A stretch of DNA of 64,000 nucleotides. Origin: Nitrospiraceae bacterium. Its GTDB lineage: Bacteria; Nitrospirota; Nitrospiria; Nitrospirales; Nitrospiraceae. Made by a program: the position numbers and the translations under genes. Position 1 is the first letter of the stretch. The number at the start of each line of letters is the position of its first letter. Positions 1 through 64,000 of the stretch are shown in pieces. Below the pieces are notes generated by a model, which saw nothing but the letters and a program-made list of their open reading frames with translations, was not told the origin of the DNA and searched no databases. Where the stretch lies: positions 1-64,000 of the forward strand of contig CAKKRE010000030.1 in NCBI GenBank assembly GCA_919902505.1, read 5' to 3'.

Positions 1-875
<875 letters not shown>

Positions 876-1017
876 CCTTTGCTCCTGATAGACATGGTCT
901 TACCGCGGCGCGCAGAACGCGTCACGGAGTGCTGATGAAACGTTCTGAGTGATGCGCTATGCGCGGACTTCGAACCGATCTGAAAACAGCACGCACCAAT
1001 CAAGACGTATTCAATGT

Positions 1018-1136
1018 TCCCGGTGGCCTTACCGGAGGGGCCACACCCGTTCCCATACCGAACACGGAAGTTAAGCCCTCCAAGGCCGATGATACTGCTG
1101 CCGTGAGGCAGTGGGACAGTAGGACGCTGCCGGGTT
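1018..1136 (+). rRNA. rrf: 5S ribosomal RNA
   Basis: The segment contains the 5S hallmark CCCATACCGAACACGGAAG followed by TTAAGCC. The terminal helix can be formed by the sequences around GGTGGCC and CGCTGCCGGG. It lies about 145 nt after the 23S 3' end, as expected for a 16S-23S-5S operon. Exact ends are estimated from the terminal helix and may be off by a few bases. Confidence 0.93.
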
Positions 1137-1144
1137 ACAAAAAG

Positions 1145-1178
1145 AGCCTGCTCGAGAAATCGGGCAGGCTTTTTTATT
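1145..1178 (+). terminator. Intrinsic terminator of the rRNA operon
   Basis: AGCCTGCTCG pairs with CGGGCAGGCT (one G-U pair) around a short AGAAAT loop and is followed directly by TTTTTTATT. It sits 9 nt after the 5S gene, so it closes the rrn operon. Confidence 0.9.
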
Positions 1179-1246
1179 GTTTCCTGATTTTCATCTGGCC
1201 TGCTTTTTGACGTCCCCATCGACTGTTGTCTAGGTTCTGTTGACAT

Positions 1247-1685
1247 TCAACGCATCCAGATGACAGCAGCAGCGAGACAGATGAGGGACTGGAAGTTTCT
1301 GGCGCGTTTGCAGTAACGCGTGGCGATACCCCTGTAATGCTTGAGTTTACTGAAGAAGCATTCAATCCGGTGGCGTTCGGCATAAAGGGCAAAGTCGCCG
1401 TCTCTGAGGTTCTTGCGGTTTGATCGAGGTGGGATGACGGCCGCAGCCCCCATCGCTGTGATCCGGCCCACGCTCTCATCGGAGTCATACCCCTTGTCAG
1501 CCAGCACGGCCTGAACCTGCAAACCATCGATCAAAGGCAGGGCGTGCGTGTAATCCGATCCCTGTCCGCCGCTTAAGATAAAGCGCACAGGATTTCCCAA
1601 TGCATCAACCGCGGTATGGATTTTCGTCGTCAGCCCGCCTTTTGAACGGCCAAGGGCTTCCGTCGTTTGCGCCCCCCTTTTGCGC
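1247..1685 (-). CDS. IS5-family transposase, second frame (OrfB, reached by -1 frameshift)
   Basis: This frame supplies the remaining catalytic residues: the second aspartate in LADKGYDSD and the glutamate in ERHRIECFFSKLKHYRGIATRY, the classic end of IS5-type transposases. An ATG exists at 1600, but translated sequence upstream of it (ALGRSKGGLTTKIHTAVDAL) is family-typical. The frame is therefore best regarded as entered by a -1 shift near 1672-1684 during translation of OrfA. The upstream limit given here is the approximate shift site, not a start codon. Confidence 0.85.
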
Positions 1686-2001
1686 CTGCGCTGTGCTGGT
1701 GCGCCCGGACTATTGTGGAATCGATCATGATGTATTCACAGTCCGGATCGTCGGAAAGCCCATGAAACACCCTCTCCCACACCCCTGCCTTCGACCAGCG
1801 GTTATACCGCTGAAACACGCTGTTCCATGCGCCAAAGCTCGACGGCAGCTCACGCCAGTGCGCCCCCGTTCGAGCGATCCATAAAATCGCGTCGATAAAC
1901 TTGCGATTATCCGTCGCTGTGCGCCCCGGGTCTGTCTTCTTCCCCGGCAGCAAATCCCTGATTCTCTTCCATTGATCGTCCCGCAGCTCTCTTCGTGCCA
2001 T
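1630..2001 (-). CDS. IS5-family transposase, first frame (OrfA)
   Basis: The 123-residue product opens with a helix-turn-helix-type region (RRELRDDQWKRIRDLLPGK) and then the segment with GAHWRELP and FGAWNSVFQRYNRW typical of IS427-type OrfA. It carries the first catalytic aspartate in IMIDSTIVRAHQHSAGAKGG. The frame closes soon after the run AAAAGGGGGG (minus strand, about 1672-1684). A -1 shift there continues into the second frame as KGAQTTEALGRSKGG, giving the standard full-length DDE enzyme. The frame therefore looks like programmed frameshifting, not a broken gene. Confidence 0.88.
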   Translation of the reverse strand: MARRELRDDQWKRIRDLLPGKKTDPGRTATDNRKFIDAILWIARTGAHWRELPSSFGAWNSVFQRYNRWSKAGVWERVFHGLSDDPDCEYIMIDSTIVRAHQHSAGAKGGRKRRKPLAVQKAG

Positions 2002-2314
2002 TCAAAGCCTCCTTCGGCTCTGAATAGTGAATCACGATGTACACCCTTTGGGAATCCTGAATGTCAACAGAACCTAGGGAAATATTCCTAATGTTTTCAT
2101 GAGACGTCGGCCAACTGGGTGCCATCCTTCCCGTCGGTTGGTTTTCAGCTCACGACCTCATCTCTCTGGATTTCTCTGCCACGCGTTCAATATGATCGTC
2201 CTGCCCATCGCCTTTCTCGGGCTACTCTAATTCCTTGACCTCTTTCCACGGCGGTTGAGGTTTCCTGGGTGTTGTGGTTTTTCTTTGAAATCGATAGCTG
2301 CGAGGTTCCGTTCT

Positions 2315-2995
2315 ATGTTGCCGCCCATTCCATTCGGCTGGAAGCAGTTGCTCGCCAACCAGGTGAACAGCCAGAGCTTTCGATCTCTCGAAATGTTTCT
2401 CGATCAGGAAGCGGCGGCAGGTGAAACAATCTTGCCTCCGTCCCAGGATATTTTTGCGGCCTTGGAGGCGACGCCATACGAACAGGTCAATGTTCTGCTA
2501 CTTGGTCAGGATCCCTACCATACACCAGGAATGGCGCACGGACTCTGTTTTTCGGTACGGCCTGACGTCGCCGTGCTACCCCGCTCGCTCAGAAATATCT
2601 ATCGTGAACTTCGGGACGATGTCGGCTGCTCTGCTCCAAACAACGGCTGCCTGAAGTCCTGGGCCAGACAGGGAGTGCTGATGTTGAATGCCGTCCTGAC
2701 GGTTCGCGCGCATGCGGCCAATTCACATCGGGGGCGTGGCTGGGAAACTGTGACTGATCGTATCTTTGCAGTCCTGAATGCGAAACCAAATCGTGTGGTA
2801 TTCGTGCTCTGGGGCGCGGAGGCGAAGAAAAAGCAATCACTGATCACAAATGCGCAGCATGTGGTGATTTCCTGCGCCCATCCCTCACCCTTGTCTGCGA
2901 GAAAGTTCTTCGGTTCACGGTGTTTCTCGCAGGTCAATCGAGCCCTCACTGAGGTGAACCTTAAGCCGATCGATTGGCAGATTCCCGATATCTGA
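2315..2995 (+). CDS. ung: Uracil-DNA glycosylase, family 1
   Basis: The enzyme removes uracil from DNA, the first step of base-excision repair after cytosine deamination or dUTP incorporation. The 226-residue product has the water-activating motif GQDPYH at about residues 64-69 (catalytic Asp) and the DNA-intercalation motif HPSPLS near the C-terminus; both are intact and the length is normal. I chose ATG 2315 (MLPPIPFGW) over the in-frame ATG at 2255, because family members start close to the FGWKQLL segment and the extra 20 residues are not family-like. No strong Shine-Dalgarno is seen. A second, unrelated uracil-DNA glycosylase is encoded at 54326-54997. Confidence 0.95.
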   Translation: MLPPIPFGWKQLLANQVNSQSFRSLEMFLDQEAAAGETILPPSQDIFAALEATPYEQVNVLLLGQDPYHTPGMAHGLCFSVRPDVAVLPRSLRNIYRELRDDVGCSAPNNGCLKSWARQGVLMLNAVLTVRAHAANSHRGRGWETVTDRIFAVLNAKPNRVVFVLWGAEAKKKQSLITNAQHVVISCAHPSPLSARKFFGSRCFSQVNRALTEVNLKPIDWQIPDI

Positions 2996-3038
2996 ATTGG
3001 AGTCGAACGGCGCGGCGGTTGTGATCGGTGCTCAGACC

Positions 3039-3142
3039 TAAGGAAGGTCTGATTAATTGGAAGAACAAGACAGCGACGAGTTAGAGCCCCTGTGTTTTAG
3101 ACGCCGACTGATCAAAATTGGGAATTAATCAGACCTTCCCTA
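3039..3142. repeat. MITE-like element with 20-bp terminal inverted repeats
   Basis: The left end TAAGGAAGGTCTGATTAATT (3039-3058) and the reverse complement of the right end (3123-3142) differ at one base. The 104-bp interior has no coding capacity. TA at both tips may be the target duplication. The element lies between ung and the carbonic anhydrase gene, ending 7 bp before the -35 box of the latter. The mobilising IS cannot be named from this window. Confidence 0.7.
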
Positions 3143-3148
3143 AATGAT

Positions 3149-3177
3149 TTGACTTGCGGCAAGTCGTTTTTTATACT
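3149..3177 (+). promoter_or_regulatory. Sigma-70-type promoter with overlapping palindromic operator for the carbonic anhydrase
   Basis: TTGACT (3149-3154) and TATACT (3172-3177) are separated by 17 bp, close to consensus. The 15-bp palindrome GACTTGCGGCAAGTC (3151-3165, arms of 7 around a central G) overlaps the -35 box and the spacer, an arrangement expected of a repressor site. The predicted start of transcription, near 3184, leaves a leader of about 50 nt before the chosen start codon. Confidence 0.6.
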
Positions 3178-3232
3178 ACAGCGGTTTTCTAGTTCTTACT
3201 CAATCATGTGCATGGGAGAGTGGACGCTGGGA

Positions 3233-4021
3233 ATGAGGACTCGTCTGGGGTTGGGCCTTGGGGTCAGTATTCTGGTTGTAGCGGGTACGTTGTGGGCGGC
3301 GGAGGGGGACCTTGCCGGACTTCGGCCGTCAATGTCTATTGGATCGGCGCCCATCGCGTGGCAGTATGATGGCGATCAGGGGCCCTCGCATTGGGGGGAA
3401 ATCGCTCCGACCACCGCGTCTTGTGAAAAAGGCACCCAGCAGTCGCCCATTAATATTCGCACCGCTCCCCATCACCAGAGCCATGACGGGCTCTTAGTTC
3501 ATTACACGGCCGTACCTGGTCGCGTCGTCGCTTCTCATCACACCATTGAGGTGGATTTTCAATCAGGCGAGTCCCTTGAAGTCCTTGGACGAACGTATAC
3601 GCTCAAAGAGTTTCATTTCCACGAGCCCAGCGAACATCAGCTGAACGGCCGCACCTATCCGATGGAAGCGCATCTCGTGCATCGAGATGCGTCGGGTCAT
3701 CTGGTGGTCCTGGCGGTGCTGATGGATTTGGGTAATGAATCGGCCTCTCTGTCAGCCGTTTGGGATCGGATTCCGAGCGAGAAGCAGGATGAGGTGCGGG
3801 ACTTGCTGATTAACCCGCAGGATCTTCTGCCGAAAGACTTGCACCATTACGCCTATGATGGCTCACTGACCACGCCCCCTTGTACGGAAGGGGTGCACTG
3901 GATTGTGCTGAAGGAACCCATCTCTATTACCTCTGCCCATATTGAACGGTTCGTGTCGCTGATTGGCCACAACGCTCGACCGGTTCAATCGTTGAATAAG
4001 CGTGAGATCGACGAAGAATAA
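3233..4021 (+). CDS. Alpha-type carbonic anhydrase, exported
   Basis: Interconverts CO2 and bicarbonate, presumably in the periplasm; in an autotroph this would aid inorganic carbon supply. The 262-residue product starts with a signal peptide (MRTRLGLGLGVSILVVAGTLWAA). It then has the alpha-CA core: QSPINI, the zinc histidines in EFHFHEPSEH and EAHLVH, and the substrate-pocket segment SLTTPPCTEGVHW. I chose ATG 3233 because it begins the signal peptide directly; ATGs at 3149 and 3206 are in frame, but the first would overlap the predicted promoter. The gene is monocistronic. Confidence 0.93.
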   Translation: MRTRLGLGLGVSILVVAGTLWAAEGDLAGLRPSMSIGSAPIAWQYDGDQGPSHWGEIAPTTASCEKGTQQSPINIRTAPHHQSHDGLLVHYTAVPGRVVASHHTIEVDFQSGESLEVLGRTYTLKEFHFHEPSEHQLNGRTYPMEAHLVHRDASGHLVVLAVLMDLGNESASLSAVWDRIPSEKQDEVRDLLINPQDLLPKDLHHYAYDGSLTTPPCTEGVHWIVLKEPISITSAHIERFVSLIGHNARPVQSLNKREIDEE

Positions 4022-4170
4022 CCTTTTTCGTTCAGACAACGCTCAGATTTTCCGATCCACCCACCGTTGATTCGGGCGTTTCCCACGACCACCAGTCCCA
4101 GCTCTACTTCGAGTGTCTTTCGAGCAATTGTGGACGGTCACGTGAACGTGTGCCGACCAGCCTTAGTTAC

Positions 4171-4353
4171 TTAGTGGATGCCATCCTCCTGTGGAGGCTG
4201 AGGTCCTGCGACCATACCTGCCAGGTCGGGGTCATCTTGCCCTTGCAATCTTGGCGCTTCTGCTTTTCGTTTTAGGCGGTGAGCCTCTTTCTGCGTGCGG
4301 CGATCACGTTGGGTCTGTTCCCGTTGCCGTTTTTTAGAACTTGTGTGGCTCAT
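4171..4353 (-). CDS. Small basic conserved protein with DDPDL tail
   Basis: The 60-residue product begins with a highly charged, Lys/Arg/Gln-rich helix-forming stretch (SSKKRQREQTQRDRRTQK) and ends with GQDDPDLAGMVAGPQPPQ. The start at 4353 is supported by GGAGGTGACC just upstream; an in-frame ATG 21 nt earlier lacks such a site. It follows the SH3-like gene at 4389-4775 on the same strand. A relative with the same layout and the same DDPDL element lies at 16821-17009, beside a relative of that gene. The basic N-terminus suggests nucleic-acid or ribosome contact, but the function is unknown. Confidence 0.7.
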   Translation of the reverse strand: MSHTSSKKRQREQTQRDRRTQKEAHRLKRKAEAPRLQGQDDPDLAGMVAGPQPPQEDGIH

Positions 4354-4388
4354 GGTCACCTCCGTGGGTCGCATGGGAGCGACGTATA

Positions 4389-4775
4389 TCAGGCGGATGG
4401 CACTTGAGGGGGCGTCGCTGCCGGCACGGCGCTCGATCTGCCGGCTTTGATGAATCGATCTTCGGCGAGGACGCCGTGTAGTTGTACCGTGATCGAGCGA
4501 CGGTACGGTTCCTTCTGCCGGATCATGATCACGAGATTGTCCCCATCCACGAGAATGCTGAGGTCGTCTTCGGTAACCAGTTCTCGGGACGAGCCACCGA
4601 TGTTCAATCGGTACTGTGTTTTCCCATCGGGATTCCGATTCGGTCCGACCACGATCTCAGTCAATCCGTCAATGTGGCCGTCATACCCCTTCTGCCGGTG
4701 CCTGACCTTGGTGCCGTTTGGAATGCGTACCCATCGTGTCACCGGCGATGTCTGACTGTCTGGCCCCTTGCTCAT
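4389..4775 (-). CDS. Conserved protein with SH3/KOW-like domain, paralogue of 16441-16782
   Basis: The 128-residue product contains the block TRWVRIPNGTKVRHRQKG, then GHIDGLTEIV, NPDGKTQYR and a LVTEDDLSIL segment. This glycine-punctuated beta pattern resembles a small barrel such as SH3, KOW or Tudor folds; that assignment is by eye. It aligns over almost its full length, start included, with the product of 16441-16782. The start at 4775 (MSKGPDSQ) has AAGGAGA about 10 nt upstream. Longer in-frame starts exist, but the paralogue begins at the equivalent residue. The second copy follows a DEAD-box helicase gene, hinting at an RNA-related role. No catalytic motif is visible. Confidence 0.75.
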   Translation of the reverse strand: MSKGPDSQTSPVTRWVRIPNGTKVRHRQKGYDGHIDGLTEIVVGPNRNPDGKTQYRLNIGGSSRELVTEDDLSILVDGDNLVIMIRQKEPYRRSITVQLHGVLAEDRFIKAGRSSAVPAATPPQVPSA

Positions 4776-5225
4776 AGCGTGTGTGTCTCCTTGTTGTCGT
4801 ACCCGTACGTAGGCGCCAGGATTCTCATGATTCCGCGAGCGCACAATTGCATCGCGGTACACTCCTGGGTTGACGACTGCGAATCTCAGAATAAAACGAG
4901 CGGAGTATCGCGGACGGAAGGGCGGTTGAATCGATCTTGCTAATCTACGGTCACAGAGTCGCCAGGAAGCAAAAGTGAAGCGGCTGATGATGTAGCGATC
5001 CAGGCATAGTGTATCACATTTGTTCATGCCGCATCGGCCACGTCTTACGACGGAGGTGCGCGGTCATTGTCGAGGTTCCTCAATCCCTGTGTGTAGTATG
5101 GTTCCACGAGCTGCTGCCGATTTGGCGGAAGCGGCGCACGAATAGGGCGTAAAACGGCTGATCGCTGATAATAATTATTGCCGCATAGAATCATGCTCTT
5201 GCATTGAGATCGGCGCTCCGGCACG

Positions 5226-5369
5226 TTGACACCACTCTCGCCGCCCTATAGGGTGAACCTATGACGTACTGAGCCACGCCGGCTTTCTCCTTTCGCGCGC
5301 ACTTTCTCTCTCCCCCTCACTCCCTGCGCGTGCGAGTCCCAAGTCTTCGCCGCTTCGACGCCACAGAAC
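5226..5369 (+). promoter_or_regulatory. Repeated promoter-leader element, copy A (upstream of microprotein cluster)
   Basis: TTGACA at 5226, TAGGGTG at 5249 and TATGACGT at 5260 are followed by GAGCCACGCCG, a long C/T-rich stretch and GTCTTCGCCGCTTCGACGCCA. The same succession at nearly the same spacing occurs at 8922-9055 and 12912-13043. I read TTGAC and TAGSGTG as promoter boxes, with transcription starting in or near TATGACGT. That gives a leader of about 220 nt before the first small gene at 5480. Confidence 0.6.
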
Positions 5370-5396
5370 AAGAGTCCAGCGATGGTCGGCCCGCAG

Positions 5397-5417
5397 TGAT
5401 CGGTCATTGACCGATCA
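5397..5417. promoter_or_regulatory. Perfect 21-bp palindrome in the leader
   Basis: TGATCGGTCA and TGACCGATCA flank a single central T, so 10 of 10 positions pair. In DNA it could be a TetR-like dimer site; in RNA it would form a hairpin about 60 nt before the small gene at 5480. Copies B and C of the leader lack this palindrome. Confidence 0.55.
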
Positions 5418-5479
5418 GTCGATCTACTCAGGATGGAGTCTTTTACCTACGGCAGATTCCCGCATCGAGGGAGGTTGCG

Positions 5480-5566
5480 ATGTGTCAAATTTGGACTCTC
5501 ATCGGAATCATGGTCTTCACGTGGGCTATTGCGATGGGGGCTAGTTACTCGGACGCTACTGCGTAG
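5480..5566 (+). CDS. 28-residue membrane microprotein
   Basis: The reading frame encodes MCQIWTLIGIMVF followed by TWAIAMGASYSDATA. One hydrophobic segment fills most of it, so a single-pass membrane peptide is likely. A strong ribosome site, GAGGGAGG, lies 5 nt before the ATG, which is the main evidence that this short frame is translated. It is the first of three co-directional small genes behind leader copy A. I do not recognise it; no function is proposed. Confidence 0.5.
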   Translation: MCQIWTLIGIMVFTWAIAMGASYSDATA

Positions 5567-5642
5567 ACAGACGATTCGAGTTACGAGTGCTCTTGAGGTC
5601 TCCTGCCAACCGGCAGGGATCTGATGACAGATGGAGGATACC

Positions 5643-5780
5643 ATGATGGCGCAGACGGTACTGTTCTGGGCCTCACACAATCTGTTTACGGTCGCGACGG
5701 TTTGCTTCTGTGGGGCCATGCTGAGCGTCATGCTGTACACCTATCTGTATGATTATGTGCTGGTGGCGAACGAGCGTTAG
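5643..5780 (+). CDS. 45-residue membrane microprotein
   Basis: The product MMAQTVLFWASHNLF... has one long hydrophobic helix (roughly residues 13-36, FTVATVCFCGAMLSVMLYTY) and a short tail LVANER. GGAGG lies 6 nt before the ATG. The size and single helix recall accessory subunits of membrane oxidases or transporters, but nothing here shows a partner. It lies 76 nt after the 28-residue gene; a CCTGCC-GGCAGG hairpin sits in the gap. Confidence 0.6.
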   Translation: MMAQTVLFWASHNLFTVATVCFCGAMLSVMLYTYLYDYVLVANER

Positions 5781-5827
5781 CCTGCTTCTGCAAGTTATCC
5801 GGTTGCCGATTAAGGAGATTTTATCCT

Positions 5828-6115
5828 ATGCGTATTCATCGAACAATCACCACCAGAGCATTGAGTCTTTTTGTGGCAACCGCTTGGTTGCTTGCCGTCT
5901 CACTGACCGTTCATGCCGCGGAACAGAAACCTGCTGTGGCCGTCGCGCCGGTCAAGTCCGTTGCCGTGGCTTCCGGCGCCGTCGAGGATACGCTGCCGAT
6001 TTGCCTGACGAGAATTCCTCAGGGGGCGACATCTGGGCAACGGATGATTGCCGAACAGAGTTGCCAGCGAGATGAATCCGATCGAGCATCCATGCGGGCT
6101 GTTCCTGGACGGTAG
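5828..6115 (+). CDS. Small exported protein of unknown function
   Basis: The 95-residue product has a clear signal peptide (basic start MRIHRTITTR, hydrophobic core, cleavage near VHAAEQ). A short mature part follows with two cysteines in the setting LPICLTRIPQGATSGQRM and AEQSCQRDE, which could form a disulfide. AAGGAG lies about 9 nt before the start. It is the last of three small co-directional genes after leader copy A and is probably periplasmic. The family is not recognised beyond a general resemblance to short exported Nitrospira proteins. Confidence 0.65.
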   Translation: MRIHRTITTRALSLFVATAWLLAVSLTVHAAEQKPAVAVAPVKSVAVASGAVEDTLPICLTRIPQGATSGQRMIAEQSCQRDESDRASMRAVPGR

Positions 6116-6254
6116 CCAGATCGTCCCGCATAGCTGCCTGCGCATGGATGTGGCCAGGTGCGGTGTGCCGGCTGTGCACGTGGCAGATGTAGCGGCCATT
6201 TTTTCGTGGCTCGGGGCTATGTTGAAGGGTGAGCAATGCAGGAAGGATGACCGT

Positions 6255-6551
6255 ATGCGTATGGAACATCGAGTTCGTTCAAGATCGGCCGGCCGGCCTG
6301 GTGCCGTCGAGGAGCGAATGGTGGCAGGGGCGAGTGAGACGCCTGCGGGAGTCGCTCGAAATATGCTTCTCGATATCAATAGGGCTGAGATTTCCCGACT
6401 CAAGTCGCTGCCCGGAATCGGCGAACATTATGCGAAGAAGATCGTGGAAGGGCGGCCTTACCATCATCGAGAAGAGTTGCTGACCAAAGAGATTTTGCCG
6501 GAATACATCTACAGCAGAATCATGGATCGACTGGTGGCAAGCCAGTCTTAG
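6255..6551 (+). CDS. Helix-hairpin-helix (ComEA-type) small protein
   Basis: The last 60 residues of this 98-residue product form a ComEA-like helix-hairpin-helix domain: LDINRAEISRLKSLPGIG, then YAKKIVEGRPY and a final helix ending LVAS. Such domains bind DNA backbone non-specifically. The first 40 residues are basic and low in hydrophobics, so unlike ComEA no membrane anchor is visible. ATG 6255 is chosen for AGGAAGG 8 nt upstream; the frame is open back to 6048, but that part looks non-coding. No competence genes lie nearby. Confidence 0.7.
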   Translation: MRMEHRVRSRSAGRPGAVEERMVAGASETPAGVARNMLLDINRAEISRLKSLPGIGEHYAKKIVEGRPYHHREELLTKEILPEYIYSRIMDRLVASQS

Positions 6552-6682
6552 GATTTGGGGGATGGGGTGATGTGCCTGGCATCGGATGCCTCGCGTATGA
6601 TGGCCATCCGGTATTGAATCACCGAGGTTGTTCTCTCTCATGAATGAGACGGGTGGCTCGAATGACCGGAAGGAACGACTGC

Positions 6683-7360
6683 ATGACGGACAATAGCAGG
6701 ACAGCAGGGATGGCGAGAAGGTTGTGGCTACGTCAGGCATCTTGGCGGGGCATGGCCCTCGTAGCAGCCATCAGCCTGCTGTTGGGCATCGTGCAGACCA
6801 CGGCCGCTTGGTCCGAGCAGGGTCCTACCGAGGCTGTGAAGGGGACCGTCTCCGAGCTGCTCTCTATACTCAAGGAACTCAAAGATCCGAGTCGCGCTGA
6901 GGCACGGCGATGGCAGATCGAACAGGTCATTCGACATCATGTGCACTACGAGGATATGGCGAAACGGTCACTCGGAGCGTCCTGGGGACAACTGAGTGAT
7001 GTGGCCCGGCGGGAGTATGTGGGGCTCTTTGTTCAGTTGCTTCGCGACGCGCTTGCGAACCGGATGGTGGAGTATTCCGGTGAACGGATCAGCTATCTCT
7101 CGGAGCAACGGGAGCGCACGTTCGCGCAGGTCAAAACACGGCTGGCCGGGAACAAGGTCGACACCTTCATCGACTTTCGTTTGGTCAGTCAGGACGGACG
7201 CTGGCTGGTCTACGACGCAGTGATGGACGGGGGGAGCCTGGTCGCGAGCTACCATGCGCAGTTCGCGAGTATCATTCGCGATGCCTCCTGTGCGCAGTTG
7301 ATGGAGCGAATTAAAGAGAAGACGCTGGTCGTGAAATTGTTTGAGAAGAGCGGGTCGTGA
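6683..7360 (+). CDS. MlaC/Ttg2D-family periplasmic phospholipid-binding protein, copy 1
   Basis: The 225-residue product has a signal peptide (hydrophobic stretch GMALVAAISLLLGIVQ, cleavage near AAWSEQ) and an MlaC-type fold. Family signs are the early helix with ELLSILKEL, YEDMAKRSLGASW, the FVQLLRDALANRM region and the strands ending in WLVYDAVMDGGSLVASYHAQF. MlaC proteins shuttle phospholipid between inner- and outer-membrane Mla parts. It is a paralogue of the gene at 23174-23824 and lies far from the mlaE-mlaF-mlaD operon at 38.2-40.7 kb. Start 6683 has GGAAGGAA upstream; earlier ATGs lengthen the N-terminus without benefit. Confidence 0.85.
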   Translation: MTDNSRTAGMARRLWLRQASWRGMALVAAISLLLGIVQTTAAWSEQGPTEAVKGTVSELLSILKELKDPSRAEARRWQIEQVIRHHVHYEDMAKRSLGASWGQLSDVARREYVGLFVQLLRDALANRMVEYSGERISYLSEQRERTFAQVKTRLAGNKVDTFIDFRLVSQDGRWLVYDAVMDGGSLVASYHAQFASIIRDASCAQLMERIKEKTLVVKLFEKSGS

Positions 7361-7415
7361 GGCGAGGGGCGCAATGGCACGATCACGAGCGGTCATGTCC
7401 CCGGGAGAGAGCGCA

Positions 7416-7604
7416 ATGAGATGTCCGCGTTGTTATGGTCCGATGATGATGATCAAAATGAAGGATATCGTGAGCGGGACGCTGGCCTATGGGTGGGGCT
7501 GCCGTCAATGCGGCGCAGTCATCGATTCGCTGATCGATATTCACCGCCAATGGCATCTGGAGCCCCGCGCGACCTGGGCGCATTTGGCCGTCGCTGCCTG
7601 CTAG
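7416..7604 (+). CDS. Small zinc-ribbon protein
   Basis: The 62-residue product has two CxxC pairs, MRCPRCYGPMMM and GWGCRQCGAVID, spaced as in zinc ribbons, and a short helical tail. It starts 55 nt after the MlaC-like gene on the same strand, with GGGAGAG before the ATG. It could be a zinc-binding adaptor or small DNA/RNA-binding protein; nothing narrows this down. Confidence 0.65.
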   Translation: MRCPRCYGPMMMIKMKDIVSGTLAYGWGCRQCGAVIDSLIDIHRQWHLEPRATWAHLAVAAC

Positions 7605-7706
7605 GTCACGCAATCACTTCCCCTGTCGTCGTAGGTTCGCATGACCGGTTATGGCGCCCGATGAGCGGAATTCCCGGTAGATATCAGGAAGAGTAAGGAG
7701 TGTGTC

Positions 7707-7874
7707 ATGTTGCATGCCGCGTTGATTGCTCTCGTGCTTGGACTCGTGGTTTGGGGGCTTAATTGGACCGGGCTCGCCGAGATGCCGACCCAGGTCTATT
7801 GGGTCTTTACAGTGGGGGGAATGCTGTTGATGCTGATCCACGTTGCGACAAGGCGACCGGCCCGCGTGTGGTAA
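7707..7874 (+). CDS. 55-residue membrane protein
   Basis: MLHAALIALVLGLVVWGLNW gives one hydrophobic helix and VYWVFTVGGMLLMLIH a second, ending in a basic tail RRPARVW, so a two-pass hairpin membrane protein is likely. AAGGAG lies 6 nt before the ATG. It is close behind the zinc-ribbon gene and 14 nt ahead of the exported protein at 7889, suggesting one transcript. No family recognised. Confidence 0.6.
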   Translation: MLHAALIALVLGLVVWGLNWTGLAEMPTQVYWVFTVGGMLLMLIHVATRRPARVW

Positions 7875-7888
7875 GGGGACCCATCACT

Positions 7889-8479
7889 ATGCGACTCCGC
7901 TATGCATGCATCATAAGCGCCGTGCTGGGAAATAGTGCGCCCTGCTTCAGTGAGGTCGAAGCTGCGAAGGAGTGGGCGCCGCAGGAGGTTACGGCAATTC
8001 TCGCGCAGTCGTATGCACAGCTGCTCATGCGACCGATGGGGATGGAGCCAAGTTCGCTTCAGAAGCACGAGGCGGACCAACAACGGTATATGGTGCAGTC
8101 CGGCTATGCGTTGCAGTTGGCAAAAGGGAAGAAAAGTGTGAAGCAGATTGTCGAGGCGATCGCCCTATCATCGGAATTTAACGCCAAGTGGATAACGCCC
8201 CACATGGGAACTGCGCAGACCGGATCGGCCCCGGGAGTACCGCCCGTGGCGGCCCCGGAAAAGGCCATCGATAGCCTGTACTGTGCGTTGTTAGGCCGGC
8301 GTGTGGATAGTGCGTCGTTGGCCAGCGCTCGCAAGGATTTGGTGAGTTCCGGCTTTGAACGGGTGATCCGTGACGTGATCGACGGGAAGGAATACCGAGA
8401 CCGTTTCGGTGACACCAAAGTGCCTCAGGTGAGCAGTGAGAAGCAGGCGGCAGTCGGTTGTCCGCAAGTGGCTCTGTAG
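7889..8479 (+). CDS. Exported protein with DUF4214 / phycobilisome-linker-like repeat
   Basis: The 196-residue product begins with a signal peptide (MRLRYACIISAVLGNSAPCFS). Two similar halves follow: residues about 35-105 (AQSYAQLLMRPMGMEP... ALSSEFNAKW) and about 130-185 (LYCALLGRRVDSASLASARK ... VIDGKEYRDRFGD). The pattern 'Y..LLGR..D...L' then 'FI.S.EYR.R' is that of DUF4214 and phycobilisome linker domains, which in non-phototrophs occur in secreted or surface proteins. AAGGGGAC precedes the start. Function unknown. Confidence 0.65.
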   Translation: MRLRYACIISAVLGNSAPCFSEVEAAKEWAPQEVTAILAQSYAQLLMRPMGMEPSSLQKHEADQQRYMVQSGYALQLAKGKKSVKQIVEAIALSSEFNAKWITPHMGTAQTGSAPGVPPVAAPEKAIDSLYCALLGRRVDSASLASARKDLVSSGFERVIRDVIDGKEYRDRFGDTKVPQVSSEKQAAVGCPQVAL

Positions 8480-8570
8480 CAGCGGTTCCGCGCAGCAGGC
8501 TCAGGATTCACTAGCGCAGGTGGCTTGACGGGACGGCAATAACCTCAGTGAAGGTGGGGGAGAAGCACGA

Positions 8571-8759
8571 ATGAGTATGACGCCGGAAGAACGCATCGCA
8601 AATATGACAAAGGCGATCAATCAAGCCATCAAGGTGATGGGGGATCGTTTCGGGTCGACAGAGGAAGATGTGGCGCGAGCTATCCAAGGACTGAAGGCCT
8701 CCATGCAGACGGCACCGCAGGAGAAGCCAGTGTCAGTCGGGGCCGCCACTCAGGCCTAA
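8571..8759 (+). CDS. Small hypothetical protein
   Basis: The 62-residue product (MSMTPEERIANMTKAINQAI...) looks like two amphipathic helices followed by an Ala/Pro/Gln-rich tail. GGTGGGGGAGAAG lies upstream of the ATG. It has no signal peptide and no recognisable motif. An imperfect hairpin follows at 8774-8804. Confidence 0.55.
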   Translation: MSMTPEERIANMTKAINQAIKVMGDRFGSTEEDVARAIQGLKASMQTAPQEKPVSVGAATQA

Positions 8760-8773
8760 GAGCTGCGGTGAAG

Positions 8774-8804
8774 CCTCACCGGGCCCACTGTCTGATCGGT
8801 GAGG
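8774..8804 (+). terminator. Hairpin downstream of 8571-8759, possible terminator
   Basis: CCTCACCG (8774-8781) pairs with CGGTGAGG (8797-8804). There is no T-run, so it may be a stabilising 3' hairpin or a Rho-dependent end rather than an intrinsic terminator. Confidence 0.35.
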
Positions 8805-8921
8805 TAGCCATGTGGTTCGGCGATGCTCCGATGTCTCTCGTCGTTGGGAGCATAGGTTTCATCTGTACTCCCGTGCTGTCTCTCGGCACGAGTCAACCTA
8901 CGGACTAGGCCTCAATATCGC

Positions 8922-9055
8922 TTGACTCCGATCGCCATAGCGCTTAGCGTGAAGGTATGACGTCTTTAGCTCCGCCGACTGTTCTCTCCCTCGCGCTTCG
9001 AGCCTCCATCCCGCGCGACTGATCGTCCGGTCTCCGCCGCTTCTTACGCCAGAGT
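8922..9055 (+). promoter_or_regulatory. Repeated promoter-leader element, copy B (upstream of the oxidoreductase operon)
   Basis: TTGACT at 8922, TAGCGTG at 8945 and TATGACGT at 8956 are followed by CTCCGCCGACTGT, a C/T-rich stretch (TTCTCTCCCTCGCG and CCTCCATCCCG) and GTCTCCGCCGCTTC with TACGCCAGAGT. It matches copies A and C in order and spacing. The inferred leader is about 230 nt long and runs to the IscA-like gene at 9188. Confidence 0.62.
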
Positions 9056-9187
9056 GCCCTGCACTGACCGTTGGTGCCGTCTTCGTGAACGGAGCGATTG
9101 TCGCTTCCGGCGAGGAGCGGTGTTCTGACCAGCAGTTCCATCCGACACCATTATCCGTTTCATATAGCAGTACAAGGGAGCACGAGT

Positions 9188-9508
9188 ATGATTACCATCA
9201 CGGCAACGGCTGAGGAGAAAATTCGCGAGTTGATGCTGGAAGAAAAAGATACGCTCGGGCTGCGTGTATATGTAAAAGGCGGGGGCTGCCACGGCTATCA
9301 ATATGGAATGGCGTTCGAGTCAAAGATGAGCGACGACGATACCGTGATTGAAAAGGGCGACGTGAAGGTGATCATGGATTCGCAAAGCGCTCCGCTGTTG
9401 AGTGGCTGCGAAGTCGACTATGTCGACAGCGTGCAGGGTTCGGGCTTTGCGATCAAGAATCCACAAGCCAAGACGACCTGCGGATGCGGGAGCTCATTCA
9501 GCGCCTAA
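9188..9508 (+). CDS. IscA/ErpA/HesB-type iron-sulfur cluster carrier
   Basis: A-type carriers deliver Fe-S clusters to apo-enzymes. The 106-residue product has the three conserved cysteines in GGGCHGYQYG and TTCGCGSSFS and the family core EEKDTLGLRVYVKGGGC and VDYVDS. Start 9188 is preceded by AAGGGAG. The gene is first in a co-directional set with the oxidoreductase subunit genes, which need [4Fe-4S] clusters; a dedicated carrier for that complex is an inference from position. Confidence 0.92.
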   Translation: MITITATAEEKIRELMLEEKDTLGLRVYVKGGGCHGYQYGMAFESKMSDDDTVIEKGDVKVIMDSQSAPLLSGCEVDYVDSVQGSGFAIKNPQAKTTCGCGSSFSA

Positions 9509-9565
9509 TTACAGCGTTCGTCGCGGTGTGTGCACTTTCGTCACTGTGACTGAAGGAGGCCCGCT

Positions 9566-10771
9566 ATGGATCCCACGTCCGTCATTGGAACCAAGAATAA
9601 AAAAGGCCAGGTCTTCACCGACCCCCGCATCATGATGCGGGAGGCCCCTCGTACGCCGTCGTTTTATACCGGCAGCGAAGTCATTAAGGAAGCCATCCGG
9701 CGCGCCAGTATCGACGTGATGATCGCCTATCCGATCACGCCACAAAGCGAGGCCGCTGCGTTGATCGGCGAGCTGTTTGCCGAGGGGTACATCGGAGACT
9801 ATTTCCGCGGGGAAAGTGAATTTGCCGTCATGTCGCAATGTGCAGGGGCCGCATTCGGTGGGGCCCGTGTCTTCACGACGACCGCAGGACCCGGCACGAT
9901 GCGGGCGATGGAAAACTTCCCCATGTGGGCGGGTGCCCGCTTGCCGATCCAATGCATCGTAACCTGTCGCGGGATCAACTCCCCGCTGTCGATTCAACCG
10001 GACACCATCGAGATCTCCTATCTGATGCAGACAGGCATGCTCGTCTGGCATGCGGAGACGGCACAGGACTTCTATGATTGGATTCTTATGGGCTATATGG
10101 TGTCGGAGGAGCCCGAGGTGCATTTACCATTGGCGCTCTGTTGCGATGGGTTCTTTGTGACGCATACCAAAGACGTCGTCGATCTGACCCCGACGGATAT
10201 GTGTCTGCCGCCCTATGATCCGTATCGGTCGCCGGTCCCCTGCATGGATATGGAATGTCCGCCTGTCCGGATGATGCGTGATCCGTTCATTATGAAGAGC
10301 AACTACATCAGTTATGCCACGCATGCGAGCTGGCAGCAGGAAGTCTGGGCTGCCGCAGAACGGTCCCGGAAGCACACGATCGCCTGGTTGAACGGGCTGA
10401 TCGAAACCGAAGACGTGGACGCCGATGTGCTCATTGTCACATCCGGTACCGCGGTATCTCAGGGGCGGGAAGCCATCCGTTTGTTGGCCGATGAAGGCAT
10501 TCGCGTGGGACTCGTGAAGATCAAAACGCTCCGGCCCTGGCCGGAAGAGGAACTTAAGGAAGCGACCAAGCACGCCACACACATCATTGTGCCGGAATTC
10601 AATGTCATCGGGTGGATGGCAAAAGAGATCAAGGCGACCATTCCAAGAAGTGAGCGCGTCATCGCCGGGCCGCGAGTGTGTGGCGGGATGACCATGCCGC
10701 CGGAGATTATCGTGGAAGAGATTAAGCGTGCACTTGGGGTGCGTTCTGGCACGCTCGCCGGTCGCGGGTGA
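9566..10771 (+). CDS. 2-Oxoacid:ferredoxin oxidoreductase, alpha subunit (pyruvate or 2-oxoglutarate type)
   Basis: The 401-residue product has the alpha-subunit hallmarks: AIRRASIDVMIAYPITPQSE (thiamine-diphosphate domain I), GESEFAVMSQCAGAA, VFTTTAGPGTM, and a C-terminal transketolase-C-like part (VLIVTSGTAVSQGREAIRLL). In the reductive TCA cycle such enzymes carboxylate acetyl-CoA or succinyl-CoA using reduced ferredoxin. Motifs do not decide between the two substrates. GAAGGAGG precedes the ATG. Genes for gamma and delta (ferredoxin-like) subunits are not in this window, so the complex must draw them from elsewhere or differ in composition. Confidence 0.9.
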   Translation: MDPTSVIGTKNKKGQVFTDPRIMMREAPRTPSFYTGSEVIKEAIRRASIDVMIAYPITPQSEAAALIGELFAEGYIGDYFRGESEFAVMSQCAGAAFGGARVFTTTAGPGTMRAMENFPMWAGARLPIQCIVTCRGINSPLSIQPDTIEISYLMQTGMLVWHAETAQDFYDWILMGYMVSEEPEVHLPLALCCDGFFVTHTKDVVDLTPTDMCLPPYDPYRSPVPCMDMECPPVRMMRDPFIMKSNYISYATHASWQQEVWAAAERSRKHTIAWLNGLIETEDVDADVLIVTSGTAVSQGREAIRLLADEGIRVGLVKIKTLRPWPEEELKEATKHATHIIVPEFNVIGWMAKEIKATIPRSERVIAGPRVCGGMTMPPEIIVEEIKRALGVRSGTLAGRG

Positions 10772-10853
10772 ATCGGAGAGGGTCAGACAACGAGAACGGT
10801 TTCGATACGGTGTGCAGCACATTGACGCTCAGCAGGGCTGAGAGGAGATAGGT

Positions 10854-11750
10854 ATGAGCAAAGAACGCATCAAGATTTCGCCGGATCTGTATGACATCAT
10901 GCCGTCGGATTACCAGGACCTGGTCAGTAGCGCCACGTACGGCAAGGAAGACCGGGGATGGAAGGACATCGGCACCTCCAAGGAACTGATCGAGCAGCAC
11001 TCACTGTGTGCCGGATGTCCTGAATCCATGGCATTTCGATATATTTTGGCGTCGCTTCCCAACCCCGAAGACACGGTCATGGTCGGCTCGACCGGCTGTA
11101 CGAGTCTCGTGTTTCCGATGGTGGCCGTCCACAACATTCACTCCCTGTTCGGGAATCAGAATGCCATTGCCTCGGGGCTCAAACGGGCCTTGAGTGTGCG
11201 TTTCCCTGATCGCGTGAAGGATGTGGTCGTGTTGGCGGGAGATGGCGCGACGGTGGACATCGGTTTGGACATGACGCTGCAGGCCTGGTTCCGGCAGGAA
11301 AAGTTCACGACCATTTGCTTCGATAACGAACTGTACGCCAACACCGGCGGGCAGGAGAGCGGTCTCATGCAGAAGGGGTTCGTGGCCAAAATGGCGCCGG
11401 TTGGAAAGTTGTTCGATAAGGTCCGCTTGCCTGAAATTGCCCGGGAGTCCGGCTGTCACTACGTGGTCAACTGCACGGTGAGCAAGCCGTCGCTGGTTGA
11501 GAAAGTGGTGCGCAACGCGGTGTTGATCGCGCGTGAAATCGGGCCGACCTATCTGCAGCTCTATACGCCCTGCATTCTGGAAATCGGCAAGAATAGCATG
11601 GAGGGTTTGCAGGAGATGCGGGATTCCGAGAAGCCCACGGAGCGGTTTGCCTTCAAGGAATATATCAGCGAGCCGGCGAAACAGCTCCTGGCGGAGCGTG
11701 ATGCGAAGGCCAAAGAAAAGAAAGCCGCTGCAAAGCAACTGGTGTCCTAA
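10854..11750 (+). CDS. 2-Oxoacid:ferredoxin oxidoreductase, beta subunit, first copy
   Basis: The 298-residue product has the TPP-binding segment VVLAGDGATVDIG followed by DNELYANTGGQES, and cluster cysteines in LCAGCPESM, later in STGCTSL and near the C-terminus in LYTPCILE. It carries the beta-subunit start region LYDIMPSDYQDLV. All expected catalytic positions are present. Its neighbour at 11803 is a clear homologue, so the operon encodes two beta-type chains for one alpha chain. A Lys/Ala-rich tail (AKAKEKKAAAKQL) is unusual for the family. GAGAGGAGA precedes the start. Confidence 0.9.
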   Translation: MSKERIKISPDLYDIMPSDYQDLVSSATYGKEDRGWKDIGTSKELIEQHSLCAGCPESMAFRYILASLPNPEDTVMVGSTGCTSLVFPMVAVHNIHSLFGNQNAIASGLKRALSVRFPDRVKDVVVLAGDGATVDIGLDMTLQAWFRQEKFTTICFDNELYANTGGQESGLMQKGFVAKMAPVGKLFDKVRLPEIARESGCHYVVNCTVSKPSLVEKVVRNAVLIAREIGPTYLQLYTPCILEIGKNSMEGLQEMRDSEKPTERFAFKEYISEPAKQLLAERDAKAKEKKAAAKQLVS

Positions 11751-11802
11751 GCGGTAGGATTATCACCGCCGCTTCCGCGGCCATGAGAGAGCGAGGTTTC
11801 AG

Positions 11803-12696
11803 ATGAGTCTTGATTATGTAAAGTTCACGCCCGGTTTCGAGCAGTTCATGCCGAAAGAATATCGGGATATGGTCGAGCATGGACCCTTTGGAAAAAAGAC
11901 GACGGTGTCACAGATGGGCAGCTTTAAGGAAATCCTGGAGGAGCACCCGATGTGTGCCGGCTGCGCCATGACCCTGTTCATCCGGTTGGCGATCATCGCC
12001 TTCCCGAATCCCGAAGATACCATTACCGTCGGGACGGCGGGCTGCGGCAGATTGGCCATTTCGCAAGCGGCGATTCCGTTCGTGTACGGCAACTACGGCG
12101 ACCAGAATGGTGTCGCGAGCGGTTTATCGCGGGGACTCCGGCTCCGTTTCGGCGACAAGCCGAAGGACGTGGTCGTAATCGCGGGTGATGGAGGAACCGC
12201 CGACATCGGGTTTCAGCAGGTGCTGCATTCCTGGTTTCGGAAGGAACGGTTCACGACCATCATGTTGGACAACGAGGTGTATGGCAACACCGGCGGTCAG
12301 GAAAGCGGGATGACGACCAGAGGCGCTGTGCTGAAAATGGCTCCGCTCGGAAAGAAGTTCGAGAAGATGGATATGGTCACGATGGCCAAAGTCGCCGGCT
12401 GTTCCTATATCGCCACGGTTGTGCCGAACAATCCGCGGCGGGTGGAAAGCGTCATCAAGAAGGCGGTGTTGATCGCCCGGGACATCGGCCCGACCTATAT
12501 TCAAGCGTATACCTCATGCAACATCGAGTATGCGATCCCGACCGACAAGGTCATGGAAGATGCTAAGACCGTTGAAGACGATCGTTACAAATTTACCGAG
12601 TATGTCAGCGACGAAGCGAAGGCGTACCTAGCAGAGCGCTATGGCTACAAGGAATTTATGCCGAAGGCCGTGCCTGCTTCAGTCACGACGGCCTGA
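11803..12696 (+). CDS. 2-Oxoacid:ferredoxin oxidoreductase, beta subunit, second copy
   Basis: The 297-residue product shares the whole layout of the upstream beta subunit: YVKFTPGFEQFMPKEYRDMV, cysteines in MCAGCAMTL and TAGCGRL, the TPP site AGDGGTADIGF and DNEVYGNTGGQESG, and a late cysteine in AYTSCNIEY. Both copies therefore look catalytically competent. The two could serve different oxoacids, form a mixed complex, or be used under different conditions; the sequence does not decide. It lies 52 nt after copy one, and a strong hairpin follows at 12737-12766. Confidence 0.9.
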   Translation: MSLDYVKFTPGFEQFMPKEYRDMVEHGPFGKKTTVSQMGSFKEILEEHPMCAGCAMTLFIRLAIIAFPNPEDTITVGTAGCGRLAISQAAIPFVYGNYGDQNGVASGLSRGLRLRFGDKPKDVVVIAGDGGTADIGFQQVLHSWFRKERFTTIMLDNEVYGNTGGQESGMTTRGAVLKMAPLGKKFEKMDMVTMAKVAGCSYIATVVPNNPRRVESVIKKAVLIARDIGPTYIQAYTSCNIEYAIPTDKVMEDAKTVEDDRYKFTEYVSDEAKAYLAERYGYKEFMPKAVPASVTTA

Positions 12697-12736
12697 GTAG
12701 TCTTGAAGAATAAGTAGTATTCTCCAGGCTTGCTGT

Positions 12737-12766
12737 GGCGGGCAGGAACTGAACCTCCTGCCCGCC
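12737..12766 (+). terminator. Strong hairpin ending the oxidoreductase operon
   Basis: GGCGGGCAGGA pairs perfectly over 11 bp with TCCTGCCCGCC around an 8-nt loop. The following bases CAGTTTGCT are only weakly T-rich, so termination strength is uncertain, but the position 40 nt after the last beta gene fits an operon end. Confidence 0.6.
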
Positions 12767-12911
12767 CAGTTTGCTAGGCTTTGGGCAGCATTTGACTGTA
12801 ATTGATCCTGATCCATCACACTGCCCCATACGGGCGCCTCTCTCGAGTCTTGCCGGAAATAATTAAGTCGCTTGGAATCAAAGGCTGCCTCCTCGCCCCT
12901 CGCAGCTTCCG

Positions 12912-13043
12912 TTGACACGGCCGGTTGTGCCCTTGTAGGGTGGGGTATGACGTGTTGAGCCACGCCGACTGTCCCATCTTGCGCGCCCCCTTCCATCCTT
13001 TGCGCGTTTGATTCCCCGGTCTTCGCTGCTTCTACGCCAGAGT
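12912..13043 (+). promoter_or_regulatory. Repeated promoter-leader element, copy C (upstream of the CsbD-like gene)
   Basis: TTGACA at 12912, TAGGGTG at 12936 and TATGACGT at 12946 are followed by TTGAGCCACGCCGACTGT, a C/T-rich stretch (CCCCCTTCCATCCTTTG) and GGTCTTCGCTGCTTCTACG ending CCAGAGT. It agrees with copy A in GAGCCACGCCG and with copy B in CGCCGACTGT and GCCAGAGT. The inferred leader to 13139 is about 190 nt. Confidence 0.62.
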
Positions 13044-13138
13044 TTCCATCTCAGACCACCAGGTCTCGGCATGCGTTCGCGCGTGTCAGCCCTCACAACG
13101 GTGTGGCGCTGTGCTCGCCACCGATAAAGGAGAATGCA

Positions 13139-13381
13139 ATGACACAGGAACAGTTCCAACAGTTCTGGCTGCAGCTCAAAGCTCCCCTCAAGGCCAACTG
13201 GAACAAGATCACTGAAAGCGATCTCGGCGAAATCCAGGGTAGCCTGGTGAAGTTCGGTGATGTGCTTCAGAAGCGTTATGGTGAGGGCCACAAGGATGAA
13301 GTCAGCCTCTGGGCTGACCGCCGGCATGCGCATTGGAGCGGAAATTACATCGGCTATAAAGATCCAAAGCCGACCGCCTAA
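13139..13381 (+). CDS. CsbD-like small stress protein
   Basis: The 80-residue product (MTQEQFQQFWLQLKAPLK...) has the pattern ANWNKITESDLGEIQGS followed by VLQKRYG that marks CsbD-type proteins, small helical proteins linked to stress responses in many bacteria. The C-terminal 25 residues (WADRRHAHWSGNYIGY) are not part of that domain. AAAGGAG lies 7 nt before the start. It sits directly downstream of leader copy C. The assignment rests on pattern recognition and is moderate. Confidence 0.6.
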   Translation: MTQEQFQQFWLQLKAPLKANWNKITESDLGEIQGSLVKFGDVLQKRYGEGHKDEVSLWADRRHAHWSGNYIGYKDPKPTA

Positions 13382-13467
13382 TTCGGTGCCTCCGTTCAGG
13401 AAGTCGATTGCTATCGGTGGGCCGCGCGCCCTCGCTTGCGATAAGAAACAGAAAGAGAGTACGTGCG

Positions 13468-13812
13468 ATGAGAAAAATCGTCATCAACAAGAGTTACGAT
13501 CAGTTCTGCTTGAGCCATAAAGCGTTCCTGCGTTTGCGTGAGTTGGGTCAGCCGGATGCGCTCAAGGAGACGGATCTGGGGGCCTACTGGCCCTCAGCGG
13601 CCGGTTCTCAGGAGCCGAGCCTCAACCAATGCGGCATGTTGATTCCACGCGACGACAAGCGGCTGGTTCAGGTGGTGGAAGAACTGCAGGGAGAAGCCAA
13701 TGGCCATTGTGCCGAACTGAAGGTCGTGTCGATCCCAGACGACGTGTCGTGGGTGATCGCGAAAGCAAATGGAAGCGAGCACGTGAGCGAACAACATCGC
13801 ACGTGGGCTTGA
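13468..13812 (+). CDS. Conserved hypothetical protein (family ending in a HRTW motif)
   Basis: The 114-residue product has the architecture of a widespread uncharacterised family. It starts MRKIVINKSYDQFCLSHKA, continues with IPRDDKRLVQVVEEL and GHCAELKVVSIPDDVSWVI, and ends HVSEQHRTW. Start 13468 is chosen because the family begins at the MRKIVIN strand; AAAGAGAG lies upstream. It follows the CsbD-like gene by 86 nt and may share its transcript. No catalytic residues can be named. Confidence 0.75.
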   Translation: MRKIVINKSYDQFCLSHKAFLRLRELGQPDALKETDLGAYWPSAAGSQEPSLNQCGMLIPRDDKRLVQVVEELQGEANGHCAELKVVSIPDDVSWVIAKANGSEHVSEQHRTWA

Positions 13813-13890
13813 GGTTGTGAAGACGGCAGCGCAGGCACTTACCCCGGCGGGCTGAGCCTGCATCCTGGGTGAGTTCTTACTGCTGATTTA

Positions 13891-13930
13891 CGAGCAGGGT
13901 CTGTCATTTATTACGAGGCGGCCCTGCTCG
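13891..13930 (+). terminator. Hairpin after the CsbD-like gene pair
   Basis: CGAGCAGGG (13891-13899) pairs with CCCTGCTCG (13922-13930) around a loop of about 22 nt. No T-run follows, so this is a candidate 3' end structure only. Confidence 0.4.
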
Positions 13931-14040
13931 TATCATTCCCTGCGAGCGTTCCCCCCGATACTCACACATCCTCTGCTGCCAGATATATCATTCATCCGAT
14001 CATGCTCATGCCGGATGCCTTGTTCGATGCATCGCCGCGG

Positions 14041-14457
14041 TCAGAATGAACGGCAGGCGTGCGATCGAATTCGCATGACGGCCTCCTGCTGAAATCGATT
14101 TTTGTAGTTCTGCATAATCCGGTGAACGGCCCGGTCTTTCTCCTGATTCTCGTCGTGCGCCAGTTGGAGCACGTAGGTGCGTTCCTGTTCCAGGAATCCC
14201 GTGGAGGTCTTCCACTGACCTGAAGCAACCCAGGATGTCAGCCCCTCAGGCGAAGTCGGTGTGACCGTATCGCTGAGGAAGGTTGCCCATTCCTCGAGGG
14301 AGACGACACCGTCCGGTTTAGCCGTGCCGAAATACAGTGTGTCCAGCCCCACTGAATGTTCACCTGGCGAGCAGATCGGTGGTTGTATGGAGGTGCAGCC
14401 TGTGAGGGCTGTGAGAAGCAGTGAACCTGAAAAAAGTGACTTCAATCTCATCGCCAT
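14041..14457 (-). CDS. DUF3574-type lipoprotein
   Basis: The 138-residue product has a lipoprotein signal with lipobox LTGC (around residues 18-21). A DUF3574-like domain follows: DTLYFGTAKPDGVVSLEEW, FLSDTVTP, GLTSWVASGQW and a central RTYVLQLAHDE. The family has no known activity. A second in-frame ATG 6 nt downstream is an equal start candidate; the ribosome site is weak for both. It converges on the 13468 gene and lies next to another exported small protein on the same strand. Confidence 0.8.
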   Translation of the reverse strand: MAMRLKSLFSGSLLLTALTGCTSIQPPICSPGEHSVGLDTLYFGTAKPDGVVSLEEWATFLSDTVTPTSPEGLTSWVASGQWKTSTGFLEQERTYVLQLAHDENQEKDRAVHRIMQNYKNRFQQEAVMRIRSHACRSF

Positions 14458-14509
14458 CTGCTGCAGGAATCTTACCGCCAGTGTGGAGTGAGTAGGGCGG
14501 GCAGTGCCG

Positions 14510-14803
14510 CTATTTTTTCGACCTGGTGGAGCTCTGAGACGTGGAAGATTTTTGGGAATTGTCCGTTGGCTTTTCGCCGCCCGTCACTTGTTTGAATGTT
14601 TTGCCGATCGCGGGCCCGATTTTCGGAATCTCCTCCTCAATGTTTTTCGCTGCACTCTTCAATCCTCGCCCGATGTCGTCGAGCGTCAAGCCCTGGTTGG
14701 ATCCGGACTTGCCCGTGTCGGAAGACTCCGACGCGGCATTCGCCGTCAGTGCCGGCGCGCCAAGCCCAAGGACCAGAGAGAGAAGGACGACTATCATTCG
14801 CAT
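14510..14803 (-). CDS. Small exported protein of unknown function
   Basis: The 97-residue product has a signal peptide (MRMIVVLLSLVLGLGAPALT, cleavage near ANAASE), a short amphipathic helix region (LTLDDIGRGLKSAAKNIEE) and a Ser/Thr/Lys-rich disordered tail. AGGGAGG lies 6 nt before the start. It is 52 nt upstream of the DUF3574 lipoprotein gene and may be co-transcribed with it. Confidence 0.65.
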   Translation of the reverse strand: MRMIVVLLSLVLGLGAPALTANAASESSDTGKSGSNQGLTLDDIGRGLKSAAKNIEEEIPKIGPAIGKTFKQVTGGEKPTDNSQKSSTSQSSTRSKK

Positions 14804-15109
14804 CGTGGACCTCCCTTGCTAGATTCTAGTATAAGCTATCCGGGCTCTGCGGCAAACCTTTGCCGACAGGGCGATCAGTCAGTGGGAGTGAGCCGGAACT
14901 CGCGGACCTGTTGACCGATAGGGCCACCATGCGGTAGAGTGCTGATCTACTGCAGCATTGTATCGGTCCACCAATGCTGTACCTCCTCAACGTGGACCGC
15001 GCGATCGCATCGCGACCAGGTCCAGTTTGGAGCTGACTCCTTCCGGATTCACCCTCCCCTCGGTTCTCTGATCCCGTCTTAATGCGATCCACAACGAAAG
15101 GATAGCTGC
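14804..15109. other. Divergent intergenic region with a small perfect hairpin
   Basis: The 306-bp gap separates two divergently read genes and must hold promoters in both directions. I see one perfect hairpin, CGGCAAA-CC-TTTGCCG, at 14850-14865. No convincing paired promoter boxes, tRNA or riboswitch were recognised. Confidence 0.4.
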
Positions 15110-16405
15110 GTGCAGACGACTGCGTTTACGAGTTTTGACTCCCTTGGTGTGTCTCCCACCCTGTTGCGAAATCTGACCAAGGCAGGTTTTGCCGAACCGA
15201 CCGCCATCCAGGCTCAAGCCATTCCCCATGCGTTGGCCGGCCGGGATGTCTTGGGATGCGCGCAGACCGGAACGGGAAAGACCGCGGCCTTTGTGATTCC
15301 GATGTTGGAGCGTCTCAGCGGGACCCCGAAAGGGCAGCCTCGCGCGCTCATTTTAGCGCCGACACGCGAGTTGGCGATACAGATTCAAGCGACGATCGAT
15401 ACATTGGGTCGCGATCTGCAATTGTTTGCCACAACGGTGGTGGGCGGAGCCGATATGCAGGCTCAGGTGAGAGGGCTGCGGCAGCGTCCCGACATTATCG
15501 TGGCGACTCCGGGGCGGTTGCTCGACCATATGTGGAACGGCACGATCAGCCTGCTGGCCATGTCCATTCTGGTTCTTGACGAGGCCGATCGGATGTTGGA
15601 TATGGGATTTGCCCAGCAGATCAACCAGATTCTGGACGCCATGCCGGAAGAGCGGCAGACGTTGCTGTTTTCCGCGACGATGCCGAACGATCTCGCCAGA
15701 TTGGCGCAGGCCAGCGTGAAAGACCCGGTGCGGGTCATGGTCACGAAATCGGCGACGACCGCCGACGGTGTGACTCAAGCCGTGCACCACACCACACACG
15801 ATCGGAAGAACGGGCTGTTGATGTCGTTGCTCCAATCCGAGTCCGATACCGTGCTGGTGTTTGCCAGGACGAAACATCGTGCGGATCGATTGGGAAATCT
15901 GCTCGATTCGGCCGGTCACCGCGTCGCGGTCCTCCATGGCGGAAGGACCCTGCCGCAACGCCGCGCGGCGTTGGAAGGGTTCCGTCGAGGTACCTATCGA
16001 GTGTTGGTGGCCACGGATATTGCCGCGCGCGGTATTGATGTGGCAAATATCGCCCACGTGATCAATTACGACGTGCCGAATTGTCCCGAAGACTATGTGC
16101 ACCGGATCGGGCGGACAGCCCGGATGAGGACGACCGGTCGCGCCACCACATTTGTGACGTCTGAGGACCAGGAACAATTGCGGGCGATCGAGCGTTTACT
16201 CGGGCAGGCGGTGCCGCGCGCCGAGGGGAGCCCGGCCTCGCTGAGCGCCTCGCCTCGACCGGACGGCCATGCGCCACGGAGCGAACCGGAGCGTCGACGC
16301 CGACGCGGCGGATCTTCTCAGGTGTGGAGTCAGAGCGCCGACGGAGGTCCCCGGGAGGCCAACGGGGGAATCAAGAACGGAAGTGATCTTGGGCCAAAGT
16401 CTTAA
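15110..16405 (+). CDS. DEAD-box RNA helicase (RhlE-like)
   Basis: ATP-dependent RNA unwinding enzyme. The 431-residue product has all core motifs in order: AQTGTGKTAA (motif I), PTRELAIQ (Ia), TPGRLLD (Ib), VLDEADRML (II), FSATMP (III), VFARTKHRADRL (IV), VATDIAARGID (V) and HRIGRTAR (VI). A short Arg/Ser-rich tail of about 60 residues (PERRRRRGGSSQ) is typical of the RhlE branch and may contact RNA. The start is GTG at 15110 with AAAGGA upstream. The SH3-like gene follows after 35 nt on the same strand. Confidence 0.94.
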   Translation: MQTTAFTSFDSLGVSPTLLRNLTKAGFAEPTAIQAQAIPHALAGRDVLGCAQTGTGKTAAFVIPMLERLSGTPKGQPRALILAPTRELAIQIQATIDTLGRDLQLFATTVVGGADMQAQVRGLRQRPDIIVATPGRLLDHMWNGTISLLAMSILVLDEADRMLDMGFAQQINQILDAMPEERQTLLFSATMPNDLARLAQASVKDPVRVMVTKSATTADGVTQAVHHTTHDRKNGLLMSLLQSESDTVLVFARTKHRADRLGNLLDSAGHRVAVLHGGRTLPQRRAALEGFRRGTYRVLVATDIAARGIDVANIAHVINYDVPNCPEDYVHRIGRTARMRTTGRATTFVTSEDQEQLRAIERLLGQAVPRAEGSPASLSASPRPDGHAPRSEPERRRRRGGSSQVWSQSADGGPREANGGIKNGSDLGPKS

Positions 16406-16440
16406 TTTTTCCGCGCATACGTAGCAAGGGAGGAATGAAG

Positions 16441-16782
16441 GTGAGCGATCAGAATCAAGATGCGCCTCGGGCCGCCACTCAGTGGGTCAGAATTCCTGAC
16501 GGAACGATGGTACAGCATCGGTTGGATGGGCAAAAGGGGCATATCGACGGATTGACTGAAATTGTGAACGGCCCGAGTCGGAATCCCGATGGTCGGACTC
16601 AGTATCGGATTAACGTTGGAAAGGGAGATCGGGTGTTGATTGCCGAGGAAGATCTCTTGATCCTGACGGATGCCGAGGGGTTAGTGCGAATGGCCAAGGA
16701 GAAGGGCGAATATCGCTCACTGGTCAGCAAGCAACTCCGCGGTGTGTTCGGTGAAGACCGCTTTGTAATTAAGGTATCCTAA
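16441..16782 (+). CDS. Conserved SH3/KOW-like protein, paralogue of 4389-4775
   Basis: The 113-residue product shares with the gene at 4389-4775 the blocks WVRIPDGTMVQHR, GHIDGLTEIV, NPDGRTQYRINVG, EEDLLIL and a late GEDRF. I chose the GTG at 16441 over the ATG at 16435. The ribosome site GGGAGG is properly spaced (8 nt) only for the GTG, and the resulting N-terminus has the same 15-residue distance to the shared Trp as the paralogue. Position right behind an RNA helicase suggests a joint role in RNA handling, by inference. Confidence 0.75.
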   Translation: MSDQNQDAPRAATQWVRIPDGTMVQHRLDGQKGHIDGLTEIVNGPSRNPDGRTQYRINVGKGDRVLIAEEDLLILTDAEGLVRMAKEKGEYRSLVSKQLRGVFGEDRFVIKVS

Positions 16783-16805
16783 GCCGGCCGAGTTTCCCGG
16801 GAGTA

Positions 16806-16840
16806 CCCAGGAGCCCCTGTTCAGTACAGGGGTTCCTGGG
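16806..16840. terminator. 15-bp hairpin between convergent genes
   Basis: CCCAGGAGCCCCTGT pairs with ACAGGGGTTCCTGGG (one G-U on RNA) around TCAGT. It overlaps the last codons of the small minus-strand gene at 16821-17009 and follows the SH3-like gene by 23 nt, so it could end transcripts from both sides. No T-run on either strand. Confidence 0.5.
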
Positions 16841-17009
16841 GGCCCCACTGCAACCCTTCCAGGTCAGGATCATCTCCCCCCGATGTCACCGCGCGCTCTG
16901 GTTTTTCGGCTTTGCGCTGGACCCGACGGGCTTCTTTTTCTCGCTGCTTCACTTGCTTCGCTTTTTCTCGATCACGTTTCGCGATGGTGGTTTTGCCTGC
17001 TCGTGCGAT
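16821..17009 (-). CDS. Small basic protein with DDPDL tail, apparent ATC start
   Basis: This 62-residue frame (if read from ATC 17009) gives a Lys/Arg-rich stretch (KRDREKAKQVKQREKEARR) and an end GGDDPDLEGLQWGPQEPLY. It parallels the gene at 4171-4353 in layout and in the DDPDL-G element. A strong ribosome site AGGAGGG lies 4-5 nt before the ATC, but no ATG, GTG or TTG exists at that position. The first conventional in-frame start is a GTG inside the basic region, about 19 codons in. Either ATC initiates, as AUU does in infC genes, or the start was lost. It follows the gene at 17064-17345 on the same strand. Confidence 0.55.
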   Translation of the reverse strand: MARAGKTTIAKRDREKAKQVKQREKEARRVQRKAEKPERAVTSGGDDPDLEGLQWGPQEPLY

Positions 17010-17063
17010 GGTTCCCTCCTTCTATTCGTCTTCCCTGATCGGTGATCGAATAGGCCTGTCTGG

Positions 17064-17345
17064 TTATGATCCGGACGGTCGACGAGTGGCGCGAGTGGCA
17101 CTCGTACGGGCATGGGCACGCGCAGGGCGTGCCTGGGTCTGTTCTGATCGGGCACGGGTCTCTGCCCCGAACCCTGAACTGGCCAGGTTCGTGACCGCAC
17201 GACGGATTTCATCCATCGGCGTCTCCGGCGAGTCCACAGAGGGATCGACGAGTCCGAGCTGTGTCCAACGGATTCTGAGCTTCGGGACCGTGCGCTTTTT
17301 CTTGTGATTGGGTTTGTTGCCGCGCCAGACGGACGTAATTTTCAT
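17064..17345 (-). CDS. Small basic hypothetical protein
   Basis: The 93-residue product has an N-terminal conserved-looking part (MKITSVWRGNKPNHKKK, IRWTQLGLVDPSVDSPETP) and a low-complexity Ala/Arg/Thr C-terminus. AAAGGAG lies 7 nt before the ATG. It is 54 nt upstream of the ATC-start gene and probably shares its transcript. The function is unknown; the C-terminal half is compositionally biased and might not be conserved. Confidence 0.5.
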   Translation of the reverse strand: MKITSVWRGNKPNHKKKRTVPKLRIRWTQLGLVDPSVDSPETPMDEIRRAVTNLASSGFGAETRARSEQTQARPARAHARTSATRATRRPSGS

Positions 17346-18060
17346 CGTACACTCCTTTCGGCGAACAACAGGATGGCGATGTCCAGGCCATCAAACTGGT
17401 TGCAGTGGGTCGGGCATGCGGTTCGGACCACTGCTTTGCCCATTTCCTTGCCCGCTGAATGGGGGAAATGGGCCGTAGGAGGAGCGTAAGTTAAGGAAGC
17501 GATCGCGCCGTGATAGGGGCGGAAACGCGAAGCGTGGGATTTCGCTCGGGACTCGTACGGTTCAGCAATTTATCATGCTTTCCATAGTCCGGTCAAATGA
17601 GCGACGGCGCTGCAAGGGAAACGGCTGGTATGCAGTAAACGCCCCTTGCCCATATTGCCCCTGGGCCTGCCTGTTTCCGGGTTTAGCCTGTGAGTCATGA
17701 GTCTGAACAATAGGCCTGGCTGACACAGGGTGGCTCCCAGTGGGGCGACAAGCAATATTGTGAGTGGACTTTTCTCCAGGCTAAGAGTGTGCCGGCTTGC
17801 GAAAGGCTGCGGCGATTTTTTATTTCCAAATGAAGAATCCTGGTGTAGCGTGAATGGCAAAGGCATGAAGGCTACACCAGGGAATTCCTTCTCCAACATC
17901 GCCGGGGGGGCCGTTTGTGATCGATGGGCCGACCGCTTGACCAGTTCGTATAGAGTTCGCTTCTCTTCACTAGTCGAAGTGCATTGCATTGGGGGCGTTG
18001 TGACCTGATAGCGCGCTGAGACGGTTCCCTGGTGAGTAGATTGGGCAGGAGTCGACGTGA
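17346..18060. other. 715-bp region without a convincing gene; contains two long hairpins
   Basis: Two structured spots stand out. GCCCATTTCC (17438-17447) pairs with GGAAATGGGC (17463-17472). CCTGGTGTAGC (17839-17849) pairs perfectly with GCTACACCAGG (17871-17881), extendable outward with a one-base bulge by GAAT/ATTC. Open frames in the region lack ribosome sites and family-like sequence. A small RNA is possible around 17830-17890. Confidence 0.4.
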
Positions 18061-18786
18061 ATGGATAAGGCGCTGTATCCCTATCTGTTGTTCTGGAGTA
18101 TCGGCCTCCTGTGTTTTCTCGCCGAGTGGCGGTTTCCTGCGCGTCCGATTGCCTACCGGTCTGTATTCTGGCGGGATCTGATCGCGTTAGGTTTGTACAA
18201 TGTATCGTTCCTTGCCGTGGTCCAGGCGACGGATCGGATTCCGATCCCGAACTATATGCCTGCGGCCCTGTACAATCTGCCCACGGTCGTGAAGTTGGTC
18301 CTCTTCTATATCGTCGAAGATTTCGGGCTCTATTGGGTGCATCGGCTCATGCATACCAAGCCGGTGTGGCGCATCCACCGATGGCACCATTTCCCCACCT
18401 CCCTGTACTGGCTTTCTGGAATCCGTGCCACCATTCCGCATATCGCTCTGTTCAACCTGACGTATATCATCGCCCTTCCGTTACTGCATGAGGCTTCGGC
18501 ATGGGCATTTCAGGTGATCATGGTAGAGCACATTGTGCGGAACAATTGGATGCATCTGAATGTCACCTGGAGGTCGTCCTGGCTGGAATGGGTGTTTGTG
18601 ACCCCGCGATACCATCAGATCCATCACAGCACCGATCCCGCTCATCAACGGACAAATCTAGGCGCGTTGCTCACGATTTGGGACCGGCTGTTCGGAACCT
18701 ACTACAATCCGGACGATGTCAGAGGTGAATTGTCGTTTGGCCTTGCCGAACGGGTCCCACCGGTGAGGCTGGTCATCGGGTTGTAA
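18061..18786 (+). CDS. Sterol desaturase / fatty-acid hydroxylase superfamily membrane protein
   Basis: Di-iron membrane hydroxylase family. The 241-residue product has four or more membrane helices and the histidine clusters HRLMH, HRWHH and HQIHH in correct order (about residues 98, 108 and 181). Substrates in this superfamily include sterols, carotenoids, hopanoid-like lipids and fatty acids; the sequence does not show which. AGGAGTCGACGTGA precedes the ATG. A glycosyltransferase gene follows after 136 nt on the same strand. Confidence 0.88.
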   Translation: MDKALYPYLLFWSIGLLCFLAEWRFPARPIAYRSVFWRDLIALGLYNVSFLAVVQATDRIPIPNYMPAALYNLPTVVKLVLFYIVEDFGLYWVHRLMHTKPVWRIHRWHHFPTSLYWLSGIRATIPHIALFNLTYIIALPLLHEASAWAFQVIMVEHIVRNNWMHLNVTWRSSWLEWVFVTPRYHQIHHSTDPAHQRTNLGALLTIWDRLFGTYYNPDDVRGELSFGLAERVPPVRLVIGL

Positions 18787-18922
18787 GAGTACCATTGTGT
18801 CGCAAGCGTTTCGCTGTCTTTTTCGAGCTGGTTCTTGGCCTGATGGACAAAGCCTGGCGTCGATCACGGTACGGGCCGGCAGGTGGCTCTGATGCTTCGC
18901 GAAAGCCATTGAGAGGGTAGTA

Positions 18923-20017
18923 GTGCAAGGGCCTGTCCTGTCCATCATCGTGCCGACATTTAACGAACGGGACAATATCCCCCGGCTTGTGGAGGCTCTG
19001 GACGCCTGCCTGGTTGGGGTAGAGTGGGAACTTATCGTTGTCGACGACGACTCTCCGGACCAGACTGTCGCAGTGGTGCGCGCGCAGGCCTGCGCCAACC
19101 ATCGGGTGCGTTGTCTCCATCGGATTGGACGTCGGGGGTTGTCCTCGGCTTGTATTGAAGGGATGTTGTCGAGTTCCGCACCGGTTGTGGCCGTGATGGA
19201 CGGCGACCTTCAGCACGACGAACGATTGCTCCCCGACATGCTCAAGGTCTTATTGCAGGGTGGGTACGACATCGTGATCGGGAGCCGGTACATGGCGGGT
19301 GGCAGCATCGGCGAGTGGGACGGCATGCGGGCCTTGACCAGTCGATGGGCTACGCGGTTGAGCCGCCCACTGGTGCCTGCCGGATTGACGGATCCGATGA
19401 GCGGCTTTTTTGCTATGCGCAGAGAAGCGTTCGACCGGCTGGTGAGACGGACGTCCGGGCTGGGTTTTAAACTCCTGCTGGATGTGTTGGCCTCGTCACC
19501 GCTTCCGTTGCGGTTCACAGAACTGCCCTATGAATTCAGGTCGAGACAAGCCGGGGAAAGCAAGCTCGATAGTCAGGTGGCGTGGGACTACGTCATGCTG
19601 CTGCTTGATAAGTCCATCGGCCGGTTTGTGCCTGTGCGCCTGGTGACATTTTGCCTCGTGGGGGGCTCCGGCGTCCTGCTCCACTTCAGTGTATTGTGGG
19701 TGTTGTATCGCTGGTTGGCGGTGCCCTTTGCCTGGGGGCAGGGTATTGCCACGTTGCTCGCGATGACGAGTAATTTCATCTTGAACAACGTGATTACCTA
19801 TCGGGACCAACGGCTACGAGGGTGGCAGTGGTTGCGAGGGTGGTTATCGTTTGTCCTGGTGTGTAGTCTTGGCGCTGTCGGAAATGTGGGGGTCGCGTCG
19901 TATCTGTTCACGCAGCAATTTCATTGGGGATTGTCCGCCCTGGCAGGCATTCTTGTGGGGACGGTATGGAATTATGCCGTCACCTCGTCCTACACCTGGA
20001 AAGTCAAGGCCCGGTGA
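18923..20017 (+). CDS. Polyprenyl-phosphate glycosyltransferase (GT2) fused to GtrA-type membrane domain
   Basis: Residues 1-230 form a dolichol-phosphate-mannose-synthase-like GT2 domain: LSIIVPTFNERDNI, VVDDDSPDQT, AVMDGDLQHD (DXD-type site) and SRYMAGGSI. Residues about 240-360 form four membrane helices of the GtrA type (FCLVGGSGVLLHFSVLWVLY ... NFILNNVITYRDQ). Such fusions transfer a sugar to a polyprenyl carrier and flip it across the membrane for envelope glycan modification. The start is GTG 18923 with GAGAGGG upstream. The adjacent multi-spanning protein (20047-21687, opposite strand) could use such a sugar donor. Confidence 0.88.
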   Translation: MQGPVLSIIVPTFNERDNIPRLVEALDACLVGVEWELIVVDDDSPDQTVAVVRAQACANHRVRCLHRIGRRGLSSACIEGMLSSSAPVVAVMDGDLQHDERLLPDMLKVLLQGGYDIVIGSRYMAGGSIGEWDGMRALTSRWATRLSRPLVPAGLTDPMSGFFAMRREAFDRLVRRTSGLGFKLLLDVLASSPLPLRFTELPYEFRSRQAGESKLDSQVAWDYVMLLLDKSIGRFVPVRLVTFCLVGGSGVLLHFSVLWVLYRWLAVPFAWGQGIATLLAMTSNFILNNVITYRDQRLRGWQWLRGWLSFVLVCSLGAVGNVGVASYLFTQQFHWGLSALAGILVGTVWNYAVTSSYTWKVKAR

Positions 20018-20046
20018 GCAATCGGGACTGCCCTGTCGGCTGTGCG

Positions 20047-21687
20047 CTAGGGCTGTACCCTTCCGGTACGATAAAACTGGAACTCGTCTCCTAAGCCGAA
20101 TGGAACGAAGTCGGCAGGAGGGGGGGGGCGCAAGCGTTGGGTGCGTCGGACGACCACGTAGTCGTACTGAGCGCGGAGCTGGTCCCAGGGAATCGGCGCC
20201 GCGCGAAAGAGGAATTCCTCTACCGTCAGCAGTGCATGGGCTGCCGGCGTGAGTCGCACCGGTTGCTGGCCCGGTGCGGCGAAGAGATTCGAGACGAAGA
20301 CCGACCGCCGGATGACTCCCCAGCAGGACAGGTTGACCATGGGCATGGGCTCAGGTATCTGGCCTTCCGCCGGAGACCAGTTGTCATAGGAGGCCATTTT
20401 GATGGCCGACAGCAGGCGCGCTCCTTCCGGCAGCTGATCAAGGGTGTGTTTGAACTGTCGGTAGTGGTGTGCCGTGTCCTGCCAGTGCTCGGTGATGTAG
20501 CCCATCCTCACCGCAAATACCGTACTCAGGGCCAGTGCCACCGGAAGAAACCATCCCCGGCTGATTTCGCGCCAATCCGAACTCGCCACGGTGAGTAAGA
20601 CGAAGACGATCGGCATTCGTATATCGACCACCGCGGTCGTGCCGATCGTATTAGGCATCGCCATAGCGGCCAGCGTGGTTGCGCCGAGCGGGAGGAACAT
20701 CGACGGCAGGATGGAGCAACGTCGCCGCACCAACCCTATGCCGACCAGCCCGACCAGCATGAGGACGGTGACGCGATCTAAGAGCCGGTGTTCGGTTCGG
20801 ATGGTCCCTTTCAGAGCTTCGAGTTTTGTTACGGGAGAAAGAAAGGAGATGAGTGGGGGCGGGGAAGATCCTCTGAGCCACAAGGGATAGTCTTCGGGGG
20901 CCACTTTGAAGGTCGGGGTCAGTGTCAGGATGATGAGTGGAATGATGAGTGCCGGAGCGGCCTTCCAGCAGGCGGCGTTGGTAGGGTGAATGGCCTCGTC
21001 TCGCAGGCGCCACCATTGAGAGAGCTCATAGGTCGACACGATCAGCGCGAAGCTGCCGAATGCGAAGAGGTGGGCGAATAACAACATGACGGCGGTGAGT
21101 GAAAACAACGGCACGACCAGGAGCGCGGAACGAGTGCGGAGCCTGACCCACAGGGCGCAGGCGAACAGAGCCAGTCCGAGCCCGAAGAGATAGTTGAGGA
21201 AGCCCCACAGGAAGACACTGTTATAGAGAAAGAAAAATGCCAGGAGTGGCCAGGGAGACCAGCGTCGATGCAGGGCAGCGTGAAGCACCATAGTGCCGCC
21301 CGCCAGCAGTGCGAATGTCAGCGCGATGAACATCTTGCCTGCCTGCTCAACCGACATGATCCGGGTAAGCGGCGGCACCACCAGATCCATCGAAAGGTTA
21401 GGAAGCAGGTCCCAGTGGATGTCGTAGTATTGGCGAAGCCAGGGGGAATGCCCGCCATCGGCCAGGATGTGCATGCGCGCCAGGTGATTGGGATAGTCTA
21501 CGAGCGGCGGGATCTCAACCGTCATCAACGGGACCAGCGCGATGCACAGTAGAACGAAGGCGGCGCCGAGGATGCCGAATGCAGTGCTCTTGTAAGGTGA
21601 TGAGTTCGCGGTGGTCCTCCTTGAAAAACCCGTTGCCTGACTTGTTGTAACCAAGCGGGCGCCGGAAGGCAAGAATCCAACCATCAC
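20047..21687 (-). CDS. Large multi-spanning membrane protein, glycosyltransferase-C-like
   Basis: The product is up to 546 residues, with about 11-12 hydrophobic helices followed by a soluble C-terminal part. The first loop has PPLVDYPNHLARM with an acidic residue soon after helix 1, reminiscent of GT-C enzymes that use polyprenyl-linked sugars. It converges on a GT2-GtrA gene, which fits that idea, but the family is not certain. The start is unclear: GTG 21687 lacks a ribosome site, while AAGGAGG near 21620 has no start codon placed for it in frame. Confidence 0.65.
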   Translation of the reverse strand: MMVGFLPSGARLVTTSQATGFSRRTTANSSPYKSTAFGILGAAFVLLCIALVPLMTVEIPPLVDYPNHLARMHILADGGHSPWLRQYYDIHWDLLPNLSMDLVVPPLTRIMSVEQAGKMFIALTFALLAGGTMVLHAALHRRWSPWPLLAFFFLYNSVFLWGFLNYLFGLGLALFACALWVRLRTRSALLVVPLFSLTAVMLLFAHLFAFGSFALIVSTYELSQWWRLRDEAIHPTNAACWKAAPALIIPLIILTLTPTFKVAPEDYPLWLRGSSPPPLISFLSPVTKLEALKGTIRTEHRLLDRVTVLMLVGLVGIGLVRRRCSILPSMFLPLGATTLAAMAMPNTIGTTAVVDIRMPIVFVLLTVASSDWREISRGWFLPVALALSTVFAVRMGYITEHWQDTAHHYRQFKHTLDQLPEGARLLSAIKMASYDNWSPAEGQIPEPMPMVNLSCWGVIRRSVFVSNLFAAPGQQPVRLTPAAHALLTVEEFLFRAAPIPWDQLRAQYDYVVVRRTQRLRPPPPADFVPFGLGDEFQFYRTGRVQP

Positions 21688-21720
21688 TGGTTTGGGAGGA
21701 TTGTCGGAACCGGTGCGTGG

Positions 21721-22971
21721 TTATTTAGCGGCGGTATCGCCGAGACTCACAAATTGCTTTCGAAACCCGACGACCTTCGCGAGATAGTCGCGGGTCTCCT
21801 GGTAGGGGAGTCCGGTACGGAGGCGGTCATAGAGTGCGGCCGGTTGTAATCCATTGATCTGCTGCAACGCGTTCCGCTGGTCTTTGGAAAATGTCTTGAA
21901 GACGTTGCCGGCGCCGGTGTTATAGGCTGAGATCACGCAGTATTCACGCGAGACCGGGTCGGTGACATCGTCTAATTGGGCGTACGTCAGCACGTTGAGA
22001 TAGGCCGTGCCCAATTCGATGTTGTTGTCCGGATCGAAGAGATAGTCGCGCGAGGGCGCCTTGTCCTCACCTTTTGCTTTGCGGTATGCATCCCGTCCTC
22101 CGCTGGTGGGGACCAATTGCATCAATCCGTAAGCCGGCGCAGAACTGACGGCAAAGGGATTGAAGTTACTCTCGGTGCGGATGATGGCAAAGACAAGGCT
22201 GGGACTGATTTGGTAGCGCTCCGCAAACTGTCCGACGACCGCGCGGTATTTCTCGGCCTGTTTGTGCGAGAAATTCGTGACCATCGAGATGTTGACCATG
22301 TGGGCGGTTTTCGCTCCCTCTTCTTGCTCGACCTTCCGGGTGGTCGTGCTCTTGGAGAGGAGTGCGTCGGCGAACTGTTCCGCTTCCACGGGTGTGTGCA
22401 CCGGCTTGCCGGACTGGTCCAACACGAGGCCCAGGAGATACGGCTCCTTCTCGCTGGTCAGGGTGATTTCTTTATCCGTAAATAGATCGACGCTGCGAGG
22501 ATCGTTGGGGGTGAGGAGGGTGGTGACGACAGCATTCTTCAGGCTGGCCCGCGGATCCTTCTCGTCAAGCGTCTCGACCAGGATATTGCCCGCATCGAAA
22601 TCCACGATGGCGCGACTGCGGTAATTCTGCGTGTATTTCACATATTTCTTCTGCTCGGGCAGTTTCACTTCCTTGGTGCCCCACTTCTTCCCGACCTCCC
22701 CGGTCAACGCCGCCATGAGCGCCTGGAAGTCTCGCTGGATCGATCGAAGGTCCCGCAACAGGGCTTGGGGGTCTCGCCCATAATTCTCGACGCGCCGCCT
22801 GGCGATTTCAGCCGGATCCTTGCCGCCGACGATATCCAGGACGGTTCTTCCCGTGCTGCTGCCGACAGCCCGTTCGGCGGCGCCGAGCATTTTGTCGGTT
22901 GTTTCGCAGCCTGAAAAGAGGGCAGGGATGGAGAGACTCAGCAGCAGGAGGGGCATTCGTGGAAGAGACAT
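21721..22971 (-). CDS. mltC: Membrane-bound lytic murein transglycosylase C-like lipoprotein
   Basis: Cleaves peptidoglycan glycan strands. The 416-residue product has a lipoprotein signal with lipobox LFSGC, an MltC-type N-domain (about residues 60-230) and a C-terminal SLT domain. The latter shows AIIRTESNFNPFAVSSAPAY with the catalytic Glu, GLMQLVP, and the AYNTGAGNV segment. The length agrees with MltC proteins. It probably acts at the inner face of the outer membrane. The ATG at 22971 starts the signal peptide directly. Confidence 0.9.
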   Translation of the reverse strand: MSLPRMPLLLLSLSIPALFSGCETTDKMLGAAERAVGSSTGRTVLDIVGGKDPAEIARRRVENYGRDPQALLRDLRSIQRDFQALMAALTGEVGKKWGTKEVKLPEQKKYVKYTQNYRSRAIVDFDAGNILVETLDEKDPRASLKNAVVTTLLTPNDPRSVDLFTDKEITLTSEKEPYLLGLVLDQSGKPVHTPVEAEQFADALLSKSTTTRKVEQEEGAKTAHMVNISMVTNFSHKQAEKYRAVVGQFAERYQISPSLVFAIIRTESNFNPFAVSSAPAYGLMQLVPTSGGRDAYRKAKGEDKAPSRDYLFDPDNNIELGTAYLNVLTYAQLDDVTDPVSREYCVISAYNTGAGNVFKTFSKDQRNALQQINGLQPAALYDRLRTGLPYQETRDYLAKVVGFRKQFVSLGDTAAK

Positions 22972-23173
22972 GGCGCGAGTATACCGAAGGTGCCACAGAG
23001 AGGAAAATAAAATCTCTCAATGGCGCGCCGCTACCGTTCGGCGCAATAGTCGGCTCCTTCAGTACCTGATCCTTTGGCGGCTGAAACACAGGTATATCCA
23101 CGTGCTTGACGCTCGGTTTTGACGGCCGGTACCATGAACGATCATTGGCAGAGGTTATTGGAAGGCAGAACGT

Positions 23174-23824
23174 ATGAACCACAGATTTGTCAGCCTGAGC
23201 CATCCTCGTCCCTCGACTTCGAGGTCCGTCCGGGGCTTGATAGCGTGTCTACTCGCTGTGATGTTGGTGGCGGTATCCGGTCATGCCACCTCTTCGTGGG
23301 CGGGACAGACGCCTACGGAGGTCGTCGAGCGCACGATGAAGGACATGTTGTATATCCTGACAGAGTTGAAGGATGCGAGCCGCTCCGCGCAGCGTCAGTG
23401 GGAAATCGAGCAGGTGGTTCGGCGGGCCTTCAACTATGAAGAAATGGCCGAACGGTCGCTGGGCGAGACCGGGATCAAGTCGAATGCCGTAGAGCGCCGG
23501 CAGTTTGTGCGACTGTTTGTGCAGGTGTTACGCGATGATCTGGCGGACCACCTGCGAGACTATTCTGCGGCCCAAGTGGTCTATCTCGATGAAGGAAACG
23601 ATGCCGACGGGGCACAGGTCATGATTGCTCCTGCCGGGCAGGAAGTCGACACACGGATCGAATTTCAAGTCGTTCGGCGATCCGGGGCTTGGCTTGTCAA
23701 CGATATCAGCATCGACGGGTCCAGCATCATGGCGAAGTATCAGGCGCAATTCACGCGTATCCTTCGCGAGGGCTCCTTTTCAGATCTCATGGAATACCTC
23801 AAACAGAAGGCCGTCATTGCCTAG
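23174..23824 (+). CDS. MlaC/Ttg2D-family periplasmic phospholipid-binding protein, copy 2
   Basis: The 216-residue product has a signal peptide (LIACLLAVMLVAVSGHATSSWA) and the same layout as the protein at 6683-7360: MLYILTELKDASRSAQRQWE, FNYEEMAERSLGE, RLFVQVLRDDLADHL and SIDGSSIMAKYQAQF. The two are clear paralogues. Neither is next to the mlaE-mlaF-mlaD operon at 38.2-40.7 kb, so which one works with that complex is open. GGAAGGC precedes the ATG. A palindromic element starts at the stop codon. Confidence 0.85.
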   Translation: MNHRFVSLSHPRPSTSRSVRGLIACLLAVMLVAVSGHATSSWAGQTPTEVVERTMKDMLYILTELKDASRSAQRQWEIEQVVRRAFNYEEMAERSLGETGIKSNAVERRQFVRLFVQVLRDDLADHLRDYSAAQVVYLDEGNDADGAQVMIAPAGQEVDTRIEFQVVRRSGAWLVNDISIDGSSIMAKYQAQFTRILREGSFSDLMEYLKQKAVIA

Positions 23825-23948
23825 CAGAATGCGGAAAAAGGCCGCCAGCGGCGTTCTCACGTCGCTCAGAGGCTCACCGTACTGCGCGAGTACGATTCAC
23901 CTCTACGCTTGCTGCGGCCTTGCTGGACGGCCTTTTTGCGCATTCTGC
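23824..23948. repeat. 125-bp palindromic intergenic element, type 1
   Basis: The left arm GCAGAATGCGGAAAAAGGCC (continuing GCCAGC) and the reverse complement of the right arm GCTGGACGGCCTTTTTGCGC (continuing ATTCTGC) match over about 26 bp with one substitution and one indel. The interior carries smaller self-complementary parts such as GTACTGCGCGAGTAC. It begins on the last base of the stop codon of the MlaC-like gene, and the right arm ends in CCTTTTTGCG, so it may also serve as a terminator. Confidence 0.65.
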
Positions 23949-24167
23949 CTGCCAGTGTCGGATGCCGGAATAAGGCCGCCCTCATCATCCGTCGTTCGTG
24001 AAGCATCGTTCGTCTCTCGTCCGCCGAAAAGAGCCTCTGGCAGAGAGCTCCTGGCGTATGGCCAGAAATCGAGAGTGGGCGTCTTTATTCTCAGCTATAC
24101 GCTCTGATTCCCCGCAAGGTACGTTTGACGTTTCACGATTGACGCACGGAAGTGCTCTCCGACGCTC

Positions 24168-24917
24168 TCAGGCTGGCTGCTCCGAACCCGCTACAAGGTG
24201 TGCGCGAGCAGCTGTCCCATTCGCGTGGAGTTTGACCAGGCCGTATTTGTGCGCTCGAATCAGGAGCTGCTGGCGGCTGTGCACATCGAGTTTGCCGAAA
24301 ATGCTGGTGAGGTGATGGCGCACCGTCGTGCTGCAAATGCTGAGGCGTCCGGCGATGTCTTTGTTGGACAGGCCCTCTCCAATCAAGGCGATGATGTCAT
24401 GCTCACGTTTCGTGAGGTCCTCGGACCAATTCGGCAGAACGGGGATCCGGTCCTCGAAGCCGCCTGCTGAGCCGGTTCTCTCCAACGCGCTTGCGTCGTA
24501 AGGATGACAGTGCGCCACGTTCGCCGGACGCCGACAGAGATACTCGATGATGGCAAGCAGCACGACTCCCGGCTGGGTGGTCAGCACCATGCTGTCTATT
24601 CCAGACGACAAGGCTTCCAGCCCGCCGCGGCTGTCTTCAATTCCATGCAGGGCGATGATTCGTATGGTCGAAAGCGAAGCCTTCACCTTTCGAACCAGCC
24701 CGAGGACGTCCATGCCGGGCTCCAGCTCAATAATAAGCAGCTGTGGCTTCTCTTGCGCGACGATGCTCACCGCCTGCAGCGTGTTCGCCGCTTCTCCGAT
24801 CAGCCGGATGTGCTCGTGCGGTGCGATGACGGCTTGCAGTCCAAGCCGCAGGAGCTGATTCTGGCTGACGACCGCGATGGTAATGAGGGCTGAGCCCGAT
24901 CCTCGTTCGTGAATCAA
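24168..24917 (-). CDS. LuxR/NarL-type regulator with degenerate receiver domain
   Basis: The 249-residue product has an N-terminal receiver-like domain (about residues 11-130) and a C-terminal LuxR helix-turn-helix (DLTKREHDIIALIGEGLSNK ... STTVRHHLTSIFGKL). The receiver lacks its active site: the acidic pair after strand 1 is replaced (ITIAVVSQNQ), and the phospho-acceptor position reads LLIIELEPG, with Glu where Asp is expected. It may be constitutively active, since Glu can mimic phospho-Asp, or controlled by other means. The start appears to be TTG 24917. It is last in the minus-strand signalling island, 21 nt after the zinc-ribbon gene. Confidence 0.8.
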   Translation of the reverse strand: MIHERGSGSALITIAVVSQNQLLRLGLQAVIAPHEHIRLIGEAANTLQAVSIVAQEKPQLLIIELEPGMDVLGLVRKVKASLSTIRIIALHGIEDSRGGLEALSSGIDSMVLTTQPGVVLLAIIEYLCRRPANVAHCHPYDASALERTGSAGGFEDRIPVLPNWSEDLTKREHDIIALIGEGLSNKDIAGRLSICSTTVRHHLTSIFGKLDVHSRQQLLIRAHKYGLVKLHANGTAARAHLVAGSEQPA

Positions 24918-24938
24918 TCAGTCCTCGAATCCGTAGCC

Positions 24939-25343
24939 TTAGCGCGGTGAGACGCCGGAATGGGGCACCGCCTGTCGTCGGCAATACTCGTAACAACTGG
25001 ACAGGACGAGGTCACCTGAAGGGCGAACCGTGCCGCAGACCTGCCCCATAAGGAGTGCCCATTCGGCGACGTGGGTTGCCAGTCGGACCGATTCCAGGCC
25101 ATGGCTGCTGAACAGATTCAGCGCAACCGTCGACAGCACAACCTTGAGGTACGAGAGGGACGGACCATAGCTGAAGACATATTCATGCTGCCCGGAGAAC
25201 AACAGCTGCAGCCCTTCTCGTGCCCTCATCCCACGATGCCCGCAGTGTCCACAATGGAGGCATTCAAGACCAGTGCGTGCGTCATAGCCTGCACGATAAT
25301 CAGATGCCATTAGTTGGCCGCAGTTGCTGGTTGGGCAGAGCAT
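24939..25343 (-). CDS. Small cysteine-rich hypothetical protein
   Basis: The 134-residue product has CPTSNCGQL at the N-terminus and LECLHCGHCGHRGM at about residues 27-40, which together could bind one zinc ion. The rest is helical with no membrane span. Two further cysteines near the end (SSCYEYCRRQ) may form another site. GGGAGAA lies 9 nt before the ATG. It is just upstream of the degenerate LuxR-type regulator, so a sensory partner role is possible but unsupported. Confidence 0.55.
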   Translation of the reverse strand: MLCPTSNCGQLMASDYRAGYDARTGLECLHCGHCGHRGMRAREGLQLLFSGQHEYVFSYGPSLSYLKVVLSTVALNLFSSHGLESVRLATHVAEWALLMGQVCGTVRPSGDLVLSSCYEYCRRQAVPHSGVSPR

Positions 25344-25398
25344 CGTACTGTTCTCCCTGCAGGATCTTCCGTGTGCGGTCTTCTCATCGTCCCACGCG

Positions 25399-25710
25399 TT
25401 ACGCCTGGACAGAGGTCGGGAGGCGGTCAGAGCTGTCTTGGCGCGTATGCGCCGACGGTGAGAGGATCAGCCGTTCGGCCTCCAGCCAGTCTTGGCGGTC
25501 ATACCCGTCCTGCCGTCCTCGTTGCTGATAGAGCTCATAGGCCAGCTTCTCGATGCGTGCCCGGTTGTCATTGGTCGCAGCGTCGTTGCCGTTTTTGTGC
25601 GGCAAGGTCTGACGATTTTTGTTGTCTCGGGTCGGCGCATTCGTTGGGGCGAGGGTTCGCCCCTGTCTTCCATCGATTTCCGGGGTCGGTTTTGTCCGTT
25701 GTCGTGCCAT
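25399..25710 (-). CDS. DUF2934-type small protein
   Basis: The 103-residue product is disordered and polar for the first 48 residues, then has the compact DUF2934 pattern: IEKLAYELYQQRGRQDGYDR followed by QDWLEAERLIL. The domain is widespread in soil and water bacteria and has no established function. AAGGAGA lies 8 nt before the ATG. Confidence 0.8.
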   Translation of the reverse strand: MARQRTKPTPEIDGRQGRTLAPTNAPTRDNKNRQTLPHKNGNDAATNDNRARIEKLAYELYQQRGRQDGYDRQDWLEAERLILSPSAHTRQDSSDRLPTSVQA

Positions 25711-25765
25711 GAGTGACGTCTCCTTAGAGTTGGCTGCTTGTGTGCTTTAAGATGGGCGCGGCACG

Positions 25766-26185
25766 TTAGAGCACGCGCGCGCAAGGGATACCGAGCTTCG
25801 TTTGAAGCAGCTCCACCACCCGAGTCGGTGGGATAATGGGGGGGTAGTCTTCGGCTATTCGTTGTGGTACAGCAGGCAAGGTGTCATGACCTGGCTTGGT
25901 CAGCGTCAGCACCGGCGCCTGCGGGCACAGGGCTCTCACGGCCTGTAAGGTTTCGGCTCCATGGCCGTTGAGTTTTTCGTCGTACGAATCGGTGTGGAGC
26001 AGGATCGCACCTGGCTGCAACTCGCCGAGATCGTCGATCATCGACTCAAGACTTCGAACGAGGATTGCCTGGTACCCGCTGGTTGCGAGACAATCGGCAA
26101 GTTCGAGCCCAAACTGCCACTCAGGATCGACAATCATCACTCGCGTTCTTCCGGTCTGCTTGACTCTGTTCATAGTGGTGTTCAT
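25766..26185 (-). CDS. Stand-alone receiver-like protein lacking the phospho-acceptor
   Basis: The 139-residue product has the alternating strand-helix outline of a response-regulator receiver: RVMIVDPEWQFGLELADCLA at the start and PGAILLHTDSYDE where the phospho-acceptor should be. The position normally held by Asp in 'ILLD' reads His, though the motif is loose enough that a neighbouring Asp could substitute. There is no output domain. Start 26185 has AGGGAGG 7 nt upstream. The gene begins 13 nt after the winged-helix gene ends, so the two are surely co-transcribed. Confidence 0.65.
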   Translation of the reverse strand: MNTTMNRVKQTGRTRVMIVDPEWQFGLELADCLATSGYQAILVRSLESMIDDLGELQPGAILLHTDSYDEKLNGHGAETLQAVRALCPQAPVLTLTKPGHDTLPAVPQRIAEDYPPIIPPTRVVELLQTKLGIPCARVL

Positions 26186-26198
26186 GTGTCGTCCTCCC

Positions 26199-26489
26199 TT
26201 ATCTCTCGTATGAACCACGACCTTCCTGCAGGGCTCCCGCTACCCTCCTGATGGAATCGAAATGCAAAGCATGTTTATGCGTAGGCGCCAGAGACACCAG
26301 GTATTGGAAAGGAGCCTGAGGCTGGAGGATGATCACCCCTTCCCGCGAAAGTCTGTCAATCGCCATAAACATCTGGTTCCAGCTACAGTTGGGGAGTCTG
26401 TGGGCGAGTGTTTCCAACGTGCAGGGCCCATGTTGTTCCAGCTCTTGCGTTATGCGCGCCCCTATCTCGTACTCATACACCTCGGTCAT
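26199..26489 (-). CDS. Small winged-helix-like protein
   Basis: The 96-residue product reads as a compact winged-helix domain: ARITQELEQHGPCTLETLAH, SWNQMFMAIDRLSREG and the wing VIILQPQAPFQYLVS. It could bind DNA or act as a protein-interaction module. Start 26489 is chosen for GGGAGGATCAT directly upstream. Its neighbour downstream is the degenerate receiver, so the pair might act as a split regulator; that is inference. Confidence 0.6.
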   Translation of the reverse strand: MTEVYEYEIGARITQELEQHGPCTLETLAHRLPNCSWNQMFMAIDRLSREGVIILQPQAPFQYLVSLAPTHKHALHFDSIRRVAGALQEGRGSYER

Positions 26490-26764
26490 ATGATCCTCCC
26501 ACCTGCCCGGTCTTGGTTTTGGTTTCAAGATCACACATCATCAGGATTGCCGCTTAGCATCCCAGCTGAACTTGAAGTGCGGAAACGGCATCTCTCAACC
26601 CAACGTGTCGACGCAGGTATGTGTACCGGAATCAGGTCTCGGGCAGCATCGCGCTTTGCGCAAATTTCGCGTCGCCGTTTCGTCGGTCCTGTCAGTCGAC
26701 GTTTGTGCTACGAACAAGTTGGAAGTGCGGGGACGAAAAGAAGGAGGGGCATGGCAGGGTGGAG

Positions 26765-27409
26765 TCAGGAAACCAGGCGATTCACGAGACGATTCTCAAT
26801 GGCGTAATGCGTGAGTTCGGTATTGTTCTTCAGCTGCATTTTTTCGAGGATGCGCGCCCGATAGGTATTGATGGTGCTGACACCGACGCACAAATCGTCC
26901 GCGATGTCTTTCAAGCTTTTTCCCACCGCGATTAAACACATGACCTGGTACTCGCGATCGGACAACAGCTCATGCGGGGGTTTCTCCGAATGATCGCTCA
27001 AATTTGAGGCGAGTAATTCGGCCACTGATGCACTGATGAATTTCCCGCCGCCCAGGATCTTCCGGAGGGCTTGCACGAGCTCGTTCGGCGCGCTGTCTTT
27101 CGAGAGGTAGCCGGCCGCGCCCGCTTTCAACATTCGCAACGCCAGTTGATCCTCTGGGTAGGCGCTCAGTACGAGGACCGGGAGTTTGGGACGGCCCTGC
27201 TTGAGCTCCTTGAGCGCATCGAGTCCGCTCTTTCCGGGCATGCCTATATCCAGGAGGACGATATCCCAGCTGTTCTTCCGAACCCGCTCGATCATCTCTT
27301 CCGCATTTTGTGCTTCACCGATGACGGCGCCGTGGAACTGTTCGCTCAGGATCTGTCTGACGCCCTGTCGTACGACCGCATGATCATCCACGACGAGAAT
27401 CTTTATCAC
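26765..27409 (-). CDS. NarL/FixJ-type response regulator
   Basis: The 214-residue product has an intact receiver (acidic pair in ILVVDDHAVVR, phospho-acceptor in DIVLLDIGMPGKSG, and the switch Thr/Ser and Lys in LVLSAY and YLSKD). Its LuxR-type DNA-binding domain reads LSDREYQVMCLIAVGKSLKD and STINTYRARILEKM. The start is GTG 27409 with AAAGGAGG upstream. It lies 69 nt downstream of the large PAS kinase gene on the same strand. That kinase has the HisKA_3 type of dimerisation domain that normally partners NarL-type regulators, so the two form a plausible pair. Confidence 0.92.
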   Translation of the reverse strand: MIKILVVDDHAVVRQGVRQILSEQFHGAVIGEAQNAEEMIERVRKNSWDIVLLDIGMPGKSGLDALKELKQGRPKLPVLVLSAYPEDQLALRMLKAGAAGYLSKDSAPNELVQALRKILGGGKFISASVAELLASNLSDHSEKPPHELLSDREYQVMCLIAVGKSLKDIADDLCVGVSTINTYRARILEKMQLKNNTELTHYAIENRLVNRLVS

Positions 27410-27478
27410 GACGTGCTCCTCCTTTCGTTCGCATCCTATGATGAACCGAGGCCCGGTGAAACGCGCCGTCTTCCGGCG

Positions 27479-30100
27479 TCATATCGGCTGCGGCCGGTCA
27501 AGGGGAATCCTGACCCTCACCGTCGTTCCTATTCCAGGACTTCCTGTGAAGGTGGTTTCTCCTCCCAGGAGCAGGGCCCGTTCCCGCATTCCCATCAGCC
27601 CCAGGGATTGAGAATCGGATAATTCGGAGTCGGTCACGCCTCGCCCATTGTCGCGCACTTCAAGCACAAGACCACCGGCCTGCTCTTGGAGTGTGATATT
27701 GACGGTCGAGGCCTGCGCATGGCGGGCCACATTGGTCAGGATCTCCTGGAAAATGCGGAACATGGCGGTCGATCCCGCATGAGATAAGGTGACAGACCGC
27801 AAGTAAATGTCGAGCGTGCATTGAATCCCGGTCCGTGATTGGAATTCGTGGGCCTGCCATTCAATGGCGGGGATAAGGCCGAGTTGATCCAGCACCACGG
27901 GACGCAGTTCCGTGGCAATCCTCCGGACCGACTGTAGCGTGGCATCGACGAGCGTGGAGATCGATTCCCACCTGCTCAGGAAGCCAGGAGGGGCGTCGGA
28001 GATCTGGTCGCGTAGCAGGCAGAGGTCGAGTTTCACACCTGTCAACGCTTGCCCCAATTCGTCGTGGATCTCACGGGCGATTAGAATTCGCTCCTCTTCC
28101 CGTACCGATTCGAGCCGTGCGGTCAGTTTTCTGAGTTGATCGTGCGAGAGCATCAGCTGTTGCTCGGCTAGTTTGCGCTCGGTGATGTCAAGAAACACCA
28201 CCACGGCTCCTGTGATGCGGTCCTGTTCCAGGACGGGGAACGAGGAGTATTCGATCTGAAATGCTGTGCCGTCCTTGCGCCAGTAGACTTCATCATCGAC
28301 CTTCCGGCCTTTCCCGCGCTCGAGCGTCTCTTGGATGCGGCAGGCCGCACGGGGGTATGCGGTGCCATCCGGGAAGGAATAATGGATGCGCTCATGCATA
28401 TCCTGGCCGAGGAGCTCCTCCGAGAGATAGCCCAGCATGCGCGCTGCAGCTGAATTGATGAATGTGCAGCGGCCTTGGCGGTCGATGCCATAAATCCCTT
28501 CCCCGGTGGACTCCAGCAGCAGCAAACGATCCTTCGCGAGCTTCTGTCTGTCTTCTTCCGCCCGTTTCCGGTCGGTAATATCGGTGGCGATGCCGCACAA
28601 GGCATAGCACCGGCCCTGCGCATTGAGCAGGGGAAACTTCACGACCAGGCTGGTATGGGGACCGTCATCATGGACGGCTACCTCTTCGAACTCCATCGGT
28701 GCTCCGGCCGCCAGGACCTCGCGGTCGTTGGCGAGAAATGCAGCGGCTTGCTCAGGTGGAAAGACGTCCTCGTCGGGCTTGCCGACGATAGCGCCATGGG
28801 GTAGATGGAAGAGGGTCTCAAACTGTCGGTTGGCCTGAAGATAGCGCCCCTCAACGTCTTTGATGAAAATCAGGGCCGGGCTATTGTCCATGATCGCTCG
28901 GAACCGTTCCTCGCTTTCGCGTAATGCCGTCTCTGCCTGCCTGCGCTCGGTGATGTCACGCGCCACCGCCTGGAACCCGACTACCTTGCCCTCTTCCAGA
29001 AGAATTTGCACGTTCTGGCCGATCCAGACCTCGCTGCCGTCCTTGGTGAGGGCGAGAAATTCATAATAGGTGCTTGGCAGCTGGCGGACGAATTGCCGCC
29101 CGTAGAACCGTTCAGCCGCCTTCTGATGATCGGGATGAATCAACTCGATGAACCGACGCTCCAGCAGTTCCTGCTCCGAATACTTCATGATGCGCATGGC
29201 GACCGGATTCACGAAGGTAAACCGACCCAGGGCATCGGTTCGATAAATGATGTCGTTGGCCTTCGTGACCAACAACCGATACCGTTCTTGGCTGTCCCGG
29301 AGCGCTTCATCGGTTCGCTTTGCAGCGGTGATGTCTCGAAAGACGGCAACCCCTCCGCTGAGATGCCCGGTGTCATCCAGCAACGGCCTGGCCGTCACGC
29401 TGAGCCAGGCTCCGCCCGGCCGATGCGGCCGGTGAAAAAAGATCAAGACATCGGTCACGGATTCTCCACGGATCGCTCTTGCCAGCGGTAGGTCATCGGT
29501 CGGAAATGGTGTGACCCTGTCCGGTAAGAATAGAGCGTAATGCTGGGACCATTCTCCGATTCCTATGTCGGCAGGACCGCTTCCGATGATACGTTCAGCG
29601 GCCTGGTTCCACACTTGGAACGTTCCCCTTTCGTCGGCCATCACCACGCCTTCGGCCATGTTGTCCAGCACGGACTGGAGAAAGCGCGTTTTCTGCCGCA
29701 GTTCTTCTTCCAGCCGCTTGCGCTCGACTGCATACTTCAGGGCGCGTGCCAGGAGCGGGGCGGTCGTCTGTCCTTTCACGAGATAGTCCTGGGCTCCCGC
29801 CTGGATGAGCTGTAGTCCCAATTCCTCATCTTCCCGTCCGGTCACCAGCACGATCGGAATCCCCTGCGCCGCCGCGTGCATCCTGACTAGGGTCTCGGCC
29901 CCTTGGCTATCCGGCAACGAGAGATCCAGGAGAATGATGTCGAACGCGGCCTGAGTCAGGCATCGGATGGCGGCATCGAGCCGCTCGACATGCGTCAGAG
30001 CGAACCGGCCGGCGCCGGTTTCCGTCAAGAGTTCCCTCAGAAGACGAGCATCGCCGGCATTGTCTTCAACCAGCAGGATATGTGCGGGACCGGTGCTCAC
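27479..30100 (-). CDS. Receiver-PAS(x4)-HisKA_3 sensor histidine kinase
   Basis: The 873-residue cytoplasmic protein starts with an intact receiver (residues about 5-125; [14 protein letters not shown]). About four PAS domains follow (roughly 140-265, 275-395, 400-520 and 525-650, each introduced by phrases such as [13 protein letters not shown] or [13 protein letters not shown]). A HisKA_3 domain has the phospho-acceptor His in [14 protein letters not shown], and a HATPase domain has [10 protein letters not shown]. No membrane helix is seen. I chose GTG 30100 because it forms a 4-bp overlap (GTGA) with the stop of the upstream receiver gene; TTG 30148 is a longer alternative. Confidence 0.9.
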
Positions 30101-30558
30101 CTGGTTCCGTTTTGTGGTGGGACCGGCAACACGACGATCCCGAGCCAAAAATCTTCGATGGATCGCACCACCCGAATGAACTGATCCAGATCCACCGGCT
30201 TCGTGATATAGCAGTTGGCGTGAAGGTTGTAACTCTTCAGGACATCCTGTTCGTCCTCTGAGGTCGTCAGTACGACCACCGGAATGCGTTTCAGTGGCTC
30301 CTCGGCCTTGATTTGAGCCAGCACTTCCCGACCGTCTTTTCGAGGCAGATTTAAGTCGAGCAGGATCAGGTGGGGTCGCGTCGCGTGGGCGTAGGGACCC
30401 TGTCGGCGCAGATAGGTCAAGGCTTCCTCACCGTCTTTCAGCACGGTCAGATGGTTCACGACTTTGGCTTCCTTCAACGCTTCCATCGTCAGGCGAACAT
30501 CGCCCGGGTTATCCTCAACCAGCAGAATCTCGATGGGCTTGACCAACTCAGGTACCAT
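30097..30558 (-). CDS. Stand-alone response-regulator receiver (Rcp1-like)
   Basis: The 153-residue product is a single receiver domain of the type that partners phytochrome-like kinases: [18 protein letters not shown], phospho-acceptor in [13 protein letters not shown], then [17 protein letters not shown] and the [12 protein letters not shown] ending. All active-site residues are intact. The gene lies between the two kinase genes, overlaps the downstream one by 4 bp, and starts 23 nt after the upstream one. It is thus placed to relay phosphate between them. GGAGCAGGAG precedes the ATG. Confidence 0.93.
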
Positions 30559-30581
30559 ACAACTCCTGCTCCTTCCTTCCC

Positions 30582-32354
30582 TCAGCGATTCGGCATTTGC
30601 GTCGATGGGGTAGGTTCCCCATCGCGCAGGGTGAAATAAAACGTCGCTCCTTTAGCGGGTTCGGATTCTACCCACATGCGTCCGCCATGGCGTTCGACGA
30701 TCTTCTTGCAAATGGCCAGGCCGATGCCGGTCCCCGGGTATTCTTCTCTCGTGTGGAGCCGCTGGAAAATGACAAAAATCCGATCTGCATATTGTGGATC
30801 GATCCCGATGCCCTGATCGCCAACGGAAAATACCCAATCCCCATCGGCCCGCGTCGCGGAGATGTGTATGCGCGGCGGTGCTGTCCCGCTGAATTTGATG
30901 GCATTGCTCAGTAGATTTTGGAACAATTGCGCCAATTGATGTTGGTCGCCCATCACCGCCGGCAACGGGTCATGGGTGATGATAGCGTGGCTTTCCTTGA
31001 CGGCGTTCGTGAGATTATCCAACGCGGCCTTTAGAACCGTCTCCATGGCTGTCGGTTCGAATTGTCGGCCTCCTGTATTGACTCGCGAATAGGCCAGGAG
31101 GTCCTGAATGAGCCGTTGCATGCGATTGGCGCCGTCCACGGCGAAGGCGATAAATTCATCCGCATCCGCATCGAGTTTCCCCTTGTAGCGTCTCGCGAGG
31201 AGTTGCGTGTAGCTGCTCACCATGCGGAGGGGTTCCTGCAAGTCGTGCGACGCCACATAGGCGAACTGTTGGAGGTCGGCATTGGAACGGCCGAGTTCTG
31301 TCACGGACCGCTCCAAGTCTTGCCGCGCTTTGATCAGGTCATTCCTCTCACGTCCCAGTTCCCACGAGGCCCAGATGCCATAGGCGGTGAGGGGGAGGAT
31401 GACCAGCAATCCAATTCCTCCCACCATCCATATCAGTCGATCGACCGGAGCGTAGACCTGATCACGGTCCAAGCGAAACAGGACCAGCCAGTCGAATCCT
31501 TGAAAGTTGCGATACCCTCTGGTCCATGCATAGCCGGTGACGACGGCGTTTCCTCGGCGACGGTGGATTTCTTGCACGAAACCGGGGTGATCCCGCTCCG
31601 CGGCGGCTAGGGCTTGCGAAGGCGGATCCACCTTCACCGGATCGCCGTTCAGGGGCGAGGGTCGATTTTTTTCGCTGAGGACCGTTCCCTCCCGGTCGAG
31701 CAGCAGCCAGTCATAGGCGCTTTCCCCGTATCGCAGCCTGCCTTCCTGCTCGAAAATCGACTGAAGCTGCTCAAACGGCACTCGGGTGGCCACCACCCCA
31801 CGAAACTCTCCTTTTGGACCATAGATAGGCGCCGTGAACCCGATAGCCATCTTTCTATGCGATGCCGGGGATGGCCGCATGTCTTCGAAGTGAACCGTCC
31901 CTGTCCTGTGCACCAACTCGAACGACTCGGGGTTCAAGCCTTGCGTGCCCTGCGCGGGTAGCGCGTCGGTGGCGGCGATGAGTTGCCCGTTCTCATCGGC
32001 GACTCCCAGCCAGGAGTAATATTGATAGAGTTGTTTGTAGTCCAGGAGCCGGGTGGTCTTTTCAGGCGCGGTGCCGTCCCGCAGTATGCCGTCATTCGCA
32101 AATAGCTGGATATCGCCGTACCGTTCGAACATGACGCGGTCGAGCGTATCCGCGACTGCGGCGGCATTCATGGCCAATTCTCGTCCCCGTTCTGAGATCA
32201 GCACCGTTCGCAGGAACGACAACGCATAGAGTCCCAGTGCCGTAGCGATGACAAAACAGAGAAGCAGGACCAGCGGGAGGCTCCCTTGGGTCGATCTGCT
32301 TCTGTCTGATCCCAAGCCAGCCTTGGCGGGCGCGTTGTTCAGCGCAGGTTCCAT
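30582..32354 (-). CDS. Membrane sensor histidine kinase with extracytoplasmic sensor domain
   Basis: The 590-residue protein has a first membrane helix at about residues 26-48, a large extracytoplasmic domain (about 50-300, dCache-like by outline), and a second helix ([20 protein letters not shown]). A HisKA domain has the phospho-His in [20 protein letters not shown], and the HATPase has [20 protein letters not shown] and [18 protein letters not shown]. The HisKA type is that of phytochrome-like kinases, which act with Rcp1-type receivers such as its downstream neighbour. It is the first gene of the minus-strand signalling run. Confidence 0.9.
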
Positions 32355-32552
32355 CGCAATCTTGTATCAGGGGGGTAAAGGGTAAGACCTTAATATCATA
32401 CCCTGTTCATGGATACAGTTCCATCTGGCAGCTGAGGGCGTATGTCCCGGTGAATGTCCGACCGCGAACACGGCGCGGGGTGCTCACGTGATTGACTCCC
32501 GCCCTGTCTCCCAAGTACGTTCTCTCACTGTCGGGCGCAGGACCTAACCGCT

Positions 32553-32969
32553 ATGTTGTCTATTTCAACGCATGTGACCATCCCGGACGAGGAGATCGAA
32601 TTGACCGCTGTGCGGGCGCAAGGCGCCGGCGGGCAGCATGTCAATAAGGTTTCCTCCGCGATCCATCTTCGATTCAATATTCTCGCGTCTTCCCTTCCGC
32701 CGTTCTACAAAGAGCGGCTGCTGGCCTTGCGGGACCATAGAATCTCGCGTGACGGCACCATTATTATTAAGGCGCAGGACTCACGGAGCCAGGAGCGCAA
32801 CCGTGCGTTGGCGTTGGATCGTCTGCAGGAATTGATTCAGTCAGTGGCGGTGCTGCGTCCGCCGCGTCGTCCGACGAAGCCGACGAAGGGATCGACCAAA
32901 AGAAGGTTGGACAGCAAGACCAAGCGGGCGCGTCTGAAATCGTTGCGGGGAAAGCCGGACGAGCAGTAG
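32553..32969 (+). CDS. arfB: ArfB (YaeJ)-type peptidyl-tRNA hydrolase, release-factor-like
   Basis: Rescues ribosomes stalled without a stop codon. The 138-residue product has the GGQ motif in [13 protein letters not shown] near residue 28, and a basic C-terminal tail ([20 protein letters not shown]) that threads into the empty mRNA channel. It lacks the codon-recognition domain of full release factors, and the length matches ArfB. The ribosome site is weak. Transcribed away from the kinase gene at 32354. Confidence 0.92.
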
Positions 32970-32984
32970 TTCCACCAGCCGCAG

Positions 32985-33022
32985 GACAAAAAAAGAAGGG
33001 GCGCTTCAGGTGAAGCGCCCCT
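32985..33022 (-). terminator. Intrinsic terminator of the RRM protein gene
   Basis: AGGGGCGCTTCA and TGAAGCGCCCCT form a 12-bp stem; on the minus strand it is followed by TTCTTTTTTTGT. It ends the gene at 33051-33374 and also lies 16-50 nt after the ArfB stop, so it may cap both transcripts. Confidence 0.88.
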
Positions 33023-33050
33023 CGGGAGACGAGACGAATCTCGTGACCTC

Positions 33051-33374
33051 TTAGAAGCGGCTGCGTCCGCCGCGGTTTTCACCGCCGCCGAACCGTCCAC
33101 CCCCGCCGCCGCCACCGGAGCGAGCTTCTTGCGGCTTCGCTTCATTGACGGTGAGCTGCCGGCCATCCATGTCCGAGCCGTTCAACGCCGTGATGGCTGC
33201 CTTCGCTTCCTCTGCCGTGGACATTTCCACGAAGCCGAAGCCGCGCGATTGTCCGGTGAACTTGTCCGTGATCACGCGCGCCGATTCAACGGTGCCGTGA
33301 GTGGAAAACAAGTTGCTCAGTTGCGATTCAGTTGCAGCATACGGCAGTCCGCCGACATACAATTTAGTACCCAT
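33051..33374 (-). CDS. RRM-type glycine-rich RNA-binding protein
   Basis: The 107-residue product is one RRM domain with RNP2 KLYVGGLPY and RNP1 RGFGFVEM, followed by an Arg/Gly tail (GGGGGGGRFGGGENRGGR). Such short RRM-RGG proteins are common in cyanobacteria and Nitrospira and are often cold- or stress-induced RNA chaperones. AAAGGAGA precedes the start. A 365-bp gap upstream may hold a long leader. Confidence 0.93.
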   Translation of the reverse strand: MGTKLYVGGLPYAATESQLSNLFSTHGTVESARVITDKFTGQSRGFGFVEMSTAEEAKAAITALNGSDMDGRQLTVNEAKPQEARSGGGGGGGRFGGGENRGGRSRF

Positions 33375-33739
33375 AGGGGTCTCTCCTTTTGAATAGTGAC
33401 ATTGTCGGCGACACGAGAACAGACATATGAGGGGAATGAGCGGGCCGAAGACGCGATGATTGAGGCGACTTGGGTCTGACTTCCGATCAACTTCTCGGTA
33501 ACAAACAACATCGGTGATGAGCCATCCAGAACCATGATTCTCATGCGGCCCGTCATGAGATCACGCTGCATCCTAACAGATGAATAGGGGGATTGCTACA
33601 CGATTAACTGACGGGGGAAAAATAGTTTGTATCGGTCGGATGCGGTCGATCGCTGCAGGGAGAGGTTCCACGCGCCTCCGGCCTGACCTCTGTGGTGGTG
33701 ATCCGGTCGTTCCTCGGCGTGGCACACAATGGGTTTGGG
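33375..33739. other. Intergenic region upstream of the RRM gene
   Basis: The 365 bp lie between the desaturase stop and the RRM start, both on the minus strand. No gene, tRNA or riboswitch is recognised. The length would allow a long 5' leader for the RRM gene, as known for cold-shock genes, but no specific motif is visible. Confidence 0.35.
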
Positions 33740-34609
33740 TCAGTGACCGGAAGAGGCCGTCCGGAGTGAGGACGCGAGTCCCAACTTCCATAAGGTGTAG
33801 ATCAACCACTTCGACGGGTCAAAGTTGTACCACAGCGGCCCGTTGCGATAGTCGCTCGGATAGGTATGGTGATAGTTGTGGTAGCCCTCGCCGAAGGTCA
33901 GCAGTGAGACAAACCAGGAGTTACGACTGGAATCGGCGGTACCATAGGGCTGCTCGCCCCACAGGTGACAGACGGAGTTGATGCAGAAGGTGGAGTTCAG
34001 GACGGCAAAGGTGCGTCCGACGCCGGCCAGCATGAAGCCACCGATTCCGCCCTTCCAGCCGTTATACAGGAAGCCTACGACAAAGGGGAGCGCCAGGCCG
34101 ACGAGGACGATCGCTGCATAGTAGCGGTGTTGCCACATCGCGACCCGGTCCTGCATGACGCGGGAGCCGAATCGTTCATCGTTGCACGGCACCGGATCGA
34201 GCAGCCAGCCGCAGTGGCTGTACCAGAACCCTCGTTTAGCGTTGTAGGGATCGGCCGGATCGTCGCAGTGCGCATGGTGTCGCAAGTGATCGGCTGTCCA
34301 TTTTGCGCCGGAGTTCTGCAGCGCCCAGCCCCCCGCCACCAAGAGGCAGGCCTTCACCCAGTCGGGACATTCGAAACTGCGATGGGTCAGGAGCCGGTGG
34401 TAGCCAACGGTGATCCCCAGCCCGGTGATCACGTAGAGGATGGCGAACATCGTCCAATCCAGCCAGGAGTATCCATAGATCAGTCCGTAGCCGGGGACGG
34501 CAATCACAGACCCCGCGATCACCGACCAGAACAGGAGGTACGTCCAGAACTTGTGGTGAACACGATGGACAATGTCGGTTGGAACTGAACTCGGGGCGAT
34601 GTGTTGCAT
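33740..34609 (-). CDS. Acyl-lipid / acyl-CoA delta-9-type fatty-acid desaturase
   Basis: Membrane di-iron desaturase that introduces a double bond in fatty acyl chains. The 289-residue product has the three histidine boxes HRLLTH, HLRHHAHCD and HNYHH, four membrane helices in the usual pairs, and the segment WYNFDPSKWLIY found after the last box. The ATG at 34609 gives the usual N-terminal length. Likely role: membrane fluidity; the neighbouring RRM gene would fit a temperature link, by inference. Confidence 0.93.
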   Translation of the reverse strand: MQHIAPSSVPTDIVHRVHHKFWTYLLFWSVIAGSVIAVPGYGLIYGYSWLDWTMFAILYVITGLGITVGYHRLLTHRSFECPDWVKACLLVAGGWALQNSGAKWTADHLRHHAHCDDPADPYNAKRGFWYSHCGWLLDPVPCNDERFGSRVMQDRVAMWQHRYYAAIVLVGLALPFVVGFLYNGWKGGIGGFMLAGVGRTFAVLNSTFCINSVCHLWGEQPYGTADSSRNSWFVSLLTFGEGYHNYHHTYPSDYRNGPLWYNFDPSKWLIYTLWKLGLASSLRTASSGH

Positions 34610-34807
34610 GTCGCTACAATAGTCAAGCGTGCGGCTTTTCGCAAGTGCTTGCCGAGTGCGGCTCCGTCTCCGGCAGGGGAGGCGTCAACCGTTCGGTTGC
34701 GGATACGTTGAGTGCTTGTGTCAGGGCATCGACTTCGTACGGAGTCCTCGCGGGTGCAGGGCGGGAAGAGTTTCGGGGAGATCATTCATCTTTGGAAGGA
34801 GGATGGT

Positions 34808-35167
34808 ATGCGTGCTGACATTGGGCCTTGGAGAACGGCTCTGGGGATTGTGTTCTGGAGTGGTGTGGTAGTCGTGATTTTGGGAATGTTTGACCCCACC
34901 TGGTCCGCGCCTGAGCCGTCCAATCCAGCCGGGCAGGATCAGTCTGCGGCTCCGCCTGAGGCCTCCCACAGTCCTGGAAAAGGGACTGAGGGAAGAGGGC
35001 TCGGGAACCATCCGATGCGGAAGGCGTGCGCGGAGGATGTCAAAAAACTCTGCCAGGGCGTCAAAGCGGGAGAAGGTCGGATTATTCAGTGTCTGAAAGA
35101 GCATCGGCAGGAAGTCTCCCAATCCTGTTCCGAGATGATGCAGCAACGCGGCAAGCAGCGGCAGTAA
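34808..35167 (+). CDS. Exported or membrane-anchored protein with cysteine-rich GLG1-like repeat
   Basis: The 119-residue product has one hydrophobic segment (residues about 12-30) that may be a signal or anchor, a disordered Pro/Gly/Ser region, and a C-terminal cysteine module: KACAEDVKKLCQGV, IIQCLKEH and VSQSCSEMM. Four cysteines spaced like this occur in cysteine-rich Golgi-apparatus-protein (GLG1) repeats, found also in bacterial periplasmic proteins. The same module appears at 61849-62460. Start 34808 has AAGGAGG 5 nt upstream. Confidence 0.75.
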   Translation: MRADIGPWRTALGIVFWSGVVVVILGMFDPTWSAPEPSNPAGQDQSAAPPEASHSPGKGTEGRGLGNHPMRKACAEDVKKLCQGVKAGEGRIIQCLKEHRQEVSQSCSEMMQQRGKQRQ

Positions 35168-35334
35168 CCCCCGACGTGGGGTGGGTGGTGCGGACGTTCA
35201 AGCGTGGACGTGGGCGTCGGATCGCTCACGTCACGGTTCGTTCCGATTCGTTGCGGTCGGTTCGTTTTCTCAATTTGTTTTTCGGACCGACACAGTTGCG
35301 ATACAGTGGCCATATTACATACGGGAGGGTACGT

Positions 35335-35715
35335 ATGGATGGCACTATGGGACAGGAGAAATTCTCCGTCGATTTGCGGCAGCATCCGCGCTTGCGCGTT
35401 CCGGCACCGTTCGTCTGCTCCTTCTCCCGACTAGGCCTAGCCAAATGGCTGGGCCGCGGGGGCGACGGCATCGGAGTCGTGTTCGACGTGTCGATGCGAG
35501 GAGCGAAAGTGATGAGTGAGTCGGGTATTCAGCGCGGCGACAGGGTCTCGGTGACGCTGTCCCTCCCGAATCAGGTGTCGCCGATGACGGTGGAGGAAGC
35601 GACGGTGCGTTGGGAGAGAGAGCAGGTGTACGGATTGGAGTTCGTCGACCTGTCACCGGTGGCTGAGATGCGCCTGCGAAAGTTCATGACGATCGCGACG
35701 AAACCGGCCTCCTAA
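35335..35715 (+). CDS. PilZ-domain protein 1
   Basis: PilZ domains bind cyclic di-GMP. The 126-residue product has the arginine motif in RQHPRLRVPAPF and the second motif in FDVSMRGAKVM (D-x-S-x-x-G), so ligand binding should be possible. It is a single domain without output, ending in LRKFMTIA. Start 35335 has GGGAGGG 5 nt upstream. It is the first of three PilZ genes before the mlaE operon. The stop codon falls inside a palindromic element. Confidence 0.85.
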   Translation: MDGTMGQEKFSVDLRQHPRLRVPAPFVCSFSRLGLAKWLGRGGDGIGVVFDVSMRGAKVMSESGIQRGDRVSVTLSLPNQVSPMTVEEATVRWEREQVYGLEFVDLSPVAEMRLRKFMTIATKPAS

Positions 35716-35890
35716 CCCGGACTATTCAGTGCGCCTGCTCCGTCGTCCGATTCTCTTGCCCGGCGGGACTGTTCTCGTTCGGCCTCCTCGACGGACTGTC
35801 AGTACGCCTGCGTCGGCCTCGCGTGCGAGAAGCCCCGGCGGGCTTCGGTCTCGAACGCCTCGCGACGACATTCATGAATAATCCGGGCTA
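35713..35890. repeat. 178-bp palindromic intergenic element, type 2
   Basis: The ends are inverted: TAACCCGGACTATTCA (35713-35728) and the reverse complement of TGAATAATCCGGGCTA (35875-35890) agree at 14 of 16 positions. The interior has further complementary pieces, such as GAAGCCCCGGCGGGCTTC. It is unrelated in sequence to the element at 23824-23948 but placed the same way, beginning exactly at a stop codon (of the first PilZ gene). Confidence 0.65.
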
Positions 35891-36088
35891 ACGGCTCATG
35901 GCCGGTACCCGCCGGTTTCAACAGCGTTGCGGCGCCTGCACGTAACTGCGTTCATCTTCATCCGTCCGGCACCACTGGTCGGCACATTGGCCGCAACCTC
36001 CTCCTGCCGCTCGTGCCGGGGTTCCCCTGCACAGCTTCGAGATTGCGCTCGCCGCTCCGTTTCCCTACAATGGCTTCCCCATTCGGCC

Positions 36089-37027
36089 ATGTCCAGTACG
36101 CATACACGAAAGAAGCGGCCCCGGCCGCATAGTTCCTACCACCCGCTGTATTGGCCCACCTGGGTCGGTCTTGGATTGTTCCGCCTGCTGTCCATGCTTC
36201 CCTATCGATGGCAGCTCGCTTTTGGGCGGCAGTGTGGCCGGCTGTTGCACGGACTCCTGACCAAGCGGCGCGACATTGTGCGGGTAAACTTGGCGGTGTG
36301 TTTTCCCCAGCAAGCACCAGCCGAACGGAACCAGGTTGCCCTGCATTGCTTCGAGTCCATGGGGATGGGTGTGTTGGAGATCGCAATGGCCTGGTGGGCG
36401 AGGGATCCCCGCACCTATTGTGAGTGTACGATCAAGGGGTTGGAACATATCCACGAGGCCCTCCGTCTGGGCCGTGGAGTGTTGCTCTGCGGCGCCCATT
36501 TGCACGCGGCCGAACTGGCCGGTCGTTTCATGGCGTTGGAGCAGCCGGTGGCGATCGTATACCGACCCCAAAACGACGTGGTGGCGGAAACCGTCGCGAA
36601 TCGATGCCGAAGCCGGTACTATTCGGAGTTGATCCAGCATCGGGATATGCGGGGGATCCTGCGAGCCTTAGGCAGAAACCAGGTGGTGTGGTATGCGCCT
36701 GATATCGATGCGGGTTCGAAGCGGAGCGTCTTTGCCCCATTCTTCGGCGTGCAGGCCGCGTCATTGACCGCCACATCGCGGTTGGCGAAGGTGAGCGGGG
36801 CGGCGGTGGTGCCCTGCTTTTACTACCGCAGAGCCGATCGATCGGGATATGACATCGAGGTGGGGAAAGCCCTCGACCACTTTCCATCCGGCGACATGAT
36901 TCCGGACGCCGCACGAATCAATCAGCTGATCGAAGGCGCTGTCCTTCGAGTGCCGGAACAATACTTTTGGCAGCACCGCCGGTTCAAGAGCCGTCCCCCC
37001 GGTGAACCACCGATCTATCAGCGGTGA
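36089..37027 (+). CDS. LpxL/HtrB-family lipid A acyltransferase
   Basis: Transfers a secondary acyl chain to lipid A. The 312-residue product has the N-terminal membrane segment (GLGLFRLLSMLPYRWQLAFG), the catalytic H-x4-E-type site in LLCGAHLHAAELAGR, and the family blocks VYRPQND, VVWYAPDIDAG and VVPCFYYRRADRSGY. The usual DHD/DQD after 'WYAPD' reads DID. Start 36089 gives a family-like N-terminus; the frame is open further upstream, but that part overlaps unrelated sequence. No clear ribosome site. It lies between PilZ genes one and two. Confidence 0.85.
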   Translation: MSSTHTRKKRPRPHSSYHPLYWPTWVGLGLFRLLSMLPYRWQLAFGRQCGRLLHGLLTKRRDIVRVNLAVCFPQQAPAERNQVALHCFESMGMGVLEIAMAWWARDPRTYCECTIKGLEHIHEALRLGRGVLLCGAHLHAAELAGRFMALEQPVAIVYRPQNDVVAETVANRCRSRYYSELIQHRDMRGILRALGRNQVVWYAPDIDAGSKRSVFAPFFGVQAASLTATSRLAKVSGAAVVPCFYYRRADRSGYDIEVGKALDHFPSGDMIPDAARINQLIEGAVLRVPEQYFWQHRRFKSRPPGEPPIYQR

Positions 37028-37162
37028 CCCGTCTTGCCCCACCCGCCCTGCGTATGGACTGGACGCCGCGGCGAAATCATGGGAAATATTCGGCGTTTCC
37101 GGCCCCGTGCGATATACTGATCCTGGCTGAATGTCGTGTACGATCGCAGTATCCGCTCCGCC

Positions 37163-37537
37163 ATGGATCAATCCAACAACCTCTCTTCTGCGCGCATTGA
37201 ACTCCGGCAACACCGGCGGTGCGTTGTGCCCCCGGCATGCCTGCTCTCGTTCGCACCCTTTGCTCCGACCATCAGTTTTAACGGTGATGCGGAAGGTGAA
37301 GGCGTCGTCATCAATCTGTCCGCCGGTGGGTGCAAAATCAGCAGCGACGCGGGTGTGACTGTGGGCGATGCGATGTCGTTGATCATTCTCCTTCCGGGGG
37401 AAATGTGTCCGACCGCCATAGATCTGGCCCTGGTGCGATGGGGGCGGGATCTACATTTTGGTGTGGAATTCGTCTCCATGGGGACAACCGAACTCAATCG
37501 GATCCGCCAGTTTCTCGCATCCACCGGTCCCGAATAG
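37163..37537 (+). CDS. PilZ-domain protein 2
   Basis: The 124-residue product has the PilZ motifs RQHRR and INLSAGGCKI (N-x-S-x-x-G). It continues with the strand pattern to a final helix (ELNRIRQFLAS) shared with the other two PilZ proteins here. The ATG at 37163 is taken as start; a GTG at 37136 is in frame and also possible. Neither has a strong ribosome site. It is 135 nt after the acyltransferase gene. Confidence 0.8.
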   Translation: MDQSNNLSSARIELRQHRRCVVPPACLLSFAPFAPTISFNGDAEGEGVVINLSAGGCKISSDAGVTVGDAMSLIILLPGEMCPTAIDLALVRWGRDLHFGVEFVSMGTTELNRIRQFLASTGPE

Positions 37538-37592
37538 GGCCGGTAGCTGGGCCGATGAGGCTGGGGGGTGGTGTGCTGAGAAAGGAGCTTGG

Positions 37593-37925
37593 GTGGAACA
37601 GACAAAAACGCCGCGAAAATCTCGTCGGGTCGCAACCGATTGCCGATTGGAATTTACCGGGGAGGATGAGGTGGATGGGGAGGCGGAGGTGTTGGATGTC
37701 TCCTCGACCGGCTGTATGGCCAAGTCGGAGAACAGGATGTCACCGGGACTTCATATGAAGGTGGCTTTATTTCTGTCGGATGGGCATGAATGGCCGGTCC
37801 GAGTGGATGACGCCGTGGTTCGATGGGCGCGAGGCGGGGAGTTCGGTGTGGAGTTTCTGGCGATGCGCCCTGCCCAACTCCAGCGCATCCAGCAGTTCGT
37901 CATCAAGTCCAGGCCGTTGTCGTAG
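37593..37925 (+). CDS. PilZ-domain protein 3
   Basis: The 110-residue product has RKSRRVATDCRLEF and VLDVSSTGCMAK (D-x-S-x-x-G), so both c-di-GMP motifs are present. The end (QLQRIQQFVIKS) matches the other PilZ proteins in form. The start is GTG 37593 with AAAGGAG 5 nt upstream. It is 55 nt after the second PilZ gene and 227 nt before mlaE. Confidence 0.8.
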   Translation: MEQTKTPRKSRRVATDCRLEFTGEDEVDGEAEVLDVSSTGCMAKSENRMSPGLHMKVALFLSDGHEWPVRVDDAVVRWARGGEFGVEFLAMRPAQLQRIQQFVIKSRPLS

Positions 37926-38152
37926 GCCTCGTACAGCGTTCCTCCTTCCTATTGCTGCTCCGCTGTTATTTGTATCGCGCCGACGACCCCACAGGGCATC
38001 TCCTCCCCCCTGCGCCGTTTCGAGACCTCGCCGGAAGGGCGACTCATTGCTTTGCTTCCGATGCTTCCCCTACAATTTCGACGGAGAGCAAGGCGTTCGT
38101 CTGCCACATCAGGCCGACACTTCGCCTGCAAGAAGGGGGCGGCGCACAACAC

Positions 38153-38932
38153 ATGATCGAGTGGGTGGGGCGCAAGACCATCGCGGGCTATACGTATCTG
38201 GCGTCGCTGGCCACGCTGTTCACGCAAGCGGTTCTGGACCTAGTGTTGCCGACGCAGCAAGGACGTCGGGACACGCTGTGGGTGCTCATTCGGCAGATTT
38301 TATTCACCGGGGTCGATGCCTTGCCGGTGACGACCGTGATTGCGCTCCTGCTCGGCATCATCATTGTGACCCAGGCGGGGACGCAGCTTCCTAGGCTTGG
38401 GGCCGGCGGGCTGGTCGGGGGCATTATCGTCGTCACCGTGGTTCGTGAACTGGGTCCGTTGATCACCGCGTTTATCGTGGTCGGCCGGTCCGGGACGGCG
38501 ATCGCGACGGAGTTGGGCAATATGTCGGTGACACGCGAGGTGGTCGCGCTCCGGCTCATGGGCATTTCGATCAGTCGCTTTGTCATCATGCCCAGGATGG
38601 TCGGCATGGTGCTCTCAATGCTTTGTCTTACCCTGTATTTCGATGTAGTGGCGGTGTTGGGCGGCTACCTGGTCGCCGATGTACAACTGACCATTCCGTT
38701 TTATGCCTTCGTGGAGAGCATCACGAAGGCGTTGTCGACGACGGATGTCCTGATGACCGCCATCAAAGGATTGTCATTCGGGTCGGCCGTGGCGGCCATC
38801 TGTTGTTACCATGGCCTGGCTGTCCGGTCCTCCTTTACCGAAGTGCCGCAGCAAACGACCCGGGCGATGATCAATTCATTTGTCCTGTGCCTGTTGATCG
38901 ATGTCGTCGTCACGGTGCCGTTGTACCTATGA
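38153..38932 (+). CDS. mlaE: MlaE-type permease of a phospholipid ABC transporter
   Basis: Inner-membrane subunit of the Mla lipid transport system. The 259-residue product has about five membrane helices and the MlaE signature region VVRELGPLITAFIVVGRSGT followed by IATELGNMSVTREV. The end overlaps the start of the ATPase gene by 4 bp (ATGA), indicating translational coupling. Start 38153 begins the family-typical MIEWVGRKT; the ribosome site is weak (AAGGGGG, 12 nt away). Confidence 0.9.
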   Translation: MIEWVGRKTIAGYTYLASLATLFTQAVLDLVLPTQQGRRDTLWVLIRQILFTGVDALPVTTVIALLLGIIIVTQAGTQLPRLGAGGLVGGIIVVTVVRELGPLITAFIVVGRSGTAIATELGNMSVTREVVALRLMGISISRFVIMPRMVGMVLSMLCLTLYFDVVAVLGGYLVADVQLTIPFYAFVESITKALSTTDVLMTAIKGLSFGSAVAAICCYHGLAVRSSFTEVPQQTTRAMINSFVLCLLIDVVVTVPLYL

Positions 38933-39660
38933 ATGAGGCAGTCCTCGTTCTGGAGCAGGTCCGGACGCCGATGGCGGGCAGTCCTCATGTTCTCGATGTC
39001 GATCTGAGGATTGCCGCGGGCGAGTTCGTCGCGCTGGTGGGTCCGAGCCGCTCGGGGAAAAGCCTGGTGATCGAGCTGGCAGCTGGGTTGGTGCGACCGG
39101 AAGCCGGTCGGGTCGTTCTGTTGGGGCATGAGTGGAACGACACCCCGGAGAGTGAGCAGACTCCCGTGCGGCTTCGAGTGGGGACTGTGCTGCAACAACC
39201 GGGCTTGTTGAGCAATATGACGGTCTTCAACAACGTCCTTCTGCCGCTCCGGTACCACCGTGGAGCCATGTCGGATCGTGATCGGGCTCAGGCTGTGATG
39301 GCGGAGTTGGAGCGATTGGGGTTGAGCGCGCTGCGGGACCGGTTTCCTGCCGAACTCAATCACGGTGAAGTGCGTAGGGCGGCTATTGCGCGTGCCTTGA
39401 TGTTGGATCCCGAAGTGTTGCTCCTGGATGATCCCGTGGCCGGTTTGGATGCGGAGCTGGTGCTGGTACTCAAGCGTCATCTCGAAGAGCGCAGGGCCCA
39501 CCATGCTATGACGGTCGTGGCGGCGTTGCGTGCCCCGTCGCCGTTCATTGAGGCTGTGGATCGGCTGCTCGTGCTTCGCGACGGCCGGGTCGTGGCCGAC
39601 GGGACACGCGAAGCGGTGGTCGGCGTCGTTCCTGAATCGCTCAGAATGTATGTGGCATAG
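38929..39660 (+). CDS. mlaF: MlaF-type ABC ATPase with degenerate motifs
   Basis: The 243-residue product has an intact Walker A (GPSRSGKS), but other key elements deviate. The signature LSGGQ reads ELNHGEVRR. Walker B reads LLLDDPVAGLD, with Asp in place of the catalytic Glu. The H-loop region reads VVAALRAPSPF, with no histidine. Such changes usually slow or abolish hydrolysis. Operon position between mlaE and mlaD and the general sequence support an MlaF role. It could be a slow ATPase, act in a heteromer, or be regulatory. Length and frame are normal. Confidence 0.85.
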   Translation: MNEAVLVLEQVRTPMAGSPHVLDVDLRIAAGEFVALVGPSRSGKSLVIELAAGLVRPEAGRVVLLGHEWNDTPESEQTPVRLRVGTVLQQPGLLSNMTVFNNVLLPLRYHRGAMSDRDRAQAVMAELERLGLSALRDRFPAELNHGEVRRAAIARALMLDPEVLLLDDPVAGLDAELVLVLKRHLEERRAHHAMTVVAALRAPSPFIEAVDRLLVLRDGRVVADGTREAVVGVVPESLRMYVA

Positions 39661-39707
39661 ACCGCGTGCCGCCAAGGCGGTCCAGCGGGACTGAGAGGGG
39701 GTAGGAG

Positions 39708-40697
39708 ATGCATTATTCCCATCGACTCTCCAGTGGGCGATTGGCCCAAATTGTCGGCACGTTCGTGCTGATTCCCGTCCTGATTTTGGCGGTGGCCGGA
39801 TTTTGGATGTCGAAGACGGAGCATCTGTTCGAGCCGAAGTATCAGTTGATGGCCAGCCTCAGCAAGTCGTATGGCCTGGAGCCCGGTGCGCCGGTTGTTG
39901 TATCCGGGATTCGGATCGGGCGGGTGAAACAGGTGGATCTCAACGATCGTGGGACAGTCGATCTGATGCTGCAATTGTCGGCCCGCTATCAGGAGATGGT
40001 GAGGAGCAATTCGGAACTCCGTATTACCAAGAGCGGTGTCGTGGTGGGGCAGACGCAAGTTGATATCGGGGCGGGTACCGCCAGCAGCCCGACCTTGACC
40101 GACGGTGCGACGATTCGGGCTGTTGAACCGCGGGACATCGGAGATCTTCTCAACGAGGTTGAGCCGGTGCTGATGGCCGTGAAGCAGACGCTCCTGCGCG
40201 TGGAAACCATCACTCAGGATCTGCAGGGTGGACTCAAAGCCGGCGGCAAGGCGTTGGAGCAGGTCGCGTTGGCCACGCAGGACTTACCGGCGGTCGTGGC
40301 GTCAGTGCAGCGAACGATCGCCTCGGTGGAGCAAACAGCGACCGCGCTTCCTGCCATGACCGGCTCGATCCAGCGCACGCTCGGCGTGGTGGATCGTGTG
40401 ACGGCAGATATGCAACGGACCACCAGTCGATTGCCGGTCCTCTTGGATAGCGCCCAATCCACACTCACCAGCGTGAAGCGCCTGTCCGATTCGGTGGGAG
40501 AGATCAGCCAAGAGCTCCGGCCCGTCGTTCAGACCGCGGAGACCACCTTGGGAGACGTGTCGACGTTGGTGCGTGGCGCAAAGCAGACCTTTCCATTTAA
40601 CCGGTTTGCCCAGAACGCCGGGCCGGCGCCGAAGCCGCAGGTGGTCCCGCCTCCGACCGGGTTGTCGAGCTTACGTGGGGATCAAGTGCGCCGATGA
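39708..40697 (+). CDS. mlaD: MlaD-type MCE-domain protein
   Basis: The 329-residue product has one N-terminal membrane helix (IVGTFVLIPVLILAVAGFWM), then an MCE domain at about residues 45-145 (YGLEPGAPVVVSGIRIGRVK ... ITKSGVVVGQTQVDIG), then a long helical region with repeated Thr/Ser-rich heptads. It would form the periplasmic hexameric ring with a helical tube, as in MCE proteins with extended C-termini. GTAGGAG precedes the start. It overlaps the next gene by 4 bp. Confidence 0.9.
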   Translation: MHYSHRLSSGRLAQIVGTFVLIPVLILAVAGFWMSKTEHLFEPKYQLMASLSKSYGLEPGAPVVVSGIRIGRVKQVDLNDRGTVDLMLQLSARYQEMVRSNSELRITKSGVVVGQTQVDIGAGTASSPTLTDGATIRAVEPRDIGDLLNEVEPVLMAVKQTLLRVETITQDLQGGLKAGGKALEQVALATQDLPAVVASVQRTIASVEQTATALPAMTGSIQRTLGVVDRVTADMQRTTSRLPVLLDSAQSTLTSVKRLSDSVGEISQELRPVVQTAETTLGDVSTLVRGAKQTFPFNRFAQNAGPAPKPQVVPPPTGLSSLRGDQVRR

Positions 40698-41650
40698 GAG
40701 ACAGGCGAGATGGTTTCTGGGCAGGTGTGTGGGGCGTGGCGCTGTGCCTCTCGCTCGGGTGTGCGAATCCACCGCCGCCCGCTCCCGTTTCTGTCCCTCG
40801 TCCTCCGGCCACACAGGTCGATTCCTTGCGCGGACAGGGGGATCGCTGGATGGCCCGAGGAGATTTCGTACGGGCCGGTGAAGCATATGAAGAGGCCCGT
40901 CAGGTGGCCGAGAGTCTTGACGATGTGAAGGGGCGTATCGGTGCCCTGAACAATCTCGGGTGGGTTGCGCTCCATCGTGGGGCTACGCGCGAGGCGATGG
41001 TGCTTCACGGGCAGGCCGTCATCTTGGCACAGCAATTGGGGGAGACAGACCTCCTGATCGGCGGCCTTACTGCATTGGGGGCTGCGGAGTATCAAGAGGG
41101 GCGGAGGGAGGACGCAGGTCGGCACTATCAACAGGCGTTGGAACTCCTGCAGCAACGGCCTGATGTATCAGCGGAAGCGGTGCTACGGAATAATCTCGGA
41201 TTGGTCCGGCAAGCGGCAGGCGATGTGGGGCAGGCTGAGCAATTGTTCCGGCAGGCGATGGCCTTGAATCAAGCAGCGGGGAATCTTGATGCCGAGGCCA
41301 GCAACCATGTGAACCTTGGGATTTTGGCGGAGGAGCGCCACGAATACGAAGTTGCGGAACGGGAATTTGAGCGAGCGCTGGAGTTGGACAAGACGGCAGA
41401 ACGCCGGACGGATATTGCCGCCGATCTCCTGCGGCTGGGCCGGATCGCGGATCGCCGGGGCTTCCCCGATCGTGCGCTGGCCTATTCCGAGCGCGCCTAC
41501 CGTAGTTATCTGGCGCAAGGCAATCAGGCTCAGGCGATCGCGGCGCTGGCCTATGCGGTGGACTACGCGAGAAAATTGGGGCAGGTTGGGGAGGTTGCGC
41601 GCTTGGAGAAGGAGTTGAGCGGCCTGACCCCACCCCGTTCCGGGCGATAG
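40694..41650 (+). CDS. TPR-repeat lipoprotein
   Basis: The 318-residue product has a lipoprotein signal with lipobox LSLGC near residues 19-23, a proline-rich linker, and about six TPR-type helix pairs, for example ALNNLGWVALHRGATREAM and NNLGLVRQAAGDVGQAEQLF. The start overlaps the mlaD stop (ATGA), so the two are translationally coupled. By position it may replace MlaA or MlaB as an accessory part of this Mla system; no MlaA- or MlaB-like gene is nearby. Confidence 0.85.
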   Translation: MRDRRDGFWAGVWGVALCLSLGCANPPPPAPVSVPRPPATQVDSLRGQGDRWMARGDFVRAGEAYEEARQVAESLDDVKGRIGALNNLGWVALHRGATREAMVLHGQAVILAQQLGETDLLIGGLTALGAAEYQEGRREDAGRHYQQALELLQQRPDVSAEAVLRNNLGLVRQAAGDVGQAEQLFRQAMALNQAAGNLDAEASNHVNLGILAEERHEYEVAEREFERALELDKTAERRTDIAADLLRLGRIADRRGFPDRALAYSERAYRSYLAQGNQAQAIAALAYAVDYARKLGQVGEVARLEKELSGLTPPRSGR

Positions 41651-41677
41651 AGTGTTCGTCGATGGTGGGTCGGAGCG

Positions 41678-43990
41678 TTACTTGATGGCGACGGCTTTGA
41701 CTTCTTTGTAGGTCGTGTGGCCTTGCAGCACCTTCTGGATCCCGTCCTGGACCAGGGTGGTCATACCTTCCGCCATCCCGGCTTTGAGCATTTCATCGGT
41801 TTTGGCTTTGTTTTGAATCAGCTTCTTCATTTGGTCTGTGCCGAGGAGCAGCTCGTGTAGCGCCACGCGGCCTTTCAGTCCCGTCCGATTACAGGTGTCG
41901 CAGCCCTTGCCCCGATAGAGCCGGAAGTTGGCGTCGAATGTAACGCCCAACGTGTCCCAGTAGTCAGGCCCATATGCCAGTCGCAGTTCTTCGTACTCTT
42001 CCTTCGACGGCGGATACGTTTCCTTGCAGTCTTTGCAAATCCGTCGTGCCAAACGCTGGGCGAGTACTCCCAGCATGGCGTCGGCGAAACTGAACGAGTC
42101 GCACCCCATGTCCAGGAGACGGGTGATGGTTTCCACCGCGCTGTTGGTGTGTAAGGTGCTGAGGACCAAGTGACCGGTCAGCGAGGCCTCGATGCCCGTG
42201 TCCGCAGTTTCTTTGTCCCGCATTTCTCCGACCATGATGACATCCGGATCGGCCCGGAGAAACGCGCGCATCGCGGCAGCGAACGTGAAGCCGATCTTGG
42301 AATGCACTTGCACCTGACGAAGTCCGTACTGTGTGATTTCGACGGGGTCTTCTGCCGTCCAGATCTTGATGTCCGGTGTATTGATGTAGCCGAGCACGGA
42401 GTGCAGCGTGGTGGTTTTTCCTGAGCCGGTCGGTCCGACGCAGAGAATAATGCCGTACGGCTTCTCCGCGATACTCTTGATCTCGCGCAGGTTCCGCTCC
42501 GAGAATCCCATCTTGTCGACCGGCAACGGTTCGCTCGCAGCCAGAATACGCATGACCACGTCTTCGTTGTAGCCGGCGGTCGGAATGGTCGCGACACGCA
42601 ACTCGATTTCCTTGTTCTCGCCGATCTTAAATTTAATCTTTCCGTCCTGCGGTTTTCGCCGTTCGGCAATGTCGAGACTCGCCATGATTTTGAGCCGGGA
42701 GACGATGGCGCGGCGATAGCTCGGTGGAATTTTCATGTACTCGAAGCAGTCGCCGTCGACCCGGAACCGCACGAGGGTATCGCGCTTTTCACCATAGGGT
42801 TCGATGTGAATATCGGAGGTGCCTTGCCGGAAGGCGTCGGCGATGATCTGGTTGGCCAGACGCACGATGGCGTTGTCGTTTTCGTCGAGTCCCGCGCTGG
42901 ATGCGTCTTCCTGAGCCTCAAGTTGGGATTCGTTCACCAGTTCGCCGAGAATGTCGGACACATTCTCGTTCATCTTGTTGGTGATGTCCGGAGTCCCGGT
43001 CGTGCTGGCAAGGAACAGGGAGATATCGCGACGGAGACTGGCGGCAAAACGGATATTCAGGCCGGGGAAGGTGCGTTTGATGTCCTGGACGCGATCCAGA
43101 TCCCCTGGATCGTCGGTTAGGATTTCAATCGCGGCGCGGTCCCGCTTGAGCGGCATCCAATGATTTTTCTTCAAGTAGTCGACATTGAGGTTCTTGAGCA
43201 GTTCGATATCGACGATCGTCCGCTCGTTGTATTCGATGTAGGGGCATTTGTGAAAATTGGCGAGCGACTTGCCGAGTTCCGCTTTGGGCACTTTATACTT
43301 TTCGATGAGCAGGGACTCGATGTCGGTGGTCCCTTTTTTTGCCTCTGCGAGCGCATTGTCCAAATCGTTCTGCGAGATCTTTCCGTTGGTCAGCAGATAG
43401 TCGAATTTTGAGGGAGGCTTTTTCGATGTTTTCCGGAGCGCATAGAAGGCCGTGCCTAATGCTTTGGCGATCTCGGCGACACATTCTTCGTCTTTGCGCG
43501 TAAAGCGCCCGCCGCTCTTCTTATTGAGGAGCTGGATGACGCCCATGAGATATTTGTTTTCGGCGACGACGGGATAGGTGAGGACCTGTTTGGTCTTAAA
43601 ACCGGTATTTTTATCGTAGGAGGCATCGTGGGTGAGCGAGGGGTGGATCGCACTCAGTTCAACCGGACTGTAGGCGTCGCCGACGTTCACCGGGCGAAGG
43701 TACTTGGCGCAGAACCCGGCGAGGCTCTGTTCGGTGATCGGGGTGCGGACTTCCTGGACGGTATCGAGATGGGGAATTTTGGAGAAGATCTCTTTCTTTT
43801 CCGAATCCACCACAAAGAGCGTGAGATCTTCCGCGTCGAAACAGCTCAAGATTTCATGACGCAGATCCAGCAAGATCTGGTCCACATCGGACGCTGCGAG
43901 AATTTGCCCGCTGATCCGCTTGACGTTTTCCGCGTTGCCGGATTTGAGAGTTGCGTCGCCTAGACCGGGCAGCGGGGGTTTGGACTGCAT
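41678..43990 (-). CDS. GAF-domain PilB/GspE-type secretion or pilus ATPase
   Basis: The 770-residue protein has a GAF-like domain at residues 30-190 (ILSCFDAEDLTLFVVDSEKK, MGVIQLLNKKSGG), a MshEN-type domain at about 200-340, and a T2SSE ATPase at about 375-765. The ATPase shows GPTGSGKTTT near 518, DPDVIMVGEMRD, TLHTNSA and the zinc pairs CKDC and CDTC near 653 and 698. GAF ahead of a PilB is unusual and suggests control by a small ligand. Start 43990 has TTGGAG 8 nt upstream; an open frame to 44119 adds unrelated sequence. It converges on the TPR lipoprotein gene. Confidence 0.9.
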   Translation of the reverse strand: MQSKPPLPGLGDATLKSGNAENVKRISGQILAASDVDQILLDLRHEILSCFDAEDLTLFVVDSEKKEIFSKIPHLDTVQEVRTPITEQSLAGFCAKYLRPVNVGDAYSPVELSAIHPSLTHDASYDKNTGFKTKQVLTYPVVAENKYLMGVIQLLNKKSGGRFTRKDEECVAEIAKALGTAFYALRKTSKKPPSKFDYLLTNGKISQNDLDNALAEAKKGTTDIESLLIEKYKVPKAELGKSLANFHKCPYIEYNERTIVDIELLKNLNVDYLKKNHWMPLKRDRAAIEILTDDPGDLDRVQDIKRTFPGLNIRFAASLRRDISLFLASTTGTPDITNKMNENVSDILGELVNESQLEAQEDASSAGLDENDNAIVRLANQIIADAFRQGTSDIHIEPYGEKRDTLVRFRVDGDCFEYMKIPPSYRRAIVSRLKIMASLDIAERRKPQDGKIKFKIGENKEIELRVATIPTAGYNEDVVMRILAASEPLPVDKMGFSERNLREIKSIAEKPYGIILCVGPTGSGKTTTLHSVLGYINTPDIKIWTAEDPVEITQYGLRQVQVHSKIGFTFAAAMRAFLRADPDVIMVGEMRDKETADTGIEASLTGHLVLSTLHTNSAVETITRLLDMGCDSFSFADAMLGVLAQRLARRICKDCKETYPPSKEEYEELRLAYGPDYWDTLGVTFDANFRLYRGKGCDTCNRTGLKGRVALHELLLGTDQMKKLIQNKAKTDEMLKAGMAEGMTTLVQDGIQKVLQGHTTYKEVKAVAIK

Positions 43991-44202
43991 CAAGTTGTCT
44001 CCAAAACGCTCGCGCAGAGGGCGGTTGCGGTGTCGACCGGGATCCGAAAGCCTGGCTTCTTCCGTGTGAGTCAGTGTATCGCAACGCGCAGTCAAGGCAA
44101 GCAAAAGACACTTTCCCAAACCGGTTCTTCCGGTCGTGCGAGGACGTATCCGCAGGAGTGAAGTTCTGTCGGGGGAACGAACGATTGAACCGGCTGATGG
44201 AG

Positions 44203-45909
44203 CTAGGAAGCGGCTTTCAGGAATGAAGACAGCAGGGAGACCACTTGGTCGGGAGCGATTTTTTGAGTCTCGCCGGTATGACGAAGTTTGAGCTCGACCT
44301 GACCTTGCGCCAACCCTTTCTCCCCGATGACCAAATGATAGGGTGCGCCGATCAGATCGGCGTCGTTGAACTTGACCCCGGCCCGCTCGTCACGGTCGTC
44401 CCACAAGACCTCAATACCGGCCTCCTGCATGGCGCGGTAGAGGGTCTCGGCTAACTGCGTGACTGGTTGAGACTGGCTGAGCGGCAACAGGGTGACATGG
44501 AAGGGCGCGATGGGAACCGGCCACTTGATGCCTTTCGCATCGTGATTCTGCTCAACCGAAGCCGCAGCGGTTCGGCTCACGCCGATTCCGTAACAGCCCA
44601 TGACCGCCAGCTGTTCCTGTCCCTGCGCATCCAGGAAGGTGGCCTTCATCGCCTGGCTGTACTTCGTGCCCAACATAAAGACATGGCCGACTTCGATGCC
44701 CTTGGCCGTCTTCAGGGTGCCGTCTTTGCGGGGTGAACAATCACCGGCGCGTGCATTGCGGAGATCGGCAAACTGATCCACCTTGAAGTCGCGCTCCCAG
44801 TTGGCGTTTACGAAATGGGTGTCGGCCTGGTTGGCTCCGACGACGAAGTTGGCCATGGCTTTCACGGCCCAGTCACCCATGATGCGGACCTGCTTCAATC
44901 CCACCGGCCCAACGAATCCGACCGGCGCGCCCGTGAGGCCGGGAACCAGCTCGGGTTTCAGCAGCTCAATCTCCGGTACACCCAAGAGGCGTTTGACCTT
45001 GATCTCATTCACATCATGATCGCCGCGGACCAGGACGGCGACCGTCTCTTTGCCTGTGCTGTAGAGCAGCGTCTTGACCAGTTGTCGCGGCTCAATTTTC
45101 AGGAAGGCCGTGACTTCCTCCACGGTTCGTCGGTTCGGGGTTGAGATCGGCGTAAGCGGGCGGTGAGCCGAATTGTCAGCGGTATCCGGAGGGAGGACTT
45201 CGGCACGTTCGACGTTGGCGGCGTAGGTGCCGTCTTCGCTATAGACGATCGTCTCCTCGCCGGTCTCCGCCAACACCATGAACTCATGCGAAGAGGTGCC
45301 TCCGATCAACCCGGTGTCGGCTTCCACAGGACGGAAGGTAAGGCCGCAGCGCGTGAAGATGCGGTTGTACGCGTCGTACATTTTTTGATAATTCAGTCTG
45401 GCTCCGGCTTCATCCCGGTCGAAGCTGTACGCATCTTTCATGATGAATTCGCGGCCGCGCATCAATCCGAAGCGTGGACGGATCTCGTCACGGAATTTGG
45501 TCTGGATCTGATAGAAATTCAACGGCATCTGCCGGTAGGAGCGAACTTCCCGGCGGAAGAGATCGGTGATTACTTCCTCGTGTGTCGGCCCGAGGCAGAA
45601 ATCGCGCTCGTGCCGGTCCTTGAACCGGAGCAACTCCTTGCCATAGAAGTCCCAACGACCGGTTTCCCGCCACAGCTCCGCCGGAGAGGCGACGGGCATG
45701 AGTAGTTCCTGCGCTCCCGCCCGATTCATCTCTTCGCGAACGATGCGCTCGATTTTACGGAGCACTCGCAGGCCCAGCGGGAGATAGGTGTAGATTCCGG
45801 CCGCGACCTTCCGGATCAGGCCGGCGCGCAGCATGAGGCGATGGCTGACCGTTTCAGCCTCGCCTGGATCTTCTCGCAATGTGGGGATAAAGGTTTCGGA
45901 AACGCGCAT
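44203..45909 (-). CDS. proS: Prolyl-tRNA synthetase
   Basis: Charges tRNA-Pro. The 568-residue product is of the bacterial type with an editing insertion: MRVSETFIPTLREDPGEAE, GIYTYLPLGLRVLRKIE (motif 1), FRDEIRPRFGLMRGREFIMK (motif 2), the INS domain at about 230-380, and motif 3 in CYGIGVSRTAAA. The length is normal. It is the last gene of the uppS-cdsA-dxr-rseP-proS run, a common order in bacteria. Confidence 0.96.
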   Translation of the reverse strand: MRVSETFIPTLREDPGEAETVSHRLMLRAGLIRKVAAGIYTYLPLGLRVLRKIERIVREEMNRAGAQELLMPVASPAELWRETGRWDFYGKELLRFKDRHERDFCLGPTHEEVITDLFRREVRSYRQMPLNFYQIQTKFRDEIRPRFGLMRGREFIMKDAYSFDRDEAGARLNYQKMYDAYNRIFTRCGLTFRPVEADTGLIGGTSSHEFMVLAETGEETIVYSEDGTYAANVERAEVLPPDTADNSAHRPLTPISTPNRRTVEEVTAFLKIEPRQLVKTLLYSTGKETVAVLVRGDHDVNEIKVKRLLGVPEIELLKPELVPGLTGAPVGFVGPVGLKQVRIMGDWAVKAMANFVVGANQADTHFVNANWERDFKVDQFADLRNARAGDCSPRKDGTLKTAKGIEVGHVFMLGTKYSQAMKATFLDAQGQEQLAVMGCYGIGVSRTAAASVEQNHDAKGIKWPVPIAPFHVTLLPLSQSQPVTQLAETLYRAMQEAGIEVLWDDRDERAGVKFNDADLIGAPYHLVIGEKGLAQGQVELKLRHTGETQKIAPDQVVSLLSSFLKAAS

Positions 45910-45915
45910 GTGGGT

Positions 45916-47307
45916 TTATGGAGAAATCAGCCGCTCAATATCGTTCCAGAACGCAAAAATCATGATGCCGACCAGGAGAACCAGTCCCACCTGTTGTGCC
46001 AGTTCTCGCTGCCGATCTTCAAGTGGTTTTCTACGAATGGCCTCAATAAAAAAGAACAGGAGGTGCCCGCCGTCGAGAATGGGAATGGGTAGAAGATTCA
46101 GCACGCCCAGGTTGATGCTGAGCATAGCCATCAAGAACACCAGGCTGGAGGTGCCCTGTTCAGCAGCGTCCCCTGCGGTCTTGGCGATCGTGAGCGGTCC
46201 GCCGATGTTCTTGCGGGAAATGTCCCCTGTGATGATTTTGTAGATGCCCACCACCGTCAGTTCGGTCCAACCCCAGGTGGCCTGTGCGCCCAGCCACGGA
46301 GCCTTGAGCGGTTCGTTCGTCTGGAGAATGGTTTGGTTCTGGGCCGAAATGCCGATTTTCCCGACTTCGGCCGGCTTTCCTTCTACGGTGGCCTTTTCGC
46401 CCATCGGGGTCACGGAGAGCGTCTGCGTGGCGCCGCCCCGTTGAATATCAAATTGAAGCGCGCGATTCGGGCTTTCCCGCACGAGGGCGGTCATCTGCGA
46501 CCAGGTGAAGATGTCGTGTCCGTCGATGCGGACGACCCGGTCGCCAGCCGATAGGCCTGCAGCCTGTGCGCGAGACCCCGGGATCACGGCCGTGATGACC
46601 GGCGCCCGCTCTTCAATGCCAAGCTGGAAGATGGTCGTGGCTTTGCCGTTGTCCTGCACGGTCGTTTTGCTTGGGGTGACCAGCACCGTCTTGATCTGCT
46701 CTCCGCGCGTCAGGTCCAACGTGAGTTGTTTCCCGTTGCTTTGGGAGATGTATTTCAGGAGTTCAGCGTTGGTCGAGATCTCTTTCTCATTCACCCGGAT
46801 GACCCGGTCGCCAGGCTTCAGGCCGGCTTGGTCGGCGGGTGATCCAGGGAGTACGGCTTCGACTTCAGGAATGATGTCCTTGAAGCTTGGGACCGGCAGC
46901 GTATAGCCCAGCCCGATATAGGCGGTATAGATCAGATAGGCGAGGATAAAGTTGAAAATCGGCCCGGCCGCCACGATGAGCGTCTTGCCCCACAGCGATT
47001 GATGGACAAACGCCCGTTTCTTGTCTTCCGGCGTCAGGGTTTCGTGCTCGTCTTCGCCGAAGAGCTTGACGTATCCGCCCAGGGGCACGACCGATAACAG
47101 ATACTCCGTTTCCCCGATCTGGCGCCCGAAAATCTTTGGTCCAAACCCGAGTGAAAACTTCAGGACTTTCACCCCGACCCAACGCGCAGCGAGAAAATGT
47201 CCCATTTCGTGAAAGGCGACGAGGACGCCCAGCACCACCAGGAACGGAAGCGCCCAGTGGGTCAGAAGCGACACCACATCAGGAGACCAGGCAAAGGCTG
47301 TTCCCAC
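45916..47307 (-). CDS. rseP: Site-2 membrane metalloprotease RseP (EcfE)
   Basis: Cleaves anti-sigma factors and signal-peptide remnants inside the membrane. The 463-residue product has the zinc site HEMGH at residues 33-37, two PDZ domains (GLKPGDRVIRVNEKEI and GLSAGDRVVRIDGHDI), and the NLLPIPILDGGHL segment with the third zinc ligand. Two PDZ domains match the Escherichia coli layout. The start is GTG 47307 with AAGGAG upstream. It lies 6 nt before proS. Confidence 0.95.
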   Translation of the reverse strand: MGTAFAWSPDVVSLLTHWALPFLVVLGVLVAFHEMGHFLAARWVGVKVLKFSLGFGPKIFGRQIGETEYLLSVVPLGGYVKLFGEDEHETLTPEDKKRAFVHQSLWGKTLIVAAGPIFNFILAYLIYTAYIGLGYTLPVPSFKDIIPEVEAVLPGSPADQAGLKPGDRVIRVNEKEISTNAELLKYISQSNGKQLTLDLTRGEQIKTVLVTPSKTTVQDNGKATTIFQLGIEERAPVITAVIPGSRAQAAGLSAGDRVVRIDGHDIFTWSQMTALVRESPNRALQFDIQRGGATQTLSVTPMGEKATVEGKPAEVGKIGISAQNQTILQTNEPLKAPWLGAQATWGWTELTVVGIYKIITGDISRKNIGGPLTIAKTAGDAAEQGTSSLVFLMAMLSINLGVLNLLPIPILDGGHLLFFFIEAIRRKPLEDRQRELAQQVGLVLLVGIMIFAFWNDIERLISP

Positions 47308-47332
47308 AACAACACTCCTTGGGTTCAGGGTA

Positions 47333-48493
47333 TTACCGCGTCAAGGCATGCACAAGGGACTCGGCTTTGTCGCGAGCCCAGCGATCGGCTTCCAGCGCAT
47401 CATCGAGGGCGTCGATCGGCCGCGGCGCATGAGCCTCCATTGTACTCCGAATAATGTCCGGAATATCGAGAAAACGAATTCCGTTCTGAAGGAACGCTTC
47501 GACGGCCACTTCGTTGGCGGCATTCATCGTGGCCGGCATGGTTCCACCGATCCGCAACGCCTCATACCCGAGCTGCAAACAGGGGAATCGCTCATGGTCG
47601 GGCTTGAAAAACGTCAAGGTACTGATCTCCGTCAGATCGAGCGACGGAAGGTCTAACGGCATCCGTTCAGGATACCGCATGGCATAAGAAATCGGTGTTC
47701 GCATATCCGGAAGGCCCAATTGCGCAATCACCGACCGGTCTCTGTATTCTACCAGAGAGTGGATGATGCTCTCGCGATGCACCAGGACCTCGATCTGCGT
47801 CTCCGGAATATCGAAGAGCCAGCGCGCCTCAATGACTTCCAGCCCTTTGTTCATCAGTGTGGCCGAGTCGATTGTGATCTTGGAGCCCATTTTCCAGTTC
47901 GGGTGCTGCAGGGCGCGCTCAGGATTGACGTCGTGAAGTTGCTCGCGGGAGAAGCCCCAGAGCGGGCCTCCCGAGGCGGTCAGAATGATGCGCTTGACGT
48001 CCTCGCGCCGGTGGCCTTCGAGCGATTGGAAGATGGCGCTATGTTCGCTGTCGATGGGAAAAATGCGGACATGATGCTTCTTGGCCTCCGCCTGCATCAA
48101 AGCGCCGGCCATGACCATCGGCTCTTTATTGGCGAGCGCAATCTGTTTGCCGGCGCGGATAGCCGCCAGCGTCGGCAGCAGCCCTGCGCCGCCGACGATG
48201 GCGGAAATGACCAGTTCAGCTTCCTGCGACCGCGCCACTTCGGCCACGCCTTCGTTGCCCGCAAGGATTTTGACGGGGAGGTCGGCGCATCGATCACGCA
48301 ATCGTGCCGCCGCCGCCTCGTTGGCGAGCGCTGCGAAGGCAGGACGGAACTTGCGGATCTGCGCCTCGAGTTTCTCGTCGTTCGAGCCGGCGGTCAGGCC
48401 GACCACACGAAACTCTTGCGGAAACCGGTCCACGATATCGAGCGTGTTCGTTCCGATCGAGCCGGTCGAACCAAGAATGACGATGTGTTTCAT
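47333..48493 (-). CDS. dxr: 1-Deoxy-D-xylulose 5-phosphate reductoisomerase
   Basis: Second step of the MEP isoprenoid pathway. The 386-residue product has the NADPH site MKHIVILGSTGSIGTNTLDI, the metal-binding part IDSEHSAIFQ, the catalytic loop GGPLWGF and a helical C-terminal domain. Start 48493 is chosen because the family begins directly at this strand; GGAG lies upstream. Isoprenoid supply from here feeds uppS nearby and the hopanoid genes at 55-57 kb. Confidence 0.95.
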   Translation of the reverse strand: MKHIVILGSTGSIGTNTLDIVDRFPQEFRVVGLTAGSNDEKLEAQIRKFRPAFAALANEAAAARLRDRCADLPVKILAGNEGVAEVARSQEAELVISAIVGGAGLLPTLAAIRAGKQIALANKEPMVMAGALMQAEAKKHHVRIFPIDSEHSAIFQSLEGHRREDVKRIILTASGGPLWGFSREQLHDVNPERALQHPNWKMGSKITIDSATLMNKGLEVIEARWLFDIPETQIEVLVHRESIIHSLVEYRDRSVIAQLGLPDMRTPISYAMRYPERMPLDLPSLDLTEISTLTFFKPDHERFPCLQLGYEALRIGGTMPATMNAANEVAVEAFLQNGIRFLDIPDIIRSTMEAHAPRPIDALDDALEADRWARDKAESLVHALTR

Positions 48494-48525
48494 AACGTGC
48501 TCCAGAATGGGCAGACAATCATCTG

Positions 48526-49374
48526 TCACCCGTTGTTGACGATCGTGACATAGTAGTAAAAGGCCGGGCCGGTGAACAAGAGGCTATCCAGGCGATCCAG
48601 CATGCCTCCATGGCCCGGGATCAGGGTCCCTGAGTCTTTGAATCCTGCGTTGCGTTTCATGGCCGATTCCGCCAGGTCGCCGATGAGGCCGGTGATGGTG
48701 AGAATCACCCCGAGCGCCAGGCAATCCACCAGCGAGAAAGCGGGCAGGAACCAGGCGCGCGCGACGACGGCCATCAGGCAGGCGAGGACGAGGCCACCCG
48801 CCAATCCCTCGTAGGTTTTCTTCGGGCTGATGACCGGCGCCAGCGCGTGCCGTCCCATGGACTTTCCCGCCACATAGGCGCCGGTATCACCGGCCCAGGT
48901 GACCAGAAAGACGAAGAAAATAAGCAGGGCGCCGTCGGGCAACCCTCTCGTGAGCACGAGATAGCTGAGCGTGAGACCGAGATAGAGCACGCCCATCATC
49001 AGCACCATGCCGTCCGTGAGTGAGTCGCGCAGCGATTTTCCTGAGAACAGGGGCAGGCACAACGCAATCGCCAGCGTCCCGAGCAGCACCGCCCGGTCGG
49101 TGACGAGCGCCGGCCACTGCGCGCTGCCGATCAAGAGCCCGGTTGCTCCGACGCCCAGCCAGCACCACCATGGCCAAGGGGCCTGTCCCAAATGGAGCCG
49201 ATAAAACTCCCCAGCTGCGAGCATGCCGGCAATCGCGGCCAGGCCGAAGAACGCGATCGCGCCAAGGTCGTGGACGAGGTAATAAAAGATCGGCAGAAAC
49301 ACCGCTGCCGCCAGCACACGGCGCACCGTTTCGGATGAAGATCGCGGCCGAGCGCTGTCCAGTGTGGGTGGCAT
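48526..49374 (-). CDS. cdsA: Phosphatidate cytidylyltransferase
   Basis: Makes CDP-diacylglycerol, the precursor of all phospholipids. The 282-residue integral membrane product has the family signature near the C-terminus: ARAWF, LGVILTITGLIGDLAESAMK followed by RNAGFKDSGTLIPGHGGMLD. I prefer ATG 49374 (GAGAAG just before) over GTG 49410, which lacks a ribosome site. It sits between uppS and dxr. Confidence 0.94.
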   Translation of the reverse strand: MPPTLDSARPRSSSETVRRVLAAAVFLPIFYYLVHDLGAIAFFGLAAIAGMLAAGEFYRLHLGQAPWPWWCWLGVGATGLLIGSAQWPALVTDRAVLLGTLAIALCLPLFSGKSLRDSLTDGMVLMMGVLYLGLTLSYLVLTRGLPDGALLIFFVFLVTWAGDTGAYVAGKSMGRHALAPVISPKKTYEGLAGGLVLACLMAVVARAWFLPAFSLVDCLALGVILTITGLIGDLAESAMKRNAGFKDSGTLIPGHGGMLDRLDSLLFTGPAFYYYVTIVNNG

Positions 49375-49417
49375 AGTCTTCTCGCACTGAAAAGCTCCCG
49401 GTTTCACCACGGAGAGG

Positions 49418-50203
49418 CTAGGAGGAGACGCTGCTGAGCACCCGGCCGAAGCGGCGTTCGCGCCGCTGGTATTCGATCAGCGCGACCAACGTTTCGCGCC
49501 GCCGGAAATCAGGCCAGAGTGTCGGGGTGAAGTACAGTTCCGTATAGGCCAGTTGCCACAACAGGAAATTGCTGATGCGCGTTTCGCCGCTGGTGCGGAT
49601 TAGAAGATCCGGATCGGGCAGGTGATGGGTGTACAGGGCCTGTTGCATGGCCTGTTCATCGATCTGATCCGGTGAAAGCCGGCCGCTCTGCACAGCCCGG
49701 GCGAGTGCTTTCGCGGCATCGACCAGTTCCGCACGGCCACCGTAGCTCAAGGCCACATTGAGGATCAGTTTGTCCAAGTGGGCGGTTTCCTGCTCCGTCG
49801 TGCGGACCCATTGCAAAGCGGAGGGGGGAAGGGCCGTGACCCGGCCGATGGTCTGGAAGCGCACACCTTTTTCAATCAGGCTGGATCGTTCTGTGGACAA
49901 ATAATGTTCCAGTAGGCCCATCAATGCGGTGATTTCCTGGGCGGGCCGGTTCCAGTTTTCCTGCGAAAACGCGTAGATCGTGAGCACCTTGATCCCCAGT
50001 TCCAGAGAAAGAGAGATCAGTTCCCGCACGGACTTGATGCCCTCCTGGTGTCCGGCAATACGCGGGAGGCCCCGTAGCTCGGCCCAGCGGCCGTTGCCGT
50101 CCATAATCACGGCCAGATGTTTCGGCAGCAGGTCCGGTTCGAGTTGCGAGAGCAGATCAGAGTCGGGGGCAGGCTCGATATCGCGTGATCGAGAATCGTT
50201 CAT
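49418..50203 (-). CDS. uppS: Undecaprenyl (isoprenyl) diphosphate synthase
   Basis: Builds the C55 carrier for peptidoglycan and O-antigen. The 261-residue product has the catalytic Asp in HLAVIMDGNGRWAE near residue 34, GHQEGIKSVRE, the FSQENWNRP segment and the end motif RTSGETRISNFLLWQLAYTE. First gene of the minus-strand run to proS. The divergent tldD gene starts 193 nt away. Confidence 0.96.
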   Translation of the reverse strand: MNDSRSRDIEPAPDSDLLSQLEPDLLPKHLAVIMDGNGRWAELRGLPRIAGHQEGIKSVRELISLSLELGIKVLTIYAFSQENWNRPAQEITALMGLLEHYLSTERSSLIEKGVRFQTIGRVTALPPSALQWVRTTEQETAHLDKLILNVALSYGGRAELVDAAKALARAVQSGRLSPDQIDEQAMQQALYTHHLPDPDLLIRTSGETRISNFLLWQLAYTELYFTPTLWPDFRRRETLVALIEYQRRERRFGRVLSSVSS

Positions 50204-50356
50204 GGAACGGCGTGAGCACCTTTTTTTAGACTATGTGGATCTTCGGGGAAGTAAGGCGAGTCTAGCGGTGGGGTCCAGGAAAGTCAAACAGTATTTCCCA
50301 ATTTCGCTGTATTTGCAGATGGTTCGAGCGTCTTTGCATTGCGCCTCCGGAAAAGA

Positions 50357-50375
50357 GTGGGTTATACTCACCCAC
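50357..50375 (+). promoter_or_regulatory. TATACT box inside a palindrome upstream of tldD
   Basis: GTGGGT (50357-50362) and ACCCAC (50370-50375) are inverted around TATACTC. TATACT matches a -10 box about 28 nt before the tldD start, so the palindrome could be an operator over the promoter. A good -35 box at 17-bp spacing is not seen. Confidence 0.4.
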
Positions 50376-50395
50376 CGTACGAGAGGAGCACATGC

Positions 50396-51832
50396 ATGTC
50401 CAATGACGAGTCCGGCGCGCTGGCGCGTTTCGGGGTCACCGATCGAGAAATCGAGCAGGCGCTGGGACGGGTCAAGGTTTCGACCGTCGACTATGCGGAC
50501 CTGTATTTTGAATATTGTCAGTCCGAGTCGGTCTCCATGGAAGAGGGGATCGTCAAGCGGGCCACGAAAAGTATCGGGCAGGGCGTCGGCGTCCGGGCGA
50601 CTGCCGGTGAGAAAACGGGTTTTGCCTATTCCGATGAACTGACCTCCAAAGATTTGAACATCGCCGCCGATACGGCGCGGTATATTGCCAATAGCGCTCA
50701 GGGAACCGCACCGGTTCCGGTCACCCACCGCCCCGCCCTCGCCCGCAATCTGTATCCCCATGACCGTGCCGATATTGAAGTCGCCACCCGTGATCGGGTC
50801 ACGCTGCTCAACGCTATCGATGCCGAAGCCAGGCGGTACGATCCTCGGATCAAGAATGTCATGGCGGCGTACAACACCGAATACAAGGTCATGCTGGTGG
50901 CGACGTCCGATGGTCTGATGGTCGGCGATATCCAACCCTTGTCGCGTCTTCAGGTCACTTGCATTGCCGAAGAGAATGGCAATCGGCAGGTGGGGACGTT
51001 CGGTGGCGGAGGACGAATCGGACTGGAATATTTCCAGAACGACCAGCGCTATCTGCAGTTCGCCAGAGAAGCGGCGCGGGAAGCCATCCTGAACTTGAGC
51101 GCAGTCGATGCGCCGGCCGGTGTCATGCCGGTGGTGTTGGGTGGGGGATGGCCGGGGATCCTGCTGCACGAAGCGATCGGACATGGGCTGGAGGCCGATT
51201 TTAACCGCAAGAAAACCTCCGCGTTCTCGAATTTGCTGGGAAAGAAGGTGGCATCGGAGGTCTGCACAATCGTGGACGACGGGACCCTTCCCTTCCGGCG
51301 CGGCTCGCTGAATGTGGACGACGAGGGTACGCCCACCAGCCGCACCGTCCTGATCGAGCGGGGCATTTTGCGCGGGTACATCACCGACAAGCTGAACGCC
51401 AGGCTGATGGGCATTCCGCTGACGGGCAATGGCCGGCGTGAGAGTTATCAAAGTGTCGTGTTGCCGCGGATGACGAATACCTTCATGCTGGCCGGGGAGT
51501 CAGATCCGAAGGACATCATCAAGTCGGTTAAAAAGGGGCTGTATGCCGTCTCGTTCGGCGGCGGACAGGTCGATATCACCAACGGGAAGTTCGTGTTCTC
51601 CGCCAGCGAGGCCTACCTTATTGAGGACGGGCAGATTACCAAGCCGGTGAAAGGTGCAACCCTGATCGGCAGCGGACCGGACATTCTCAAGCAGGTCTCG
51701 ATGGTGGGGCACGATTTGAAGCTCGACGAAGGCATTGGAACCTGCGGAAAAGAAGGGCAGTCGGTGCCGGTCGGCGTCGGCCTGCCGACCATTCGAATCG
51801 ACGAAATCACCGTCGGCGGGACGAAAGCATAA
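50396..51832 (+). CDS. tldD: TldD-type metalloprotease subunit
   Basis: TldD with TldE forms a heterodimeric protease that removes leader peptides or degrades unfolded short peptides. The 478-residue product has the zinc motif HEAIGHGLEAD near residue 258 and the TldD blocks LLGKKVASEVCTIVDDGT and GTPTSRTVLIERGIL. Start 50396 has GAGAGGAG upstream. The partner gene follows after 2 nt. Confidence 0.95.
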   Translation: MSNDESGALARFGVTDREIEQALGRVKVSTVDYADLYFEYCQSESVSMEEGIVKRATKSIGQGVGVRATAGEKTGFAYSDELTSKDLNIAADTARYIANSAQGTAPVPVTHRPALARNLYPHDRADIEVATRDRVTLLNAIDAEARRYDPRIKNVMAAYNTEYKVMLVATSDGLMVGDIQPLSRLQVTCIAEENGNRQVGTFGGGGRIGLEYFQNDQRYLQFAREAAREAILNLSAVDAPAGVMPVVLGGGWPGILLHEAIGHGLEADFNRKKTSAFSNLLGKKVASEVCTIVDDGTLPFRRGSLNVDDEGTPTSRTVLIERGILRGYITDKLNARLMGIPLTGNGRRESYQSVVLPRMTNTFMLAGESDPKDIIKSVKKGLYAVSFGGGQVDITNGKFVFSASEAYLIEDGQITKPVKGATLIGSGPDILKQVSMVGHDLKLDEGIGTCGKEGQSVPVGVGLPTIRIDEITVGGTKA

Positions 51833-51834
51833 CC

Positions 51835-53193
51835 ATGACACGTGTGATCGCGGAACAGGACTATACGAATATTGCGCAGGATCTGCTGGCGCGTGCATCG
51901 AAACATGGTGCCACGGCGGCGGATGTGATGGTGGCCGACGGAGAAACCCTGTCGGTGCAGGTCCGGATGGGCGCCGTCGATCGACTCACGAAGGCGCGTG
52001 AAAAGCGGCTCGGCCTGCGGGTCTTTTTCGGTCAGCGGTCCGCCAGCGCGTCGACCTCCGACTTTTCCCGCGATTCCCTGGAGCGGTTCGTCGGCGAAAC
52101 CTGTGCCTTGGCGCAAGCGATCGTCGAAGATCCGGTGTCCGGTCTTCCGGAGCCGGGCCAGTTCGCCACCGATTTCCCTGAGTTGAATATTCACGATGCC
52201 ACGACACTTCAGACCGACCAACAAATCGACTTGGCGCTACGTGCCGAGCGGGCTGCGTTTGCCGCCGATTCGCGGATTACGAATTCGGAAGGGGGCGAGT
52301 GCGACTCGTCGTCCGGCCGAATCGTCCTGGCCAACAGCCACGGGTTTGTGGGGCAGTATGCCAATAGTAGTTTTTCCCTGTCCGTCTCGCCGATCGCCTC
52401 GGATGCGGCCGGGATGCAGCGGGATTACTGGTATGGGGTAAATCGCGCGTTTGCCAAACTGGAGAGTCCGGAAGCCATCGGCCAGGAAGCGACGAGGCGG
52501 ACGGTTCGGAAGCTCGGCGCGCGCAAAGTCTCCACCTGCCGCGTGCCGGTGATCTTCGATCCGGAAGTGGCGGGGAGTTTGCTCAGCCACCTTTGCAGCG
52601 CCCTCTCAGGCTACGCCTTGTATAAAGGCGCTTCCTTCCTGATCGGACAACTCGGCCAGCAGATCGCTCCGGACTTTGTCACCATTTATGACGACGGACG
52701 GATGCCCGGCGGCTTGGGGACGCGTCCATTCGATGGTGAGGGGCTGCCGACCAGGAAGCAGGCGATGGTTGAGCGTGGTCGCCTGGCCAGTTATATCCTG
52801 GACACCTATTCAGGCAAGAAACTGGGACTGCCTTCCACCGGAAATGCCGCGCGAAGCATCGGAGAAAGTCCCTCCGCGGGGCCGACCAATTTCTATATGG
52901 TCCCGGGCACCACAAGACCGGAAGATATTCTGGCCTCCGTGAAGCAAGGTCTGTATGTGACGGATCTGATCGGGTTCGGCATCAACATGGTGACCGGTGA
53001 CTACTCCCGCGGGGCCGGCGGGTTCTGGATCGAAAACGGGGAGTTGGCCTACCCGGTGGAGGAAATTACCATCGCCGGTAATCTGAAGCAGATGTATGCC
53101 AATATCGAGACGATCGGCACGGATCTCGTGTTTCGTGGACGGATCGCCAGCCCCACCGTGAAGCTCGCGGAGATGACGCTGGCAGGGAACTAG
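51835..53193 (+). CDS. tldE: TldE/PmbA-type partner subunit
   Basis: The 452-residue product is of the same family as TldD but lacks the HExxH zinc site, as expected for TldE/PmbA. Recognisable parts are VRMGAVDRLTKAREKRLGLR, TNSEGGECDSS, the PVIFDPEVAGSLLSHLCSA segment and the C-terminal GFWIENGELAYPVEEITIAG. It starts 2 nt after the tldD stop, so the two are translationally coupled. Confidence 0.94.
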   Translation: MTRVIAEQDYTNIAQDLLARASKHGATAADVMVADGETLSVQVRMGAVDRLTKAREKRLGLRVFFGQRSASASTSDFSRDSLERFVGETCALAQAIVEDPVSGLPEPGQFATDFPELNIHDATTLQTDQQIDLALRAERAAFAADSRITNSEGGECDSSSGRIVLANSHGFVGQYANSSFSLSVSPIASDAAGMQRDYWYGVNRAFAKLESPEAIGQEATRRTVRKLGARKVSTCRVPVIFDPEVAGSLLSHLCSALSGYALYKGASFLIGQLGQQIAPDFVTIYDDGRMPGGLGTRPFDGEGLPTRKQAMVERGRLASYILDTYSGKKLGLPSTGNAARSIGESPSAGPTNFYMVPGTTRPEDILASVKQGLYVTDLIGFGINMVTGDYSRGAGGFWIENGELAYPVEEITIAGNLKQMYANIETIGTDLVFRGRIASPTVKLAEMTLAGN

Positions 53194-53214
53194 GCGATGA
53201 AGGGGGGAAGGGCG

Positions 53215-53769
53215 ATGCGACGACTGATGGCCTCAATGATCTGTGCCCTGCTGGTGGTTCCTGCGGTCGGGAGAGCAGCGGAGTTCCGGGTGACGAGCCC
53301 GACGATCAAGGATCAGAGTGCGATCGGCAATGAGCATGTGTTTAAGGGTTTCGGCTGCACGGGCGGCAACCTGTCGCCTGAGTTGCGATGGGAGCATGCG
53401 CCGAAGGACACCAAAAGTTTTGCCGTGACGGTCTATGATCCGGATGCCCCCACGGGAAGCGGTTGGTGGCACTGGCTCATCTTCAATATTGCTCCGAGCG
53501 TGACCCACTTGCCGGCCGGAGCGGGTCAGCCGGAGAGTACCGGCGCGCCTCAAGGCAGTATTCAGAGCATGACGGATTTTGGCCAGCCCGGATTCGGCGG
53601 GCCCTGTCCACCGCCGGGAGATAAACCCCACCGGTATATCTTCACGGTGTTCGCGCTGAAGGTGGATCAGTTGCCGCTCAAGAAAGAGGCGTCCGGCGCG
53701 ATGGTCGGGTACTATCTCAATCAGAACGCCATCGGAAAAGCATCCTTCACCGGCACCTACGGCCGGTAA
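53215..53769 (+). CDS. Exported YbhB/YbcL-type PEBP family protein
   Basis: Phosphatidylethanolamine-binding-protein fold. The 184-residue product has a signal peptide (MRRLMASMICALLVVPAVGR), the ligand-pocket segment NLSPELRWEHAPKDTKSF, YDPDAPTGSGWWHW and GPCPPPGDKPHRYIF. The role of bacterial PEBPs is mostly unknown. Start 53215 has a long purine-rich ribosome site (GGGGGGAAGGG); the ATG at 53197 is in frame but less well placed. It follows tldE by 21 nt and is probably in the same operon. Confidence 0.9.
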   Translation: MRRLMASMICALLVVPAVGRAAEFRVTSPTIKDQSAIGNEHVFKGFGCTGGNLSPELRWEHAPKDTKSFAVTVYDPDAPTGSGWWHWLIFNIAPSVTHLPAGAGQPESTGAPQGSIQSMTDFGQPGFGGPCPPPGDKPHRYIFTVFALKVDQLPLKKEASGAMVGYYLNQNAIGKASFTGTYGR

Positions 53770-53805
53770 GCGAACAATCATCAGAACAGAGTAAGGGAAC
53801 AGACC

Positions 53806-54261
53806 ATGTCTCTTGATGCCGAATTGGGAAAAACGATGCTTCAGTTGATCACCTCGCGGTATGAGGATCGGCACTGGAGAAAAAGAATCGAAAAGACACT
53901 CAGCCTGCCCCAGAGCGGGGTCGGCGACGAGCATCAGCAGCAGGTCTTTATGTACCTGAAGCTCAACCTCAAAGCCTACAAGTCCAGGCGGGCGGATCCG
54001 GATTCCTGGATCTTAGGCGGGTACGCCACGAAGGAAGTGATCGATCGCGCGAAGTTTCAGCCGCACCTGGTCGGGGACGGCATTTCGGCCGATGATGTGG
54101 CGTTTCTCGGGGTCGATCCGGGATCTGAAATCGATGAGGCCTGGTGGGAAGAGATGTTGGTCGCCTGGTTCGGCGCTCCGGAGGAAGAGGAGCCGTCGGA
54201 AGAACCAGCGGCTGAAGAAGCTTCGGCTGCCGATGCCGCCAAGGATCCCGCCCGCACCTGA
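53806..54261 (+). CDS. Hypothetical acidic protein
   Basis: The 151-residue product has a globular first part (ELGKTMLQLITSRYEDRHWR, LKLNLKAYKSRRADPDSWIL, WWEEMLVAWFG) and a Glu/Ala/Pro-rich acidic tail of about 30 residues. No motif or membrane segment is recognised. It is 36 nt behind the PEBP gene on the same strand. A GATCAGGA hairpin follows near 54278-54302. Confidence 0.65.
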   Translation: MSLDAELGKTMLQLITSRYEDRHWRKRIEKTLSLPQSGVGDEHQQQVFMYLKLNLKAYKSRRADPDSWILGGYATKEVIDRAKFQPHLVGDGISADDVAFLGVDPGSEIDEAWWEEMLVAWFGAPEEEEPSEEPAAEEASAADAAKDPART

Positions 54262-54325
54262 ACGGTGCTTGTGATGGATCAGGAGGGGCTGTGGTTCCTG
54301 ATCGGGTCTCTTCGGAGCCTTGTTG

Positions 54326-54997
54326 CTATGACCCGAACAAATCCATTTGTTGCGCGGTCGTAGCCGGGGCCTCCATCTGCAACGCCCCGGTGGTGCTCGA
54401 TGCTGCTTCCTCCTGCGTCGCAGGAGGCTGACTGTGCCGGTCGAGAAACTCCTTCAGCTTCTGGAAGTCCTCCCGTAAAGGCTGCAGCATGGTTCCCTGA
54501 TGCAGGGCCGCGGCGGGATGGAGCAAAGGAAACAGCACGAACTCCTTCAGATAAAACGCCTGCCCGCGCACTCTCGTAATCCCGACCTTACGTTCCAACA
54601 GTGTCTGCGTCGCCCAATTGCCAAGAGAACAGACCAGCGTCGGCCGAATCGTCGCGATCTGCTGCAAGAGAAACGGTTTGCAGGTCTCGACCTCCTGAGG
54701 TTCGGGGTCGCGGTTATTCGGCGGGCGGCATTTGATCACATTGGCGATGTAGATATCCGCGCGCGACAGCCCTGCTGACTCCAACAAGTCGTTGAGCAAT
54801 TGCCCGGCTGCCCCGACAAACGGCTCTCCCTTCTGATCCTCGTGAAATCCCGGTGCTTCCCCTACGAACATGACGGATGCATGAGGATTGCCGACGCCGA
54901 AGACGACCTGGCGTCGACCGAGTTTGGCGAGCGGGCAGCGTTGGCAATTGTGAAGCGATTCGGCGAGTTCCTGCAGGGTGCTCAGGGGTGAAGACAT
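54326..54997 (-). CDS. Uracil-DNA glycosylase, family 4 (iron-sulfur type)
   Basis: The 223-residue product has the cluster cysteines in NCQRCPLAKLGR, and later CRPP and ETCKPF. Motif A reads GEAPGFHEDQKGEPFVG, with the family-4 Glu in place of the family-1 QD, and the second motif is LLHPAAALH. Many thermophiles and autotrophs carry this type. Start 54997 has GAAGGGAA upstream; an open frame continues 27 nt further. With ung at 2315 it is the second uracil-excising enzyme in the window. Confidence 0.93.
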   Translation of the reverse strand: MSSPLSTLQELAESLHNCQRCPLAKLGRRQVVFGVGNPHASVMFVGEAPGFHEDQKGEPFVGAAGQLLNDLLESAGLSRADIYIANVIKCRPPNNRDPEPQEVETCKPFLLQQIATIRPTLVCSLGNWATQTLLERKVGITRVRGQAFYLKEFVLFPLLHPAAALHQGTMLQPLREDFQKLKEFLDRHSQPPATQEEAASSTTGALQMEAPATTAQQMDLFGS

Positions 54998-55087
54998 AGG
55001 CGTTCCCTTCGAGTGGAGGGCCAAATCTTAGTCGCGGTATTGGGGGATGTCAACGTTGGGCAGATCGGGATGCGTGCATCGGTAGCG

Positions 55088-56398
55088 TCAGGAAGTCGCA
55101 GGGGGAACGAGCGCGGCGGAGCGTTGGCCGCTGAGAATTGCGGACTCCAGATTGGCCGGCCAGCCGGTGTCCGTCCAGGCGCCGGCGACGAGAAAATTGG
55201 CAAACGGACTGTGTGAGAGCGGTCGGCACTGTTGCGTGCCCGGTTTGGTGGTGAGGATGGCCGACGGGAGACGAACGACGTCCGCCTCGATGAGCCGGGG
55301 AAGCGGGCCGCCGGGGAACGCTCTCTCCATGTCTTTTAGCGTCAGTTGAACGAGGTCGTCTTTCGATTGTGGCAACAGGTCCGGTTCATCGACCGCGACG
55401 GCCCACAACACAGCGGCCTGCTCGTGCCGTTCCTCGTCTGGGTGCCGGATCATCCAATGGAACCGGTTGCGCTCCAGCATGATGAGTTGTGTTTGTTCGA
55501 CCGGTTGCGCCAGGTGCAGGCGAACGATCACCAGAGGAGACTCGCTCAGGCGACTGATTTGCTGGAAATAGGCATAGTGCGTCACGACCCGTTCCGGCAA
55601 GAGCGGCGTGAGTCGATGGTGCGGCAGCGCGGCGAGATACCAATCGGCGGTGAGCCGGGTGCGATCTGCCAGTTCGACATGGGCGACACGATCCTGGGTG
55701 AAGTGCAATTGCGTCGCCGTCGTGTTCAGCCGAGACCGGACTCCCATCCGGTCCAGTTGCGTTCGAAGCGGCGCGAGTAAGAATGAATCGAGCCCGTGAG
55801 GCGGAATGATCAATTTCGTGGCGCGGGCACCTGTCAAAAAGCAGCGTCGCAGTGTGCGCATGAAGAGCCCTGCGGATACCTGTGGAAGCGCCGCTCCCAG
55901 CAACAAGCGGGCAAGGCTGTTCCAGACACCGTGCCGGGCCTGTTCCGACTGGCCGATGCTCGCGAGCCACTCGTCGGCTGCTCGTGTGTCGAGGTCGTTC
56001 GGCAACGGAGGATCCTGTTCCCATGTTCGTTCAAGGAAGGAGAGGAGATGCCAACGGTCCCGCATCGAGAGACCCTGGAACAGGGTGGTTCCGAGCAGGG
56101 TGTTGAGCGGGGACGGCAGGGGAAGGTGTAGAAATTGGATGCGAGATCCGGTCGCTTGAAGAAATTCAAGCGGGGTATGTCGAAGCCGCCTGGTGCCGGT
56201 GTCTTTGCCGAGGGTTTTGAGCAGCGACCAGGTAGCGGTGTGGGCTTCGAGGAGCAGCGGAGGAGGCGCCTGACAGAGTCGTCCTCCCAGGTGGTCGGCC
56301 TGCTCGATCACGGTGACGGCATGGCCGTCGGCGGCGAGGTGCAAGGCTGCCGTCAGACCGGCGATCCCGCCGCCGAGGATGAGCACTGTCCGGTTCAT
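55088..56398 (-). CDS. hpnE: Squalene-associated FAD-dependent desaturase HpnE
   Basis: In the HpnCDE route to squalene, HpnE reduces hydroxysqualene to squalene. The 436-residue product has the FAD-binding Rossmann start TVLILGGGIAGLTAALHLA, followed by VIEQADHLGGRL. Its C-terminal FAD loop reads FANFLVAGAWTDTGWPANLE. The start overlaps the hpnD stop by 4 bp (ATGA). HpnC is not seen in the window, so it must lie elsewhere. Confidence 0.92.
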   Translation of the reverse strand: MNRTVLILGGGIAGLTAALHLAADGHAVTVIEQADHLGGRLCQAPPPLLLEAHTATWSLLKTLGKDTGTRRLRHTPLEFLQATGSRIQFLHLPLPSPLNTLLGTTLFQGLSMRDRWHLLSFLERTWEQDPPLPNDLDTRAADEWLASIGQSEQARHGVWNSLARLLLGAALPQVSAGLFMRTLRRCFLTGARATKLIIPPHGLDSFLLAPLRTQLDRMGVRSRLNTTATQLHFTQDRVAHVELADRTRLTADWYLAALPHHRLTPLLPERVVTHYAYFQQISRLSESPLVIVRLHLAQPVEQTQLIMLERNRFHWMIRHPDEERHEQAAVLWAVAVDEPDLLPQSKDDLVQLTLKDMERAFPGGPLPRLIEADVVRLPSAILTTKPGTQQCRPLSHSPFANFLVAGAWTDTGWPANLESAILSGQRSAALVPPATS

Positions 56399-57270
56399 GG
56401 AGTCGAAGAGGGAAGACGGGAGCGCAACCACACGCCCGCCGCCACGGCCAGCCGATGGCTGGGAGCCAGCGTGACCCGATCTCCCAAGACGCGGTAACCG
56501 GACTGCTCGATCCGTTGCAAGATCCGGCTATACACGCCGCGCATGATTTCCGCCACCGTCAGGGCCCGGCGTTCGGCGCGCGGCAGCGAATCGAGCGCCC
56601 GCGCCGCCTTGGCGTAAAATTCCTTTGCACGGCCGACTTCAAACCGCATGAACTCGGTAAATTCCGGTTTGTACCGCCGGTGCAGGAGATCCTCCTCCCG
56701 ATAGGCGAAACGCGCGAGGTCTTCTTGCGGCACATAGACGCGACCGCATTCTGCATCGTTGCCCAGGTCGCGAAGGATATTGGTCAATTGAAAGGCCATG
56801 CCGAGATTGACGGCATAATCCTGGGCGCGCGGGGAGGTGGTGCCGAACACGTGCAGGCAGATCAATCCCACTACCGACGCAACTCGATAACAGTAGAGGG
56901 ACAGTTGGTCGAAGGTGGCGTACCGCGTGGTCGTGAGGTCCATCTCGACGCCCTTGATGAGTTCTTCGAAATAGGCCTGCGGAATGGACAGCTCCCGTAC
57001 GTGCCGGGCGAGGCTGACGGTGACGGGGAACGTCGGCGTGCCGTCGTAGGCGGCGGCTAACTCGCGCCGCCAGCGGGCCAGTTCCTCCTGCGGATGACTG
57101 CCGGGGGGCGGCTCGTCCACGGCGTTGTCCACTTCCTTACAGAAGGCGTAGACCGTGTACATCGCTTCGCGGCGGGTTTTCGGCAGAAACAAAAAGGAGT
57201 AGTAGAAATTGCTCCCGCTTTTTTTTGTGAGATTCGTGCAGTAGGTTTGGGCTTCAGCTGGTGTCATCAT
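56395..57270 (-). CDS. hpnD: Presqualene diphosphate synthase HpnD
   Basis: Condenses two farnesyl diphosphates. The 291-residue product has the squalene/phytoene synthase motifs: FCKEVDNAVDEPP (first Asp-rich site), YCYRVASVVGL and MAFQLTNILRDLGNDAECGR (second Asp-rich site). The size and neighbour (hpnE) identify it as HpnD rather than phytoene synthase. Start 57270 (MMTPAEAQTYC) lies 7 nt after the end of the upstream gene. Confidence 0.92.
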   Translation of the reverse strand: MMTPAEAQTYCTNLTKKSGSNFYYSFLFLPKTRREAMYTVYAFCKEVDNAVDEPPPGSHPQEELARWRRELAAAYDGTPTFPVTVSLARHVRELSIPQAYFEELIKGVEMDLTTTRYATFDQLSLYCYRVASVVGLICLHVFGTTSPRAQDYAVNLGMAFQLTNILRDLGNDAECGRVYVPQEDLARFAYREEDLLHRRYKPEFTEFMRFEVGRAKEFYAKAARALDSLPRAERRALTVAEIMRGVYSRILQRIEQSGYRVLGDRVTLAPSHRLAVAAGVWLRSRLPSSTP

Positions 57271-57277
57271 CGTGTCA

Positions 57278-58210
57278 TCAGTGTGAGTGCGTCGTCTGTC
57301 CCTCAAGTCGTTCGACGGACGCGGGAAGGTGGCGGTCATAACAGGCTGGGTGCAAGATGGCGGCGAGTTGTTCTACGCCGTCGATCAGTCGTGGGCCCGG
57401 GCGGCTGAAGTACGAGAGCGCATCGACCAGGTAGACTTCTCCCCTCTGAACGGCGGGAAGACGTTGCCACTGCGGATGCGTCGTCATGCTTGCGAGTTCG
57501 GCTTTCGTGCGCGGGACGGTAAACCCGCAGGGCATGAGGACGATCACGTCCGGTTCAGAGGCCGCGAGTGTGTCCCAATCCATTGTTCGGGAGGCCGTGC
57601 CGGCTTGCGCCAGAACGTCGATGCCCCCTGCAGCGGCCACCATGTCGGGAACCCAGTGGCCTGCGGTGTAGAGCGGCGAGAGCCATTCGAGACAGGCGAC
57701 TCTGGGGCGCGTGGCCTGAGCGCCCACGGTGGCCCGTACGGTGTCGAGCCTGCTGCGGAGTGCCGCGGACAACTGTGTTCCGGCTTCTTCCCGCCCGATA
57801 GCTGTTCCAATCGTTTCAATATCCCGCAGGATGTCGTCAAGTCGCCCGGGACTGAGGGTGAGCATGCGAGGCGGCGGCGAGAGTGCATGAACGACCCGTT
57901 CCAACTGTGACGGGGTGACGGCGCAGACATCACACAGCGCCTGGGCAATGATCAGGTCGGGTTGCGCAGCCAGGAGCCGGACTTCATCTAATTCATAGAG
58001 TCCCGCGTCGGCGGCGAGCATCGCGCCTACCTGCCGGTCGATTTCTGCGCTTGAGAGGTGACGGCTCTCGATGCGCGGACGCACCATCACCGGGATCTGT
58101 GCGAGGCTCGATGGAAAGTCACATTCATGGCTGATCCCGATCAGATTGTCTTGGCGCCCCAAGGCCGCGACGACTTCCGTGGCACCGGGTACCAGTGAGC
58201 AAATGTTCAT
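57278..58210 (-). CDS. Cobalamin/metal-chelate-binding protein, BtuF-like, without signal peptide
   Basis: The 310-residue product has the type-III substrate-binding fold: ICSLVPGATEVVAALGRQDN, ISHECDFP, PDLIIAQALCDVCAV and a long helix linking two lobes. It lacks any signal peptide, so it is probably cytoplasmic or exported in an unrecognised way; such soluble BtuF-like proteins are common near corrinoid-dependent genes. It overlaps the HAD gene stop by 4 bp and precedes hpnD by 7 nt. Several later hopanoid enzymes are B12-dependent radical-SAM proteins, which could explain the linkage (inference). Confidence 0.82.
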   Translation of the reverse strand: MNICSLVPGATEVVAALGRQDNLIGISHECDFPSSLAQIPVMVRPRIESRHLSSAEIDRQVGAMLAADAGLYELDEVRLLAAQPDLIIAQALCDVCAVTPSQLERVVHALSPPPRMLTLSPGRLDDILRDIETIGTAIGREEAGTQLSAALRSRLDTVRATVGAQATRPRVACLEWLSPLYTAGHWVPDMVAAAGGIDVLAQAGTASRTMDWDTLAASEPDVIVLMPCGFTVPRTKAELASMTTHPQWQRLPAVQRGEVYLVDALSYFSRPGPRLIDGVEQLAAILHPACYDRHLPASVERLEGQTTHSH

Positions 58211-58914
58211 GGACGGCCTTGAGCCGCTCCCCACAGGCGCGCCTGCAGGTCCTGCAGTCTGGTGTCTGCAAGCGAATGAGTAATGGCATCGGCTGCTCCG
58301 AGATCCTGCACCGTGTGGGTATTGGCGACAGCCAGCACTTTCATGCCGGCGGCGCGCGCGGCTCTGATGCCGGGCAGGGAATCTTCGATGACCAGGCAGT
58401 CGTTCGGGGACAGTGCGGGGTGGTTCGGTTGTGAGTTCAAGCCGGCCATCGCGTGGAGGAAGGGATCGGGCGCCGGCTTGCCACGGGTCACGTCTTCGGC
58501 GCTGGTAATGTGCAGAAATGCCTTACGAAGACCCGCCTCGTCCAGAATCAATTCGATTTCATTCCGCAGGGCGCCGGAGGCGATGGCGAGCGGATATCGA
58601 GCGGCGGCCTCATGAACCAGTTCGCGCACGCCGGGGAAGATTGCCAGATGTTGTTTGACGGCGGCCAGGTAGGCGTGAGCCTTGTGCTCCATCAATTCGC
58701 CAAGGAGTGTGGGAGACGCCTGGCGCCGGTGGGACTGCAAGGCCGCCAAGAAGCAGCCGCGATCGTCGAACCCGAGGTAGTCGGTATAGTATTCCGCTTC
58801 GGTGAGGGAGATCTCAATGCCGGCCAGGACCTGTCGCAGGGCGGCAAAGTGCAGGGGCTCGGTGTCGGCAATGACTCCGTCAAAATCGAAAATGATGGCG
58901 CGTAGTTCGCTCAT
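58207..58914 (-). CDS. HAD-superfamily phosphatase, beta-phosphoglucomutase-like
   Basis: The 235-residue product has HAD motif I IIFDFDGVIADTEP, motif II in PLAIASGALRNE, the conserved Lys in VTRGKPAPDPF, and motif IV VIEDSLPGIRAA. The cap domain places it with beta-phosphoglucomutase or phosphoglycolate-phosphatase-like enzymes; the substrate is unknown. It is first in the operon with the BtuF-like, hpnD and hpnE genes. Confidence 0.88.
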   Translation of the reverse strand: MSELRAIIFDFDGVIADTEPLHFAALRQVLAGIEISLTEAEYYTDYLGFDDRGCFLAALQSHRRQASPTLLGELMEHKAHAYLAAVKQHLAIFPGVRELVHEAAARYPLAIASGALRNEIELILDEAGLRKAFLHITSAEDVTRGKPAPDPFLHAMAGLNSQPNHPALSPNDCLVIEDSLPGIRAARAAGMKVLAVANTHTVQDLGAADAITHSLADTRLQDLQARLWGAAQGRP

Positions 58915-59002
58915 GATCGTTGTTCGGGTATCCCTATGCGTAGTTCGTTGGATGTCGAGCTGTTAGTCGTGTGGGCGCGGCATTATAGCAAGCGCGTGCC
59001 GA

Positions 59003-59044
59003 CAAAAAAAGACGACGGCCCGTCCCAGGGAGGAACGGGCCGTC
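59003..59044 (-). terminator. Intrinsic terminator of the SH3-like protein gene
   Basis: GACGGCCCGT and ACGGGCCGTC form a 10-bp stem around a short loop; on the minus strand it runs into GTCTTTTTTTGTC. It lies 29 nt after the stop of the gene at 59073-59846. Confidence 0.88.
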
Positions 59045-59072
59045 ATGCGTACCAGGGTCTGCCTCGTTGTGT

Positions 59073-59846
59073 TTACCGCTTCAACCTGAGATTGCGCTCC
59101 GAGATCCAGCCTTTTCGTCCATCTTGAGCCCGCACTGCATAGACCCAGCCGCGTGTCTGGTAATCGCCATCCAGGATCGTGAGCGTGGCGCCGGCCAGCA
59201 CCGTTGTGCTGGTCTTCGTCCCCACTGAATCGACGAAGAGCGGTATGGGGGACTTGGGCCTGGTCGGGTCGGCGATGACCGTCACCCGCTGACCTTCCGC
59301 ATAGAGCGGACCGGCGACGCGTACGGTTGGAGCCGTAGGCTTCAGGGCCGGAGCGACAGGCTTGGGGGCTAAAGTTGCGGGCTGGAGAGCCGGCATGGCA
59401 GGTGCGGGTATTGCGGGGGCCGGCATGGCGGACGATGGCGCAGGCACATCCGCCTGAGCCGGGGCGCTGTTGTCGGCCACCACGGGTGGAGCGGGTGGCG
59501 TGACGGTCGGTGCTTGTTTCGGGGCTTGAGCCTTGACCGGCGGATTCTGGATTGCGGGTTGCGCGGGCTCTGCTCCGCCATCCAGATAGGGTTCAACCAG
59601 CTGCATGGCTCCATCCGGGTCCATGGCGACGTAGCCGACTCCTCCCACCAGCAGGAGCAGCAGAATCCAGAGCAACGGCTTTTTACCGGATCGCTTCGGC
59701 GAGTTCATCGGCGGCGCCGGGGGTGGCACCGATTCATCCAGGTCCTCCTCGGTGAATTCCAGATCCGGCTCCGGTTGAGTTGCGAACAGGAGATGCCAGT
59801 TCGTCCACTCGCTGCGTATGGCAGGAATGCCCGTAGATGAAACCAT
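59073..59846 (-). CDS. Membrane protein with C-terminal SH3-like domain
   Basis: The 257-residue product has a cytoplasmic N-terminal part, one membrane helix (PLLWILLLLLVGGVGYVAM, about residues 57-75), a long Pro/Ala-rich linker of about 100 residues and a C-terminal SH3-like domain (ATLTILDGDYQTRGWVYAVR and GRKGWISERNLRLKR). This resembles bacterial SH3 proteins that contact peptidoglycan. AGGAGGTCCTCCG precedes the start. Monocistronic. Confidence 0.78.
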   Translation of the reverse strand: MVSSTGIPAIRSEWTNWHLLFATQPEPDLEFTEEDLDESVPPPAPPMNSPKRSGKKPLLWILLLLLVGGVGYVAMDPDGAMQLVEPYLDGGAEPAQPAIQNPPVKAQAPKQAPTVTPPAPPVVADNSAPAQADVPAPSSAMPAPAIPAPAMPALQPATLAPKPVAPALKPTAPTVRVAGPLYAEGQRVTVIADPTRPKSPIPLFVDSVGTKTSTTVLAGATLTILDGDYQTRGWVYAVRAQDGRKGWISERNLRLKR

Positions 59847-60136
59847 CGGAGGACCTCCTCGTTCGAAACAATGGCGCGGGTCTGTCTATTCGTAGGTACT
59901 TATCACCCGTCCCACAGCCTGTCAATTTTGTTCGACAAAGCGACCGGCGGCACGCCTGTTCTTCGAGAAGGACCGGCCGGCCTGGTTGGCCGACGGATGA
60001 GACAGCAGGGGGCATCGTTCGACCCAATTGCAGATCGGGACGATGGAACGAGCGCAGCGCTGACAGGATGCGCAAGGGCTTGCAAGTTCGAACATCCTCG
60101 TTGCAGAATCGCACACCACCCTGAATGTGAAGACCG

Positions 60137-60550
60137 ATGAAGTCCTATCGAGAAGAACTCTGGTTTGAAACGACAACCAGGCGCGCGTATGTGAACATTA
60201 CGCCGCAGGTCGATGCCGTAGTGCGACAAAGCGGGGTGCGGGAGGGGATGGTGCTGGTGAACGCCATGCACATTACCGCCAGCGTGTATATCAACGATGA
60301 CGAGGCGGGGCTGCTGCGCGACTATGACGATTTTCTTGAGCGTCTCGCGCCGCACGAGGCGACGTACCGCCACAACGACACCGGTGAAGACAACGGCGAT
60401 GCGCACATCAAGCGGCAGCTCATGGGGCGGGAGGTGGTGGTCGCCATTACGGATGGGAAGCTGGACTTCGGGCCGTGGGAACAAATATTTTACGGAGAGT
60501 TTGATGGGCGGCGGCGCAAGCGTGTGCTGGTGAAGGTCATCGGGGAGTGA
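60137..60550 (+). CDS. YjbQ-family protein (secondary thiamine-phosphate synthase type)
   Basis: The 137-residue product matches the YjbQ/UPF0047 family: [51 protein letters not shown] and an end with [19 protein letters not shown]. Family members show weak thiamine-phosphate synthase activity; the true role is uncertain. The length is normal. The conserved His and Asp residues are present. Confidence 0.92.
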
Positions 60551-60712
60551 TTCGTCGAAGCTCTGCCGGCAAGGTGGTTCCGACAGACCCTCGGGTAAGA
60601 TCGACGAAGAACCGCATTCGCGCTTGCCACGTTCTGGAAAGTTTGGCAACATGGACGACAGGATGAACACAGACCATTCAGCAAGACATCGTATCGACAT
60701 GGGAGGCCGGCC

Positions 60713-61726
60713 ATGTTGAGTTGGTCACGACCGGATCCACTGACGAGGGATTTGATTCACTTGATCAACGCCCGCCGCCATGACCACGGGGACACGGATG
60801 CCGCGCTCGATACCCTGCAAGCGTTTATCGAGCAGGGACGCGAGCAGGATTTATTGACTGTCCTGGCGGCGCTTGACGAGGAGATGGCGGAGTGGATGTT
60901 CGATTTGGTGGCGGAGGCCTCGTGCGCCGTCATCATGGACGGGCCGGATGACGACAAGGGCGCCTATGCCTTGATGGCCGCGTTGGAGTTGCCGCTTCAA
61001 GCCAACTTGGGGCAGCCCCTCGGATTGAAGATCGACGCCGTCGCGACGGCGGATCTGCTGCATCGACATTTGCAGATTCCGGCCGGCGTGGTCGTGCGGG
61101 TGGAACCCCGTCTCCTGACCGACGCGACCCTCGAAGGGTTGACCCTCCAGACGTTGAACGAACATCTCGTGAGCATCGCGGATTCTCAGCGCACTCAGGC
61201 GATTGCGTCGCGTCTCTATCTCCCGGTCGAAAACACCGCGTTTCTGTTCTTTCAATTGATCGGCATGCCCGATCCGGGCTTGCCCGATTCCCTGGAGGAA
61301 CCGGAGCGTCGGGCGCTGCTGGAAGGTCTCGTCGCGCAATGCGCCGAACTGGCGCTGGCCCCGGACACCCTGGAGGTGCCGGTGTACGCGTCGTATGCGT
61401 TGTTCGACGCGCAGAATGCGGTGCGATTGCACCGGTTGGCCGACGAAACCGCCGCAGTCTGGCGGGATCTGGATCCCATGGTGCGGGCGCGCACGATCGT
61501 CCATCTGCACACGCAATGCGGCAACGGCGTGTATATGCCGGTCTGGACCGATCTCTTCGATCCGGAGTTGCCGGAGGACCACGGTCCCGTGTGGACGTCA
61601 CCCGACGTGTGGGTGTTCACGGCCGACCTCCCGATCGAATGGCCGGGGGAAATGCTGACCAATCGATTGCTGGCTGAAGGGTGCACCCGCTTCGAGAACC
61701 ACATCGTCGAGGCGCCTGAGAACTGA
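60713..61726 (+). CDS. Unknown 337-residue soluble protein
   Basis: No signal peptide, membrane segment or known motif is visible. The product is acidic and largely helical. Pieces that look conserved are DEEMAEWMFDLVAEASCAVI, HLHTQCGNGVYMPVWTDLFD and WTSPDVWVFTADLPIEWPGE. The GGGAGG ribosome site 6 nt before the ATG and the clean codon pattern support a real gene. The next gene on the same strand starts 122 nt later. Confidence 0.7.
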   Translation: MLSWSRPDPLTRDLIHLINARRHDHGDTDAALDTLQAFIEQGREQDLLTVLAALDEEMAEWMFDLVAEASCAVIMDGPDDDKGAYALMAALELPLQANLGQPLGLKIDAVATADLLHRHLQIPAGVVVRVEPRLLTDATLEGLTLQTLNEHLVSIADSQRTQAIASRLYLPVENTAFLFFQLIGMPDPGLPDSLEEPERRALLEGLVAQCAELALAPDTLEVPVYASYALFDAQNAVRLHRLADETAAVWRDLDPMVRARTIVHLHTQCGNGVYMPVWTDLFDPELPEDHGPVWTSPDVWVFTADLPIEWPGEMLTNRLLAEGCTRFENHIVEAPEN

Positions 61727-61848
61727 GCGGCGGTTGCCGGACAATTCCATATATGCCGCATCGTCGCCCGCGTCGAACGGGCAAGGGGAAGCCTCTTCCC
61801 AGATCCTGCTGATCAGTCAGGGTCGATCTCACACCCCGTAGGAGCTCC

Positions 61849-62460
61849 TTGGCTGGCCCATCCCGACTCGGTTCCATCGTGATCGTGACAGTACTCAGCT
61901 GTGTGGTGTTGGGCGCGGTCTGGGGCCTGGTGCTCTATACGCTGCCGCAGAGCGACCTGGCTCCCGCACCGCCACCGGTTTCCTTCCCGCCACAACCTGC
62001 GGCACCTGCTTCTCCGGCACATACCGGTGTTCCCGCCCCGCCGACTCCGGAGCCGGTTTCGCAACCGGTGGTGGTGCGGGAGCCGGCTCCGGTCGTACAA
62101 ACCGAAGCCCAGGAGCATCCTCCGGTTGAGCCCGTGCGTGCGCCGTTCGGGCGGGAGCTGAAATGCGATCTGGAAATTGAGGCGCTGTGCCCCGAGGAGG
62201 AAGGGGAGCGGCGGGCCTGTTTACAACGCAAGGCGGCACAACTCTCCGCCCCATGCCGGCCGATGCTGCGGGAACGGCTCGTGCGAATGAAAGCGGCGAT
62301 GCAACAGCTGCGGACAGCCTGTGAGGCGGACCGAAGGCAGTTCTGTCGGGAGGTGCCGCTAGGCGGCGGGGCGTTGGTGCAGTGTCTGGAATCGCATGCC
62401 CAGGAAGTCTCGGACCAGTGTTTTCAACTCCTGCCGAAACGGGGTCGCTTGCTCAACTAG
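61849..62460 (+). CDS. Membrane-anchored protein with cysteine-rich GLG1-like repeats
   Basis: The 203-residue product has an N-terminal membrane helix (IVIVTVLSCVVLGAVWGLVL), a Pro-rich linker of about 75 residues, and a cysteine-rich domain with two or three repeats: KCDLEIEALCPEEE, RACLQRKAAQLSAPC and ACEADRRQFCREV with QCLESHAQEVSDQC. The last repeat resembles the single one at 34808-35167. The start appears to be TTG 61849 with TAGGAGC upstream. The end overlaps the convergent FHA gene by 8 bp. Confidence 0.72.
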   Translation: MAGPSRLGSIVIVTVLSCVVLGAVWGLVLYTLPQSDLAPAPPPVSFPPQPAAPASPAHTGVPAPPTPEPVSQPVVVREPAPVVQTEAQEHPPVEPVRAPFGRELKCDLEIEALCPEEEGERRACLQRKAAQLSAPCRPMLRERLVRMKAAMQQLRTACEADRRQFCREVPLGGGALVQCLESHAQEVSDQCFQLLPKRGRLLN

Positions 62461-63187
62461 CCTGGACGAGATTCCCCTTCGGGTCGCGCAGCAAAAATCG
62501 CATGGTGAGACCGGCCACTTCCACCACATCTCCGTTACGAAGCGCGTGTTCCCCCTGAATGTGACGGCCGTTCACGAGGATACGTTTCCCGCTCTCGGTC
62601 TGGCTCACCACGTATCCCTCGCCGCGCCGGCTGATCATCGCGGCTGTTTTCGGCGCAAACCACCCGGTCAATGTGATGACGGCGTCGTCCTGCGCGCCGA
62701 TCAGCGACACGTGTTTCGTGAGTCGATACTGTGATTGCCCGCTCTTTCCCGAGAGAATTTCCACCACGCCGATCTTCTGCTCCGCCGGCAGGCGCTCGCC
62801 GCTCATCGGCCGCGAGACGACCATGGTTTTGTCGGCGACCAGGAGGTCGTCGGGGTTGGCCGATGCGCTCGTGACCGTCTGCGTATCGCGAAAAATCAGC
62901 CGGTGCCTGCCGAGACGAATGCTGTCTGCGTCGCGTAGTTGCCGCCGGTCGATTTTCTGCTCGTTCACGAATGTGCCGTTGGTGCTGGTCAGATCTTCGA
63001 GAAACAGGACTTGCTGCACCTGGACGATCCGCGCATGGTGGGCGGAGACGGCGAGGTCTTCCAGGCAGAGGTCGTTATCCGGCTTCCGCCCGATCGTGAA
63101 GGGCGTGCGCGAGAGATCGAGTTCTCGTGTGCCGCCCTGCGGCGCCTTCACGAGGAGCGTGGGTGATGCGGGGTGGTGTTGGGACAT
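62453..63187 (-). CDS. Double FHA-domain protein
   Basis: FHA domains bind phosphothreonine peptides. The 244-residue product has one clear FHA domain at residues 25-100 (TIGRKPDNDLCLEDLAVSAH, STNGTFVNEQKI). A second, more diverged one lies at about 150-235 (LTKHVSLIGAQDDAVI, MISRRGEGYVVSQTESGKRI). It lies 9 nt after the PP2C phosphatase gene on the same strand, so the pair probably forms a Ser/Thr phosphorylation circuit; the kinase is not in the window. Confidence 0.9.
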   Translation of the reverse strand: MSQHHPASPTLLVKAPQGGTRELDLSRTPFTIGRKPDNDLCLEDLAVSAHHARIVQVQQVLFLEDLTSTNGTFVNEQKIDRRQLRDADSIRLGRHRLIFRDTQTVTSASANPDDLLVADKTMVVSRPMSGERLPAEQKIGVVEILSGKSGQSQYRLTKHVSLIGAQDDAVITLTGWFAPKTAAMISRRGEGYVVSQTESGKRILVNGRHIQGEHALRNGDVVEVAGLTMRFLLRDPKGNLVQAS

Positions 63188-63196
63188 AGTCGCTCC

Positions 63197-64000
63197 TTAG
63201 GATGATGCGGTGGTCGGTGCGGCGAACAACTGTGCGCACATGCGATGCCACATGCCCGGCTTGCGGTGCCTGAGCATCGCCACGATGACGGTCGTATTGT
63301 CGGTGCCCCCGGCGGCATTCGAGAGGGCGATGAGACGGTCGGAGACGGTCTGCGGATCGGAAGACTCCTGTACGACGCGGAGGATCGTGTCGGCCGACAG
63401 GCCGGCCGTCAAGCCATCGGAGCACAGCAGGACGATATCGCCGCTCAACACGGGGAGTTCTCCCAACTCGACCTCCACCAGAGGATGGACGCCGACGGCG
63501 CGGGTCAGCACATGTTTGTGCGGCGCGCGTGTCGCGTCATAGGCGGTCAGCAGTCCGGACTGCACCTGCTCCTGGACCAGAGAATGGTCTGCCGTCAGGG
63601 GTTGCAGCGTATTGCCGCGGATCAAATAAAGGCGGCTGTCGCCCACATGGGCGATGGAGAGAATCGGCCCGACCAGCCAGGCCGCCACGACCGTGGTGCC
63701 CATGCCGGCGTACGCGGCGTGACGCGCCGCCTCCTGGTGAACCGTATGATTCGCCAGCCGGACGGCGCTCGCCAGCCGGTTGGTGGCGGAGGAGAACTCC
63801 GGTCGTGCGGCGCCGATGAGCGGGAGTGACGGGTCGGCCCCGGCCTCCGCCAGGTGGCGGGGAATGATGTCGATGACGCGGCTGCTGGCGACTTCTCCTG
63901 CCCGGTGGCCTCCCATTCCGTCACAGACCACGAACAGACCGGCGGAGGGATCGGCATGAAAGCGGTCTTCGTTGTGCGCGCGGGTCAAACCGACGTCCGA
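63197..64000 (-). CDS. PP2C-type Ser/Thr protein phosphatase (5' end outside window)
   Basis: The visible 267 residues contain the metal-binding motifs of PP2C enzymes: SDVGLTRAHNEDRF at the window edge, FVVCDGMGGHRAGEVAS, AAYAGMGTTVVAAW, IAHVGDSRLYLIR, DIVLLCSDGLT and GGTDNTTVIVA. The frame stays open past 64000, so the true start lies outside. A TTG at 63988 should not be taken as start, because conserved residues precede it. Dephosphorylates proteins recognised by the FHA partner downstream, by inference. Confidence 0.93.
   Translation of the reverse strand, partial: SDVGLTRAHNEDRFHADPSAGLFVVCDGMGGHRAGEVASSRVIDIIPRHLAEAGADPSLPLIGAARPEFSSATNRLASAVRLANHTVHQEAARHAAYAGMGTTVVAAWLVGPILSIAHVGDSRLYLIRGNTLQPLTADHSLVQEQVQSGLLTAYDATRAPHKHVLTRAVGVHPLVEVELGELPVLSGDIVLLCSDGLTAGLSADTILRVVQESSDPQTVSDRLIALSNAAGGTDNTTVIVAMLRHRKPGMWHRMCAQLFAAPTTASS

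Follow-up and report, generated by a model that had tools for sequence, protein, structure and literature searches.

A covarying hairpin at the predicted 5' end of the transcripts of many small Nitrospirota operons

From sequence, a structured RNA was identified with which the mRNAs of many small Nitrospirota operons are predicted to begin. The element is a single unbranched hairpin of about 95–110 nt, in which the 5' strand begins at the predicted transcription start and pairs with a strand ∼90 nt downstream; a spacer of class-constant length separates it from the first gene and its ribosome site. Three copies lie in the window (the whole 64-kb stretch of Nitrospiraceae DNA that was analyzed), where the earlier note had described a promoter-plus-leader element repeated ahead of unrelated operons. 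We conclude that the element is probably a multi-operon 5' leader RNA, observed to date in Nitrospirota.

The repeated element proved to be real, and all three copies were found in place with every downstream block. TTGAC starts at positions 5226, 8922 and 12912, the TAGGGT or TAGCGT box starts 23, 23 and 24 nt past it, and TATGACGT starts at 5260, 8956 and 12946 in copies 1, 2 and 3, respectively; TATGACGT by itself is weak evidence (three occurrences vs. 0.76 expected, and at least three in 4 of 100 shuffles). In a promoter scan of 116 copies, the promoters were located on the forward strand at 5226..5254 (TTGACA, 17-nt spacer, TAGGGT), 8922..8950 (TTGACT, 17-nt spacer, TAGCGT) and 12912..12941 (TTGACA, 18-nt spacer, TAGGGT). 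The leader hairpins, on the same strand, span 5262..5363 (fold z −1.44), 8958..9051 (z −0.32) and 12948..13039 (z −2.38), the fold of copy 2 alone being weak, with 75 of 200 shuffles equally good. The whole element was far above chance: the covariance model R1 matched 5259–5368 (E 2.0e-22), 8955–9056 (E 1.2e-19) and 12945–13044 (E 1.2e-26), where the E-values were computed against the whole 4.24-Mb genome and the scores are not independent, since R1 was built from 28 sequences including the three window copies. Beyond these copies, R1 gave no match at E ≤ 1 in the whole 4.24-Mb genome. A weak, divergent fourth leader-like hairpin was found on the reverse strand at 17466–17565 with the broader model R2 (E = 0.0036 genome-wide); it has a promoter-like TTGACC-N18-TAAATT sequence and precedes an ORF at 17345–17064, and similar DNA was present in three of the ten relatives' stretches examined (R2 E 4.7e-5 to 0.017 there). 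R2 also scored the antisense strand of copy 2, because the element is a hairpin.

The R1 matches of copies 1, 2 and 3 end 111, 131 and 94 nt before the start codons of the first genes (ATG at 5480, 9188 and 13139), all of which are on the forward strand together with the genes behind them. Copy 1 leads an ORF with a GAGGGAGG site that encodes a 28-aa membrane-like microprotein (MCQIWTLIGIMVFTWAIAMGASYSDATA; 5480..5566), followed by an ORF for a 45-aa membrane-like protein of cluster c12 (5643..5780); no Pfam family was found for either product. Copy 2 leads a gene for an ErpA/IscA-type Fe–S carrier (9188..9508; PF01521, E 3.5e-21; NF010147 ErpA above its cut-off), and this is followed by the genes for a 2-oxoacid:ferredoxin oxidoreductase alpha subunit (9566..10771; PF01855, E 1.5e-58), a beta-type subunit (10854..11750; PF02775, E 4.4e-17) and a second beta-type subunit (11803..12696; PF02775, E 1.8e-18). 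Copy 3 leads a YjbJ/CsbD-like gene of cluster c0 (13139..13381), whose product matched NF007748 at E 1.9e-6, under the cut-off of that model, and the E. coli YjbJ chain 1ryk_A at E 3.1e-4, with no Pfam match; the second gene (13468..13812; cluster c1) encodes a 114-aa protein for which no Pfam or NCBIfam family was found. The suggested tie to carbon fixation is weaker than first put. The genome has a further oxoacid:ferredoxin oxidoreductase alpha gene, with 83% identity to the query as compared with 90% for the alpha gene of the window, and R1 found no element there, so the operon led by copy 2 appears to be an extra copy.

All three window copies have the same long hairpin, with loops rich in pyrimidines, and it was supported by covariation. 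In an alignment of 131 matches, double-sided changes were observed at 21 of the 25 pairs and 92.7% of 3229 cells were paired, the counted structure being partly derived from the same sequences and the alignment fitted to that structure. None of 500 shuffles reached any of five measures, and all six slid versions were far lower. As an indicator of strand, the paired cells held 244 G-U against 36 A-C combinations, an excess of G-U much of which column composition alone would give (268 G-U and 64 A-C in the shuffled alignments). The loop at the hairpin tip varies in length and is rich in pyrimidines, which account for 83% of the unpaired positions in the tip and 88% in the internal loops (96–99% in the internal loops of the upper part, and 66–90% in the basal ones, one of which is an A). 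A 4 × 4 pyrimidine loop and its adjacent helices are strongly conserved in sequence, and past the hairpin the conservation drops in the c4 and c0 classes and less so in c5. The observation that conservation reaches beyond the promoter boxes into the presumed transcript was upheld, and the covarying hairpin that makes up the leader explains it. With Rfam 15, only two rRNA matches were obtained in the window at the curated threshold, no match up to E 1 at 4800–13800, and a single tRNA at 10 further member loci; the hairpin would be a new RNA family. A literature search for regulatory RNA of Nitrospira found no paper, and a table in a review counts three annotated small RNAs for the phylum (PMC9029176).

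A TTGACN-N17/18-NANNNT promoter was present upstream of 103 of the 116 strong copies and in 32 of 3382 control windows. In 100 of the 103 promoter-bearing copies, the −10 box ends 5–8 nt before the first paired base, and the mRNA is therefore predicted to begin with the hairpin; this phase and the covariation together support a promoter with a presumed transcribed leader. The remaining 13 strong copies have other sequence upstream, which argues that the hairpin does not arise merely as part of one promoter. Four of these 13 fit a candidate second promoter type that occurs in 6 of 3630 control windows, the pattern having been drawn up after inspection of the copies, so that a second type is only suggested. 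Outside the called ORFs, the window yielded ten promoter-like sites, and at five of them four or more of the first 12 nt were paired to a strand over 55 nt distant. These five include two element copies, which have the highest pyrimidine fractions (0.78 and 0.67; others 0.36–0.60), copy 3 having been missed in this survey by the crude mask or pattern.

Covariance-model matches were obtained in 67 (R1) and 70 (R2) of 295 sampled Nitrospirota genomes, at 1 to 12 copies each; in Nitrospira moscoviensis the element lies ahead of a YjbJ-like gene (L258). Four pattern matches on viral contigs, one of them also matched by the model, though marginally (L302, E 0.005), were left out of the counts. A same-strand gene was called within 260 nt downstream of 101 of the 131 matches, and 96 of these genes fall in ten recurrent families, including YjbJ/CsbD-like proteins, ErpA/IscA with oxoacid:ferredoxin oxidoreductase, DUF1328 (frequently followed by BON and Hsp20 genes) and small proteins of unknown function. 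As in the window, the operons led in many Nitrospirota genomes are unrelated, and the copies do not lie mostly away from gene starts in the manner of a mobile repeat. In those 101 matches the start codon is 29–245 nt, mostly 50–160 nt, past the element, with tight spacing per family (ErpA/IscA, 126–140 nt, n = 20; DUF1328, 114–149 nt, n = 16; YjbJ-like, 80–135 nt, n = 31). The first called gene was more than 260 nt away in 23 matches, and none was called in seven. Three of these seven are at most about 310 nt from where a stretch ends, one is another copy matched on its antisense strand, and family-like short ORFs were discerned by eye at two of the other three (L113 and L150). Two loci (L097 and L128) each carry two back-to-back copies, with ErpA/IscA on one side and DUF1328 on the other, each on its own strand; opposed pairs also occur at six further loci (L195, L207, L214, L215, L228 and L232). 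On the compensatory changes in its structure and its predicted position in the 5' UTR, on the same strand as the gene, the element would qualify as a candidate structured cis-acting leader.

We favor, at about even chances, the explanation that the hairpin provides shared post-transcriptional control of a stress/accessory regulon through its paired 5' end and a factor on the pyrimidine loops. The paired 5' end would shield the mRNA from 5'-end-dependent decay, and the pyrimidine loops may be where a shared trans-acting factor docks, in the simplest case an RNA-binding protein, which would set the lifetime or translation of the led mRNAs together. The fuller statement, that in a stress regulon specific to Nitrospirota one 5'-terminal rod with a single factor on its loops coordinates mRNA lifetime or translation for at least ten unrelated operons, those of nitrite oxidizers too, from more than one promoter type, is put at somewhat less than even. 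A search for the factor by co-occurrence did not single out a candidate: all 29 genus genomes have RRM and cold-shock-domain families, whether or not they carry the element. The c1 protein was found in 18 of the 29 genomes, each of which belongs to the 21 that carry strong elements, and it was absent from the eight that do not. Because c1 is encoded by the second gene of a led operon, its co-occurrence is not independent evidence.

The earlier note had also proposed that the pyrimidine-rich part pairs with the ribosome sites, and specific pairing of this kind was not supported. The mean energy was −8.72 kcal/mol for cognate loop–site pairs and −8.64 kcal/mol for permuted ones, 33.6% of 2000 permutations being at least as good. 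Native loop order gave a mean of −8.72 vs. −8.32 kcal/mol for shuffled order and had the advantage in just 45 of 97 cases; the native-minus-shuffled difference was −1.69 in the YjbJ-like class (n = 31), −0.91 in c6 (n = 6) and −0.18 in c12 (n = 7), and zero or positive in the other five. Pairing may occur within the YjbJ-like class, because its cognate loops were predicted to beat the loops of other classes (−8.71 vs. −7.17). The mean predicted openness of the ribosome site was lower with the element (0.31 vs. 0.43), without specific loop pairing. As a whole, the first reading is supported in its promoter, its predicted transcribed leader and its unrelated operons, and not in the specific pairing. 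C-rich-loop small RNAs elsewhere mask purine-rich ribosome sites, and the hairpin might likewise be cut from the mRNA and act in trans on other mRNAs through its C/U-rich loop. The pyrimidine-rich unpaired positions, the ready pairing with ribosome sites, cognate or not, at about −8.7 kcal/mol, and the multiple copies per genome agree with such a small RNA; we regard it as rather unlikely, given the constant distance of the copies ahead of a same-strand gene, the few matches without a called gene (7 of 131) and the poor showing of native loop order.

A riboswitch, with conserved internal loops that recognize a metabolite or ion and alter operon expression, would suit the strong conservation of the 4 × 4 loop and neighboring helices. 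It is less probable still, as the target genes share no evident pathway, the hairpin is unbranched, the ribosome site is outside the element, and no conserved switching part was seen in the spacer of the c4 and c0 classes, which is poorly conserved (that of c5 is partly conserved). An RNA thermometer or cold-shock leader is unlikely on the predictions, and slightly more so than a riboswitch. Hsp20 genes lie behind some copies, and 42 of 116 copies agree with TGACGTACAGA at 9 or more of its 11 nt within their first 20 nt (0.07% of control windows), a resemblance chosen after the fact that counts as one event because the copies are related. TGACGTACAGA is an 11-nt motif at the 5' end of cspA that we take to be the cold box, as read in E. 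coli K-12 DNA; a different consensus is given in one cold-box paper, and this sequence in none of those consulted. Against this reading, the predicted mean openness of the ribosome site, which the element does not include, was nearly flat from 15 to 50°C (0.29 to 0.33; 96 leaders), and R1 found no match up to E 10 at the E. coli cspA locus and none at the six Nitrospira cold-shock loci searched. A leader that acts from the 5' end on RNA polymerase, by antitermination or in a Rho-related way, would fit the C-rich loops and the predicted transcript start of diverse operons; it is very unlikely with led genes that are mostly short and pyrimidines that are held in a structured rod. The least credence is given to a DNA-level feature, an operator or mobile repeat: the hairpin is an imperfect inverted repeat that recurs in the genome, and its fixed phase to promoter and gene, the compensatory changes, and the many G-U and few A-C cells speak against it.

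Nitrospira drives nitrite oxidation and complete nitrification. If the shared control by the hairpin is true, a multi-operon leader whose carriers include Nitrospira moscoviensis would give a testable handle on post-transcriptional gene coordination in slow-growing bacteria. Among known systems, ROSE-type RNA thermometers precede several small heat-shock operons and cover the ribosome site; the Nitrospirota element likewise is one structured 5' leader before several stress operons per genome, whereas its start codons are mostly well past the hairpin and little temperature effect is predicted. The 5'-terminal position and the TGACGTAC-like start recall the E. coli cspA leader, with the differences that no covariance match was obtained between them and that no scanned first-gene class matches the cold-shock domain. 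The alphaproteobacterial CCUCCUCCC ('cuckoo') small RNAs have C/U-rich exposed loops and are associated with small stress genes, as here, but the Nitrospirota element occurs in a different phylum, as a long hairpin whose distance to the following gene is set. The ompA mRNA carries a stabilizing stem-loop at its 5' terminus, and the predicted position of the hairpin at the transcript start is the same; the Nitrospirota hairpin differs in being longer, conserved in sequence and common to many unrelated operons.

The three element copies claimed in the earlier note were found in the sequence at the positions stated there, and folding of all three (copy 1, 5262-5363; copy 2, 8958-9051; copy 3, 12948-13039) gave one common long hairpin, regularly interrupted. 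From its base, the hairpin consists of a basal stem, AGC/GCU, CG/CG, a GACUG/CGGUC-type helix, a short helix and CGCGC/GCGCG, set apart by loops that are mostly symmetric; a pyrimidine-rich loop closes the tip. The basal stem pairs UG-CGU with ACG-CA in copies 1 and 2; copy 3, folded by itself, has a shifted variant of it. The z-scores of the single copies were -1.44, -0.32 and -2.38, respectively, so that folding by itself would not have carried conviction. Searches of the genome with the covariance model R1 and its broader successor R2 found three strong copies, all inside the window. Upstream of this leader cluster, positions 1-1135 hold the 3' portion of a 23S rRNA gene together with a 5S rRNA gene.

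When copy 3 was used as a DNA query, matches were obtained in 20 of the 29 genus genomes (E <= 0.001). R1, built from a 28-sequence alignment (A2), matched 22 of the 29 at E <= 1, or 21 without the marginal G010 (0.3). In a covariance-model search of the kind proposed in the earlier note, the element recurred among the sampled Nitrospirota: R1 matched 67 of 295 genomes in 15 of 135 genera (E <= 0.1), and R2 matched 70 genomes in 17 genera (E <= 0.01), each of these genomes holding 1 to 12 matches. The three genomes gained by R2 had weak matches (E 1.0e-5, 6.5e-5 and 0.0067). Most of the matched genomes belong to the window's own family; five come from two other families of the order and G142 from one family of the class, with a weak match in another family of the class and a marginal one elsewhere in the phylum. 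A strict-pattern DNA scan of an 84,980-species genome collection returned at least 118 stretches. Among the 80 matches listed, 78 were named Nitrospira, Nitrospirae, Nitrospiraceae or Nitrospirota (with Nitrospira moscoviensis, N. defluvii and N. lenta) and two, one of them L235, were labelled Nitrosospira; R1 matched 79 of these 80 loci at E <= 0.01, missing L193. Neither the three copies in the window nor ten other loci matched any Rfam family, and no earlier description was found in literature searches of open-licence papers.

A divergent weak relative of the leader (17466-17565, minus strand), with a promoter-like TTGACC-N18-TAAATT site, precedes a basic 93-aa ORF (17345-17064). DNA 82-91% similar to it was found in three of ten relatives' stretches, taken at guessed coordinates, and the CCGUA/UACGG arms were kept in the similar stretches. 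A very weak R2 match on the same contig outside the window (L364 12358-12453, minus strand; E 0.011 in a separate search) is probably due to chance, since it was absent from the whole-genome R2 list up to E 10.

The structure was tested on 131 R1 matches (E <= 0.1; alignment A3) from the window and 95 loci chosen because they already held matches; one match (L174 3454-3555, minus strand) is another copy read on its antisense strand. Paired cells made up 92.7% of A3, against 28-47% for slid versions of the structure. The compensating base changes that the earlier note had proposed to look for were present, with double-sided changes in 21 of 25 pairs (111 cells), and none of 500 shuffles reached any measure. 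In the 116 matches that scored 55 bits or more, paired cells included 244 G-U and 36 A-C (268 and 64 in shuffled columns), counts that fit an RNA of the transcript strand and are partly explained by column composition. Unpaired positions in these matches were 88% pyrimidine internally and 83% at the tip; by height, the upper loops were 96-99% pyrimidine and the basal ones 66-90%, one being A.

Of the 116 strong copies, 103 have a TTGACN box followed by NANNNT (mostly TAGGGT, TAGCGT, CAGGGT or TAGCAT), with spacers of 17 nt (80 copies), 18 nt (22) or 19 nt (1); so have 32 of 3382 control windows. In 100 of these 103 copies the end of the -10 box lies 5-8 nt upstream of the first paired base, and the usual distance from a -10 box to the transcription start puts the predicted start at the hairpin base. 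The leader does not depend on a single promoter, since 13 strong copies lack the TTGACN promoter, eight of them preceding c11- or c20-type genes (protein clusters of led genes). Two weaker elements without a TTGAC promoter (L095 4089-4200 and L118 930-1044) precede a small c9 gene of unassigned function; farther on the same strand, both stretches carry a desaturase-like gene (fatty-acid; by eye) and L095 an RRM gene. The RRM domain match in the window (33153-33362, minus strand) is one of three in the genome, and every one of the 29 genus genomes carries one or more.

With a simple gene caller, the first same-strand gene lay within 260 nt in 101 of the 131 matches and farther away in 23, none being called in seven; several of 15 matches inspected by eye had short ORFs with ribosome sites about 100-210 nt away. 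The earlier note had also suggested looking for a constant set of downstream genes: ten recurrent clusters hold 96 of the 101 first genes, namely c0 (YjbJ/CsbD-like, 31), c4 (ErpA/IscA, 20), c5 (DUF1328, 16), c11 (7), c6 (6), c26 (5), c31 (4), c12 (3), c49 (2) and c9 (2), with five singletons. Among cluster representatives, Pfam identified c5 as DUF1328 and c4 as Fe-S_biosyn, matched c6 below cut-off, and gave no family for c0, c1, c9, c11, c12, c26, c31 or c49; the c0 protein weakly matched YjbJ models (NF007748, E 1.9e-6, below cut-off; 1ryk_A, E 3.1e-4). DUF2934, BON, Hsp20, YtxH and PepSY were matched deeper in the led operons. Homologues of several led proteins are stress proteins elsewhere, so the led operons may form a stress regulon, but most led classes have no assigned function. 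In both L097 and L128, two copies lie in opposite orientation, each at the head of one of two divergent transcripts. Taken together, the element is very probably a conserved leader RNA shared by multiple operons and located at the predicted 5' end.

The stretch at 5480-6115 shares with L126, L130, L150 and L153 a recurrent 28-32-aa membrane-like microprotein of the MYQIYSLVGIIVLLWGITIWAS type and a protein of periplasmic appearance that carries a conserved segment of the ASG-EDT-RIP type; the libraries searched gave no clear family for either. Beside the YjbJ-like gene, 13468-13812 encodes a conserved 114-aa protein of no assigned function, with relatives in 18 of the 29 genus genomes, all 18 carrying strong elements.

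Copy 2 does lead the oxoacid:ferredoxin oxidoreductase operon, as the suggested tie to carbon fixation had it, but that link is uncertain, the led enzyme being probably an extra copy. The genome holds a paralogue of its alpha subunit (G000:C22:41651-42844), where R1 found no element, and a more distant alpha on contig G000:C3. One alpha copy at 83-85% identity (two in G014) occurs in each of the eight genus genomes that have no strong element, in G004, whose single element lies elsewhere, and in two more genomes of the family; a more distant copy is also present in all of these. The operon itself (9566-12696) has a single alpha subunit gene and two beta-type (TPP) ones that differ from each other. 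For a published N. moscoviensis transcriptome, OGOR and POR are reported as highly expressed; small RNAs had been removed, and leaders are not treated in the portion of that text covered (PMC6606698).

As to the mode of action, pairing of the loops with the ribosome site, as proposed earlier, was not supported overall as specific, the YjbJ-like class being a possible exception. Predicted ribosome-site openness was somewhat lower with the element than without it (0.31 versus 0.43; 96 leaders) and little affected by temperature, and the predicted pairing was about evenly split among the tip, other element parts and the spacer. Composition accounts for most of this effect, because openness was 0.28 for native leaders, 0.29 with the tip shuffled and 0.35 with the tip changed to A (48 of 97 leaders). 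Action through 5'-end protection and a common loop-binding factor is proposed and is about as likely as not. The 5' end of many copies is similar to the cspA cold box, with agreement at 9 or more of 11 in 42 of the 116 copies, but the R1 search gave no match in the cspA locus.
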